IMG/VR virus record: IMGVR_UViG_3300026367_000100
Location: 1 to 35,032 of that record
Direction: 5' to 3' (one strand)
Length of the DNA: 35,032 nucleotides
Source of the DNA: a virus
A program made the translations under genes and the position numbers. Positions 1 to 35,032 of this stretch are shown here, piece by piece. Within the stretch, counting starts at the first letter, position 1. Every line of letters begins with the position of its first letter. The notes below the pieces were generated by a model. That model worked only from the letters and a program-made list of their open reading frames with translations, was not told the origin of the DNA and did not search any database.

Positions 1-93
1 GATGATGGAATTCGCATCGGGCTTGAAGCGTTTCGGATCGCGAACGAACACGTCTTCACCAAGCCGGAATTTCGCTGTTGTTTGCTCTGTCAT
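1..93 (-). CDS. Partial gene of unknown function, cut by the window edge
   Basis: An ATG at 93 reads leftward for 31 codons without a stop to the window edge, beginning MTEQTTAKFRLGEDVFVRDP. A good SD (AAAGGAG) lies about 10 bases upstream and overlaps the stop codon of the next gene upstream on the same strand, so the two are probably one transcript. I do not recognise the family. The visible part is charged and has no signal peptide or membrane segment. Only the N-terminus can be judged. Confidence 0.55.
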   Translation of the reverse strand, partial: MTEQTTAKFRLGEDVFVRDPKRFKPDANSII

Positions 94-108
94 CGTCTTG
101 TGCTCCTT

Positions 109-546
109 TTAGGACTTGCGTCCGTTGATTGATCTGGACCGGGCGGTGTTCGCCCGGGTCTGTGCTTTTCCAACTTCCTCGATCAGCGCCGCGATGTCGT
201 CGCCTGGCTCGATCTGGAACAGTGACCCGTTGACCGTGACCGTTACGCCATTGTCTCGCATCTGGCCAAGGAACCATTCGGCGTCACTGGCTGAAAGCCC
301 GACGCACAAAGGGTTTGTGATCACAACGCGGTCGCCTTTGATCGCTGCCCGGATCAAGTCATTGCGGCCATCAAGCTGCGTTTGCCCGGCATTCCGGCCA
401 CGCTTTCCGACCGTGATCTGATCTTCCCATACTGTCGACCCCTTGCCGGTTTCGACGCCCAGCGCCGCCAGCGTTTTGATCTGGTCTGTTTTGGTCGGTC
501 GACCAGGCGCAATGAGGACATAACCCCAGGTTTTTGGATTGGACAT
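109..546 (-). CDS. Serine-recombinase-like N-terminal domain protein without catalytic residues
   Basis: The 145-residue product follows the pattern of the resolvase/invertase N-terminal domain: an opening strand (GYVLIAP, residues 8-14), a helix in the DQIKTLAALGV region, a central GDRVVIT strand, and a following D..WFLGQMRDNGVTV helix-strand. In active enzymes the first strand carries Y-x-R-V-S; here Arg and the nucleophilic Ser are Leu and Ala. The usual LDRLGRS arginine motif is replaced by NPLCVGLS. It is therefore probably a non-catalytic DNA-binding or regulatory relative. The C-terminus is short and basic. The ATG at 546 was chosen; an in-frame GTG at 561 is possible, and neither has a strong SD. 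Its stop lies 15 bases before the partial gene at the window edge. Confidence 0.6.
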   Translation of the reverse strand: MSNPKTWGYVLIAPGRPTKTDQIKTLAALGVETGKGSTVWEDQITVGKRGRNAGQTQLDGRNDLIRAAIKGDRVVITNPLCVGLSASDAEWFLGQMRDNGVTVTVNGSLFQIEPGDDIAALIEEVGKAQTRANTARSRSINGRKS

Positions 547-561
547 GCTTTTTCTTACCAC

Positions 562-610
562 GGAATCTTGTGTTTGTTTAACTTACGGCGTAATTTAATT
601 CAAGACGGAA
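562..610. promoter_or_regulatory. AT-rich divergent promoter region (tentative)
   Basis: This AT-rich gap separates leftward and rightward genes. Rightward, TTGTGT (568-573) is followed after 17 bases by TAATTT (591-596). Leftward, a TTGAAT and TAAACA pair is also spaced 17 bases apart. A small dyad, TTACG-G-CGTAA, sits at 583-593 between the boxes. Matches to the -10 consensus are weak, so this is a positional guess. Confidence 0.3.
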
Positions 611-639
611 CTCAATCCAGAAATCGCCGGAGGCCGCCA

Positions 640-939
640 ATGCCTGAGAGACCAGAACAGATAGTTCCAGATGCCCGCGTCGAAGAGGTTCACGCAAACA
701 CCAACTTCGGCTCAATGAGCAAGCGTGAGGTGGTGAATGTCGGCGTCGTACAATCTGCTCTTGGTTATTCGATGGGTGGCACCATGCACCAGATCGTCCG
801 CGAGCATGGCCTGGTGAAGAAGTCTTCCGGCATTTACGGAAAGCTCACTGTCAAGGGCTGGCGATACCTGCATGCAGTCATCGGCGGTCGAGCATCGGAA
901 GTCATCAGCTACATCGCCGAACGCAACCAGTCCAAATAG
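640..939 (+). CDS. Small protein of unknown function
   Basis: The 99-residue product starts MPERPEQIVPD behind an excellent SD (CCGGAGG, 6 bases before ATG). The middle (about residues 25-75) is mixed alpha/beta, and the C-terminus is helical and basic. A regulatory or DNA-binding role is possible, but no family is recognised. It is the first of four closely spaced rightward small genes (640-1628), each with its own strong SD, in the position where temperate phages often carry accessory genes. Confidence 0.6.
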   Translation: MPERPEQIVPDARVEEVHANTNFGSMSKREVVNVGVVQSALGYSMGGTMHQIVREHGLVKKSSGIYGKLTVKGWRYLHAVIGGRASEVISYIAERNQSK

Positions 940-956
940 CCCGCAAGGAGAAACCC

Positions 957-1148
957 ATGGATACAGAATGGCTCAAATCGCAGATGGATAAGCTCCGGGC
1001 TGAGGCCAGCCGTGGGGCGGTCCCGTCCGCGACAATCTTCAATTTGACTGACCCGATCATGGACCGCATCGCACGAGGCGACCCGGTGAAGCGCACGAAA
1101 CAAGAAAACGAGGATCTGGCCCGCGCCATGGGGTTGCGTAGCTGGTGA
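957..1148 (+). CDS. Small protein of unknown function
   Basis: This encodes 63 residues, MDTEWLKSQMDKLRAEA onward, after a strong SD (AAGGAG). It follows the previous stop by 17 bases. The product is charged and mostly helical, with no membrane segment. No family is recognised. Confidence 0.55.
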   Translation: MDTEWLKSQMDKLRAEASRGAVPSATIFNLTDPIMDRIARGDPVKRTKQENEDLARAMGLRSW

Positions 1149-1171
1149 TCCAGAAAAGGGCGGAGGCCACA

Positions 1172-1390
1172 ATGCACCTTTCTCAAACCCAGAAAGAATT
1201 TTTAACCGTGCTGGATGACGGTGGCGCAACGGGGCTGTTGTTCTACCAGATCAGTGCGCGGATGACGCACGGACTTAAACAGCCAACGATAGATAAGGTG
1301 TTGCAGAGCGGATTTGCCGAAAGACTTCCGGGTGGCCTGCGCGGTTCTTATCGTATTACTGAGGCGGGTCGATCCGCCCTGTCCAACTAG
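1172..1390 (+). CDS. Small winged-helix-like protein
   Basis: The 72-residue product begins MHLSQTQKEFLTVLDDGG and ends YRITEAGRSALSN. The closing Y-x-ITEAGR-x-AL pattern is typical of small winged-helix transcriptional or repressor-like proteins, where it forms the wing and last strand. The ATG at 1172 is preferred because GCGGAGG lies six bases before it. A GTG at 1145 would overlap the upstream gene by four bases but lacks an SD. DNA binding is inferred from the motif only. Confidence 0.55.
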   Translation: MHLSQTQKEFLTVLDDGGATGLLFYQISARMTHGLKQPTIDKVLQSGFAERLPGGLRGSYRITEAGRSALSN

Positions 1391-1403
1391 CCCGGAGGCG
1401 ATG

Positions 1404-1628
1404 ATGTCAGATCATATGCAGAAACGAGTTGCCGCAATCCGCCGCGCTGCGGTGGCGTTTGCCAACGATTACGGTCCGCTGCCAGCGGCGAACAACGGTG
1501 ACCAGGAAGCGCAGCAAGAAGTGGCGAAGCGTCTCTTTGATCGGCTGATAGCCGAGGGGCTTCATATCGTTATGCCATCTGTCGATGCGAACCACGCCGG
1601 CGTCGAGAAATACGACGGCATCAACTAA
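1404..1628 (+). CDS. Small protein of unknown function
   Basis: The 74-residue product starts MSDHMQKRVAAIRRAAVAFAND. GGAGG ends five bases before the ATG at 1404; the adjacent ATG at 1401 would be only two bases away. The N-terminal half is a basic amphipathic helix. The gene ends 16 bases from the convergent integrase stop, with no clear terminator between them. No family is recognised. Confidence 0.5.
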   Translation: MSDHMQKRVAAIRRAAVAFANDYGPLPAANNGDQEAQQEVAKRLFDRLIAEGLHIVMPSVDANHAGVEKYDGIN

Positions 1629-1644
1629 TCCAACTAGGCCGCTG

Positions 1645-2634
1645 TCAGCCCTTAGCCTTCTTGCCGGCAAAGATGTCCATGATCAGGGCTCGGCCCTCTT
1701 CGGGGTGGGCGTAGACGTCGAGCAGCATGCGGGGGCTCTGCCAGCCGCCAAGCTCTGCGGCGGTGACCACGTCGACATTGTTGCGCACGACAAGCTCGGT
1801 GCCGAAACCGTGACGGCCAGCTTCGTGGCTGGTCAGGCGGACCAGCCCGGCGCGTTTAATGACACGATCCCAATGGTTGAAGAATGTCTGGCGACCGGCA
1901 TAGCCGAAGACCAGGCGCGGGTGGCGCTGATCGAATGAGGCGATGGCTGCGACCAGGGCGGGCACGAGGCTTGCCGTGCGCTGGCGGGCTTCCGGTCCGC
2001 CGGCGCCGGTCTTGCGTGTTGTCAGGATGGCGGTGCCATCCGCCAGGCTGATTTCGTTCCATGTCAGGGTCAGCGCCTGGCCGATGCGGGCGCCTGTGGT
2101 GAAGATGAACAGGGCGCAGGCCGCCAGCTCGGGCTTGCCATCATCGCGGGCGGCAGCGGCAAAGGCTTCGATCCATTCGCGTGTGCCGGCCGGGCGCTTG
2201 ACGCGAGTGGTCTTGAACAGCTTGCATCGGATCGGCGGGCAAAGCCCGCGCTCGGCGGCCGCATTGATGACGGCGCGCGTCGGCGTGATGACTTGACGAT
2301 TGCGGGTGGCGGCGGCTGCTTTTGGGTAGAGCCTCACAGCCGCGTCGCGCAGCATTGGCGGAGTGATGCGGGCAACGAGCGTCTTGCCGAAATGATCGAG
2401 CAGGGGGGCGAGAAAACGGGTGTCGCGGCCCTCGTCAACATAGAGCGCCAGCGCATCGGCGAATGTCAGGACCGCTTCGGGGCCGTGAACGGCAGCACGG
2501 CGGATTTTCGCTTCGTGCGCGTGGCCGATGTCTTCGGCGAGCCGCTTGTCAGACGTTTCCGCAGATTTTCGATATCTCTGTCCGTCGATGGTAAAAGCGT
2601 AGTGATAGATGCCGTTGCGCTTGTAGAGCCGCAT
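1645..2634 (-). CDS. int: Phage integrase (tyrosine recombinase)
   Basis: The 329-residue product is a lambda-type tyrosine recombinase that catalyses site-specific integration of the phage into the host chromosome. An arm-binding-like N-terminus (MRLYKRNGIYHYAFTIDG) is followed by a core-binding domain (about 50-145) and the catalytic domain. Catalytic residues are visible: Arg183 (TGARIGQALTL), Lys208 (TTRKTG), His270 and Arg274 (SHEAGRHGFG), Trp298 (GGWQSP) and nucleophile Tyr308 (LLDVYAHP). The Glu that often follows the first Arg motif is Gln here. The ATG at 2634 was chosen because the protein reads as integrase from there, although its SD is weak. The first 169 bases overlap the upstream excisionase-like reading frame. 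An attP was not found. Confidence 0.92.
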   Translation of the reverse strand: MRLYKRNGIYHYAFTIDGQRYRKSAETSDKRLAEDIGHAHEAKIRRAAVHGPEAVLTFADALALYVDEGRDTRFLAPLLDHFGKTLVARITPPMLRDAAVRLYPKAAAATRNRQVITPTRAVINAAAERGLCPPIRCKLFKTTRVKRPAGTREWIEAFAAAARDDGKPELAACALFIFTTGARIGQALTLTWNEISLADGTAILTTRKTGAGGPEARQRTASLVPALVAAIASFDQRHPRLVFGYAGRQTFFNHWDRVIKRAGLVRLTSHEAGRHGFGTELVVRNNVDVVTAAELGGWQSPRMLLDVYAHPEEGRALIMDIFAGKKAKG

Positions 2635-2846
2635 GATCCGGAGCCTTCGGTTGGTGGTACGGGCACGAGCGCCGACAACAGGCACTCGATATCCGCTTCG
2701 GTGAAGAAAAGCGCTTTTCCAAGCCGGCGGCAAGTGCGCAGCTCGATCGCGCGTTCTCGCAAGGCGCGCTCGGACAGGGTGATGCCGCGCTCTGCAAACT
2801 TCAAGACAACATCTTCCGGTGAGTGGAACTGATCGAAGTAGCTCAT
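2466..2846 (-). CDS. MerR/excisionase-like DNA-binding protein
   Basis: The first 60-65 residues (MSYFDQFHSPEDVVLKFAER onward) resemble the small helix-turn-helix proteins that precede integrase genes in Rhizobiales phages: helix, turn, ALRERAIEL recognition helix, then a wing-like LGKALFFTEADI. It probably acts as excisionase/directionality factor or as an integrase regulator. The remaining residues (about 66-126) are low-complexity Ser/Thr-rich and coincide with the integrase N-terminal coding region in another frame. Either the tail is dispensable or the gene has lost an earlier stop. The start is 20 bases downstream of a terminator. Confidence 0.6.
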   Translation of the reverse strand: MSYFDQFHSPEDVVLKFAERGITLSERALRERAIELRTCRRLGKALFFTEADIECLLSALVPVPPTEGSGSCGSTSATASITTLLPSTDRDIENLRKRLTSGSPKTSATRTKRKSAVLPFTAPKRS

Positions 2847-2866
2847 GGTCGGAAATCCAGTTGAAG

Positions 2867-2906
2867 AAAAAAACCGGGCGGCATGACGCGAAACTGCACC
2901 GCCCGG
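2867..2906 (-). terminator. Rho-independent terminator (leftward)
   Basis: Read leftward, an 8-bp perfect stem (CCGGGCGG at 2874-2881 with CCGCCCGG at 2899-2906, 17-base loop) is followed by seven T residues (2873-2867). It lies after the stop codon at 2964 of the two-gene operon that starts at 3676, and 20 bases before the excisionase-like start at 2846. Confidence 0.75.
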
Positions 2907-2963
2907 CAGGTGGATCGCGCGCTCTCGGATGCCGGGGAGGAACGGCCGCGCGATCTTGGGAAA

Positions 2964-3377
2964 CTACAGATCTTTGACCAGCTCGCGCAGATCGCGGCTG
3001 ACAAAGCCCATGTCGACATGCGCGGAGAAAACCGCGTCGATCAAATCGGCCCGGTGGCCGAGTTCACGCCTGATCATCCAGAGCGCATCGTCGGACCGCT
3101 CCAGGTTGGCGCGCATTTCGGCAAGGATCTGCTCGCCGCGCTGCTTGAGGGATTGCGGCTGCGGTGTACCCGCTTTCAAAACCGGCGCCATCGCCGCCCT
3201 GACCTTGATCACCGCCTCGTCCGGATCGATCGCACGCGCGGCCGGGGAAGCCTGTCTTTCTGGCGCGCGTACGGGTCCGCTATCGCCGGACGAGGCGGTG
3301 AAACTGAAAGCCTTGCAGTCGCTTTCGATCGGGCAATCGCAGTCTGGCCACATCAGGCAGCTCTGTTTCGCGTTCAT
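2964..3377 (-). CDS. Protein of unknown function with N-terminal cysteine cluster
   Basis: The 137-residue product has Cys7, Cys13, Cys15 and Cys21 near the N-terminus (SCLMWPDCDCPIESDC), a possible metal site. A low-complexity linker follows, then a helical, charged C-terminal half (about 50-137). The ATG overlaps the upstream stop as ATGA and has a good SD (AAGGGAG), so the gene is translationally coupled to its neighbour. A terminator follows the stop. No family is recognised. It probably belongs to the repressor-controlled leftward early operon. Confidence 0.6.
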   Translation of the reverse strand: MNAKQSCLMWPDCDCPIESDCKAFSFTASSGDSGPVRAPERQASPAARAIDPDEAVIKVRAAMAPVLKAGTPQPQSLKQRGEQILAEMRANLERSDDALWMIRRELGHRADLIDAVFSAHVDMGFVSRDLRELVKDL

Positions 3378-3676
3378 GACCTTGCTCCCTTGCGGGCATC
3401 GATGACATCGAGAAGCATCATGCCGGCGCCGGTGCAGACCAGCGTCCAGCGGGCGCGGTCAAGAACGCGGCGGACAAGGTTGAGTTTTTCGAGCGGGTCT
3501 GACGTCTTGAAACTGACCATGGTGGTGCCGGCCTTCCAGCCGCCGCGTACCATGATCAGGCGCCGGGTGCGCGCGAGCGCGATGGCGCGGCGCTGGGTGG
3601 GTGTCAGGCTGCCGGGATCCGGCAGCGTTCTTTCAGCCTGTTCAAGGGCCGCGTCGTTCAAGGATGGTGGCTGCAT
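3374..3676 (-). CDS. Protein of unknown function, first gene of a leftward operon
   Basis: The 100-residue product starts MQPPSLNDAALEQ behind a GGAGAG SD. It has a basic middle (TPTQRRAIALARTRRLIMVRGG) and a hydrophobic beta-like end (RWTLVCTGAGMMLLDVIDARK). No family is recognised. A palindromic operator copy lies 49 bases upstream of the start (3725-3738), suggesting control by the phage repressor or Cro-like protein. Confidence 0.6.
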   Translation of the reverse strand: MQPPSLNDAALEQAERTLPDPGSLTPTQRRAIALARTRRLIMVRGGWKAGTTMVSFKTSDPLEKLNLVRRVLDRARWTLVCTGAGMMLLDVIDARKGARS

Positions 3677-3724
3677 GATATCTCTCCACAGTGCAAATCA
3701 CTATGGGGAGAAATAACATTCAAG

Positions 3725-3738
3725 TTGCATTTATGCAA
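3725..3738. promoter_or_regulatory. Palindromic operator copy 1 (TTGCAT-TT-ATGCAA)
   Basis: Six-base perfect arms flank a two-base centre. Fourteen of the 15 bases of AGTTGCATTWATGCA match, in the same orientation, the copy at 4692-4706 in the repressor/Cro intergenic region. The leftward strand here also gives TTGCAT followed after 17 bases by TATTTC, a weak promoter that the site would overlap. Confidence 0.55.
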
Positions 3739-3751
3739 TTAAGTAAGTGAA

Positions 3752-4144
3752 TTAATTTTGAGGCGTCGCGATCTTCAGGCGAACCTGCGGCCCTCTTGTG
3801 TTGCGGACACAGTTTCCGGCCTCAAGCATGTCCAGCGAATATTGTATCACTTCTATCTGTTCAGCCATCGAGAAGGCCGGAAAGCGCCTTCCGGGCCGCG
3901 CCGAGGCGCGTTTCCTGATATGAAGGATCGGCGCACCGGCGCACCGTGCCAGCATGTGTTCGAGTTGCGTGCGGGCCGTATTGAGCGGGATCTTGTGAAT
4001 TTCACCGATATAGAGCACGAACAGGAATGTCAGCGCCACGCTGATGGCGGAAGCGGCAGTCAATGTCATCCAGCTCGTCGAGTTCATGCGTTTTGCTCCG
4101 GGCATAAGTGCGCGCAGCTGCCGCTGCAGATCCAGATCAAGCAT
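3752..4144 (-). CDS. Small single-pass membrane protein downstream of the repressor
   Basis: The 130-residue product has one hydrophobic segment (about residues 25-46, MTLTAASAISVALTFLFVLY) and a basic C-terminal domain that is likely cytoplasmic or periplasmic. The ATG at 4144 has an SD (GAGG, five bases away) and overlaps the end of the repressor gene by eight bases, so the two are co-translated and would be expressed in the lysogen. That context fits superinfection exclusion or another lysogenic function, but this is inference. An internal Met20 would be an alternative start. No family is recognised. Confidence 0.6.
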   Translation of the reverse strand: MLDLDLQRQLRALMPGAKRMNSTSWMTLTAASAISVALTFLFVLYIGEIHKIPLNTARTQLEHMLARCAGAPILHIRKRASARPGRRFPAFSMAEQIEVIQYSLDMLEAGNCVRNTRGPQVRLKIATPQN

Positions 4145-4580
4145 GGCGCCTCAGGCGTTGCAGGGCAAAGGATATGACCGATCCGAACTCGCTTGGCCTG
4201 TCCGCGTCGTTGGCGACCACCCAGTCAGCAAGCTCGATAACCGTTTCGGCGGCGAGCACGCTGTTGTCCGGATTGTTGAACGCGCCTTCCTGGGCAAGAA
4301 CGGTGACCACATTGAACACCGCTGTCTTGTAGGCATCGAGCGAAGGCGCCGCGCCGAAATTTGGCACCGGTTCGCCAAAGGCGCGCGAGATCTTGCTGAC
4401 GGTAACGGTGGAAAGCAGGTGCTGGTGATCGGGATCGTTCACCAGGCGGGTCAATGTGGTTGGCGTCAACCCTGCCTTCTTGGCAACGCCGGTGATCGTC
4501 GTTGCGTGTTTGCTGACGATGCCCTGCAGCCAGAGGCGCTGCAGTTCGCGGATGTCGCTGGTCATATCGGAGGCAGTCAT
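4137..4580 (-). CDS. Phage repressor (XRE/C2-type helix-turn-helix)
   Basis: From the ATG at 4580 the product has 147 residues. The N-terminal domain carries a helix-turn-helix, VAKKAGLTPTTLTRLVNDPD, followed by the STVTVSKISRAFG helix that is characteristic of C2/CI-like repressors in Rhizobiales phages. The C-terminal part (about 75-147) is helical, and there is no obvious LexA-type Ser/Lys peptidase motif. It lies divergent to a Cro-like gene with a palindromic operator between. The 4580 start follows AAGAAGG at 11 bases; upstream in-frame starts exist at 4658 (ATG) and 4670 (GTG) but would run through the control region. Confidence 0.75.
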   Translation of the reverse strand: MTASDMTSDIRELQRLWLQGIVSKHATTITGVAKKAGLTPTTLTRLVNDPDHQHLLSTVTVSKISRAFGEPVPNFGAAPSLDAYKTAVFNVVTVLAQEGAFNNPDNSVLAAETVIELADWVVANDADRPSEFGSVISFALQRLRRHA

Positions 4581-4596
4581 TTGCGCCAATGCCTTC

Positions 4597-4618
4597 TTGC
4601 TCGCGTGTATTCGAGCAA
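4597..4618. promoter_or_regulatory. Inverted repeat TTGCTCG-N8-CGAGCAA
   Basis: Perfect seven-base arms with an eight-base spacer lie 17 bases upstream of the chosen repressor start. It may be a second operator class for autoregulation or a hairpin in the repressor mRNA leader. A leftward -10-like TAAAAT lies at 4648-4653, about 30 bases further upstream. Confidence 0.4.
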
Positions 4619-4693
4619 AAGAATGGGCGTTGTGGACCGCAGGATCTATTTTAAACATCACACTTGACACAAGGTACGCAAATCACAGAAGAG

Positions 4694-4707
4694 TTGCATT
4701 AATGCAT
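4694..4707. promoter_or_regulatory. Palindromic operator copy 2 (core TGCATTAATGCA)
   Basis: The core at 4695-4706 is a perfect 12-bp palindrome in the repressor/Cro intergenic region. It abuts TATTAT (4707-4712), a plausible -10 for the rightward Cro-like gene starting at 4729, so a bound protein would block that promoter. The near-identical copy is at 3725-3738. Confidence 0.6.
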
Positions 4708-4728
4708 ATTATCAAGAAGGTCAAATCC

Positions 4729-4971
4729 ATGCAGGCCGCAAACCACATTCCGACCCATGCCGCAATCATCAGCCGGGCCGCACGGATCGGCCTGCCGATC
4801 AGCCGGCTGGCAGATGAGGCGGGGCTCAACAAGTCGACGGTCAGCCGCTGGAAACGAGAAGCCAACGGCTCGAATGCGGCAAGCCTCAGCAAGATGGCCC
4901 AGCAGCTCGAACGGCGCGAACGGCAGATGCTGGCTTACCTGCTCGAACTCTACCCCGACATGGCGGCATGA
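4729..4971 (+). CDS. Cro-like helix-turn-helix protein
   Basis: The 80-residue product contains a clear helix-turn-helix, ISRLADEAGLNKSTVSRWKRE (about residues 24-44), followed by SLSKMAQQL, as in Cro/CI-family proteins. It diverges from the repressor and begins the rightward early operon, the position of cro or cII. The ATG at 4729 is chosen because AAGAAGG ends eight bases before it. The in-frame ATG at 4702 would lie inside the palindromic operator. Confidence 0.7.
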   Translation: MQAANHIPTHAAIISRAARIGLPISRLADEAGLNKSTVSRWKREANGSNAASLSKMAQQLERRERQMLAYLLELYPDMAA

Positions 4972-4972
4972 A

Positions 4973-5032
4973 CCGCATGCGGAAAGACAAGTGCGCAAAC
5001 CAGCAAAGCCGCATGCGGAAAGACAAGTGCGC
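4973..5032. repeat. Two direct copies of a 24-bp sequence centred on CCGCATGCGG
   Basis: Identical 24-base copies occupy 4973-4996 and 5009-5032 (period 36). Each begins with the 10-bp palindrome CCGCATGCGG, followed by AAAGACAAGTGCGC. They lie just after the Cro-like stop and before the SD of the next gene. If an ATG at 4968 were used, they would encode a repeated RMRKDKCA peptide. Otherwise they are candidate protein-binding sites. Confidence 0.65.
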
Positions 5033-5060
5033 GGAACATCATACGAGGGGACACACTGCC

Positions 5061-5252
5061 ATGCTGCGGATGATCTGGAACATATTGATTGTAGTTGTCG
5101 GGGCAGCCGGCGCCGGCGCGGCGATGATGGTTCTCGCCGGGCTCTATGCGCCGGTGCTTGACCGGGTGGGCGCTGTCTGCCTGCTTTGCTTCCTTGTCGC
5201 CATGATTGTCAACGCGCTGATTGATCTGGCCCGGAGTGCCGGCCATGGGTGA
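5061..5252 (+). CDS. Small two-pass membrane protein
   Basis: The 63-residue product has two hydrophobic segments (about 5-29 and 37-58: ILIVVVGAAGAGAAMMVLAG and VCLLCFLVAMIVNALI). The ATG at 5061 follows GAGGGG at 10 bases. An in-frame ATG at 4968, overlapping the previous stop as ATGA, would add 31 residues made of the repeated RMRKDKCA peptide but has a poor SD. The function is unknown; its place in the early operon is its only context. Confidence 0.55.
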   Translation: MLRMIWNILIVVVGAAGAGAAMMVLAGLYAPVLDRVGAVCLLCFLVAMIVNALIDLARSAGHG

Positions 5253-5259
5253 GGCGGTG

Positions 5260-5586
5260 ATGTTTTATCATATCCAGCCGCTGGCAAAGCCCAGCTCAAC
5301 GCAGGAGCGGGTTGTTGGCGAGGCCGAAGACGGTCGCATTGTCGTGGCATTACGCGAGGCGGGCGCTGACAGCGGAACCTGCGAAACCATTTTCGAGCTT
5401 CCCGAAGCCGAGAAGCTGGCGCGCGCCTGCCTGTCCGGAGACGAACGGGCGCTGACCACGCCGGGGCTGGCGCGCATCTTTGCCGCTTCCATCATCGTGT
5501 TATCGAGGGCCGCGTTGCAGGCCGGGGCGCTTGAGGCGCAACCAGCCGAAAACAGGCCCGATGATACCCGAAATACAGACGATTGA
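5260..5586 (+). CDS. Early-region protein of unknown function
   Basis: The 108-residue product starts MFYHIQPLAKPSST behind GAGG at five bases. An ATG at 5245, overlapping the upstream gene, is the alternative start. The N-terminal half looks beta-rich (GRIVVALREAG, CETIFELP), and the C-terminal half is helical. Its end overlaps the next gene by 26 bases, so it is part of one rightward operon. No family is recognised. Confidence 0.55.
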   Translation: MFYHIQPLAKPSSTQERVVGEAEDGRIVVALREAGADSGTCETIFELPEAEKLARACLSGDERALTTPGLARIFAASIIVLSRAALQAGALEAQPAENRPDDTRNTDD

Positions 5587-6091
5587 AGCAGGCCGGATCC
5601 GGCTCAAGATCTCCGGTGCCGAGCTGTGCCGGCTGTCGGGCGTTGCCTGGCGCGCCTATGCCGACGCGCGCGACGGGCGCGCAGCACCACGAAAGGCGAC
5701 AATCGCCAAGCTCAGAAGCGGGCTTGCCAGTGCCCGGTCCGGCAAAGGGCAGGAAGCGCGCGCGCTGGGGCCTGCGGCGGCGCTCAGGATCCTGATCGCG
5801 CTGGTGGCGCGTGAACGTGAAACCGATCCGGCGGCGGCGCTGTCGTCCAACCCCGGTTTGCGGGCGACTTTTTCGGCGGAATGGAGCGACCACGCGACGA
5901 CGCGGCGGATTGCCATCTACCTTGCCAATGGCGCGATGGGGTTTCGCACCTCCGATATCGGCCGGGCGCTCGGCCTGACCAAGCAGGCGGTCAGTCTCGC
6001 CGTGCGCGAGATCGATGACCGGCGCGACGAGAATGCCGACCTCAACACCCTGCTCGAACAGATCGAACGGTGGATCGCATGTCAGCCATGA
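5561..6091 (+). CDS. DNA-binding protein with DnaA-domain-IV-like C-terminus
   Basis: The 176-residue product has a C-terminal region (about 113-172, RRIAIYLANGAMGFRTSDIG onward) that matches the layout of DnaA domain IV: an IA-x-YLA helix, then a helix-turn-helix (SDIGRALGLTKQAVSLAVRE) and an E-rich last helix. The DnaA signature His is Gln here. The N-terminus (about 17-55) holds another XRE-like helical segment. There is no ATPase domain. It directly precedes the primase gene, whose start it overlaps, so an origin-recognition or regulatory role in phage replication is inferred. The ATG at 5561 lies inside the preceding gene. Confidence 0.65.
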   Translation: MIPEIQTIEAGRIRLKISGAELCRLSGVAWRAYADARDGRAAPRKATIAKLRSGLASARSGKGQEARALGPAAALRILIALVARERETDPAAALSSNPGLRATFSAEWSDHATTRRIAIYLANGAMGFRTSDIGRALGLTKQAVSLAVREIDDRRDENADLNTLLEQIERWIACQP

Positions 6092-7245
6092 AGCCGCGCA
6101 ACGATCTACCGGAAATAAAGCTGGCGCTGCAGGCGCGCATTGCCGATCTGTGCCGTCAGCTGCTGCCCGAAGGGCGGATGGAGGGTGGCCAGTGGGTTTG
6201 CCACAATCCGCAATATGCGGTGAACGCGCGCGCCGACCGGACGTTCAAGGTCAGGATCTCCGGCGGTGTTGCTGGTGCCTGGATCGACTGGCGCAGCGGC
6301 GACAAGGGCGACGTGATCGGGTTGATTGCCTTTTGCAACCGCTCGAACATGGGCGACGCGATGAAGTGGGCGCGCGACTGGCTGGGGATTTCGCGCATGG
6401 ATGCGGCGACCCGGTCGCGGTTGCAACGCGATGCGGCCACCATGCGCCAGCGTGCCGAGGATGACGATGCGCGGATGCGGGCGGACAAGATCAAGGCGGG
6501 GCAAGCGCTGTTCAACGCCGCGCGGCCCGGAAATTTGTTACCGACACCCAACACCGATGGCCCCTGGCATGGGCCGGAAGCGCTGGCGATCAATTATTTT
6601 TCCGCGCGGGGTTGCCCGCTGCAGGACATTCCGGATCTGGCCTATTCGAATTTCCGGTTTTCGGAAGCCACCGAATGGTGGAAGGGCGCGAAATGGGAAA
6701 AGCGGCAGGGCCAAGGCGGCCAGCCCTACATGGCCAAGGTCGAGCCCGGGCCGTGTTTCCCGGCGATCCATTCGGCGATGCGCAACCGCTCGGGCGCTCT
6801 GACGGCCTGCCATGTGACCTGGCTTGACCCGATCCGGCCGGTCAAGGCCGGGGTGACCAAGCCGAAGCTGATGCGCGGGATTGCACAGGGCGCGGTGATC
6901 GAACTTGCGACCGGGCCGGAAGGCGTCGCGTTCTGGCAGGCGGAAGCGGCGCACCCGCTGGTGATCGGCGAAGGGCTTGAAACCGTGGCCTCGATTGGCG
7001 TCGCGATCGATGGCAAGGCGCGACTGTGGGCCGCCGGATCTCTGTCAGGGATTGCCAACGCGCCGGTCGATCTCGACTGCATCGGCTCGATCATCTTTGC
7101 CCGTGACAACAATGACGGCAATGCGCAGGCGCAACGCCAGTTCAATGCCGCACTCGAATGGCTGGAAGCCTCCGGCCGACCCGTCACCGTGATCGCGTCT
7201 CACGTTGGCGATGATTTCAACGACCTGGCGCAAGGAGAAGACTGA
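6079..7245 (+). CDS. Toprim-domain primase-like replication protein
   Basis: In the 388-residue product the N-terminal domain (about 30-105) resembles a primase zinc-binding fold that has lost its cysteines (GGQWVCHNPQYAVNARADRT, then GDVIGLIAFCN). The C-terminal Toprim domain (about 290-385) shows the conserved acidic strand LVIGEGLETVASI (Glu298) and the D-x-x-D motif FARDNND (Asp343, Asp346), as in phage primases of the Toprim_3 group. It would prime phage DNA replication with the helicase downstream. The ATG at 6079 (GGTGGA SD) is preferred; the one at 6088 overlaps the upstream stop as ATGA. It is coupled to the next gene by a one-base overlap. Confidence 0.8.
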   Translation: MSAMKPRNDLPEIKLALQARIADLCRQLLPEGRMEGGQWVCHNPQYAVNARADRTFKVRISGGVAGAWIDWRSGDKGDVIGLIAFCNRSNMGDAMKWARDWLGISRMDAATRSRLQRDAATMRQRAEDDDARMRADKIKAGQALFNAARPGNLLPTPNTDGPWHGPEALAINYFSARGCPLQDIPDLAYSNFRFSEATEWWKGAKWEKRQGQGGQPYMAKVEPGPCFPAIHSAMRNRSGALTACHVTWLDPIRPVKAGVTKPKLMRGIAQGAVIELATGPEGVAFWQAEAAHPLVIGEGLETVASIGVAIDGKARLWAAGSLSGIANAPVDLDCIGSIIFARDNNDGNAQAQRQFNAALEWLEASGRPVTVIASHVGDDFNDLAQGED

Positions 7246-7910
7246 TGGCCAAGAGGAAACCCCGACCCAATGCAGCAACAGGAAAACCCGCAAACGACAA
7301 GGCAGCAGATCAGCCAAAGGATGCGAACGCTCAAACGGCCTCGGCCGATGGCGCAGCGAACCCACCGGCAGCTGGCGGTGGCGGTGGCGGCGATGGTGCG
7401 GCAGGCGCGGCGAGCCAAGCGGTGAACCTCGATCAGGACGCGACCCGCTATTTCGGCGGCGCGGCCGGAGAGGTGATGGATCCGGACGGCAACCCGGCGA
7501 GTGATAAAGTGCCGTTCGCAGACACTCTGTTTGCCGCGATGTATGCGGCCGAGCAAATGCGAAATCCGGTTCCTGTCAACCCTGAGTATTGGGATAATGA
7601 GGTGCTGGCCTTCACCGCGCTGGCCGAGTTCTTCCGCACTTTCCCCGACAGCCCGGATGACAGCGGCCTGGTGCAGCTGCAGCGCCTGAAAATCGAGCTG
7701 CCCGAGGAACACCGGCCGGGCCTGCTGCTGGCCATGATCCGGGTGTTTCGCGTCGCGCTCGACCAGCTCGACCAGCTCGACCGCGAGGATGCGGCGCGGG
7801 CGGAGGCGGAAAAGCCCAAGCCGGAGCCGGAAAAATGGCGCGAGGCCAAGGGCTTCAAGCAGACCAAAAAGGCGCTGCAGCCGGGCAGCGGCCTGAAACC
7901 GCGCCGCTGA
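7245..7910 (+). CDS. Replication-module protein of unknown function
   Basis: The 221-residue product starts with a basic, Ala/Pro/Gly-rich disordered stretch (about 1-60, including a six-Gly run). A helical domain follows (about 85-180, FADTLFAAMYAAEQM onward), then a charged basic tail. The ATG overlaps the primase stop, and AAGGAG lies eight bases upstream. It is always read between primase and helicase here, so a helicase-loader or accessory role is possible but unproven. No family is recognised. Confidence 0.6.
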   Translation: MAKRKPRPNAATGKPANDKAADQPKDANAQTASADGAANPPAAGGGGGGDGAAGAASQAVNLDQDATRYFGGAAGEVMDPDGNPASDKVPFADTLFAAMYAAEQMRNPVPVNPEYWDNEVLAFTALAEFFRTFPDSPDDSGLVQLQRLKIELPEEHRPGLLLAMIRVFRVALDQLDQLDREDAARAEAEKPKPEPEKWREAKGFKQTKKALQPGSGLKPRR

Positions 7911-7993
7911 GCCGACTTCACGCGCGCGGCCGGGGCGAACCGACTTCACAAGCCCGGCCGCGCCGAACACCCGATGATGAAAGCATTCCCCGC

Positions 7994-9868
7994 ATGGCCA
8001 AGGCACAGACACAGACCGGCAAGCGCGCAATCCGCGCCAAGTTTACCGACGCGATGCGCGCGCTCGATGATGAAAAGCCGCCGGTCTATTGCGACCCGAA
8101 CCAGCCCCGCGACGGCATCAAGCCCGGCGCGTGGACGGGCGCGCCCTTTGCCAACCTGCCGCCGGACTGCCCGGTGTCGGTTGTGGGCTTTGATGTGGAT
8201 CAAAAGCTGTGGCTGAAGAACGCGCGCGGCTACCTGATGGCGATCGAGCGGTTTGACGCCAACACGCTGACCGCCGCGTTCAGCCCGCAAACCGATTACC
8301 TGCTGTGGGCCTGGCCCGCATTCGGCGCGAAAAAGATCACCAACAGCGAGGGCGGCACAGAAGAAATCAAAATTGTCAAGCGGCTGGAAGTGCAGCAGGC
8401 GGCGATGTGCCTGCAGACCGAAGCGGGCCGCAAGCGGGTGTTTGATGCCCACACCATGCACCGTGGCCGTGGCGGCTGGGCCGACAAGCAGGACAATTTC
8501 ATATGGCATTCGGGCGACTGGCTGTGGCGCTCGGATCGCGGCAAGCTGACCTCGTCGCGGCCGGATGAATATGACGGGTTTCTGTATACGCGCGGCAAGC
8601 CGACAATCGAGCCCTGGCACGAGCCGGTGGCGACCGAGGAAAGCCCGGCCAAACGGATCCTTGACGATCTGGCGACATGGAACTGGCAGCGGCCTTACCT
8701 CGACCCGGTGCTGGTGCTGGGCTGGATTGCCAGCTCGATCATGGGCGGGGCGCTGAAAGCGCGGCCTATCGTGTTCACCACTGGCGGCCACGGCGTTGGC
8801 AAATCGACGCTGCACGAGCTGATTACCAACACGCTGCAGGGCGTGGTCAACACGGCCGTCGACACCACGGCGGCGGGGATCTACCAGAAGGCCAAGCATG
8901 ACGCGCTGCCGTTTCTGGTTGACGAGCTGGAGAGCAAGGCCGGATCCTCGAAAAACCAGTCCGTCATCGAGCTGGCGCGCGTGGCCTATACCGGCGGCGA
9001 CATTTCGCGCGGCGGGGCCGACCACGAGGGCACCACGTTCAAGATGAATTCATCGTTCATGTTTTCGGCGATCAACCCGCCACCCATGGGCGCGCAGGAC
9101 AAGAGCCGCATGGCGGTGCTGAACCTTGGGCGGCTTGAAGCCAATGATGGCGTGCGCAAGATGGTGGCGAACCTTGAGGAAGACGGCCGCATGATCCTGC
9201 GCCAGGTGCTTGACGGCTGGGCCGACTACAAGGCGCGGCTGTTGCCGGACTATTGGAAGACGCTGCACGACCAGAAGCTCGACAGCCGGGCAATCGACAC
9301 ATTCGGCACGCTGCTTGCTGCAGCCGAAATGCTGGTCGGGCCGGAAGCGCTGGAAGCCATCGGCCTGCCGGTGACGGATCAGGTGCAGATGGGCGAGATC
9401 ATCCGCCACGCGACACAGGCCGAGCGCGAGGAAAATCTCGACAACTGGCACAAGTGCCTGAACCAGCTTCTGGACAGCACAATCGACCAGTGGCGCGACG
9501 GCATCAAGCCGACTGTTGGCGGCGTCTGCGATGAAGCCTTGCGCGGTGCGCTCGAACTGCCGTTCGCGCGGGACCGGCTGGGGCTGGTGAATTGCGGGCT
9601 GATGCCGGCGGAACATCTGCCCGACGCGCAGGGGCCGCTGCTGGCGGTGCCAAAGACCGGCCCGGCGCTGATGCGGATATTCGACGGAACCGAGTTTCAC
9701 AAGGAAGTGCATTTCACGGCGCTGAAACAGGCGCCGCGCCACATCGTGATTTCAGATCGCGGCAACAAGCAGAAGGTGAAGATTGCAGGCGTGCCGAAGC
9801 ACTGCCTGCTTATCGATCTTTCGGCGTTTCAGCGCCATGCAGCGCCAGCAGATAGCGCCTCCGGCTAA
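7994..9868 (+). CDS. Phage replicative helicase (superfamily 3/AAA-type P-loop ATPase)
   Basis: The 624-residue product has an N-terminal domain of about 220 residues, then an ATPase core. Visible elements are Walker A GGHGVGKST (264-272), Walker B LPFLVDELE (305-313), a sensor-1 like SFMFSAINPP with Asn361, and an arginine-finger candidate in DKSRMAVLNLGRL (Arg372). This order fits virus-type D5/P4-like helicases that unwind the phage origin, although the C-terminal origin-binding part (about 400-624) is not recognisable by eye. The ATG at 7994 follows an 83-base gap with only a weak SD. It ends convergent with the antirepressor gene, overlapping by four bases. Confidence 0.8.
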   Translation: MAKAQTQTGKRAIRAKFTDAMRALDDEKPPVYCDPNQPRDGIKPGAWTGAPFANLPPDCPVSVVGFDVDQKLWLKNARGYLMAIERFDANTLTAAFSPQTDYLLWAWPAFGAKKITNSEGGTEEIKIVKRLEVQQAAMCLQTEAGRKRVFDAHTMHRGRGGWADKQDNFIWHSGDWLWRSDRGKLTSSRPDEYDGFLYTRGKPTIEPWHEPVATEESPAKRILDDLATWNWQRPYLDPVLVLGWIASSIMGGALKARPIVFTTGGHGVGKSTLHELITNTLQGVVNTAVDTTAAGIYQKAKHDALPFLVDELESKAGSSKNQSVIELARVAYTGGDISRGGADHEGTTFKMNSSFMFSAINPPPMGAQDKSRMAVLNLGRLEANDGVRKMVANLEEDGRMILRQVLDGWADYKARLLPDYWKTLHDQKLDSRAIDTFGTLLAAAEMLVGPEALEAIGLPVTDQVQMGEIIRHATQAEREENLDNWHKCLNQLLDSTIDQWRDGIKPTVGGVCDEALRGALELPFARDRLGLVNCGLMPAEHLPDAQGPLLAVPKTGPALMRIFDGTEFHKEVHFTALKQAPRHIVISDRGNKQKVKIAGVPKHCLLIDLSAFQRHAAPADSASG

Positions 9869-10635
9869 TCGAGCCGGACAAAGCTGGCGCGATGGGCGCG
9901 GCCTTCAAATTTCATGACTTGCGCCCGGTGCCCGGGGAGCCGCGCCAGCGTGCGCCAGAACGCCGGATAGCCTGACAAGGCCTCGCGGATCAGCGGATGG
10001 CTGTTGGCAATCCAGAAGCCGCCCTGCGCGCGCCGAAGGCCGCAAGCGGCAAGGCGCTCATCCGATCCGGTGCGGATCAGATCCACGATAAGGACGTCTC
10101 CGGCCTCGAAGTTCAGCAGCGCTTCAAGGCAGGCCTGTGGATCGGCCTCCGGCTCCGGCGTGGCGTCAGGCACGGCGGGCAGGCCTATGACACCCCACAG
10201 CTCGCGCGCGCGCGCCCGACCGAACAGACGGGCTGCAAGCCGCACAGTTTCGACGCGCGCGGCAAGCGGCGCATCAGCGTCGATCGCGGTTGGCTGTGCA
10301 GCTGCCTGTCCGTATTGGCCGGTCTTGCGGATGGCGGGGATCACCTCATGCGCCAGCCAGCGCTTGAAGCGTTCGGCCTCTGGCTTGCGTGAGCGGAATA
10401 CGAGGCGATAGACGCCGGGTTCCGAGACGATGTTAAGCGTCTGATCGCCGCCGGGGGTGTCACTTATAGTTACACCCTTCTCATCATCATCAAGGTCCGC
10501 GACAGCCTTACGCGGATTTGTGAGGCCCAAGCAGCGGCATACATCGTTGGCAACGAACCAGGGCTCGCCATTTTTCTCAACAATGCGGACTAGATTTGCC
10601 TCAAATGCAAAATTCGTGATGGGGTTCATATTCAT
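9865..10635 (-). CDS. Antirepressor with Bro-N domain
   Basis: The 256-residue product carries a Bro-N domain (about 8-105): PWFVANDVCRCLGLTNPRKA, DDDEKGV, GVYRLVFRSRKPEAERFKRWL and HEVIPAIRKTG. Phage proteins with this domain act as antirepressors or regulators that bind the lysogenic repressor or DNA. The C-terminal half (about 120-256) is not a standard KilA-C or ANT domain; it contains LEALLNFEAGDVLIVDLIR and a GRAHRASFVRLD end. The start at 10635 overlaps the previous stop (ATGA). The Met at 10629 is better spaced from GGAGG. Expression is probably controlled by the leader RNA upstream. Confidence 0.85.
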   Translation of the reverse strand: MNMNPITNFAFEANLVRIVEKNGEPWFVANDVCRCLGLTNPRKAVADLDDDEKGVTISDTPGGDQTLNIVSEPGVYRLVFRSRKPEAERFKRWLAHEVIPAIRKTGQYGQAAAQPTAIDADAPLAARVETVRLAARLFGRARARELWGVIGLPAVPDATPEPEADPQACLEALLNFEAGDVLIVDLIRTGSDERLAACGLRRAQGGFWIANSHPLIREALSGYPAFWRTLARLPGHRAQVMKFEGRAHRASFVRLD

Positions 10636-10865
10636 GCCCTCCGGTTTTGATTGGCGGCATGATGATCGGCATAGAGGGTTTCAACGCTCGAGCTGGCGCG
10701 GCCAAGCTCGGCAGAAATCGTGTTCATCAGATGCCCCAAGGGCGTGCGCATCTGCTGCCAGTCATCGCCTTCGGCGTGATCGAACAGGAAATGCGCGACC
10801 TGCATGAGGCCAAGCGCCGTTTCGACGGTGCATTCGGTGCGGACGAGGTGCGTGATAGTGGACAT
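10632..10865 (-). CDS. Small leader-controlled gene upstream of the antirepressor (icd position)
   Basis: The 77-residue product (MSTITHLVRTECTVETALGL onward) is helical and has no recognised family. Its SD (TTTGGAGA) is the target copy of a C4-type antisense RNA encoded just upstream, and its stop overlaps the antirepressor start as ATGA. This matches the P1 icd-ant arrangement, in which translation of the first gene is needed for antirepressor synthesis. The frame is open upstream to 11264, including a segment from an ATG at 10973, as often seen in icd-type leaders, but the SD supports the start at 10865. Confidence 0.65.
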   Translation of the reverse strand: MSTITHLVRTECTVETALGLMQVAHFLFDHAEGDDWQQMRTPLGHLMNTISAELGRASSSVETLYADHHAANQNRRA

Positions 10866-10871
10866 GGTTTT

Positions 10872-10895
10872 TCTCCAAATAAGCCAGCGACCAAA
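10872..10895 (-). promoter_or_regulatory. Downstream antisense target (seqC/a2-b2-like), includes the SD of the 10865 gene
   Basis: Leftward RNA reads UUUGGUCG (10895-10888) then UUUGGAGA (10879-10872), the latter being the SD of the gene starting at 10865. Both blocks are complementary to the middle segment at 10913-10937. GCCAG/CTGGC arms flank the first block, making a small hairpin. Confidence 0.65.
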
Positions 10896-10900
10896 CTGGC

Positions 10901-10971
10901 GGGTGAGCGACACCGGGTTGGTCGACCGTTGGAGAAACGGCAAGCCTTGCGGCTTCCCAATGCGCCCACCC
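10901..10971 (-). ncRNA. C4-like antisense RNA controlling the antirepressor operon
   Basis: Read leftward this 71-nt segment folds well. A nine-pair closing stem (10963-10971 with 10901-10909, one G-U) encloses an AAGCC-GCAA-GGCUU hairpin with a GNRA loop and a CCGUU-UCUCC-AACGG hairpin that displays an anti-SD loop. Next to it lies CGACCAA. The UCUCCAA and CGACCAA blocks are complementary to two flanking copies (10872-10895 and 11006-11025). This three-part plan is that of P1 C4 and P4 CI immunity RNAs, which silence the operon in the lysogen. The family assignment is by structure and context only. Confidence 0.7.
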
Positions 10972-10973
10972 AT

Positions 10974-10998
10974 AAAAAAACGCGCTACAAGAGCGCGT
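10974..10998 (-). terminator. Terminator-like hairpin inside the antirepressor leader
   Basis: Read leftward, a seven-pair stem (10992-10998 with 10980-10986, five-base loop) is followed by seven T residues (10980-10974). It lies between the upstream target copy and the C4-like RNA. It may be an attenuator or a processing signal that frees the RNA end. It has no T-run in the other direction. Confidence 0.65.
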
Positions 10999-11005
10999 GG
11001 GACGC

Positions 11006-11025
11006 TCTCCAAACCGGCGACCAAA
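11006..11025 (-). promoter_or_regulatory. Upstream antisense target copy (seqA/a1-b1-like)
   Basis: Leftward RNA reads UUUGGUCG (11025-11018), then CCGG, then UUUGGAGA (11013-11006). The two eight-base blocks are identical to those at the SD of the 10865 gene and complementary to the C4-like segment. Together the copies form the A-B-C arrangement of P4-type immunity leaders. Confidence 0.65.
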
Positions 11026-11030
11026 CCGGA

Positions 11031-11048
11031 CTCCACAAGGTTGTGGAG
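11031..11048. promoter_or_regulatory. 18-bp inverted repeat CTCCACAAGGTTGTGGAG
   Basis: Eight-base perfect arms with a two-base centre lie between the presumed leftward promoter and the first target copy. The position, close to the likely transcription start, suits an operator. It could instead be a hairpin at the 5' end of the leader RNA. Confidence 0.5.
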
Positions 11049-11050
11049 CG

Positions 11051-11084
11051 GTGCTAACGTGATCGCGTGTTGCGGGAATGTCAA
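11051..11084 (-). promoter_or_regulatory. Candidate leftward promoter of the antirepressor operon
   Basis: Read leftward, a consensus -35 TTGACA occupies 11084-11079. The -10 is unclear: the hexamer 17 bases on is CACGTT, and TTAGCA lies 21 bases on. Position alone supports it: it precedes the structured leader and no other leftward gene is near. Confidence 0.4.
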
Positions 11085-11097
11085 GGGGAGCGGCGGC

Positions 11098-11406
11098 GTG
11101 GTTCTATCGTTTGTGTTTGGATTGCTTGGCAAGCGCTGGTGGTGGCCAGCGATATTTGCCTTAAGCGGGCTCGCCTTCGAATTACTTGTTATCAATCCCA
11201 AGGTCCTAAACTGGCGGCGCGAGGCCGGGCTGACAGAAACAGGAGAATCAGCCCTCGCGGGCATTGCCGATATGGCGCTCTCGCTGGCGCTTGCGCTCTT
11301 GATGTCTTATCTGGCGTATTGGCTTGGTCTTGTTTTGAAGTACTACAGCACAGATTGGCTGCGCCTCTATAGAGACAGCCGCTCTCGCAATACACGCAAA
11401 GATTAG
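11098..11406 (+). CDS. Small membrane protein of unknown function
   Basis: The GTG at 11098 follows AAGGGGAG at seven bases and gives 102 residues. There are two hydrophobic regions (about 1-32, SFVFGLLGKRWWWPAIFALS, and about 52-80, ALSLALALLMSYLAYWLGLV), and a basic C-terminus (LRLYRDSRSRNTRKD) consistent with the cytoplasmic side. It diverges from the antirepressor leader and precedes the repeat array. There is no family match by eye. It could be an immunity or lysogeny accessory gene. No ATG start is available. Confidence 0.5.
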   Translation: MVLSFVFGLLGKRWWWPAIFALSGLAFELLVINPKVLNWRREAGLTETGESALAGIADMALSLALALLMSYLAYWLGLVLKYYSTDWLRLYRDSRSRNTRKD

Positions 11407-11614
11407 TTCCGCCGCGTCGCTCACCCTCAATCCCGCGCCCGTCTTCATCGGCATCAACCGCCGTCGCTTGCTTTTCTTCCCCTGTCCCCGTAAGCAGGAA
11501 AGCGGAGCTTGCGCGGTCGTGTGGCCTGCATTCTGCTCGGGGAGAGACGCGCAAGCACTTGTCGCGGTGAAATCCGTGAGAGAGTGCAATTCTCGGGAAA
11601 TCCGGGTGCGGGGA
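11407..11614. other. Non-coding stretch before the repeat array
   Basis: About 200 bases between the membrane-protein stop and the first GTTACC site. No coding frame with an SD, no terminator hairpin with a T-run and no tRNA is visible. Confidence 0.4.
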
Positions 11615-11850
11615 GTTACCTCAGTTACCATCTGGTAACCACTTGGTAACCGGAATAAACCAATCAAATCAACATGATAAGCGTTTTGGTTACCGGATAC
11701 CGGTTGCGGGAGAAGCCTTGCGCTTGCGCGTGCGCATGTGTGCTGGAGTTTGGTAACTTGGTAACCACGTAACCTATGGGTGTATGTCATTGAAAAGGCA
11801 GGCAGAAATGCGGTTACCAAACGGTTACCAACGTGCAGTTGCAGGTAACC
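11615..11850. repeat. Iteron-like array of eleven GTTACC/GGTAAC sites
   Basis: Hexamer starts in GTTACC orientation: 11615, 11624, 11689, 11813 and 11824. In GGTAAC orientation: 11634, 11645, 11752 and 11844; GTAACC also occurs at 11761 (part of GGTAACC) and 11769. The fuller unit is TTGGTAACC. Neighbouring sites are often 8-11 bases apart, about one helical turn, so bound proteins would line up on one face. The array lies in a non-coding gap directly upstream of the small terminase gene and downstream of the replication genes. A replication origin or a packaging (pac/cos) recognition site are the two leading readings. Confidence 0.75.
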
Positions 11851-11918
11851 GCAAATCATGAATAAAATAATGGTTGCCGGGCGATAGTCGCGCCGGATCG
11901 CTCAAAAAGGGGCTTGAA

Positions 11919-12467
11919 GTGGTTCGCACACCGGGAAATCTGGAGCCGGAACCGGCCGAAACGGGCCGCGATGCGCTCGACAAGGACGTGCTGGCGATTG
12001 CCCAGGCGCTGCAGGCGCGGCCCGAGGCGGATCAGCTCGATCTCCTTGACGGCTCGCCTGACCTTGACGATGGCGGGCTGTTGGCAAAATCGGCCGAAAC
12101 TTCTCTGCGGGAAAGACGGGGACGGGGAAGGCCGAAAGGATCGCCCAACAAGCGCAACGCCGATGTTTTCGAGTATCTGGAAGCGCTCGGCCATCGAAAC
12201 CCGGCGGTGACGCTGTCGCTGATCCAGTCGATGGAACCCGACGACCTGGCGCGCGCGCTGGTCTGCGACCGGCTGGAAGCGGCGCGGCTGATCGTGTCGG
12301 CGGCCAACTCGCTGATGCCCTACGGCTTCGCCAAGAGGCCGACTGCGGTCGAGGTCAGCGCCAAGCATCTGCATGTCTTTATGGCCGGTGATCTCGGTGG
12401 CGACGATGCCGACGAGGACGGCGGAACGCTGACAATCTTTGGTGATACGCCCGTAACAAGGGAGTAG
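11919..12467 (+). CDS. terS: Probable terminase small subunit
   Basis: The GTG at 11919 follows AAAAAGGGG at six bases and gives 182 residues. An acidic N-terminal part is followed by a basic AT-hook-like patch (RGRGRPKGSPNKRNADVF, about 67-85) and a helical region (about 85-150). The DNA-binding patch and the position directly before the large terminase support a packaging-site recognition role. The C-terminus is acidic. A TTG at 11874 would extend it by 15 residues without a clear SD. The call rests mainly on synteny. Confidence 0.6.
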   Translation: MVRTPGNLEPEPAETGRDALDKDVLAIAQALQARPEADQLDLLDGSPDLDDGGLLAKSAETSLRERRGRGRPKGSPNKRNADVFEYLEALGHRNPAVTLSLIQSMEPDDLARALVCDRLEAARLIVSAANSLMPYGFAKRPTAVEVSAKHLHVFMAGDLGGDDADEDGGTLTIFGDTPVTRE

Positions 12468-12771
12468 TGCCGCCAGCAATAACAATGGCTTAGCGTTCGC
12501 GTGTGCCAATGGCGTGTCAATCACCTCGCAAAACTTCATGATGATGGCTGTGTCCATGCATCGAGGATCTGCTGGCGCGGCGGCCGTCGCCACTGGTGCG
12601 GACCACCCCCACCCCATGCGCGAATGCTTATATAAGCGTTCGGCGAATTTCGAAAACGCGACCCGCCCCATGCCTGTACGGGGGTAGGCTTTCACGCACA
12701 CCGGCGGTGTTTGTGGACTTGACCGGGACGGGGACGGGTTATTTTCGGCACTGGTCGCAGGAGCGCGCGGG
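12468..12771. other. 304-base gap between terminase genes with a 22-bp dyad
   Basis: No coding frame with an SD is seen. At 12621-12642 there is a 22-bp near-perfect palindrome with core GCTTATATAAGC, flanked by CGAAT and GTTCG, with a single T/G mismatch pair. It is AT-rich against a GC-rich background. It could be a packaging nick site, an operator or a promoter with the TATATAAG core. A GGGACG-rich stretch (12726-12738) precedes the large terminase. Confidence 0.5.
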
Positions 12772-14373
12772 GTGCCGGGCGTGGGCGGCCATGGGAAAGG
12801 GTTCCGCTTGTCCGATATTTCCTTGCAAAAATACCAGCCTCCCGGCCCGATCGGAACGAAGTTCATCAAGAGCCGCGGGCCGATTGATCTGATCATGGGG
12901 CCTGCCGGATCCGGCAAGACCGTCGCGAGCTGCTTCAAGGGGCCGCACATGCTGGCCGACTGGTATCCTGTCTGCCGTGACGGGGTGATCCGAGCCCGGA
13001 TCGCTGTGATCCGCGACACTTACCGCGACCTCGCGCGTACATGTCTGGCATCCTGGCATGAAATGTTTCCCGAAAAGCACCCGTTCACAACGAGCTACAC
13101 CGGCGGCATTGACCGCCCCGTCAAACACACGCTCGAATATGCCATTTTGCGGGACAAGCGCCAGGTCAAGGTTGAGCTGGAAATGCAGTTTGGCGCCATT
13201 GGCGACAACAATGCGGAACAGTTCATCAAGGGCTACGAGATCACCGCAGGCTGGATGAATGAATGCGATCTTCTCGATGGCCGTGTGCCGGGCCTGTTCT
13301 GGCAACGGACGGGCCGCTATCCGCCGGCTGCCTCCTTTGACGGCGTCGAGCTTGAGAAGGTCGTGGGGCCTTATCGCAAGAGGTTGCAGGGGCTGGGTGT
13401 CAAGATCGATGATACTGAAACCCTGTTGCCGCGCGTCGTCTGGGGCGACATGAACCCGCCCGACATCGACAATTGGTCGTATGAGACATGTGTCGAAAAT
13501 CCAAATCCGATGTTCAACCTGTTCAAGCAGCCTTCAGGGCTCTCGGACCGGGCGGAGAACCGCATCGGCAAGCCGCGCTCATCCTATGAGATCGAGGCGC
13601 TGACCATGCAAAAACACGATGTCAGACGCTATGTCCTGGGCGAGTTCGGCTATGCGCGCGACGGCGAGCCTATTTTTCCGGAATTCAATCTTGAACTGCA
13701 CCGGGCCGACGACTGGCTCAAGCCGATCGAGGGTATGCCGCTGCTGCTCGGCTTCGACTTGGGTGGCTCGCCGGCTTGCGTGGTGGCGCAATCGACGCCG
13801 GAAGGTCAGTTGCGCCTGTTGCGCGAGATCTGCTGCACCCCCGGTTCCGGCCCGATGACGATCGCGCGGCTGGTGCAGGCGCTGCTGCTTGACGAGTATT
13901 CAGGTTTTGCAATCGGCGGTGCCTGGATTGATCCGTCCGGATTTTACGGTGCGGACAGGCAGTCGGGCCAGCTTGCGGGCGCCGAAGTGGTTGCCCAGGC
14001 GCTCGGTTTCAACATTCTGCCCGGCCCTTCGCAGGAACCGGGTTTCCGCACCGACAGCGTGCGCTGGTATCTCAACGGATTGATTGACGGGCACATGCCG
14101 CGCATGATCATCGACCCGCGCTGCAAAATGCTGATTGGCGGTTTTGTTGCCCACTACAAGCTGACCAAACAGGCCAGCGCTGGTGCCACCAATCTGATGG
14201 TCGCTGACAAGAACCCGTATTCACACATTCACGATGCGCTGCAGTATCTGGTGACTGGCTTCAAGGGCCGCACCGGCGCGATCAGCGATCTGTCCAAAAC
14301 GCTCGGCGGCAAGAACGTGGTGCAGATCGGATCGCGCCGGGCAAAATCAGATTTCAGCGTCTGGGACATATGA
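12772..14373 (+). CDS. terL: Terminase large subunit (ATPase-nuclease)
   Basis: The 533-residue product is the packaging motor. The ATPase domain has Walker A GPAGSGKT (43-50) and a Walker B-like strand ending in catalytic Glu (ITAGWMNECDLL, Glu164). The RNase H-like nuclease domain begins LLLGFDLGGSPACVVAQ (Asp329), and the late acidic motif SHIHDALQYL follows near the end. The length suits T7/podovirus large terminases. The start is a GTG at 12772 with GGAG upstream; there is no earlier ATG in frame. The stop overlaps the next gene as ATGA. Confidence 0.88.
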   Translation: MPGVGGHGKGFRLSDISLQKYQPPGPIGTKFIKSRGPIDLIMGPAGSGKTVASCFKGPHMLADWYPVCRDGVIRARIAVIRDTYRDLARTCLASWHEMFPEKHPFTTSYTGGIDRPVKHTLEYAILRDKRQVKVELEMQFGAIGDNNAEQFIKGYEITAGWMNECDLLDGRVPGLFWQRTGRYPPAASFDGVELEKVVGPYRKRLQGLGVKIDDTETLLPRVVWGDMNPPDIDNWSYETCVENPNPMFNLFKQPSGLSDRAENRIGKPRSSYEIEALTMQKHDVRRYVLGEFGYARDGEPIFPEFNLELHRADDWLKPIEGMPLLLGFDLGGSPACVVAQSTPEGQLRLLREICCTPGSGPMTIARLVQALLLDEYSGFAIGGAWIDPSGFYGADRQSGQLAGAEVVAQALGFNILPGPSQEPGFRTDSVRWYLNGLIDGHMPRMIIDPRCKMLIGGFVAHYKLTKQASAGATNLMVADKNPYSHIHDALQYLVTGFKGRTGAISDLSKTLGGKNVVQIGSRRAKSDFSVWDI

Positions 14374-14795
14374 GCCCGGACTGGCATCTTGTGTCGCCGG
14401 CGCCGCGTTCGGCGGTGCTTGAAGTGCTGCCCGGATGGTCGCACCAGCGCAAGGCAATCCTGTTTCAGGCCCGCACCTTTGAAACCACGGCGATTTATAT
14501 GGGGGACAGATGCATGGCGGTTGCGATGATGCGGTCCAGATCGTGCGGCCGCGTCGAATTCGCGCTCGTCATCCCGCGTTCGGCCGGTGTCCATATGCGG
14601 ACTTTGATCAGAATTGCGCAATTGACGCTTTCGCGGATCGCGCAGGATCACCTTGTATTTGCGCGCGTGCATCCTGCCAACCATCAAGGGCAACGGATGG
14701 CACGGCTTACCGGCTTTGTGAAATCAAAGGCCGGCCCTGAAATCTGGTTCTGGCGAGGCGATCATGGCGAAACTACTGGGCGGCGGCGGGGATAA
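14370..14795 (+). CDS. T7 Gp13/GNAT-like virion-associated protein
   Basis: The 141-residue product has the outline of a small acetyltransferase fold: a beta segment (CMAVAMMRSRSCGRVEFALV), a helical middle, and the closing pattern HPANHQGQRMARLTGFVKSK, like the N-x-x-x-x-RLxxxxGF motif of GNAT proteins. It ends in the aromatic strand EIWFWRGDHG. T7-like phages carry such a protein (Gp13 family) in the head region, needed for particle assembly. It overlaps the terminase stop. Enzymatic activity is unknown. Confidence 0.55.
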   Translation: MSPDWHLVSPAPRSAVLEVLPGWSHQRKAILFQARTFETTAIYMGDRCMAVAMMRSRSCGRVEFALVIPRSAGVHMRTLIRIAQLTLSRIAQDHLVFARVHPANHQGQRMARLTGFVKSKAGPEIWFWRGDHGETTGRRRG

Positions 14796-14964
14796 CGGGG
14801 CGGCTGCAGCGGCAGAACAAAGCCGCAAATTGCAGCAGGTAGCCAATGACAGGCAGCTTGCCTCATCAGCGCAAGCCGATGAAAGGACAGGCACCAGCCG
14901 GCGTAATCCGCGCGGCCGCAGGCTGTTTACAACGGACGCATCGCAGAAATCGGATCTGAGCTGA
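14764..14964 (+). CDS. Small head-region protein
   Basis: The 66-residue product starts MAKLLGGGGDNGAAAAAEQS, a Gly/Ala-rich N-terminus followed by a helical RKLQQVANDRQLAS segment and a basic tail. Its ATG lies inside the end of the preceding gene, and its stop overlaps the portal ATG by one base. Small proteins of this make-up commonly precede portal genes in T7-like phages of Rhizobiales. Function unknown. Confidence 0.6.
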   Translation: MAKLLGGGGDNGAAAAAEQSRKLQQVANDRQLASSAQADERTGTSRRNPRGRRLFTTDASQKSDLS

Positions 14965-16541
14965 TGGACATGGAGCGTCGCCGGGCGCGCGCGCGCGAAA
15001 TGTGGGCCGCCCGTTCGGGCTGGGACAGTCTTTACAACGAGGCTTATGACTACGTGTTGCCAAACCGCAGGCCGGGCGGGGCAACAAAGGGCAAGAAGCC
15101 GTCTGACAAGATCTTCGATATGACCGGCCCGACATCCTACGCGCATTTTGCCGGTGAGCTGCAGCGGTTGCTTTTTCCGCCTGATGTGCCGCCACAGATT
15201 GAGGCCGGCCCACTGGTACGGGCCAATTTTCCTGACAAGGACGTGGCCCAGCTCGACGTCGAGCTGAACCGTGTCGGGCGCAGGATCTATCCCTACATGC
15301 TGACGGGTGGCTATGACACGGCAATAAGCGAGTTCTGCCTCGATCTTGGCATCGGGACAGCGGCGATCATCCCGCTCAAGGGGCCTTCGCGAGAGGAACC
15401 TGTATTCTTCGTGACGGTGCCGATCGATCAGTTTGCATGCCTTTGGGATGGCTGGGGGCGATTGTCGGTGTTCAACTGGCTCAAGGACATGAAACGTCAC
15501 GAGGTTGTGACGCAATGGCCAGCCGGTTCCTACTCTGATGATTTCAAGAAGCTTGCGACGGACAAACCGAATGACCCGGTAAAGGTCTACCAGGAGTTCG
15601 AGCGGGTTGGCGCGAACTGGTCATATTGCGTCTATTTTGACAAGGATGGAGAGATCATCACAAAGGCGCAGATGCGGACCCAGCCAGTCGCCGTTGCACG
15701 CTTCACCCGCATTCCCGGAGAGGATTACGGCCGCGGCCCGGTGCTGTTTGCGCTGCCGACGATCAAGACCCAGAACAAGGCGCAGGAGCTGGCCTTGCGC
15801 TCGTTCGCGATCGACATGCTGGGGATCTGGGCTTATCGCTCGGGGGGCACGTTCAACCCGGACACCGTGCGCATCGGCGCCGGGGAAATGTGGGCGATGC
15901 AGTCAACCGGCGGCATCATGGGGCCGGACGTGACCCGTCTCGATACAGCAACCGGCCGTGCAGACATCACGCGCCTGGTGTTGCAGGGTGGCAACCAGCA
16001 GATCCGCGAGGCGCTGCTCGATACAAGGATCCGCGATGACGGCGGCACGCCGGCTTCGGCTTCGGAAATCGCCGCCACCATGCGCCAGAATGCCAATGTG
16101 CCGCTCGGCGCCTATGGCCGGCTGGTGCATTCGGTGCTGCCGGTGGTGATCCCCCGCCTGCTTGAGATCCTGACAGAATGGGGACTGATGCCGAACATGA
16201 TGTCGATCAACCAGCTGCTTGTTTCCATGCGGGTGTTGTCGCCGATGGCGATTGCGATGAAGGCCGGAGAGATCGAAGGAATGGGCAATTATACCCAGTT
16301 CATGGCCGCGATCGACGGGCCACAGCGCGTGCCGCGCTACATCAACCGCGATCGTGTTTCCAGGCACGCGCAATCCACATTCGGCGTCAATGTCGATCTG
16401 CTGACCACGGAAGCGGAAAAGAAAAAGTTCGACGATGACGAGCAGGCCGCCATTCATAAGGCGGCGATGGCGGAAATGGCGGCCAAGGCAGCGCTGCAGA
16501 TCGCCCAGGCGGCACTTGAGCCCGCGCCGGCTGCAGCATGA
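14964..16541 (+). CDS. Portal (T7-like head-to-tail connector)
   Basis: The 525-residue product forms the dodecameric ring at the packaging vertex. The N-terminus (RRARAREMWAARSGWDSLYNEAYDYVLP) and the middle region with FTRIPGEDYGRGPVLFALPTIKT and RSGGTFNPDTVRIGAGEMWA match the T7 Gp8-type connector family. The ASASEIAATMRQ motif and the helical crown region come later. The C-terminus is Ala-rich and helical. The length fits the family (about 510-560). It overlaps both neighbours by one to four bases. Confidence 0.9.
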   Translation: MDMERRRARAREMWAARSGWDSLYNEAYDYVLPNRRPGGATKGKKPSDKIFDMTGPTSYAHFAGELQRLLFPPDVPPQIEAGPLVRANFPDKDVAQLDVELNRVGRRIYPYMLTGGYDTAISEFCLDLGIGTAAIIPLKGPSREEPVFFVTVPIDQFACLWDGWGRLSVFNWLKDMKRHEVVTQWPAGSYSDDFKKLATDKPNDPVKVYQEFERVGANWSYCVYFDKDGEIITKAQMRTQPVAVARFTRIPGEDYGRGPVLFALPTIKTQNKAQELALRSFAIDMLGIWAYRSGGTFNPDTVRIGAGEMWAMQSTGGIMGPDVTRLDTATGRADITRLVLQGGNQQIREALLDTRIRDDGGTPASASEIAATMRQNANVPLGAYGRLVHSVLPVVIPRLLEILTEWGLMPNMMSINQLLVSMRVLSPMAIAMKAGEIEGMGNYTQFMAAIDGPQRVPRYINRDRVSRHAQSTFGVNVDLLTTEAEKKKFDDDEQAAIHKAAMAEMAAKAALQIAQAALEPAPAAA

Positions 16542-16897
16542 GTGCGGACCGGCGCGCAGCGCTCTCCACGTCCGATCTGCTCGACCTGGTCACGGGCCGT
16601 GAGTTCTCCGACCAGAAAGCGGCGTTCCACCCGGCGGCGACGCATCCGGGCAACTTCGAGCCATCCGACAAGATGATGATGGCGGCGGCGATCCTCTGGC
16701 GCGCCGGGGAAGGCCGGGAATTTGTCGAGTGGATCCTCGATCTGACCATGCGGGCGCCGTATCCGGTGACAAGCCAGGATCCGCATGATCTGCAATTTGC
16801 GGCCGCGAAACATCAAGCACGCGCGGCCGTGGGTGAAACCGTCCTGCTGGCAATTCGCAAGGGCGAAGAGATGCTTGATCAGCAAAAAGGCTCCTGA
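16538..16897 (+). CDS. Unknown protein between portal and scaffold genes
   Basis: The 119-residue product starts MSADRRAALSTSDLLDLVTG. It is mainly helical, with conserved-looking aromatic/acidic stretches (GREFVEWILDLTMRAPYP). The ATG overlaps the portal stop as ATGA. The position suggests head assembly, but no family is recognised. Confidence 0.6.
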   Translation: MSADRRAALSTSDLLDLVTGREFSDQKAAFHPAATHPGNFEPSDKMMMAAAILWRAGEGREFVEWILDLTMRAPYPVTSQDPHDLQFAAAKHQARAAVGETVLLAIRKGEEMLDQQKGS

Positions 16898-16899
16898 CC

Positions 16900-17817
16900 A
16901 TGAAATCATTGCTTCAACGCTATAGCCCGGTTTTCGATACCGGAGATCCATCCGGCGGCGGTGCACCCGCTGCCGGCGCACCTCCTGCAGGCGATCCTCC
17001 CGCCGCAGGAAGCCAGCCGGCCGCAGGCGCGCCGGGCGACGGAAACGGAGCCCCTGACCCTGGGGGACAACCGCCCGCGCCGGCTGGTGATAACTATCGG
17101 CCTGATGGCCTGCCAGACACCATGTTTGGCACCAACGACCGGGAAACCATGGACAAGATGGCAAAGGCGTTGAATGGCTATCGCGAGCGCGACGCCGGCA
17201 GGCAGGTGCCTGACAAACCTGATGCCTATCTGGCATTTGACCTTGAGCAGATGCCGGAAAGCGTTCGTGGTCAGATTGGAGAATTGTCCAAGGACCCACT
17301 GTTTGGCAAGGTCGCAGAAACGGCGCTTGCCGAAGGTGTGCCGGTGGCAACGCTGCACAAGCTGACTGCTTCGCTCTACGAGGCGGGCGCAGAAGCCGGC
17401 ATGTTCGAGGATTATCTCGATGTCGACAAGGAACGCGCCGCGCTGCTGCCTGAAAGCGCCAAGGCGCTACCAAAGGCGCAGCAGGATCAGGCCATCGATG
17501 CGCGCATGAAGGAAAACGAGGATTTCGTCAAGCTGATGGTCGCCAACGGCCAGATGCCGGCGGAAGCCGGAGAGCATGCGTTGCTGATGCTGATGGACAC
17601 CGCCAATGGCAATCAGTTCATTGAATGGGTCAAAGGCCGGGTTGACGGTGGTGCGGCGCCGTTGCTGGGCGGTGCTCCAGTCTCCGGTGGTCAAGATACG
17701 CGCGACACGCTCAAAGCCGAACTGGCAAAACCTGAAATGCAGCCGGGCCACCACCTCTATGACCAGAAGGCCCGTGAAGACCTGCAGGATCGCTACCGCA
17801 AGATGATCGGCGACTAG
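16900..17817 (+). CDS. Capsid assembly scaffolding protein
   Basis: The 305-residue product has a disordered Pro/Gly/Ala-rich N-terminal third (about 15-65), then a highly charged, helical body (about 75-300) with very few aromatic residues. It ends in a basic helix (KAREDLQDRYRKMIGD), typical for the capsid-binding end of scaffolds. It sits immediately before the major capsid gene, as in T7 (Gp9-Gp10). Scaffolds diverge quickly, so the call rests on composition and position. Confidence 0.75.
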   Translation: MKSLLQRYSPVFDTGDPSGGGAPAAGAPPAGDPPAAGSQPAAGAPGDGNGAPDPGGQPPAPAGDNYRPDGLPDTMFGTNDRETMDKMAKALNGYRERDAGRQVPDKPDAYLAFDLEQMPESVRGQIGELSKDPLFGKVAETALAEGVPVATLHKLTASLYEAGAEAGMFEDYLDVDKERAALLPESAKALPKAQQDQAIDARMKENEDFVKLMVANGQMPAEAGEHALLMLMDTANGNQFIEWVKGRVDGGAAPLLGGAPVSGGQDTRDTLKAELAKPEMQPGHHLYDQKAREDLQDRYRKMIGD

Positions 17818-17828
17818 CGGCAATTGAC

Positions 17829-17887
17829 GCCCGCCGCGCTCGCGCATCATGGCGATCAGCCAAGGGTGCGACCCGGACGCGGCGGGC
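17829..17887. promoter_or_regulatory. Large inverted repeat in the scaffold-capsid gap
   Basis: Ten-base perfect arms (GCCCGCCGCG at 17829-17838 and CGCGGCGGGC at 17878-17887) enclose 39 bases that contain a smaller TGGC-N5-GCCA hairpin. A CCGGC-AAA-GCCGG hairpin follows at about 17903-17916. There is no T-run, so it is not a classic terminator. It may be an RNA processing or stability element before the capsid gene. Confidence 0.55.
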
Positions 17888-17968
17888 TATCCTTCACCGG
17901 ACCCCGGCAAAGCCGGCTCTATCTGCCCCAAGGCGTGAACGTCAATCTTCACACCCAAGGGGTTTATC

Positions 17969-18850
17969 ATGTCTCAGACAATTTCCGCATGGTTCAAGGA
18001 GCTGATCAAGGATCAGGTCACCGTGCAATACCAGGCCCATGGCGGCTATCTCGACGGCACCATGATGTCGGGCGATGTCCAGGCCAACACCGTCAAGTTC
18101 CCGATCATCGGCCGTACCGAAGTGTACGAGCTGACCGGCGCCATCGAAAAGGTTCCGACCGGCAATGTCGGGCTGACCACCGTGCAGCTGACCATGCGCG
18201 ATTTCGAAGCGTCGGAATGGTGGCGCGTCCAGGATGCCTACAAGGCCGGCCCATCCGAACAGGCAGGGCTTGCCACCATCCTGACCAAGGCGATCCGCCG
18301 CAAGCGCGACGCCATCAAGCTTGATGCGCTTGCCGCCTTTGCCGCCGCTGGTGGCGACGTGACCACGATCGGCGACGGTTCCGGAAGGATCGACCTTCTG
18401 CACTTCGAGCAGGCGCGTGCCGAAATCGCCGGCGCCGCCGGTGATGACGACATGATTTTTGCCGGGATCCCGGCCATGTGGGCGTCGCAGCTGGCATTCT
18501 ACGAAGAATTCGGCGATGCGCGCTGGGTCGGCGAGGACAATGCACCGTTCTCGAAAAAGCAGCGCTCGAAAATGCGGACGGTGCGCGACATCACCTATAT
18601 CGAGCTGCCCGACGAATATTTCACCGGGCCGGCCAGTGACGAACTCTATGCCTATGTCTGGGCCAAGTCGGCGATCGGCGCCGAAACGCCGTGGAACCAG
18701 GAAGCGGCCGACTTGACCCAGCACACCGACTATCAGGGCTCGCCGTGGCTCGCCAAGACCTCGATTTCGGGTGCTGCCGTGGGCATCCAGGGCAAAGGCG
18801 TGAAGCGGCTTCACATGGACAAGATCACCGCGCCGGCGCGTCCGGCCTGA
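17969..18850 (+). CDS. Major capsid protein
   Basis: The 293-residue product starts MSQTISAWFKELIKDQVTVQ. It shows the HK97-fold pattern of small podovirus capsid proteins: an N-terminal arm, an E-loop-like region (NTVKFPIIGRTEVYELTG), a long helix with IRRKRDAIKLDALAAF, and beta-rich A-domain segments (DMIFAGIPAMWASQLAFYEE). It lies between scaffold and tail tubular A, as in T7. A strong SD (AAGGGG) precedes it. No decoration domain is fused. Confidence 0.85.
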   Translation: MSQTISAWFKELIKDQVTVQYQAHGGYLDGTMMSGDVQANTVKFPIIGRTEVYELTGAIEKVPTGNVGLTTVQLTMRDFEASEWWRVQDAYKAGPSEQAGLATILTKAIRRKRDAIKLDALAAFAAAGGDVTTIGDGSGRIDLLHFEQARAEIAGAAGDDDMIFAGIPAMWASQLAFYEEFGDARWVGEDNAPFSKKQRSKMRTVRDITYIELPDEYFTGPASDELYAYVWAKSAIGAETPWNQEAADLTQHTDYQGSPWLAKTSISGAAVGIQGKGVKRLHMDKITAPARPA

Positions 18851-18863
18851 TTGGTCTAGCCTG

Positions 18864-18888
18864 ACCGGCGGCGATGGTCGCCGCCGGT
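18864..18888 (+). terminator. Very stable GC-rich hairpin after the capsid gene
   Basis: An 11-pair perfect stem with a three-base TGG loop (ACCGGCGGCGA and TCGCCGCCGGT) begins 14 bases after the capsid stop. No T-run follows, so it is more likely a partial terminator, a 3'-end stabiliser or a processing site than a full rho-independent terminator. Confidence 0.5.
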
Positions 18889-18917
18889 ACACCCATCACA
18901 ACGGAAAGGGCCTGATC

Positions 18918-19196
18918 ATGGCTTTCAATATTCGCTCTCTGACGCTCTATGCGTCGGCCCCGGTGGCGACCAACACCGCAGTCAATTTCTACGTCTACGC
19001 GACAGCCGACGCGGCTGCTACTGTGTTGACTGCCGGATACTTCAACGACGCCCGAAGCAAGCTCAAGGTCAATGATGTGATCGAAGCCATGGCCGTCGCG
19101 ACGGCGACCGGCGACCGGCTGACCCTCAAGGTGACGGCCGCACCTGCATCGGGCAATGTTACCGTTGCGGTCAATACCTCCGCTTCCGGCGCATAA
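18918..19196 (+). CDS. Small beta-rich protein after the capsid gene
   Basis: The 92-residue product starts MAFNIRSLTLYASAPVATNT behind AAAGGG. It is rich in Ala/Thr/Val with alternating beta strands (NFYVYATADAAATVL, RLTLKVTAAPASGNVTVAVN), consistent with a small surface or decoration protein of the particle. The position between capsid and tail tubular A supports a head role. No family is recognised with certainty. Confidence 0.6.
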   Translation: MAFNIRSLTLYASAPVATNTAVNFYVYATADAAATVLTAGYFNDARSKLKVNDVIEAMAVATATGDRLTLKVTAAPASGNVTVAVNTSASGA

Positions 19197-19208
19197 GGGG
19201 CGGCTGAC

Positions 19209-19826
19209 ATGGACGCAGAACGCGACAAGGCGAAGCTCGTCAATCAGGCGCTGATCATGCACCTTGGTATGCCAGGAAATTTCTCGACAGACGGGGAAGC
19301 GGCGTATTCAGGCATTATCGACGCGGTTTATGAGCCTTGTGTCGCGTTCTGCTTTTCGCTGACAGACTGGTCATTCTGCCGGCGAACGTCAAAACTGACA
19401 GCGCAGGAGGCCACCCCGGAAAACGGTTGGCAATACGGCCACAGCCTGCCCGGTGACCGGATCGGCCCGGCGCTCAAGTTTCTGATCAACCCGCGCAGCG
19501 AGATCCCGTTGCGGGATTTCACGATCGAGGGGCAAGAGATCTACTCCGACAGCCCGGAAGTCTGGGCGCGCTGCAAGGTGCGGGTGAAGGAAGATATCTG
19601 GGATGATGCCTTTGCCTATGCATTCACACTGGTCCTTGGTCAGATGCTTGCGGTCCCGCTCAAGCAGGACAAGGGACTTGAAAAGGATCTGCGTGAAGAC
19701 GCCTTCGGATCACGGCCTGAAAGCATGCAGGGCGGCGTGATGGGGCGGCTGATGGCGCAGGAGCGCGCTGGCCAGCCGCTGGCGTCGCCGATGTATGCGC
19801 TCGATCCCCTGACAACGGCGCGGTGA
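19209..19826 (+). CDS. Tail tubular protein A (T7 Gp11-like)
   Basis: The 205-residue product forms the ring between portal and nozzle. The N-terminus KLVNQALIMHLGMP, the AVYEPCVAFCFSLTDWSFCRR segment and the following helical region with DDAFAYAFTLVLGQMLAVPL match the T7 Gp11/gatekeeper family. Length is typical (190-210). SD AAGGGGCGG lies just upstream, and tail tubular B follows, as expected. Confidence 0.85.
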   Translation: MDAERDKAKLVNQALIMHLGMPGNFSTDGEAAYSGIIDAVYEPCVAFCFSLTDWSFCRRTSKLTAQEATPENGWQYGHSLPGDRIGPALKFLINPRSEIPLRDFTIEGQEIYSDSPEVWARCKVRVKEDIWDDAFAYAFTLVLGQMLAVPLKQDKGLEKDLREDAFGSRPESMQGGVMGRLMAQERAGQPLASPMYALDPLTTAR

Positions 19827-19830
19827 CCCC

Positions 19831-22269
19831 ATGGCGATGAACCCGGCCACCCCGATCCGATCGGTCAATGCGGGCGAAATCGACCCGGATGCGCACAGCC
19901 GCGTCGACATCAAGCAATATTATTCCGGCGCGGCCGCGATGAAGAATTTCGAGCCGGTGCCGCAATCGGGTTTCAGGCTGATGGGCGGCACCCGGCTGAT
20001 CAGCCGCCAGCGCGGTGCGCTTTCGGTAATTTCTGTAACTGGTGCCAGCCTGTCCGCCGGTCCGCACACAGGCACGCAAACGGTCTGGACGGGGACGGTG
20101 GATGCTCGCGTTGCGGTGGTCGTTGTTTCCGACCTTGTTTTTTCAACCGGCTCCGGTTCCTTCACTGTAGAGGCATTTGTCGGCAGTTCATGGGTGGCCA
20201 TCGCCGCCGCCTTTGCGGCCGGCACGACCGCGACAACGCGGACCGCAGCCTTTGCGCCGCAGGAAGGCCAGATTGCCACATCTGTCCGCATCAGGGCCAG
20301 CTTCAGCGAAAGCGCGACTGTCTCGATCGGAAGCGTCGCGGTCTGGAGCGAGGATGAGGCCAATGTCGATCCTCGTTTTGTCGCACTTAATCTCGACAAC
20401 GGGACACGGCTTGTCTGTGCGATCGGCGAAGCCATGTTCGATGCGTTCACGGATGAAGGCTACGCCGGATCTGCCTTTCTTGCGCTCAATACCGCCCTCA
20501 TGCTGCCGGAACTTGATTTTTATGCCGAGGCCGACACCATCGGCATATTCCATGCATCCGGGGTGGCCACGCAGCGCGTGCGCAGGTTTGCGGGCAACCA
20601 CGACTGGATGGTTGACAGCTGGCCCTATGAGGACATTCCCGAAGTCGATCTCGGCGGGACTTATACAAAAACAGCAGATGTGTGGCAGATTTTCGTTCGA
20701 TGGGCGACATCAACGCCGATCTTCATGTCGGTCACTGTGAATGGCGAAAGCACCCCCGGCATACCGTTGCTCAGCGGCGGCGGCACTTTGGTTGTCTCCG
20801 ATGCCGGAACGGCTGATTTCGATGCCTGGGCGGCCACCATCCAGGCGGCCATCCTTGCGCTGCCGAATATGGAGACCGGTGTCGTGGTGACAGCTGGCGC
20901 GGCGTCGATCGACAGCTCACGTGAGCTGACCGTGACGTTTGCCGGAAATGCATCGGGGGCGGAATACGAACTGAGCGCCATTGTGGTCAACACCACCGAA
21001 GCATCCGCGCTTCCTAACCATGCGGTTGTCGGAAAAACGGCAGGCGAGGCGCTGCTTTCGGCAGGTAAAGGTTACCCGGGTACGGTGGAGCTGGTGCAGG
21101 ACAGGCAGGCTTATGCAAGGTTGCCATCAAAAAGGGGTGCGATGGCGCTGTCGGCCGTCGCCGACTATTTCAACCTCAATATCGAAGCGTCATCGGATGC
21201 TGCAGCGCGGCTCGACAATATCCGGTCAGTGACCTCCGAAACCATTCTGTCGGTCAAGGAAAGCAAGTACATGCTGGCCTTCACCGATCGCGCGGTCTAC
21301 TTCGCCAACAACAGAACGATCGAGCGGAACCAGCCGCTCAATTTCGTCAAGACTTCCGAAACAGGGATCCGCGCCAACACCAAGGCAATCGATCTCGACG
21401 GCCAGGTCTATTATCTGTCGCACAATGGCCAGCAACTGATTTCGCTTGCCTATGACGATGTCAACACAAGTTTTGTTCCAAACCCCGAAAGCCTGCTTGC
21501 CAGCCATCTGATATCGGAATGCAAGCGCACTGCCAGGCAGATTGCGGAGCAAAAGCAGGACGCCGCCAAGATGTGGATCCTTCGCGGTGACGGACGGCTC
21601 ATTGTTGCGCAGGCTATCAAGAACCAGGAGATTATCGGGTTCTGCGAGTGGCGATTGCCCGATGGCGGGCAGGCCAGAGAAATTGTGGTCGATGGAGACA
21701 ACCGGCTGTGGATCGCAACAAAGCGCGGAGCATATCGCTTCATCGAGCTTTACGATCAGGATTGCCTGTATCAGGCCGCGCTTGTCAGAACCAGCGATAT
21801 CGCCGGCGTGGTCGCGGGCCTTGATGATCTGGAAGGGCGAACGGTATGGGCGCAAGCGCAGGACTATGTGCTTGGACCGTTCACGGTGACCGGTGGCGAA
21901 ATTGATCTTGGAGATCCCTTCACTGGCGATGTGACCGTGGGGCTCTGGATTGCGCCGGTGTTTGAAAGCATGCCGCAACCGTTGATCGTGCCGCAGGATG
22001 ACATCGTGTTCCGGCCCGGACGCATTCACTCGGCACATGTCAACGTGATCGAAACGACATCGATCGCGATAGGCGCCAATGGTGAAACGGCAAAAAACAT
22101 TCCATTGACACGCGCAGGCGATCCGGTTGATGCGGCGCCGCCGGAGCGGACGGAGCTTGTCAGTGTTTACGGCATGCTGGGGAGCCAGACCGGGCCGCGT
22201 CTGACGATCACCCAAACATTCCCCGGCAAGTGCCGCGTGCGAGATCTGGCCCTGGAGGCAAAACTGTAA
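19831..22269 (+). CDS. Tail tubular protein B (T7 Gp12-like nozzle)
   Basis: The 812-residue product starts with the characteristic PIRSVNAGEIDPDAHSRVDI and YYSGAAAMKNFEPVPQSGFR motifs (about 8-50), followed by a long beta-propeller-like body and a C-terminal beta domain. This is the nozzle of T7-like tails. The length is close to T7 Gp12 (794). The ATG at 19831 or 19837 is possible; neither has a strong SD. Its stop overlaps the next start (TAATG). Confidence 0.87.
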   Translation: MAMNPATPIRSVNAGEIDPDAHSRVDIKQYYSGAAAMKNFEPVPQSGFRLMGGTRLISRQRGALSVISVTGASLSAGPHTGTQTVWTGTVDARVAVVVVSDLVFSTGSGSFTVEAFVGSSWVAIAAAFAAGTTATTRTAAFAPQEGQIATSVRIRASFSESATVSIGSVAVWSEDEANVDPRFVALNLDNGTRLVCAIGEAMFDAFTDEGYAGSAFLALNTALMLPELDFYAEADTIGIFHASGVATQRVRRFAGNHDWMVDSWPYEDIPEVDLGGTYTKTADVWQIFVRWATSTPIFMSVTVNGESTPGIPLLSGGGTLVVSDAGTADFDAWAATIQAAILALPNMETGVVVTAGAASIDSSRELTVTFAGNASGAEYELSAIVVNTTEASALPNHAVVGKTAGEALLSAGKGYPGTVELVQDRQAYARLPSKRGAMALSAVADYFNLNIEASSDAAARLDNIRSVTSETILSVKESKYMLAFTDRAVYFANNRTIERNQPLNFVKTSETGIRANTKAIDLDGQVYYLSHNGQQLISLAYDDVNTSFVPNPESLLASHLISECKRTARQIAEQKQDAAKMWILRGDGRLIVAQAIKNQEIIGFCEWRLPDGGQAREIVVDGDNRLWIATKRGAYRFIELYDQDCLYQAALVRTSDIAGVVAGLDDLEGRTVWAQAQDYVLGPFTVTGGEIDLGDPFTGDVTVGLWIAPVFESMPQPLIVPQDDIVFRPGRIHSAHVNVIETTSIAIGANGETAKNIPLTRAGDPVDAAPPERTELVSVYGMLGSQTGPRLTITQTFPGKCRVRDLALEAKL

Positions 22270-22832
22270 TGGCTGAAATACTCATAGGGTCGATTACCTC
22301 GCTGTTCACATCAGGCGGCGCAGCTGCCGCGACGACAGGCGCCGGCGCAGCGGCGTCAGGTGCGGCGGCTGCGGCGGGAACCGGTTTTTCCCTCTCCGGC
22401 ATCCTTCAGGGGATCGCCACTGTTGGCGGGCTTGTTGCCTCGATAGGAGCGGGAGAGGAAGATGCGCAGGCCAAGGAACTGGCCGCCCAGGACGCGGAGC
22501 GCGAACAGCAGCTCGAAACACTGCAGGGCATAGAACGCCGTCGTTCAATCCGCGTTAACTTGCGCGATGCACTCGGGGCTCAAGATGTTGCCTATGCCGG
22601 ATCTGGCGTCGATCTTTCGTTCGGCACGGCAAAGGAGGCTCGCAACGACGCTTACCGTGAGGCCGATCTTGGGCTTTCGTCCGACACAGGCACGGAAATG
22701 ACGCGCGTCAGCCGGCTGAGCGAGCGCGCGGCCACTTATCGCGCAAGTGCAAAGCGGGCGAGAAGTCTGGGGATCTTCAGGGGCATCACCGGCACGGCCG
22801 GACAGCTCGCATCGATCACGAAAAGGTACTGA
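22269..22832 (+). CDS. Internal virion/ejection protein (T7 Gp14-like)
   Basis: The 187-residue product has a Gly/Ala-rich hydrophobic N-terminal half (about 5-60), consistent with membrane insertion during DNA ejection. A helical, charged segment then contains QGIERRRSIRVNLRDALGAQ, DVAYAGSGVDLSFGTAKEAR and TEMTRVSRLSERAATYRASA, typical of Gp14 relatives. GGAGG lies 12 bases upstream. It is the first of four ejection-type genes. Confidence 0.75.
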   Translation: MAEILIGSITSLFTSGGAAAATTGAGAAASGAAAAAGTGFSLSGILQGIATVGGLVASIGAGEEDAQAKELAAQDAEREQQLETLQGIERRRSIRVNLRDALGAQDVAYAGSGVDLSFGTAKEARNDAYREADLGLSSDTGTEMTRVSRLSERAATYRASAKRARSLGIFRGITGTAGQLASITKRY

Positions 22833-22833
22833 C

Positions 22834-25596
22834 ATGGCAAACATGCGTCGCGAACCTGTCGGCTACCAGCCGTTCCGCGTGCGTCCGCTTTTGGCTGACG
22901 GTCTTCTGGGTGTTGCCCGCGAGGATGGATCGGCATCGCGCGAGGTGGCATCCACGCTGTTTGGTGCGGCAAGTGCCTTTGGTCGCGAAGCCGATCGCGT
23001 GGCTGAACGCCAGGGTGAGCGCGCCGGGCAGGCCGCAGCGCTGGCCGGTGCGCCACAAGTGGCCTTTGACGGCGTTGCATCAGGCGAGCCGGACGGAAAC
23101 TATTACAACGCGACATTTTCCACCGGACCATGGAAGGCTCAGGCGAAAGCGCTCCTGCGTCAGGAAGAGGGTTTTCGGCCCACGCCCTATTGGGACGTGA
23201 ACGCCGATCGTGTTGGCTACGGCTCTGACACAACTTTTGTCGGCGGGGTTCCGGTCAAGGTCACAAAGGGGATGAGGATCACCCGTCAGCAGGCAGAAGC
23301 GGACCTGGATTATCGCCTTACCAGACGCGAGGGGATGCAGGTTCAAAGGCAGATCAGCACGGTCTGGCCCGGCCTGCCGGAAGGCACCAAGGCCGCGTTG
23401 GCGAGCGTTGGCTACAATTACGGTTCCCTTCCGGATGATGTTGTCAGCGCGGCGAAGACCGGCGATGTCAATCGCATTGCCGATGCGGTGGCATCACTTG
23501 GCTCCAATCCGCAACGCAGAAAGCGGGAGGCCGCGCTCATCCGGGCGTCGGCAGGAGGCGCGCCTGCTGCTATCGACGAGGTCGCACCCGCTTCAGGCTC
23601 GACGGAAGCCCAGCCGGCACAAATTGAGACGCCGGGCGGCGGCATGACGGTGTCGGGTGGCGGATATCGGCCGACCGGTCGCGACACGGTATACGGCCGC
23701 GCCTATGACAAGGCCGGCATCGCAGTCTACTGGTCGCAGCTTGAAACCGAAATGCGCTCGACGGCGCAGCAGGCATTCATGCTGCACGGCGACGATCCGG
23801 CAAAGCTTGAACAGGTGTTCACGGAGCTGGCGCGCGAACAGATGCGAGAGCATGTGTTTCCGGAGATTGAAGCCGATTATGCCGTCGGCTTTCAGCGGTT
23901 GACCGAAGGCTACATGCTTGATGCGCGCAAGAAACAGATCGCGCGCCAGAAGGAGGCCGACCGCGCCGGCTTCATCGAGCGCACCAACGAGCTGCTGACC
24001 ACGCAGGAACAACAGCTTGCCGGTCTGGAGCCCGGATCAGCTCATACGGCAGAGGCCATTGCCGGATCGCAAGCAGCGATCGATGCGCACTATGACGACG
24101 CCGTGCGGCGCGGGATCATGTCGGTTGACGATGCGGCAGGCGCCAAGATCGCGGCTTCACGCAACGCGGCCTTGCGGTTCTACGAGCGCCAGGCCGAAGG
24201 CAAGACGCCAACCGAAATACGCGATTTAAAGACATCCATGCAGGCCGATTTTGCCGATGGCGGCATCGAGGGGCTGGACGGCGGCGGATGGCAGACGCTT
24301 TCCAACCGGTTTGACCAGATGGAGCGCAATGCGGAAAGCGCCGGCAAGCAGGCCGGTGCGGCGCTGGCCCAGCGCGGCGAAGACATGGCAACGCGGATCC
24401 TGCAGGGTTTCGACGTCGACCAGGCGACGATCGGCAAGTTTCTGCTCGACGCAAACACGGCGCCGGGCGGGCAAGCCATTGCCCATGAGACACTGGCCAA
24501 GATCGCGGTCGCCATGGCCATGCGCGATCTGACCTTGCCGGAAGCCCGCACCGAACTTGACAAGCGGCGCAAGGCTTTGGGCGACAATCCGTCCAACACG
24601 GAAATCCGTACTTTTCAGTTCGGCGAACGGGTTCTTGCCGATCGCAAGCAACGGCTCGCGGCCGATCCGCTGACCTATGCGGAGCAACAGCGTGACATCG
24701 AACCGACGCCGATGCTGACCGAAGCCGAGAACGCGGAAGCCATGGCGGGGATCATGCAGACCCGGATCGGGCAGGCCGACACAGTTTCGGATCTGCATGG
24801 CGTGCCGCCGCGCTATCTCAAGGCGGGTGAAGCCAAGGCGATCGCCACGGCCGTCAAGGCAAACCCCGAACAGGGCGCGCAGATTGCGGGCGCGATTGTG
24901 GCCGGCGCAGGCGACCGCGCCGCAGCCGTCTTGGCCGAGTTCGGTACGGATGCTCCAGTAATCGCGGAAGCCGGCACCATTCTCGCGGCCGGCGGCTCCG
25001 GCGCTGCCGCGCAGGACGTGGTGCGTGGCTATTCGAAAGACGCCAAGGTGAAGATGAAACCGGCGGCGGAAAAGCAGCTCTATGATCGCGAGGTCGAGGG
25101 AGCGCTGTCGGTGCAGTCGCGCGATGCGGACAGGATCGGCCGGGCGGCCAGTGCAATCACGCGGGCGCGGCTGACGGATGATGCGATCGAGCCGGACAGT
25201 CCGGAAGCCGATGCGGTCTACGTGCAGGCGCTCAACGAGGCGGCCGGCGCTGTCTACCAGGACGGGGTTCAATATGGCGGCTTCACCGACTATTCGACGG
25301 GTTATTTTTCGGCGTCACGGGTGCTCGCGCCAAACATGATCAAGGCGGACCGCTTTGACGAGGTGATCGGATCAGTGCGCAATGAGGATCTGGCCATCAA
25401 GCCGGTGGATGGCGTGGGTAGGCTGCGGGGGCTTGTGCCGGTGGCGGTGCGCGGTGGCTACGCCTTTCATGACGGGGATGAAGAAAATCCAAGGTTTGCT
25501 CAAGGAGAGGATGGCGGCTTGTTCATTCTCGACATCGAGGGGCTGGCGCCGGTGCTTGCGCGGCGGATGCCTGATGCATGGAGGATACAGCCTTGA
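22834..25596 (+). CDS. Internal virion protein with GH24-like lysozyme domain
   Basis: The 920-residue product carries a lysozyme-like domain at about 98-240: EEGFRPTPYWDVNADRVGYG, then GMRITRQQAEADL, and LPEGTKAALASVGYNYGSLP. Glu112 and Asp121 match the catalytic Glu and Asp of phage GH24 lysozymes. The position of the usual Thr before the VGYG strand is Arg126. The rest (about 260-920) is long and helical. Such a protein would be ejected with the DNA and open the peptidoglycan locally, as T7 Gp16 does with a different fold. The ATG at 22834 has AAAAGG at seven bases; its end overlaps the next gene. Confidence 0.82.
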   Translation: MANMRREPVGYQPFRVRPLLADGLLGVAREDGSASREVASTLFGAASAFGREADRVAERQGERAGQAAALAGAPQVAFDGVASGEPDGNYYNATFSTGPWKAQAKALLRQEEGFRPTPYWDVNADRVGYGSDTTFVGGVPVKVTKGMRITRQQAEADLDYRLTRREGMQVQRQISTVWPGLPEGTKAALASVGYNYGSLPDDVVSAAKTGDVNRIADAVASLGSNPQRRKREAALIRASAGGAPAAIDEVAPASGSTEAQPAQIETPGGGMTVSGGGYRPTGRDTVYGRAYDKAGIAVYWSQLETEMRSTAQQAFMLHGDDPAKLEQVFTELAREQMREHVFPEIEADYAVGFQRLTEGYMLDARKKQIARQKEADRAGFIERTNELLTTQEQQLAGLEPGSAHTAEAIAGSQAAIDAHYDDAVRRGIMSVDDAAGAKIAASRNAALRFYERQAEGKTPTEIRDLKTSMQADFADGGIEGLDGGGWQTLSNRFDQMERNAESAGKQAGAALAQRGEDMATRILQGFDVDQATIGKFLLDANTAPGGQAIAHETLAKIAVAMAMRDLTLPEARTELDKRRKALGDNPSNTEIRTFQFGERVLADRKQRLAADPLTYAEQQRDIEPTPMLTEAENAEAMAGIMQTRIGQADTVSDLHGVPPRYLKAGEAKAIATAVKANPEQGAQIAGAIVAGAGDRAAAVLAEFGTDAPVIAEAGTILAAGGSGAAAQDVVRGYSKDAKVKMKPAAEKQLYDREVEGALSVQSRDADRIGRAASAITRARLTDDAIEPDSPEADAVYVQALNEAAGAVYQDGVQYGGFTDYSTGYFSASRVLAPNMIKADRFDEVIGSVRNEDLAIKPVDGVGRLRGLVPVAVRGGYAFHDGDEENPRFAQGEDGGLFILDIEGLAPVLARRMPDAWRIQP

Positions 25597-28175
25597 GCGT
25601 GTTTTTGTCCCCGCCAAACCTGACGTCTGCCGGTTTCATCCCGCCGCGCAAGACCATCACGCTGGAAAGTTACCGCGAGGACAAGGCCGGCAAGGCGCAA
25701 GCTTTTGATGATCTGTATAGCGCCACGCGCGATGTGCAGATCTACCGGGACAATTTCAACTCGGAAGAAATGGCGGTTGCGGAAGCCTATGACCGGCGAA
25801 ATGCCGCGATCTTCGAGGCGACGGGCACCCAGCTGCCAAATCCGCTCAAGCAATTTCGGGCGGCGACCGGCGGCGAAATGGGGCTTGGCGAGCTTGGCCC
25901 GCTTGATTTTTCCAAGGGAACGCCGCAATTCGATCCAGTCGCGGACTGGACAACCAAGGTTGACGAGCTGTCGCGCATGTACCCGGCGCAGATGCAGCTG
26001 ATCAACCCGCGCTCCGTGCGCGAAGATGCATTCAGCATCGCCCAGGATGCCGAGAGAGGCGCAGACAGCGCGGTTGCCGATGCCGGTGCCCTGACAGCGC
26101 CGCAACGCTTTGGCGCGGCTCTGGGGGGCTCCTTTGCAGGAATGATCCGCGATCCGCTACAGGTGGCGACATTCTTCATTGGTGGCAGCGGCGGGACCGC
26201 AAAGACCGTGCTGGGGCGGATTACCCAGGCCGTGATGACGGAAGCGGCGATCAACTCCGGCGTCGAGGCGGCTGTGCAGGTGGCATCAAACCGATGGAAG
26301 CGCGAGGCTGGGCTTGATGCCTCTGTCTCGACTGCGCTTGCCCAGGTCGGGCTTGCCGGCCTGTTCGGTGGCGGCATCGGCGGACTGGTGCAGGGCGGCC
26401 GCGAGGTTTTCCGGGCAGCAGGCAAGGCTGTGCCGGACGAATTGCTGACAAAGGCCGCCAATGGCGACGCGGCCGCGATCGGCGAAATCGCCGAGCTTGC
26501 CGGCGTGCCGCTCGATGCGGAAACCCGTCGCGTGGTTTCAATCGCGGCAGAACAGCAGACGCTCGACCGGGCTTCGTTCGGCGCGGCGCTTGATGCGGGA
26601 ACGGATGCCGAGCGGCTGGCAGAGCGGACGCTTGCCGCGATCGAGGTAGATGCGCCCTTGCCGGCCGAAGTCCGCGCGCCTGACGCGCTGCCGGCGATGG
26701 GGCCTGACAATTTCCAGTTCTTCGACCCGGCCCGGCTGGAAGTTGATGCGGCACGGTTTCAGTTCAAGGCCGGCGGTGATGAAGCAGGCGTAACCGAACG
26801 GCTGCGCGGCATTGGCGAATGGCAACCCGAGCGCGCCGGCGTGATTGTCGTGTTCGAGGATGCCGGCGGCAGGCAGTTTGTGGCCGATGGACATCAGCGC
26901 ACCGGCCTGGCGCAAAGAGTGAGCGCCGACAGCGGCGAAAAGATCGAACTTCCGGGCTATGTGTTCCGCGCCAGAGACGGGTTTTCGGCCGAAGACGTGC
27001 GAACAATCGCGGCGCTGAAAAACATTGCCGAAGGATCAGGATCCTCGCTCGATGCGGCCAAGGTGCTGCGCACCGGTGACGCCGGCGGAATGAACTTGCC
27101 GCCGAATTCGGCGCTGGTACGCGATGCGGCGGGACTGGCGCGGTTGTCCGATGATGCATTTACCATGGCGGTCAATGAGCTGGTCGACCCACGGCTTGCC
27201 GCCGTTGTCGGCCGTATGGTGCCGACCGAGCAATTGCATGCGCAGATCCTTGGCGTTCTCAAGAGCGAAGGGGCGAAAACCATCGGCGACGCGGAAAGCA
27301 TGGTCCGCGACCTGATGAGCCAGCCGGCCTTTGTCGAGCGCCAGGACAGCCTTTTCGGATCCGAAGAAGTGACCCGCATGCTGCTCAAGGAGCGTGCTGC
27401 CGTGCGCGCCTCGGCGCTCAACACGCTGAAAAAGGACAAACGGATCTTTGCCATGCTGGCGGAAGAGGAAAACCGCGTTGCATCGGCGGGCAATATCCTC
27501 GATACTGCCACCAACACCGAAAGGGCCGCCACCGATGGACTTCTCATCGAAATCATCGAAAAGCTTGCCAACCGCTCCGGACCGGTCGGCGACGCCTTCA
27601 ACGCCGCAGCCAAAGCCGTTGCCGGCGGAAAAGGTGCGCGCGCAAGTGCGGGCGCATTTGTCGACGCTGTCCGAGCCGAAATTGAACGCGCTGGCGGCAA
27701 TCTCGGCGCAATTGGTGGACGCGGGGCAGACCCGGAGATAATTCCCGTATCGGCGCTTGCGCCATCCCGGCCGATGGAGCCGGCGACGACTGAAGCCGCG
27801 GATCTTGCCGACCAGGCGCTGATCGAGGCGCGCGGTCCAACCGCTGCAGATCTGGAAGCCGAAGGCCAGGCCAACATGTTTGGTGCAAGCGAGCCCGGTG
27901 CTGACGGAAAACAGCAATCCCTCATTCCCGGCGTCGAGCCGGTTTCCGACAAGGCGCGCGCCGACCTTGCCGCAGCCCGGCCGATGCGCGGCGGCGATGC
28001 GGCCGCCGGCGGATTGTTTGACGCCAGCGCGCGTGCGCAGACCGATCTGGCCGATCTGATCCCTGCCGGTACGGACGGCGAGGGAAAGCCGCTTTACACC
28101 ACCCACGCCGATCTGGTCGCGCAAGCTGACCGCGACAACGACCTCGCCGACCTGATTGCCAGCTGCAAGGATTGA
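25593..28175 (+). CDS. Large ejection protein with ParB-like domain
   Basis: The product has about 860 residues. A TTG at 25593 is favoured because GGAGG ends eight bases before it, and it overlaps the previous stop as TTGA. An ATG at 25578 would add five residues but lacks an SD. A Gly-rich hydrophobic region (about 175-270) looks membrane-interacting. A ParB/sulfiredoxin-like domain (about 375-495) contains FVADGHQRTGLAQR and KNIAEGSGSSLDAAKVLR, as in phage polyvalent proteins. The C-terminal third is Ala-rich and helical, with low complexity at the end. It sits where T7 has internal core proteins Gp15/Gp16, so ejection into the host is inferred. Confidence 0.78.
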   Translation: MSVFLSPPNLTSAGFIPPRKTITLESYREDKAGKAQAFDDLYSATRDVQIYRDNFNSEEMAVAEAYDRRNAAIFEATGTQLPNPLKQFRAATGGEMGLGELGPLDFSKGTPQFDPVADWTTKVDELSRMYPAQMQLINPRSVREDAFSIAQDAERGADSAVADAGALTAPQRFGAALGGSFAGMIRDPLQVATFFIGGSGGTAKTVLGRITQAVMTEAAINSGVEAAVQVASNRWKREAGLDASVSTALAQVGLAGLFGGGIGGLVQGGREVFRAAGKAVPDELLTKAANGDAAAIGEIAELAGVPLDAETRRVVSIAAEQQTLDRASFGAALDAGTDAERLAERTLAAIEVDAPLPAEVRAPDALPAMGPDNFQFFDPARLEVDAARFQFKAGGDEAGVTERLRGIGEWQPERAGVIVVFEDAGGRQFVADGHQRTGLAQRVSADSGEKIELPGYVFRARDGFSAEDVRTIAALKNIAEGSGSSLDAAKVLRTGDAGGMNLPPNSALVRDAAGLARLSDDAFTMAVNELVDPRLAAVVGRMVPTEQLHAQILGVLKSEGAKTIGDAESMVRDLMSQPAFVERQDSLFGSEEVTRMLLKERAAVRASALNTLKKDKRIFAMLAEEENRVASAGNILDTATNTERAATDGLLIEIIEKLANRSGPVGDAFNAAAKAVAGGKGARASAGAFVDAVRAEIERAGGNLGAIGGRGADPEIIPVSALAPSRPMEPATTEAADLADQALIEARGPTAADLEAEGQANMFGASEPGADGKQQSLIPGVEPVSDKARADLAAARPMRGGDAAAGGLFDASARAQTDLADLIPAGTDGEGKPLYTTHADLVAQADRDNDLADLIASCKD

Positions 28176-28179
28176 TTTG

Positions 28180-30759
28180 ATGAGCCTCAAGGATTGCCTG
28201 TTGTCCGCCGTCGACCAGGGCGCGATCAGCCGCGAGGAAGCGAGTTTCCTTGGCGATGAATTTGAAACCCGTTTTGCGCAATCGCGGCTCTCGCTCGGGG
28301 ACACACAGGCGGCGGCCGATGCGCGTGCAACGCTGGAAAAGGCTTTGCGCGGGGCAGCGATCGAGAAGAAGCGCCGGGCCGATCTGACGGAAGCGGCCCG
28401 GCTCAACGTGCTGGGACGGTTGACGGGGGAGCCCACGCGCGACGGCAACGCAGATGCGTTTTCGGCGGCGATGGGCCTTCTGTCGCATTACGGGTTTCGC
28501 ACCGGATCGAGCGTGCGCGGCCGCACCGAAGCGATCATCGGCGCCAGCCATGCCAAGGTCGCAGATCTCATGTTCGCCATGCAGCGCCGGGGTGTGCTGG
28601 GCCGGCGCGCCAACAAGGCGCTTGAAAAGCACCTGATCAAGGAAATGCACGGCGAAGCCTCCGGCGACGCCACAGCCAAGGAACTCGGCCGGTCGCTGTC
28701 AACCGTGTTCGAGGATCTGCGCCAGCGCTTCAACTCGGCAGGCGGCGCGATCGGCAAGCTCGACAACTGGGGCATGCCGCACATCCATGACCGGCTCAAG
28801 GTCAAGGCCATGGGCCGCGACAAGTGGAAAGCGGAGATTGCGGATCTGCTGGATCCGGCACGCATGATTGACCCGCTGACAGGCCGTGCGATCGACCCGG
28901 CGCGGCTCGATGCTTCGCTCGATCACGTGTTTGCCTCGATCGTATCGGACAGCCGTGCCCATATGCAGCCGCAGATGGTGCGGCGCGGACTTGGCGCCAT
29001 TGCCGGGCAGCGGCAGGAAGAACGGTTCCTGACCTTCAAGGATGCCGAAAGCTGGCTTGCCTATCATCGCCAGTTTGGCAAGGGCGACGTGACTGAAGCG
29101 ATCTTCAACCACATCAACCGGCTTGCGCGTGACGTGGCCGCCATGGAAGTGCTGGGGCCAAACCCGGCGGCGATGGTGGAATATGCCAAGCAGGTGGTTG
29201 GCCGCGAGATCGGCCGCATGGAGGCGGGCATGCCGTCGCTGGCCAAGGAAGGGCTGTTCAAGGCCAGCCAGGCAAAGCTTGCCGACTATCGCATTGACGC
29301 GCTCTGGCAAAAGGTGCGCGGGGATCCGACCGTGGTTTCGGGCTGGGCCAACACCACCGCCAATATCAAGAACGTGATGACATCGGCGTTGCTCGGATCA
29401 ACCGCGCTGCTTGCGGCCGCAACGGACCCGTTTATCGCAGGTGCCGCGCGGCGGCTGGCCGGGCTGCCGGTCAAGACCACCATCGGCGATATGGCGAAGA
29501 TGCTGAAAACGGCCAGCCGCGAAGAGATCATCCGCGCCGGCGTGGTCTGGGACGAGTACATGCATGTGATGGCGGACGAGCTGCGCTTTGCCGGGCCTGC
29601 CATTGGCTCGGAGTGGAGCCGCTGGATGGTGGATCGCTCTGTGATGCTGTCGGGGCTCAAGCCGCTGACAACCGGCCGCAAGCTGGTCGAGGCGCGCTTC
29701 TGGCAAGGGCACGTCGCAGACCTGGCGCGCGAAGGCAAAGGCTTCGACACGCTGGATCCGCGGTTCCGGCGCGCGCTTGAAGGCTTTGGCGTGACATCGC
29801 AGGACTGGGAAATCTGGCGCAATGCGATTGATGAAAACGGCTTCGTCACGCCGCGCCAGATCGAACTCAATGGCGGCGATGTGCGCTATCTTGATGCCGC
29901 CGCAATGCGCGACCCTGCGCAGGCGACTGCCGAAACCAAGGCGCTGATGCACCGGCGCGCGGCCGAAAAGCTGATCGAGACTTACACCAGCTGGTCGGAA
30001 CGCTCGGTGCCTGCAGGCACACCGAATGCGCGATCGGTGATTACCGGCAAGGCGGAGCGCGGCACCGTGGCGGGCGAGCTGGTTGACTACATGCTGCAGT
30101 TCAAGAGCTTCGGGCTGTCATTTACCTCGCTGCAGATCGAGGCGATCGGTGAAATGGCATCTGCCAAGGGCGGCGGCAAGGGCATGCGCTCGGGGCTTGG
30201 TTATTTCGCAGCGCTTGCGGTTCCGCTGACGCTCGGCGCCGGCGCCTATATCCAGATCAAGAGCCTGCTCGACGGCAAGGATCCGCAGGACATGACGACA
30301 CCGCAGTTCTGGACTTCGGCACTGATCACCGGTGGCGGCTTCGGCCTGTTCGGAGATTTCGTCAAGGCCAGCGAAAACCGCTTCGGGCAGAGTTTTGCCG
30401 GCTCGCTCGCTGGCCCCGGCATAGCGTTCATGGGCGACACGTTCGGACTGACGATCGACAATGCGATGCAGGCAGCGCGCGGCGAGGACACCAAGGCCGG
30501 ACGTGAAGCGGTCAAGTATCTCGGTCGCTATACGCCGGTTCTGTCGTCGCACTGGGCCACGCGCGGCGCCTATCGCCGGATCTTCCTTGACAATCTGCAA
30601 TGGCTCGCCGACCCGCTGGCGGATGCGAGCTTCAAGGCAAGCGCACAGAATGCCAAGCGCAATGGCGCTGAATTCTGGTTTCCGCCAGGTGCGGCGACGC
30701 CATCACGCAAGGCGGGGCGTGTGCGACGGCCGAACCTGAGCAACGCCATAGGCAATTGA
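28180..30759 (+). CDS. Internal core/ejection protein (T7 Gp16-like position)
   Basis: The 859-residue product starts MSLKDCLLSAVDQGAISREE. It is largely helical, with a central region (about 185-330) including GKLDNWGMPHIHDR and a hydrophobic stretch (about 395-440, MTSALLGSTALLAAATDPF). A late Gly-rich hydrophobic region (about 660-760, LGYFAALAVPLTLGAGAYIQ) is consistent with forming a membrane channel. It is the last of the ejection series, and it carries no recognisable lysozyme motif. The ATG at 28180 has AAGG at nine bases. Confidence 0.7.
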   Translation: MSLKDCLLSAVDQGAISREEASFLGDEFETRFAQSRLSLGDTQAAADARATLEKALRGAAIEKKRRADLTEAARLNVLGRLTGEPTRDGNADAFSAAMGLLSHYGFRTGSSVRGRTEAIIGASHAKVADLMFAMQRRGVLGRRANKALEKHLIKEMHGEASGDATAKELGRSLSTVFEDLRQRFNSAGGAIGKLDNWGMPHIHDRLKVKAMGRDKWKAEIADLLDPARMIDPLTGRAIDPARLDASLDHVFASIVSDSRAHMQPQMVRRGLGAIAGQRQEERFLTFKDAESWLAYHRQFGKGDVTEAIFNHINRLARDVAAMEVLGPNPAAMVEYAKQVVGREIGRMEAGMPSLAKEGLFKASQAKLADYRIDALWQKVRGDPTVVSGWANTTANIKNVMTSALLGSTALLAAATDPFIAGAARRLAGLPVKTTIGDMAKMLKTASREEIIRAGVVWDEYMHVMADELRFAGPAIGSEWSRWMVDRSVMLSGLKPLTTGRKLVEARFWQGHVADLAREGKGFDTLDPRFRRALEGFGVTSQDWEIWRNAIDENGFVTPRQIELNGGDVRYLDAAAMRDPAQATAETKALMHRRAAEKLIETYTSWSERSVPAGTPNARSVITGKAERGTVAGELVDYMLQFKSFGLSFTSLQIEAIGEMASAKGGGKGMRSGLGYFAALAVPLTLGAGAYIQIKSLLDGKDPQDMTTPQFWTSALITGGGFGLFGDFVKASENRFGQSFAGSLAGPGIAFMGDTFGLTIDNAMQAARGEDTKAGREAVKYLGRYTPVLSSHWATRGAYRRIFLDNLQWLADPLADASFKASAQNAKRNGAEFWFPPGAATPSRKAGRVRRPNLSNAIGN

Positions 30760-30780
30760 CCGGCCTTGGCAGCGGGCATG

Positions 30781-30809
30781 ATGGGCGCAATCAAGGAGAT
30801 TGCGCCCAT
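30781..30809 (+). promoter_or_regulatory. Hairpin with the SD in its loop and the tailspike start codon in its stem
   Basis: ATGGGCGCAAT (30781-30791) pairs perfectly with ATTGCGCCCAT (30799-30809). The seven-base loop is CAAGGAG (30792-30798), which contains the SD. Two bases of the tailspike ATG (30808-30810) lie at the end of the 3' arm. The layout suggests the SD is displayed while the start codon is tied up, giving control over tailspike translation. Confidence 0.6.
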
Positions 30810-33042
30810 GGCCTTGCCGCCCTATCCATTGCCACGCGAGACGCGCGAAACCGGCTTTCTGACGGGATCAGATGTGGCCACCTATGGCCCGTTCGCCTTC
30901 AAGATATTTGATGAGAACGACGTCGATGTTTGGCGCCTCGATGCCGGCGCGACCGAATGGGCGCTGCAGGCGGTCACGGTGACCAAGACGGCGGCGCTTG
31001 CCTACGACACGTTTTCAGTCACGTTCCCCGCGACGGTCCCCGCCACCACCACATTCCGTGTCAGCGGCCGGCGGCTGCACGAGCGACAGGTTGCGGTGAC
31101 GCGCGGCGGTGCGATCGACAGCATCATGCTGGAAAAGGAGCTGTCCAAGCAGGGCGCAATCCTGCAGGAGTTGCGACGCGATCTCGGGCGCACGGTGCGC
31201 TTTCCGCCAGGGTTTGACGGTGCGCCCTTCCTGCCCGTCATGACGGCGGGCGCGGCAATCATAGTCAACGCCGCCGGAGACGGGCTTACCATCGGTCCGG
31301 ATGCTGCTGATATTGCGGGAGCGCAAGGCTATGCTGAAGATGCGCTTGCCGCCAAGATCCTTGCGGAAGCTGCGGCGGCGGCGGTCGAAAACGCCACGCA
31401 GTTTATTCATGTCGTTAAAACCGGTGTGATTGACGGCCTTGGTCCTTACGACATGGAAGCGGCAATTGGCGCTGAAGGTAATCTCTACCTGACCATTGGC
31501 AATCTGCCTCAGGCTGTCGGAACCTACTCAATTGACGGCACCACATTCACACTTGAGAGTGTGGACGGCATTGACGGGCTGCCTTACGAAGCCAGAATTC
31601 ACGGCAATGTGCGGGAGCTCAATGCGCCGGCGGATGGATCGGTGACTGAGGATACACTTGACACGGCCCTGGCCGCAAAGGTCAATTCGGCGCTGACAGA
31701 GGTTAACGTCAACTCGATCATCACCGCAGACATGGACCCATGGAATGCCGTTTTTGACGGATCGCCGGGAGATCAGGCCAAGGTCAAGGCTGCGGCACTC
31801 GCGGCGGCAGCCGCCGGTGTTCCGTTTTATGTGCCCAACAAGGGTTTCACATGGAACGAAGGACTGGTTATCCAGGTCCCCGAAGACTTCGCCACGATCC
31901 AAGAAGCGCACGACGCGATTTTGAATTGGATCATCCCGGCAACGCCTCCCAAATATGTTGATACGACGCAGAACCACCTGTCGCCGGTATCCCTGACGAT
32001 TTCCGTCTCCGGCATTGTCCACACGCAAAACCTCACAAACATTACTTGGAACCACCCGCAGGGCGACCGGATCAGGCTGAAGGGTCGGGGCAAGACGGCG
32101 CTGACTTTCGCTTCGCAGCAGGCGGTGACTTATGATTCTGGCACCCATCCTTGCCGGCTTCGGTTTTCGACATGGCCTGCAACGGATCCCGCAGTCGGAT
32201 CTGTGATCATGCCGATCGTGCTTACTGGTTCCGGCGCGTATCAAAATTTCGAGGGTGGGTGGCGGATCACCGCCGTCAACAACGTCAACAAGGACATTAC
32301 ATTCGCAGCATATGCCAAGACAGACACATCGACGATGACGTCGATCATCAGCAGCGGGCTTTTCTATCACATCCCGTGCGTTCTGCGATTTACCAATTTC
32401 ATATCCAGCGGGGCGGTCGCTGGATGTATCGATGTCCACACCACTCTGAGAATGAGCGACATCGCCATCCTTGGAAGCCCTAGCAACGCACCGACCACAA
32501 ATGGTCTGATTGCTCGTGCCGGGGCAAGCATTCTACTTGACCAGCATTGCGCAATTCTGGAGCACCAGCGTTCCGGCCTCTGGCTCCTTAACGACGCACA
32601 TGCGCAGGTGGGATACTCTTCATTCTGCGGCAACGGCTCGGGCATCAACAACCTGCAAAGTGTCGTCGATGGTTCCCGCACCTATATTCAGGGCAACACG
32701 GCCTACAACCTGATTTGCGGCATCGGCTCGACAAATTCGATCGTCCAGTCAGCCTTTGGTGGCTCAGGTGGGGCCGGCATTCTGGTCAACGGCAACGCAT
32801 CGTTTATCGGGTCCGGTCACTCGCGCCGGTCCGATCTCGGTATTGACGTAAAGCCGGGTGGTTTCGCCAATATCAATGACATGAATGTGAGGGCAAACGT
32901 CACATGGGATTTGCGTAGGCGTGGCGGTGGTCGCCTCATGATTGTCACGTCGGACTACGGCACCACTGACCCGGCCATTGATACAGGTGACAGCTTTGGG
33001 GGATTCACGGCCCTGTCAGCAACCCTCGACGCAGTAACGTAA
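30808..33042 (+). CDS. Tail fibre/tailspike with T7-like N-terminus and beta-helix
   Basis: In the 744-residue product, the first about 155 residues (VATYGPFAFKIFDENDVDVW, RVSGRRLHERQVAVTRGGAI, SIMLEKELSKQGAILQELRR) resemble the virion-binding N-terminal domain of T7 Gp17-type fibres, followed by an Ala-rich helix. The rest contains beta strands in the pattern of a right-handed beta-helix (about 440-700, ILLDQHCAILEHQRSGLWLL, SSFCGNGSGINNLQSVVDGS), as in receptor-binding or depolymerising tailspikes. Activity and receptor are unknown. AAGGAG lies nine bases before ATG inside a hairpin. Confidence 0.8.
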   Translation: MALPPYPLPRETRETGFLTGSDVATYGPFAFKIFDENDVDVWRLDAGATEWALQAVTVTKTAALAYDTFSVTFPATVPATTTFRVSGRRLHERQVAVTRGGAIDSIMLEKELSKQGAILQELRRDLGRTVRFPPGFDGAPFLPVMTAGAAIIVNAAGDGLTIGPDAADIAGAQGYAEDALAAKILAEAAAAAVENATQFIHVVKTGVIDGLGPYDMEAAIGAEGNLYLTIGNLPQAVGTYSIDGTTFTLESVDGIDGLPYEARIHGNVRELNAPADGSVTEDTLDTALAAKVNSALTEVNVNSIITADMDPWNAVFDGSPGDQAKVKAAALAAAAAGVPFYVPNKGFTWNEGLVIQVPEDFATIQEAHDAILNWIIPATPPKYVDTTQNHLSPVSLTISVSGIVHTQNLTNITWNHPQGDRIRLKGRGKTALTFASQQAVTYDSGTHPCRLRFSTWPATDPAVGSVIMPIVLTGSGAYQNFEGGWRITAVNNVNKDITFAAYAKTDTSTMTSIISSGLFYHIPCVLRFTNFISSGAVAGCIDVHTTLRMSDIAILGSPSNAPTTNGLIARAGASILLDQHCAILEHQRSGLWLLNDAHAQVGYSSFCGNGSGINNLQSVVDGSRTYIQGNTAYNLICGIGSTNSIVQSAFGGSGGAGILVNGNASFIGSGHSRRSDLGIDVKPGGFANINDMNVRANVTWDLRRRGGGRLMIVTSDYGTTDPAIDTGDSFGGFTALSATLDAVT

Positions 33043-33052
33043 GGATACCCGC

Positions 33053-33766
33053 ATGGCATTGCCATCCAGACTTTCCACTCCGATGATTTCCGACGCATCG
33101 CTCAAGGCGCTGGCCGGGCTGGCGCCCTTCGTTGCGGGCGACCTGATCTACGCCACGGGGGCGGACACACTCGTCAAGCTGCCGAAAGGAACGGCCGGGC
33201 AGGCCTTGAAGATGAACGCTGGCGCAACGGCACCTGAATGGCAAACATTTGCCGGGGCCAGTGCGTGGACAGACTTGGGGACTATCGACGGGACAGGACT
33301 GTCGTCGGTGTCGTTGGCCAACCTTTCAGCTTACAGGCGATTGCGTTGCAGCGGGTGGCTGAAGCCGACCGATGACGCGGTCGGTCTCATTCTTCGCACC
33401 AGCACGGACAACGGATCAAACTTCGATGCCGGCGCTTCCGACTATGGATGGGGCAGGATGAGGGTAACAGGTGCGACCGTCGATGCGGCGGCCGATGCGG
33501 ATGACGCCTCGTTTCCAATCAGCTGGCTTACCGTGGGCAATGCCGGGCAGGAAGCGATCAGGTTCGAAATCCTGATCGATCAGTTCAACCAGGCCACGCA
33601 TTGCTGGATCCACTCCAATGCCGATCTGCTCAGCCCCTCGACAGTGCTTAATTCAGTCAGATCCTACGGGCGCAGGCTCAGCACGACTGCCCGCAATGCG
33701 GCGCAGCTCCGGTTCAGCTCAGGCACGATCGCCGGCGGCAAGGTGACGTTTGAGGTGATGGCGTGA
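33053..33766 (+). CDS. Second tail fibre/receptor-binding protein
   Basis: The 237-residue product has the common phage-tail segment GDLIYATGADTLVKLPKGTA, then GQALKMNAGATAPEWQTF (about 29-68), and a beta-rich C-terminal domain (about 75-237) with Trp/Tyr-rich strands, similar to carbohydrate-binding tail tips. SD AAGGAT lies nine bases upstream. The stop overlaps the endolysin start. It probably attaches to the tail or the first fibre. Confidence 0.65.
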   Translation: MALPSRLSTPMISDASLKALAGLAPFVAGDLIYATGADTLVKLPKGTAGQALKMNAGATAPEWQTFAGASAWTDLGTIDGTGLSSVSLANLSAYRRLRCSGWLKPTDDAVGLILRTSTDNGSNFDAGASDYGWGRMRVTGATVDAAADADDASFPISWLTVGNAGQEAIRFEILIDQFNQATHCWIHSNADLLSPSTVLNSVRSYGRRLSTTARNAAQLRFSSGTIAGGKVTFEVMA

Positions 33767-34728
33767 TGACCGATCCCAAAGCGCACTTCACCGAGATTGC
33801 GCCGCCGTTCATGGACCTGCTGCTGCGGGATTTTCCGGTGCTGGACAAATTCGACGCGGCCGCAGTGTTCGGCAATTTCGGACATGAGTGTGCAGGTTTC
33901 ACCAAGCTGCAGGAAATAAATCCGACAAAACAGGGATCGCGCGGCGGTTATGGCTGGGCACAGTGGACCGGTTCGCGGCGGCTCGACTATGAAGCCTATT
34001 GCCTGCGCAACGACAAGGACCCGGCCGCGCCGGCATCAAACTACGCTTTTGCGTTTGTCGAGCTGACCGGCCCGGAAGCGCGTGCGATTGGCGCGCTGAG
34101 CGATGCGCCAACGCTCGACAAGAAAGTTGTCGCGTTCGAGCTCGCCTTTGAGCGCGCCGGCGTAAAACACTATCCATCCCGCAAGCAATGGGCGCTGATC
34201 GCGCTGCATGCCTATGAGGCGTGGCTTGATGAGCGCGGTTTGGAAGAAGACACGCCAGAGCCGGCCGATCAGCTTCCAGCGGCTTCCCTGCCGGAAATGG
34301 CAACGCTTGAAGCTGTGACCAGGTTAGCCGCAATGACGCCAGAGCAGTTGCATGCGGCGGCAATGACAATTGCCATGGCGCAGGCAATGCAGCTCGGCTG
34401 GCGCATAGAGGATCCGCAAGACGGAATATCCGGCCTGAACATGAGAACGCCGGGCATCGCTTTCACACAACCAACGGAGATAGAAACAATGGACACCAAG
34501 GCATTCTACAAATCCAAGACGCTGATTGGCATTGTGCTGGCAGCTATTCCGACACTGTTTCCCCAGGCCGCGCCGCTTGTGCTGCCACTGCAGGACCTGA
34601 CCGGTGTTGACCCGCAGGCAACGGCAGCCGTCAGCGAGGTAGTGGACAGCGCCATGCAGCTCGTTGGTTTGTTGCTGGCGGCATATGGCACTTTCACCAG
34701 AAAAACCACGCTTAGTGTGAAAGGCTGA
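33766..34728 (+). CDS. Endolysin (phage tail lysozyme-type) fused to a holin-like membrane tail
   Basis: In the 320-residue product the N-terminal domain (about 10-140) contains AAAVFGNFGHECAGFTKLQE, then GGYGWAQWTGSRR, the pattern of the phage tail lysozyme family. Glu41 is the likely catalytic acid. A linker (about 165-240) follows, then about 79 residues with two hydrophobic segments (TLIGIVLAAIPTLFPQAAPL and MQLVGLLLAAYGTFT) and a basic end, resembling stand-alone holin-like phage proteins. An internal ATG with its own SD at 34489 could make that part separately. The ATG at 33766 overlaps the upstream stop; a GTG at 33763 is possible. Confidence 0.78.
   Translation: MTDPKAHFTEIAPPFMDLLLRDFPVLDKFDAAAVFGNFGHECAGFTKLQEINPTKQGSRGGYGWAQWTGSRRLDYEAYCLRNDKDPAAPASNYAFAFVELTGPEARAIGALSDAPTLDKKVVAFELAFERAGVKHYPSRKQWALIALHAYEAWLDERGLEEDTPEPADQLPAASLPEMATLEAVTRLAAMTPEQLHAAAMTIAMAQAMQLGWRIEDPQDGISGLNMRTPGIAFTQPTEIETMDTKAFYKSKTLIGIVLAAIPTLFPQAAPLVLPLQDLTGVDPQATAAVSEVVDSAMQLVGLLLAAYGTFTRKTTLSVKG
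34489..34728 (+). CDS. Possible internally initiated holin-like membrane protein
   Basis: An in-frame ATG (MDTKAFYKSKTLIGIVLAAI) lies nine bases after GGAG (34476-34479). Translation from there gives a 79-residue protein with two transmembrane segments and a short charged N-terminus, the size and style of small alphaproteobacterial phage holins. It is nested at the 3' end of the endolysin frame without a separating stop codon. Whether the long form, the short form or both are made cannot be told from sequence. Confidence 0.5.
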   Translation: MDTKAFYKSKTLIGIVLAAIPTLFPQAAPLVLPLQDLTGVDPQATAAVSEVVDSAMQLVGLLLAAYGTFTRKTTLSVKG

Positions 34729-34732
34729 GTGC

Positions 34733-35032
34733 ATGACGCTGCCACCCAAGCCGCAATGGTTCGACTGGCGCATGTCGATCGGCAACCTGATTTCCATTCT
34801 CGTGCTGATCTTCGGCATGGCCGCGTCCTACTACGCGCTCAAGCAGGAACAGGCGCTGCAGAAGCAAGCACTCGATGTCCTGAGCGTTGAGGTTGGCGGC
34901 AACAGGATCCGTATTGAAAAAGTCGAGACGGCGCGCGACGACATGCGCGAACGGCTGATTCGGCTGGAAATCGGCCAGAGCCAGCAGAACGACATATTGC
35001 GCCAGGTGCTGGACGCGGTCAGAACACGATAG
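34733..35032 (+). CDS. Membrane-anchored coiled-coil protein, possible lysis component
   Basis: The 99-residue product has an N-terminal transmembrane segment (about 17-36, NLISILVLIFGMAASYYALK) followed by a heptad-rich charged coiled coil (about 38-99, ending RLEIGQSQQNDILRQVLDAV). This resembles an inner-membrane spanin (Rz-like) or a related lysis-cassette protein, and it lies directly after the endolysin/holin gene. AAAGG precedes the ATG. The stop codon TAG is the last three bases of the window. Confidence 0.6.
   Translation: MTLPPKPQWFDWRMSIGNLISILVLIFGMAASYYALKQEQALQKQALDVLSVEVGGNRIRIEKVETARDDMRERLIRLEIGQSQQNDILRQVLDAVRTR

Follow-up and report, generated by a model that had tools for sequence, protein, structure and literature searches.

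An antisense RNA of the C4 family upstream of a Bro-N antirepressor gene in a temperate podovirus-like phage

According to the accepted mechanism in phage P1, the antisense RNA C4 represses translation of icd. The role of C4 and Icd in that phage has been summarised (PMC8201110), and in the satellite P4 the seqA element is an experimentally established target of the CI RNA for termination (PMC4825925, PMC10111431). Weinberg et al. (2010) described C4 together with an upstream motif, c4-a1b1, the latter given for gammaproteobacteria and phages (PMC2864571). Profiles of C4 and isrK have since been reported to pick up CI and seqA relatives beside genes of the Bro network (PMC10111431, 2023). The upstream element and its kinship with CI and seqA are already published.

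The locus described here lies in IMG/VR virus record IMGVR_UViG_3300026367_000100, of which we analyzed a stretch of 35,032 nucleotides (positions 1 to 35,032; hereafter the window). On the minus strand, the order of its elements is a1b1, C4, a2b2 with a leader open reading frame (ORF), and an antirepressor gene (Table 1). This is the gene order of P1 immI, with a small ORF coupled to the antirepressor by an ATGA overlap (10635/10632), and the coupling agrees with a reading made earlier from the letters and ORF translations (the sequence-only reading). The leader promoter is inferred from its conserved position: of 98 loci, 54 have TTGAC at a distance of 40–85 nt before a1, in most cases 60–61 nt (60 nt in the window), compared with 3.6% of shuffles, and a generic sigma-70 scan of the window did not list this site. 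An ORF that diverges from the locus (11098–11406, plus strand) and probably encodes a membrane protein has a likely GTG start 14 bases from the −35 element of this candidate promoter.

Table 1. Positions of the RNA elements and genes of the locus within the window
Feature	Position	Strand	Detail and basis
Candidate leader promoter	11056–11084	−	−35 TTGACA 11084–11079, 17-nt spacer, −10 CACGTT 11061–11056
Leader hairpin 1	11030–11049	−	RNA fold; matches Rfam isrK hairpin 1
a1-presenting hairpin	11014–11029	−	a1 = UUUGGUCG 11025–11018; sequence, fold, aligns to second isrK hairpin
b1 = UUUGGAGA	11006–11013	−	Upstream decoy or target copy; C4 contains its complement
Proposed antiterminator helix	10989–11009	−	GAGAGCGU 11009–11002 / GCGCUCUU 10996–10989; takes in 3′ half of b1
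Intrinsic terminator	10974–10998	−	ACGCGCU 10998–10992 / AGCGCGU 10986–10980 and U-run 10980–10974; terminator scan
Entire upstream element, isrK/seqA/c4-a1b1-like RNA	10975–11049	−	Full-length match to Rfam isrK RF01394, 32.4 bits
C4 antisense RNA	10895–10977	−	Rfam C4 RF01695, 57.1 bits; covariation
b′ UCUCCAA	10929–10935	−	Within a hairpin loop of C4
a′ CGACCAA	10918–10924	−	Single-stranded, C4 junction
a2-presenting hairpin (GCCAG/CUGGC)	10883–10900	−	a2 = UUUGGUCG 10895–10888
b2 = UUUGGAGA	10872–10879	−	Shine-Dalgarno of leader ORF; AUG at 10865
Leader ORF, 77 aa	10632–10865	−	Position of icd; stop overlaps antirepressor start (ATGA)
Bro-N antirepressor, 256 aa	9865–10635	−	Pfam Bro-N and PHROG anti-repressor Ant matches

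By its sequence, the RNA of the locus is clearly a C4-family antisense RNA, kin of those of phages P1 and P4. The Rfam C4 model (RF01695) matched 10977–10895 on the minus strand over model positions 1–87 of 87 with 57.1 bits (E = 1.2e-8 for the entire window), above its gathering score of 45 bits, which bears out the C4/CI-type assignment proposed by the sequence-only reading; with the same model, positive controls scored 68.8 (P1), 78.8 (N15) and 74.9 bits (P4). The fold proposed at the same time, with a nine-pair closing stem, a GNRA hairpin and a hairpin exposing UCUCC, was recovered on recomputation: in the predicted structure (−40.7 kcal/mol), nine outer pairs close off a GCAA hairpin and a second hairpin with UCUCC in its loop. 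Across 28 sequences, two-sided compensatory changes were found at 22 of the 27 pairs, a count that is inflated by kinship among the sequences. The model also matches phiKO2, Rhizobium phage RR1-A, Bordetella phage IFTN3 and Gifsy-1 (69.0 bits). Under stricter filters, matches above the cut-off were present in 59 of the 398 genomes sampled from Pseudomonadota and in 4 of the 385 sampled from the class of a Rhodoblastus record. Because the family is this widespread (59/398), the C4 of the window is an ordinary member and less exotic than first thought. Several genomes (G524, G625, G672, G694 and others) have at least ten C4 matches each, so that one bacterium may harbour ten C4 immunity loci or more.

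The Rfam isrK model (RF01394) aligned over its full length to the element upstream of C4 (11049–10975), but its 32.4 bits do not reach the gathering score of 50, and we therefore call this element isrK-like and not isrK. The upstream element of P1 itself is likewise under the cut-off (35.1 bits); those of P4, N15 and phiKO2 pass. In structure the window element agrees with isrK and seqA, comprising two hairpins, a copy of the target and an intrinsic terminator directly upstream of C4. The sequence-only reading had noticed the terminator-like hairpin and considered it a departure from a simple antisense leader. The hairpin is present (10998–10980, followed by the U-run), but it is standard in P1, P4, N15 and Gifsy-1, and it is not unusual here since it belongs to the known upstream element (c4-a1b1, seqA or isrK).

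Downstream, the GC content of the leader ORF by codon position resembles that of coding genes, and its 77-aa product has no family match in Pfam or PHROG. We dropped the ORF as a candidate icd homologue, having found 0 relatives in viral contigs and a best E value of 0.21 among other leader ORFs; judged by sequence, it resembles icd in position only. In many C4 loci (L032, L033 and others) there is no leader ORF and a2b2 immediately precedes the Bro-N gene. The second gene of the window locus is a Bro-N antirepressor, as had been suggested (Pfam PF02498, 94 bits, 6.6e-27; PHROG anti-repressor Ant, 1.7e-54). Its closest relatives are from Mesorhizobium, other Rhizobiales, Pseudovibrio and other alphaproteobacteria, and on this basis the host is probably an alphaproteobacterium. 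The record further contains an integrase gene (2733–1645), an excisionase-like gene and a terminase gene. Its structural genes code for a head-tail adaptor, for tail proteins and for a large virion protein, and the head-tail, tail and internal virion proteins resemble those of podoviruses, so that the phage can be considered temperate and podovirus-like. The initial description as a T7-like temperate phage of alphaproteobacteria accordingly stands for lifestyle (integrase, excisionase), holds broadly and in structure for T7 likeness, and for the host draws on the antirepressor relatives. The sequence-only reading also proposed that the RNA would add a second layer of immunity to that of the protein repressor; as a putative protein regulator of lysogeny, only a weak helix-turn-helix match at 4456–4971 (plus strand; CII-like or repressor PHROGs) was seen.

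Two copies of the target are read directly from the minus strand, at 11025–11006 and 10895–10872, where the sequence-only reading had placed them. Each comprises UUUGGUCG and, further downstream, UUUGGAGA, the latter with no additional occurrence in the window. Also as proposed, the antisense segment with b′ and a′ lies between the copies and is complementary to both, and the second copy supplies the Shine-Dalgarno sequence, with b2 preceding the AUG of the leader ORF. As expected of a C4 RNA, a′ and b′ are complementary to the downstream ribosome-binding region. Predicted duplexes of C4 have energies of −33.7 kcal/mol with a1b1 and −29.2 kcal/mol with a2b2.

We hold it highly probable that the locus is a C4-family antisense-RNA immunity switch, with a translational block and, as proposed additions, attenuation and an upstream decoy. 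A leader transcript running leftward from a promoter near 11084–11056 would carry the isrK/seqA-like element, C4 and the Shine-Dalgarno sequence of the leader ORF. Pairing of a′ and b′ with a2 and b2 would hide that Shine-Dalgarno sequence and, by analogy with P1, repression of the leader ORF would silence the coupled antirepressor. The antisense RNA very likely keeps the antirepressor off in the dormant phage. From sequence alone, C4 would also be expected to pair with a1, in its hairpin loop, and with b1; pairing with b1 would free the terminator, and C4 may in this way limit its own transcription and that of the antirepressor. Lastly, the short terminated upstream RNA could compete for C4 and release the antirepressor, as suggested by Gifsy-1.

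The attenuation step depends on a proposed antiterminator helix of 8 bp in the window. GCGCUCUU (10996–10989) shares bases with the terminator's 5′ arm (10998–10992), and the two helices are mutually exclusive. Since the antiterminator is held together by the 3′ half of b1, pairing of C4 with b1 would free the terminator. A MAFFT alignment of this region proved too uneven for pairs to be counted formally, and we used control terminators and a two-column contingency test instead. An antiterminator helix of at least 5 bp was found in 61 of 82 loci, compared with 11.5% of sequences shuffled with the terminator left intact. Among non-redundant loci the figure was 32 of 48, compared with 23 of 115 (20%) for control terminators at other places in these loci (p = 2e-8). 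At one antiterminator pair, G-C and A-U swap (p = 0.0007, for sequences that are not independent). The helix is short or absent in about a quarter of loci, and inspection by eye found at most 3 bp in Gifsy-1. For the nascent leader, the fold containing the antiterminator helix has a predicted energy of −29.1 kcal/mol, compared with −22.3 once b1 is made unavailable. At equilibrium, the terminator of the complete leader has a probability of 0.80 without C4 and of 0.96 with b1 blocked, a small effect; since equilibrium favours the terminator even without C4, the attenuation step would have to be kinetic. Together, these models suggest that C4 binding to b1 would favour termination and switch off transcription. 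We found no description of this switch in the more recent literature consulted, and it may have been proposed before.

The decoy step draws on published data from Gifsy-1. The orf45/STnc1160 region of this locus (NC_010392, 34316–34131; L189/L188) contains an RNA that passes the Rfam cut-off for C4, and the first AUG assigned to orf45 falls within the 5′ end of C4. Short IsrK supplied in trans raised a transcription fusion 8-fold and a translation fusion 139-fold, and the substitutions G28A/C162U and G31A/C159U are complementary changes (PMC4825925). The published IsrK numbering fits the Gifsy-1 record at 11 of 11 positions and places G28 and G31 in a1 (ATTGGCGT, 25–32) and C159 and C162 in a′ of C4, with ATTGGCGT recurring at 191–198 as a2; this mapping was made after the mutants were seen, and it is exact. 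So read, the mutants support the view that a1 pairs with a′ in vivo, a decoy role of the upstream RNA becomes plausible, and the C4 mapping gives the mutants a simpler reading. The authors of that study noted the parallel with P4 seqA and CI and preferred a different structural switch (PMC4825925).

These data also bear on the possibility that the upstream RNA is mainly a decoy, in which case the short terminated transcript would soak up C4, switch on the antirepressor and so serve as an input to induction, attenuation being secondary. IsrK in trans activates anrP and the a1 mutants G28A and G31A, whose bases face a′, fail to do so (PMC4825925, Table 1), and in the window the predicted binding of C4 to a1b1 is stronger than that to a2b2 (−33.7 versus −29.2 kcal/mol). 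Against a plain decoy, the IsrK effect was undiminished when STnc1160, that is C4, was co-expressed (PMC4825925). We consider a predominant decoy a tentative alternative, somewhat improbable on this analogy.

For the switch that combines block, attenuation and decoy, the evidence that sets both target copies on an equal footing comes from comparison among loci. In 28 loci, the antisense words match their own upstream and downstream copies by at least 6 nt in 24–27 of the 28, and the true pairing score was reached by 0 of 5,000 permutations that set antisense words against the targets of other loci. In a set of 101 loci, gathered in part by sequence pattern, words of at least 6 nt were found 98 (a, upstream), 86 (b, upstream), 99 (a, downstream) and 92 times (b, downstream), and all four complementary words reached at least 5 nt in 95. 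The a words comprise about 50 different strings, some of which are one word trimmed differently, leaving at least about 40 that are distinct. Because the words differ widely among loci, the matches reflect three-way covariation and are not explained by a common sequence. Compensatory changes in relatives, a check suggested by the sequence-only reading, are plentiful in the C4 fold, and likewise where the antisense words face each of their two targets. A hairpin presenting a2, formed when the 3′ strand of C4 pairs with bases beyond a2, has at least 5 bp in 90 of the 101 loci, a modest excess over shuffles (63%) from which we draw no conclusion. By sequence and covariation, the parts, their pairing and the family membership are shown.

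Two further observations concern loci that occur together. In L140, C4 matches at 8357–8444 and 8584–8671 (minus strand) lie about 140 bases apart, the second without recognisable targets of its own. In Pseudovibrio phages and genomes (L038/L047, L039/L048 and L043/L049/L051), C4 loci occur in twos or threes that differ in their a and b words, so cross-reaction of their specificities is not expected.

A narrower account is that C4 acts on a2b2 only and does not switch transcription, the upstream element being either an independent small RNA made close to the promoter or a relic. This would accord with translational repression of icd as the accepted mechanism in P1 and with a terminator that folds readily by itself. 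However, covariation with C4 is as tight for the upstream copies (a, 98/101; b, 86/101) as for those downstream, which argues that they are selected for pairing, and the equivalent element in P4, seqA, is an established target of CI for termination (PMC4825925, PMC10111431); we regard the narrower account as unlikely. That the repeats and hairpins are a chance or terminator-related coincidence, a view to which the 8-mer TTTGGTCG, recurring alone twice elsewhere in the window, lends something, is refuted by the covariance model match, the three-way covariation and the conserved gene order, and has a negligible probability.

The window adds a further C4 immunity region, in a phage group in which such RNAs are rarely noted. 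The locus itself has precedents, and its interest is in the general switch suggested by the comparison, which, with the same selection on upstream and Shine-Dalgarno copies in about 100 loci, is worth more than any single locus. The antiterminator and terminator would offer a testable route by which an antisense RNA causes the termination long known in P4. Whether C4-family RNAs in general attenuate transcription as well as repress translation, with the terminated leader titrating C4 back, is a question on which we are evenly balanced. If they do, P1 C4, P4 CI and Gifsy-1 IsrK would be one three-part RNA circuit in which the a and b words set immunity specificity. In their diversity, these words resemble a repertoire of immunity groups among phages, legible from sequence.

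Compared with described systems, the locus shares with the c4-a1b1 motif the conserved upstream a1b1 element of C4 loci; the motif is listed only for gammaproteobacteria and phages (PMC2864571), whereas we also find it in loci from alphaproteobacterial genomes. The P4-like and PICI immunity RNAs of the Bro zone (PMC10111431) are in satellites, in contrast to the full podovirus-like phage of the window. In P4, CI scores 74.9 bits with the C4 model, the isrK model gives 60.8 bits, and seqA and seqC correspond to a1b1 and a2b2; CI controls the satellite kil/eta and replication genes by termination, whereas the genes downstream in the window are the 77-aa ORF and the Bro-N antirepressor. Gifsy-1 has the order isrK, orf45 (STnc1160), anrP, that is, isrK (79.3 bits), then a C4 RNA (69.0 bits), then an antirepressor gene, but was published as an IsrK/orf45 messenger switch and not as C4, and the isrK score of the window is just 32.4 bits. 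With P1/P7 immI (C4, icd, ant; RF01695), the window shares the fold and model, a1b1 and a terminator-like hairpin upstream, and a2b2 at the Shine-Dalgarno sequence of a small ORF coupled to the antirepressor. It differs in the shorter spacing from the start of a2 to the start of b2 (16 nt, compared with 29 nt in P1), in a leader ORF that is not homologous to icd, in a different antirepressor and in its setting in a podovirus-like phage that is probably alphaproteobacterial.

Follow-up and report, generated by a model that had tools for sequence, protein, structure and literature searches.

A probable iteron replication origin with a highly variable repeat unit beside the small-terminase gene of rhizobial podophages

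The window, that is, the whole stretch of DNA analysed here, is a 35-kb virus record (35,032 nucleotides) with podophage-type genes, including head-tail connector, capsid, and tail genes. The features relevant to the repeat array are as follows.

5480–6091, strand not given: DnaA-domain-IV-like protein with a DnaA-C-like helix-turn-helix (HTH) (TIGR00362, E=4e-4)
6070–7245, plus strand: TOPRIM primase of the replication module (phrog_510, Toprim_3)
7994–9868, plus strand: putative initiator helicase of 624 aa with an AAA+ core and a C-terminal domain, related in structure to SCCmec Cch and SaPI Rep
9422–9865, plus strand: C-terminal domain of the helicase (about residues 477–616), the proposed iteron reader according to covariation with the unit and the model
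11615–11850, no strand: whole iteron array, the proposed origin core, with 10 exact and 2 one-mismatch copies of GGTTACC/GGTAACC; equal place and layout in relatives
11919–12467, plus strand: small terminase with a GTG start, adjoining the array, assigned by position and conservation (profile match weak)
12772–14373, plus strand: large terminase, the query for collecting relatives

Primase and helicase are encoded by separate genes in the window. The gene for the DnaA-domain-IV-like protein is conserved directly 5′ of the primase gene in relatives. The window helicase had no Pfam or NCBIfam match, and its PHROG matches were limited to two, one without a known function and one annotated as ‘DNA primase’; its C-terminal domain was not found as a stand-alone copy in 397 genomes at E 1e-10. 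Positions 9865–11406, between helicase and array, hold variable cargo, including a minus-strand Bro-N antirepressor gene near the array. The array itself lies directly 5′ of the small-terminase gene and consists of the following parts, none of which is assigned a strand.

11615–11650: left outer cluster, with GTTACC at 11615–11620 and 11624–11629 and GGTAAC at 11634–11639 and 11645–11650
11652–11686: AT-rich spacer (69% AT vs. 39% for the window)
11689–11701: left inner pair, with GTTACC at 11689–11694 and the degenerate GATACC at 11696–11701; relatives have full units here at 8-bp spacing
11703–11750: central GC-rich tract, mostly alternating purine-pyrimidine (TTGCGCTTGCGCGTGCGCATGTGTG)
11752–11773: right inner group, with GGTAAC at 11752–11757 and 11760–11765 and the degenerate CGTAAC at 11768–11773 (spacing 8 and 8)
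11775–11811: spacer with the AT-richer element TATGGGTGTATGTCATTGAAAA, of the ATAGGTATATGTTCCTGAAAA type in relatives
11813–11849: right outer cluster, with GTTACC at 11813–11818 and 11824–11829 and GGTAAC at 11844–11849
11859–11871: conserved AT-rich tail of the GAATAAAATAATG type past the last unit, with AATAAA in six of six aligned arrays

Two iteron sets are present; the exact centre is GC-rich, and AT-rich spacers separate the inner from the outer clusters. The unit starts in the left outer cluster are spaced by 9, 10, and 11 bp, and the cluster aligns with those of relatives. The AT-richer element TATGGGTGTATGTCATTGAAAA is a possible melting element.

The hexamer GGTAAC/GTTACC occurs 16 times exactly in the window against 3.7 expected, and none of 100 shuffles reached 16. 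Ten of these copies fall within 11615–11849, where about 0.03 would be expected, which bears out the density far above chance reported by the first-pass annotation. Its count of eleven copies was right only if the one-mismatch CGTAAC is taken as the eleventh, and the one-mismatch GATACC comes in addition; both deviating units match the pattern of relatives, whose aligned arrays carry a full unit in place of GATACC. The placement of the sites on the same helical face, also proposed there, agrees with the outer clusters (9–12 bp) and not with the inner pairs, since 8 bp is not one turn. Although a minus-strand ORF of 203 aa spans the array in the window, the stretch is, by comparison of sequences, non-coding, as had been stated: no frame is open across the array in 33 of 56 relatives. 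No GC-skew switch was observed at the array in the window, and no match to the DnaA box TT(A/T)TNCACA was found in the whole window.

Relatives were collected using the large terminase as a query, which retrieved 11 rhizobial prophages, and using a large-terminase alignment, which retrieved 49 viral contigs. Single-sequence queries with the small terminase and the helicase yielded no relatives in viral_contigs, and no close relative was found among public phage records. A search of 397 genomes with the helicase C-terminal domain gave matches in 21 genomes; in the 20 regions fetched, the gene order was helicase, array, small terminase, and large terminase, with the array in nearly all. The two kinds of counter-evidence named by the first-pass annotation, homologous phages lacking the array and similar clusters elsewhere, were not encountered. 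The array is located 5′ of the small-terminase gene in every close relative covering the stretch (rhizobial podophages and prophages), and closely paired GGTTACC sites in five host genomes (3.4–6.1 Mb) were confined to the prophage array, besides 0–2 strays per genome. The interval between helicase and array in relatives varied from about 0.1 to 6.5 kb, other genes may intervene, and in two loci (L088 and L100) the array lies 110–120 bp past the helicase gene. As SaPI/PICI-type replicons require, multiple short repeats are thus present in non-coding DNA on the 3′ side of the gene for the helicase.

A GGTTACC-type unit together with alignment to the window was found in five of the 11 first rhizobial prophages; the others carried an array at the equivalent position with the units GGTTACA, GGTTGAA, AGTTGCC, GGTAGAC, GGTTACG, and ACCTACA. 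Further units (GGGGACA, GGGTACA, TTAGACA, and TGGAACA) came from the search with the helicase C-terminal domain. In total, 23 distinct 7-mer units were recorded across 52 loci, the window unit and at least 22 others, and the unit was usually altered in all copies of an array together. Units were assigned from the repeats by the analyst, with orientation set by the inner pairs; array calls were ambiguous for L055, L057, and L101, and five loci with 30–34% large-terminase identity (L053, L056, and L059–L061), whose arrays were visible by eye, were excluded from the statistics. The earlier remark that the recognised unit is not a standard one is correct because the unit differs between phages. 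Mixed arrays were present in L033, L034, L037, and L042, with GGTTACC, GGTTGGC, and GGTTGCC at different positions, and suggest, from sequence comparison, that the unit changes stepwise. The right inner pair in these arrays tends to remain GGTAACC. In L089–L094, arrays of GGGGACACC units (GGGGACA) carry a second unit, GTTCCAC/GTGGAAC, at array positions 5′ of the small terminase, which may be read as two specificities or as an array in transition. Two of these loci, L093 and L094, are helicase-bearing prophage regions of one genome (G347); since both have the unit GGGGACA, equal units are compatible with co-residence.

The arrays hold about 10–12 units in a typical layout. On the left, four outer units about 8–12 bp apart are followed by a gap of about 43 bp and two units 8 bp apart; after about 60 bp with a GCGCGC tract, 2–3 units in the opposite direction follow 8 bp apart. 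The right outer units come last, beyond a stretch of about 44 bp that contains a TATATG-type element. The GCGCGC-type tract occupies the central position in most relatives. Convergent 8-bp inner pairs 55–76 bp apart were found in 34 of 50 non-redundant loci, compared with a mean of 2.0 and a maximum of 6 when gap order and orientation were shuffled. Owing to its nearly palindromic unit and one degenerate inner copy, the window was left unscored in this test. The layout is conserved although the sequence of the unit varies.

Modelled with AlphaFold2 (pLDDT 89), the helicase had SCCmec Cch as its nearest full-length match (Z 16.1, 440 residues aligned, residues 47–614), although the two proteins (5dgk for Cch) are only 12% identical over the structural alignment. 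The next matches were MCM helicases (Z about 14) and SaPI5 Rep (Z 14.2). The model places the helicase in the MCM-like/SaPI Rep structural group, with a predicted extra C-terminal domain. The isolated C-terminal domain (pLDDT 88) gave weak fold matches with Z below 5, headed by winged-helix proteins (TcpK bound to oriT, and SarS). SaPI Rep uses its C-terminal domain to recognise iterons immediately 3′ of rep, and the C-terminal domain of Cch2 binds its own repeats in isolation (PMC7581432); in SaPI/PICI elements, the origin is located on the 3′ side of the helicase gene (PMC7581432, PMC6092414).

Covariation between unit and protein was evaluated with a matched-pair test limited to pairs with similar helicase cores, with approximate p-values because the permutation of labels over loci took no account of the tree. 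Pairs sharing a unit had more similar helicase C-terminal domains when the rest of the helicase was controlled for, with p=0.007 in the first set and p=0.0007 for 52 loci at identity thresholds of 0.5 and 0.6; at 0.7, with fewer pairs, p was 0.085. The helicase N-terminal part, the AAA+ core, the small terminase (p=0.18), and the primase showed no excess similarity in this test (p 0.18–0.77). The partial rank correlation with unit mismatches was −0.20 for the helicase C-terminal domain and −0.01 for the small terminase. Global Mantel tests over 35 loci detected no correlation between whole-protein and unit distances for any protein; in a 17-locus subset, the signal for the primase was weak (p=0.03). 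When unit changes were placed on gene trees by parsimony, the step counts failed to separate the proteins (helicase 15 steps, small terminase 15, large terminase and primase 16–17). Column-wise mutual information picked helicase residues 554–557 and 603–606 in the first set; in the enlarged set, the columns of every protein mostly track phylogeny, and an enrichment of the helicase C-terminal domain persists for unit positions 5–6 alone (6 of the top 20 columns). No specific contact residues are claimed, since the columns of the enlarged set mostly follow phylogeny. The helicase C-terminal domain was found to be the only tested segment whose sequence covaries with the unit, which supports recognition of the repeats by this domain.

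Two pairs of related phages allowed a direct comparison. In the first, near-identical pair, L016 has the unit AATTAGA and L048, like L005, has CGTTACC, with five of seven unit positions different; identity is 90% for the DnaA-like protein, with an almost unchanged HTH, 94% for the primase, 92% for the small terminase, and 94% for the large terminase, and 57% for the helicase. Helicase, intervening genes, and array may have been swapped as a single block, so the pair argues against the conserved proteins and is by itself no proof for the helicase. In the second pair, L009 and L036, the arrays are alignable (GGTAGACG and GGTTGACC); each of the 12 units has a different base at position 4, the 84 unit columns contain one more difference, and the spacers differ at 30 of 150 columns. 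Their helicases are 94% identical, with most of the AAA+ core unchanged and several changes in the C-terminal domain; the small terminases are 88% identical, with changes mainly in the C-terminal half, and the C-terminal HTH of the DnaA-like protein is nearly identical despite the unit difference.

Among the alternatives, a packaging start (pac) site whose units are recognised by the small terminase of the adjoining downstream gene, one of the two options left open by the first-pass annotation, fits the invariable position of the array directly 5′ of that gene, and pac sites are often located in or near the small-terminase gene. This reading is very unlikely, as L016 and L048 share 92% small-terminase identity despite largely different units, same-unit pairs had no excess small-terminase similarity, and small terminases are only 57–61% identical in L034, L042, and L041, where the units are almost equal. 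Binding by the DnaA-domain-IV-like protein, which would recruit the helicase, has in its favour the conservation of this protein beside the primase and its DnaA-C-like HTH; it is hardly credible given that the HTH is nearly the same within both pairs despite their different units.

Temperate phages diversify operator specificity, and the array could be an operator for a repressor, an antirepressor partner, or a late-gene activator, with the unit diversity reflecting immunity specificity as in heteroimmune temperate phages. The position of the array 5′ of the late operon and the nearby Bro-N antirepressor gene in the window would agree with such a role. Against it, most relatives are without an antirepressor, no conserved regulator was found between helicase and array in the loci read, the only conserved regulator-like protein is the DnaA-like HTH protein, which is about 90% identical in L016 and L048, and the covariation indicates the helicase C-terminal domain. 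An operator is unlikely on this evidence.

The array is most probably the replication origin of the phage, with iterons read by the C-terminal domain of its own AAA+ helicase. An origin is favoured over a packaging site because the unit covaries with this domain and not with the small terminase, the primase, or the DnaA-like protein. The helicase, expected to be hexameric and on the best reading an initiator of the self-loading type, would bind the repeats through its C-terminal domain, whose recognition unit would be roughly 7 bp long (GGTTACC/GGTAACC in the window). Two helicase assemblies facing in opposite directions would be positioned by the outer clusters and by the convergent inner pairs on either side of the GC tract. 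Melting of an AT-rich spacer would be followed by bidirectional loading of the two hexamers, and the neighbouring TOPRIM primase would start synthesis. Among the relatives, the unit has changed repeatedly with the layout kept, and the C-terminal domain would have changed to match. Several observations were counted against an origin: the array always adjoins the small-terminase gene, with the helicase at a variable distance; the Mantel tests were null and parsimony was non-discriminating; p was 0.085 at the threshold of 0.7; the GC skew does not switch; the single-column signal in the enlarged set is mostly phylogeny; the fold matches of the C-terminal domain are weak; and L016/L048 may represent a block swap.

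Phage P4 alpha is a helicase-type initiator acting on short iterons, with primase and helicase in one chain and an origin of two separated parts. This parallel, drawn in the first-pass annotation for a helicase-read iteron origin, is not the closest one: the best structural matches of the helicase model are SCCmec Cch and SaPI Rep. Primase and helicase are encoded separately here. At the origins of SV40 large T and papillomavirus E1, a self-loading hexameric helicase reads paired convergent short sites, a similarity to the origin proposed here. The origin-binding domain is N-terminal in these viral proteins (PMC7581432) and, as proposed, C-terminal here.

The PICI/SaPI replicon (PMC6092414, PMC7581432) resembles the system proposed here in its AAA+ initiator helicase, an origin 3′ of the helicase gene, two iteron sets around a middle element, an iteron sequence that varies between elements, and a primase beside the helicase (beside or fused in PICI/SaPI). 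The system described here differs in belonging to full-length Rhizobiales podophages, in the separate TOPRIM primase and the variable genes between helicase and array, and in having about 10–12 units in four clusters, with the 8-bp pairs converging on a GC-rich alternating tract between them. SCCmec Cch is the closest solved full-length structure despite its low identity; the related Cch2 binds, through its C-terminal domain, short direct repeats that follow the Cch2 gene on its 3′ side (PMC7581432), with three iterons compared with about 10–12 here. In the Vibrio cholerae PLE RepA/ori system (PMC8263062), the DNA-binding domain of the initiator likewise covaries with the iterons, and both are exchanged in modular fashion, probably in response to the phage nuclease Odn, which attacks PLE; however, the PLE initiator is a RepA_N protein and not a helicase, with three iterons of about 30 bp and two groups instead of 23 units.

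By analogy, the change of unit could be driven by Odn-like pressure or by rivalry of co-resident prophages. A fast, concerted, family-wide diversification of the origin code is tentatively put forward, in which the geometry is fixed, at least 23 units are each matched by a helicase C-terminal domain, all 10–12 copies switch together, and competition or origin-targeting defences are the driver; the mixed arrays of L033, L034, L037, and L042 and of L089–L094 (GGGGACA/GTTCCAC) would then be snapshots of a switch. An initiator helicase with an iteron origin is of a known kind; the open-access literature searched appears to hold no description of this phage family, of the layout, or of unit diversification to this extent. 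The finding would assign an origin to a widespread family of rhizobial podophages and a function to a helicase lacking a Pfam or NCBIfam match, and it would represent a PICI-like origin in full phages. The relatives form a natural set of matched protein–DNA pairs: the 23 natural combinations of unit and helicase, some of them one position apart, would open the code by which an initiator helicase recognises its sites to direct testing, together with the question of how all iterons of one origin switch at once.
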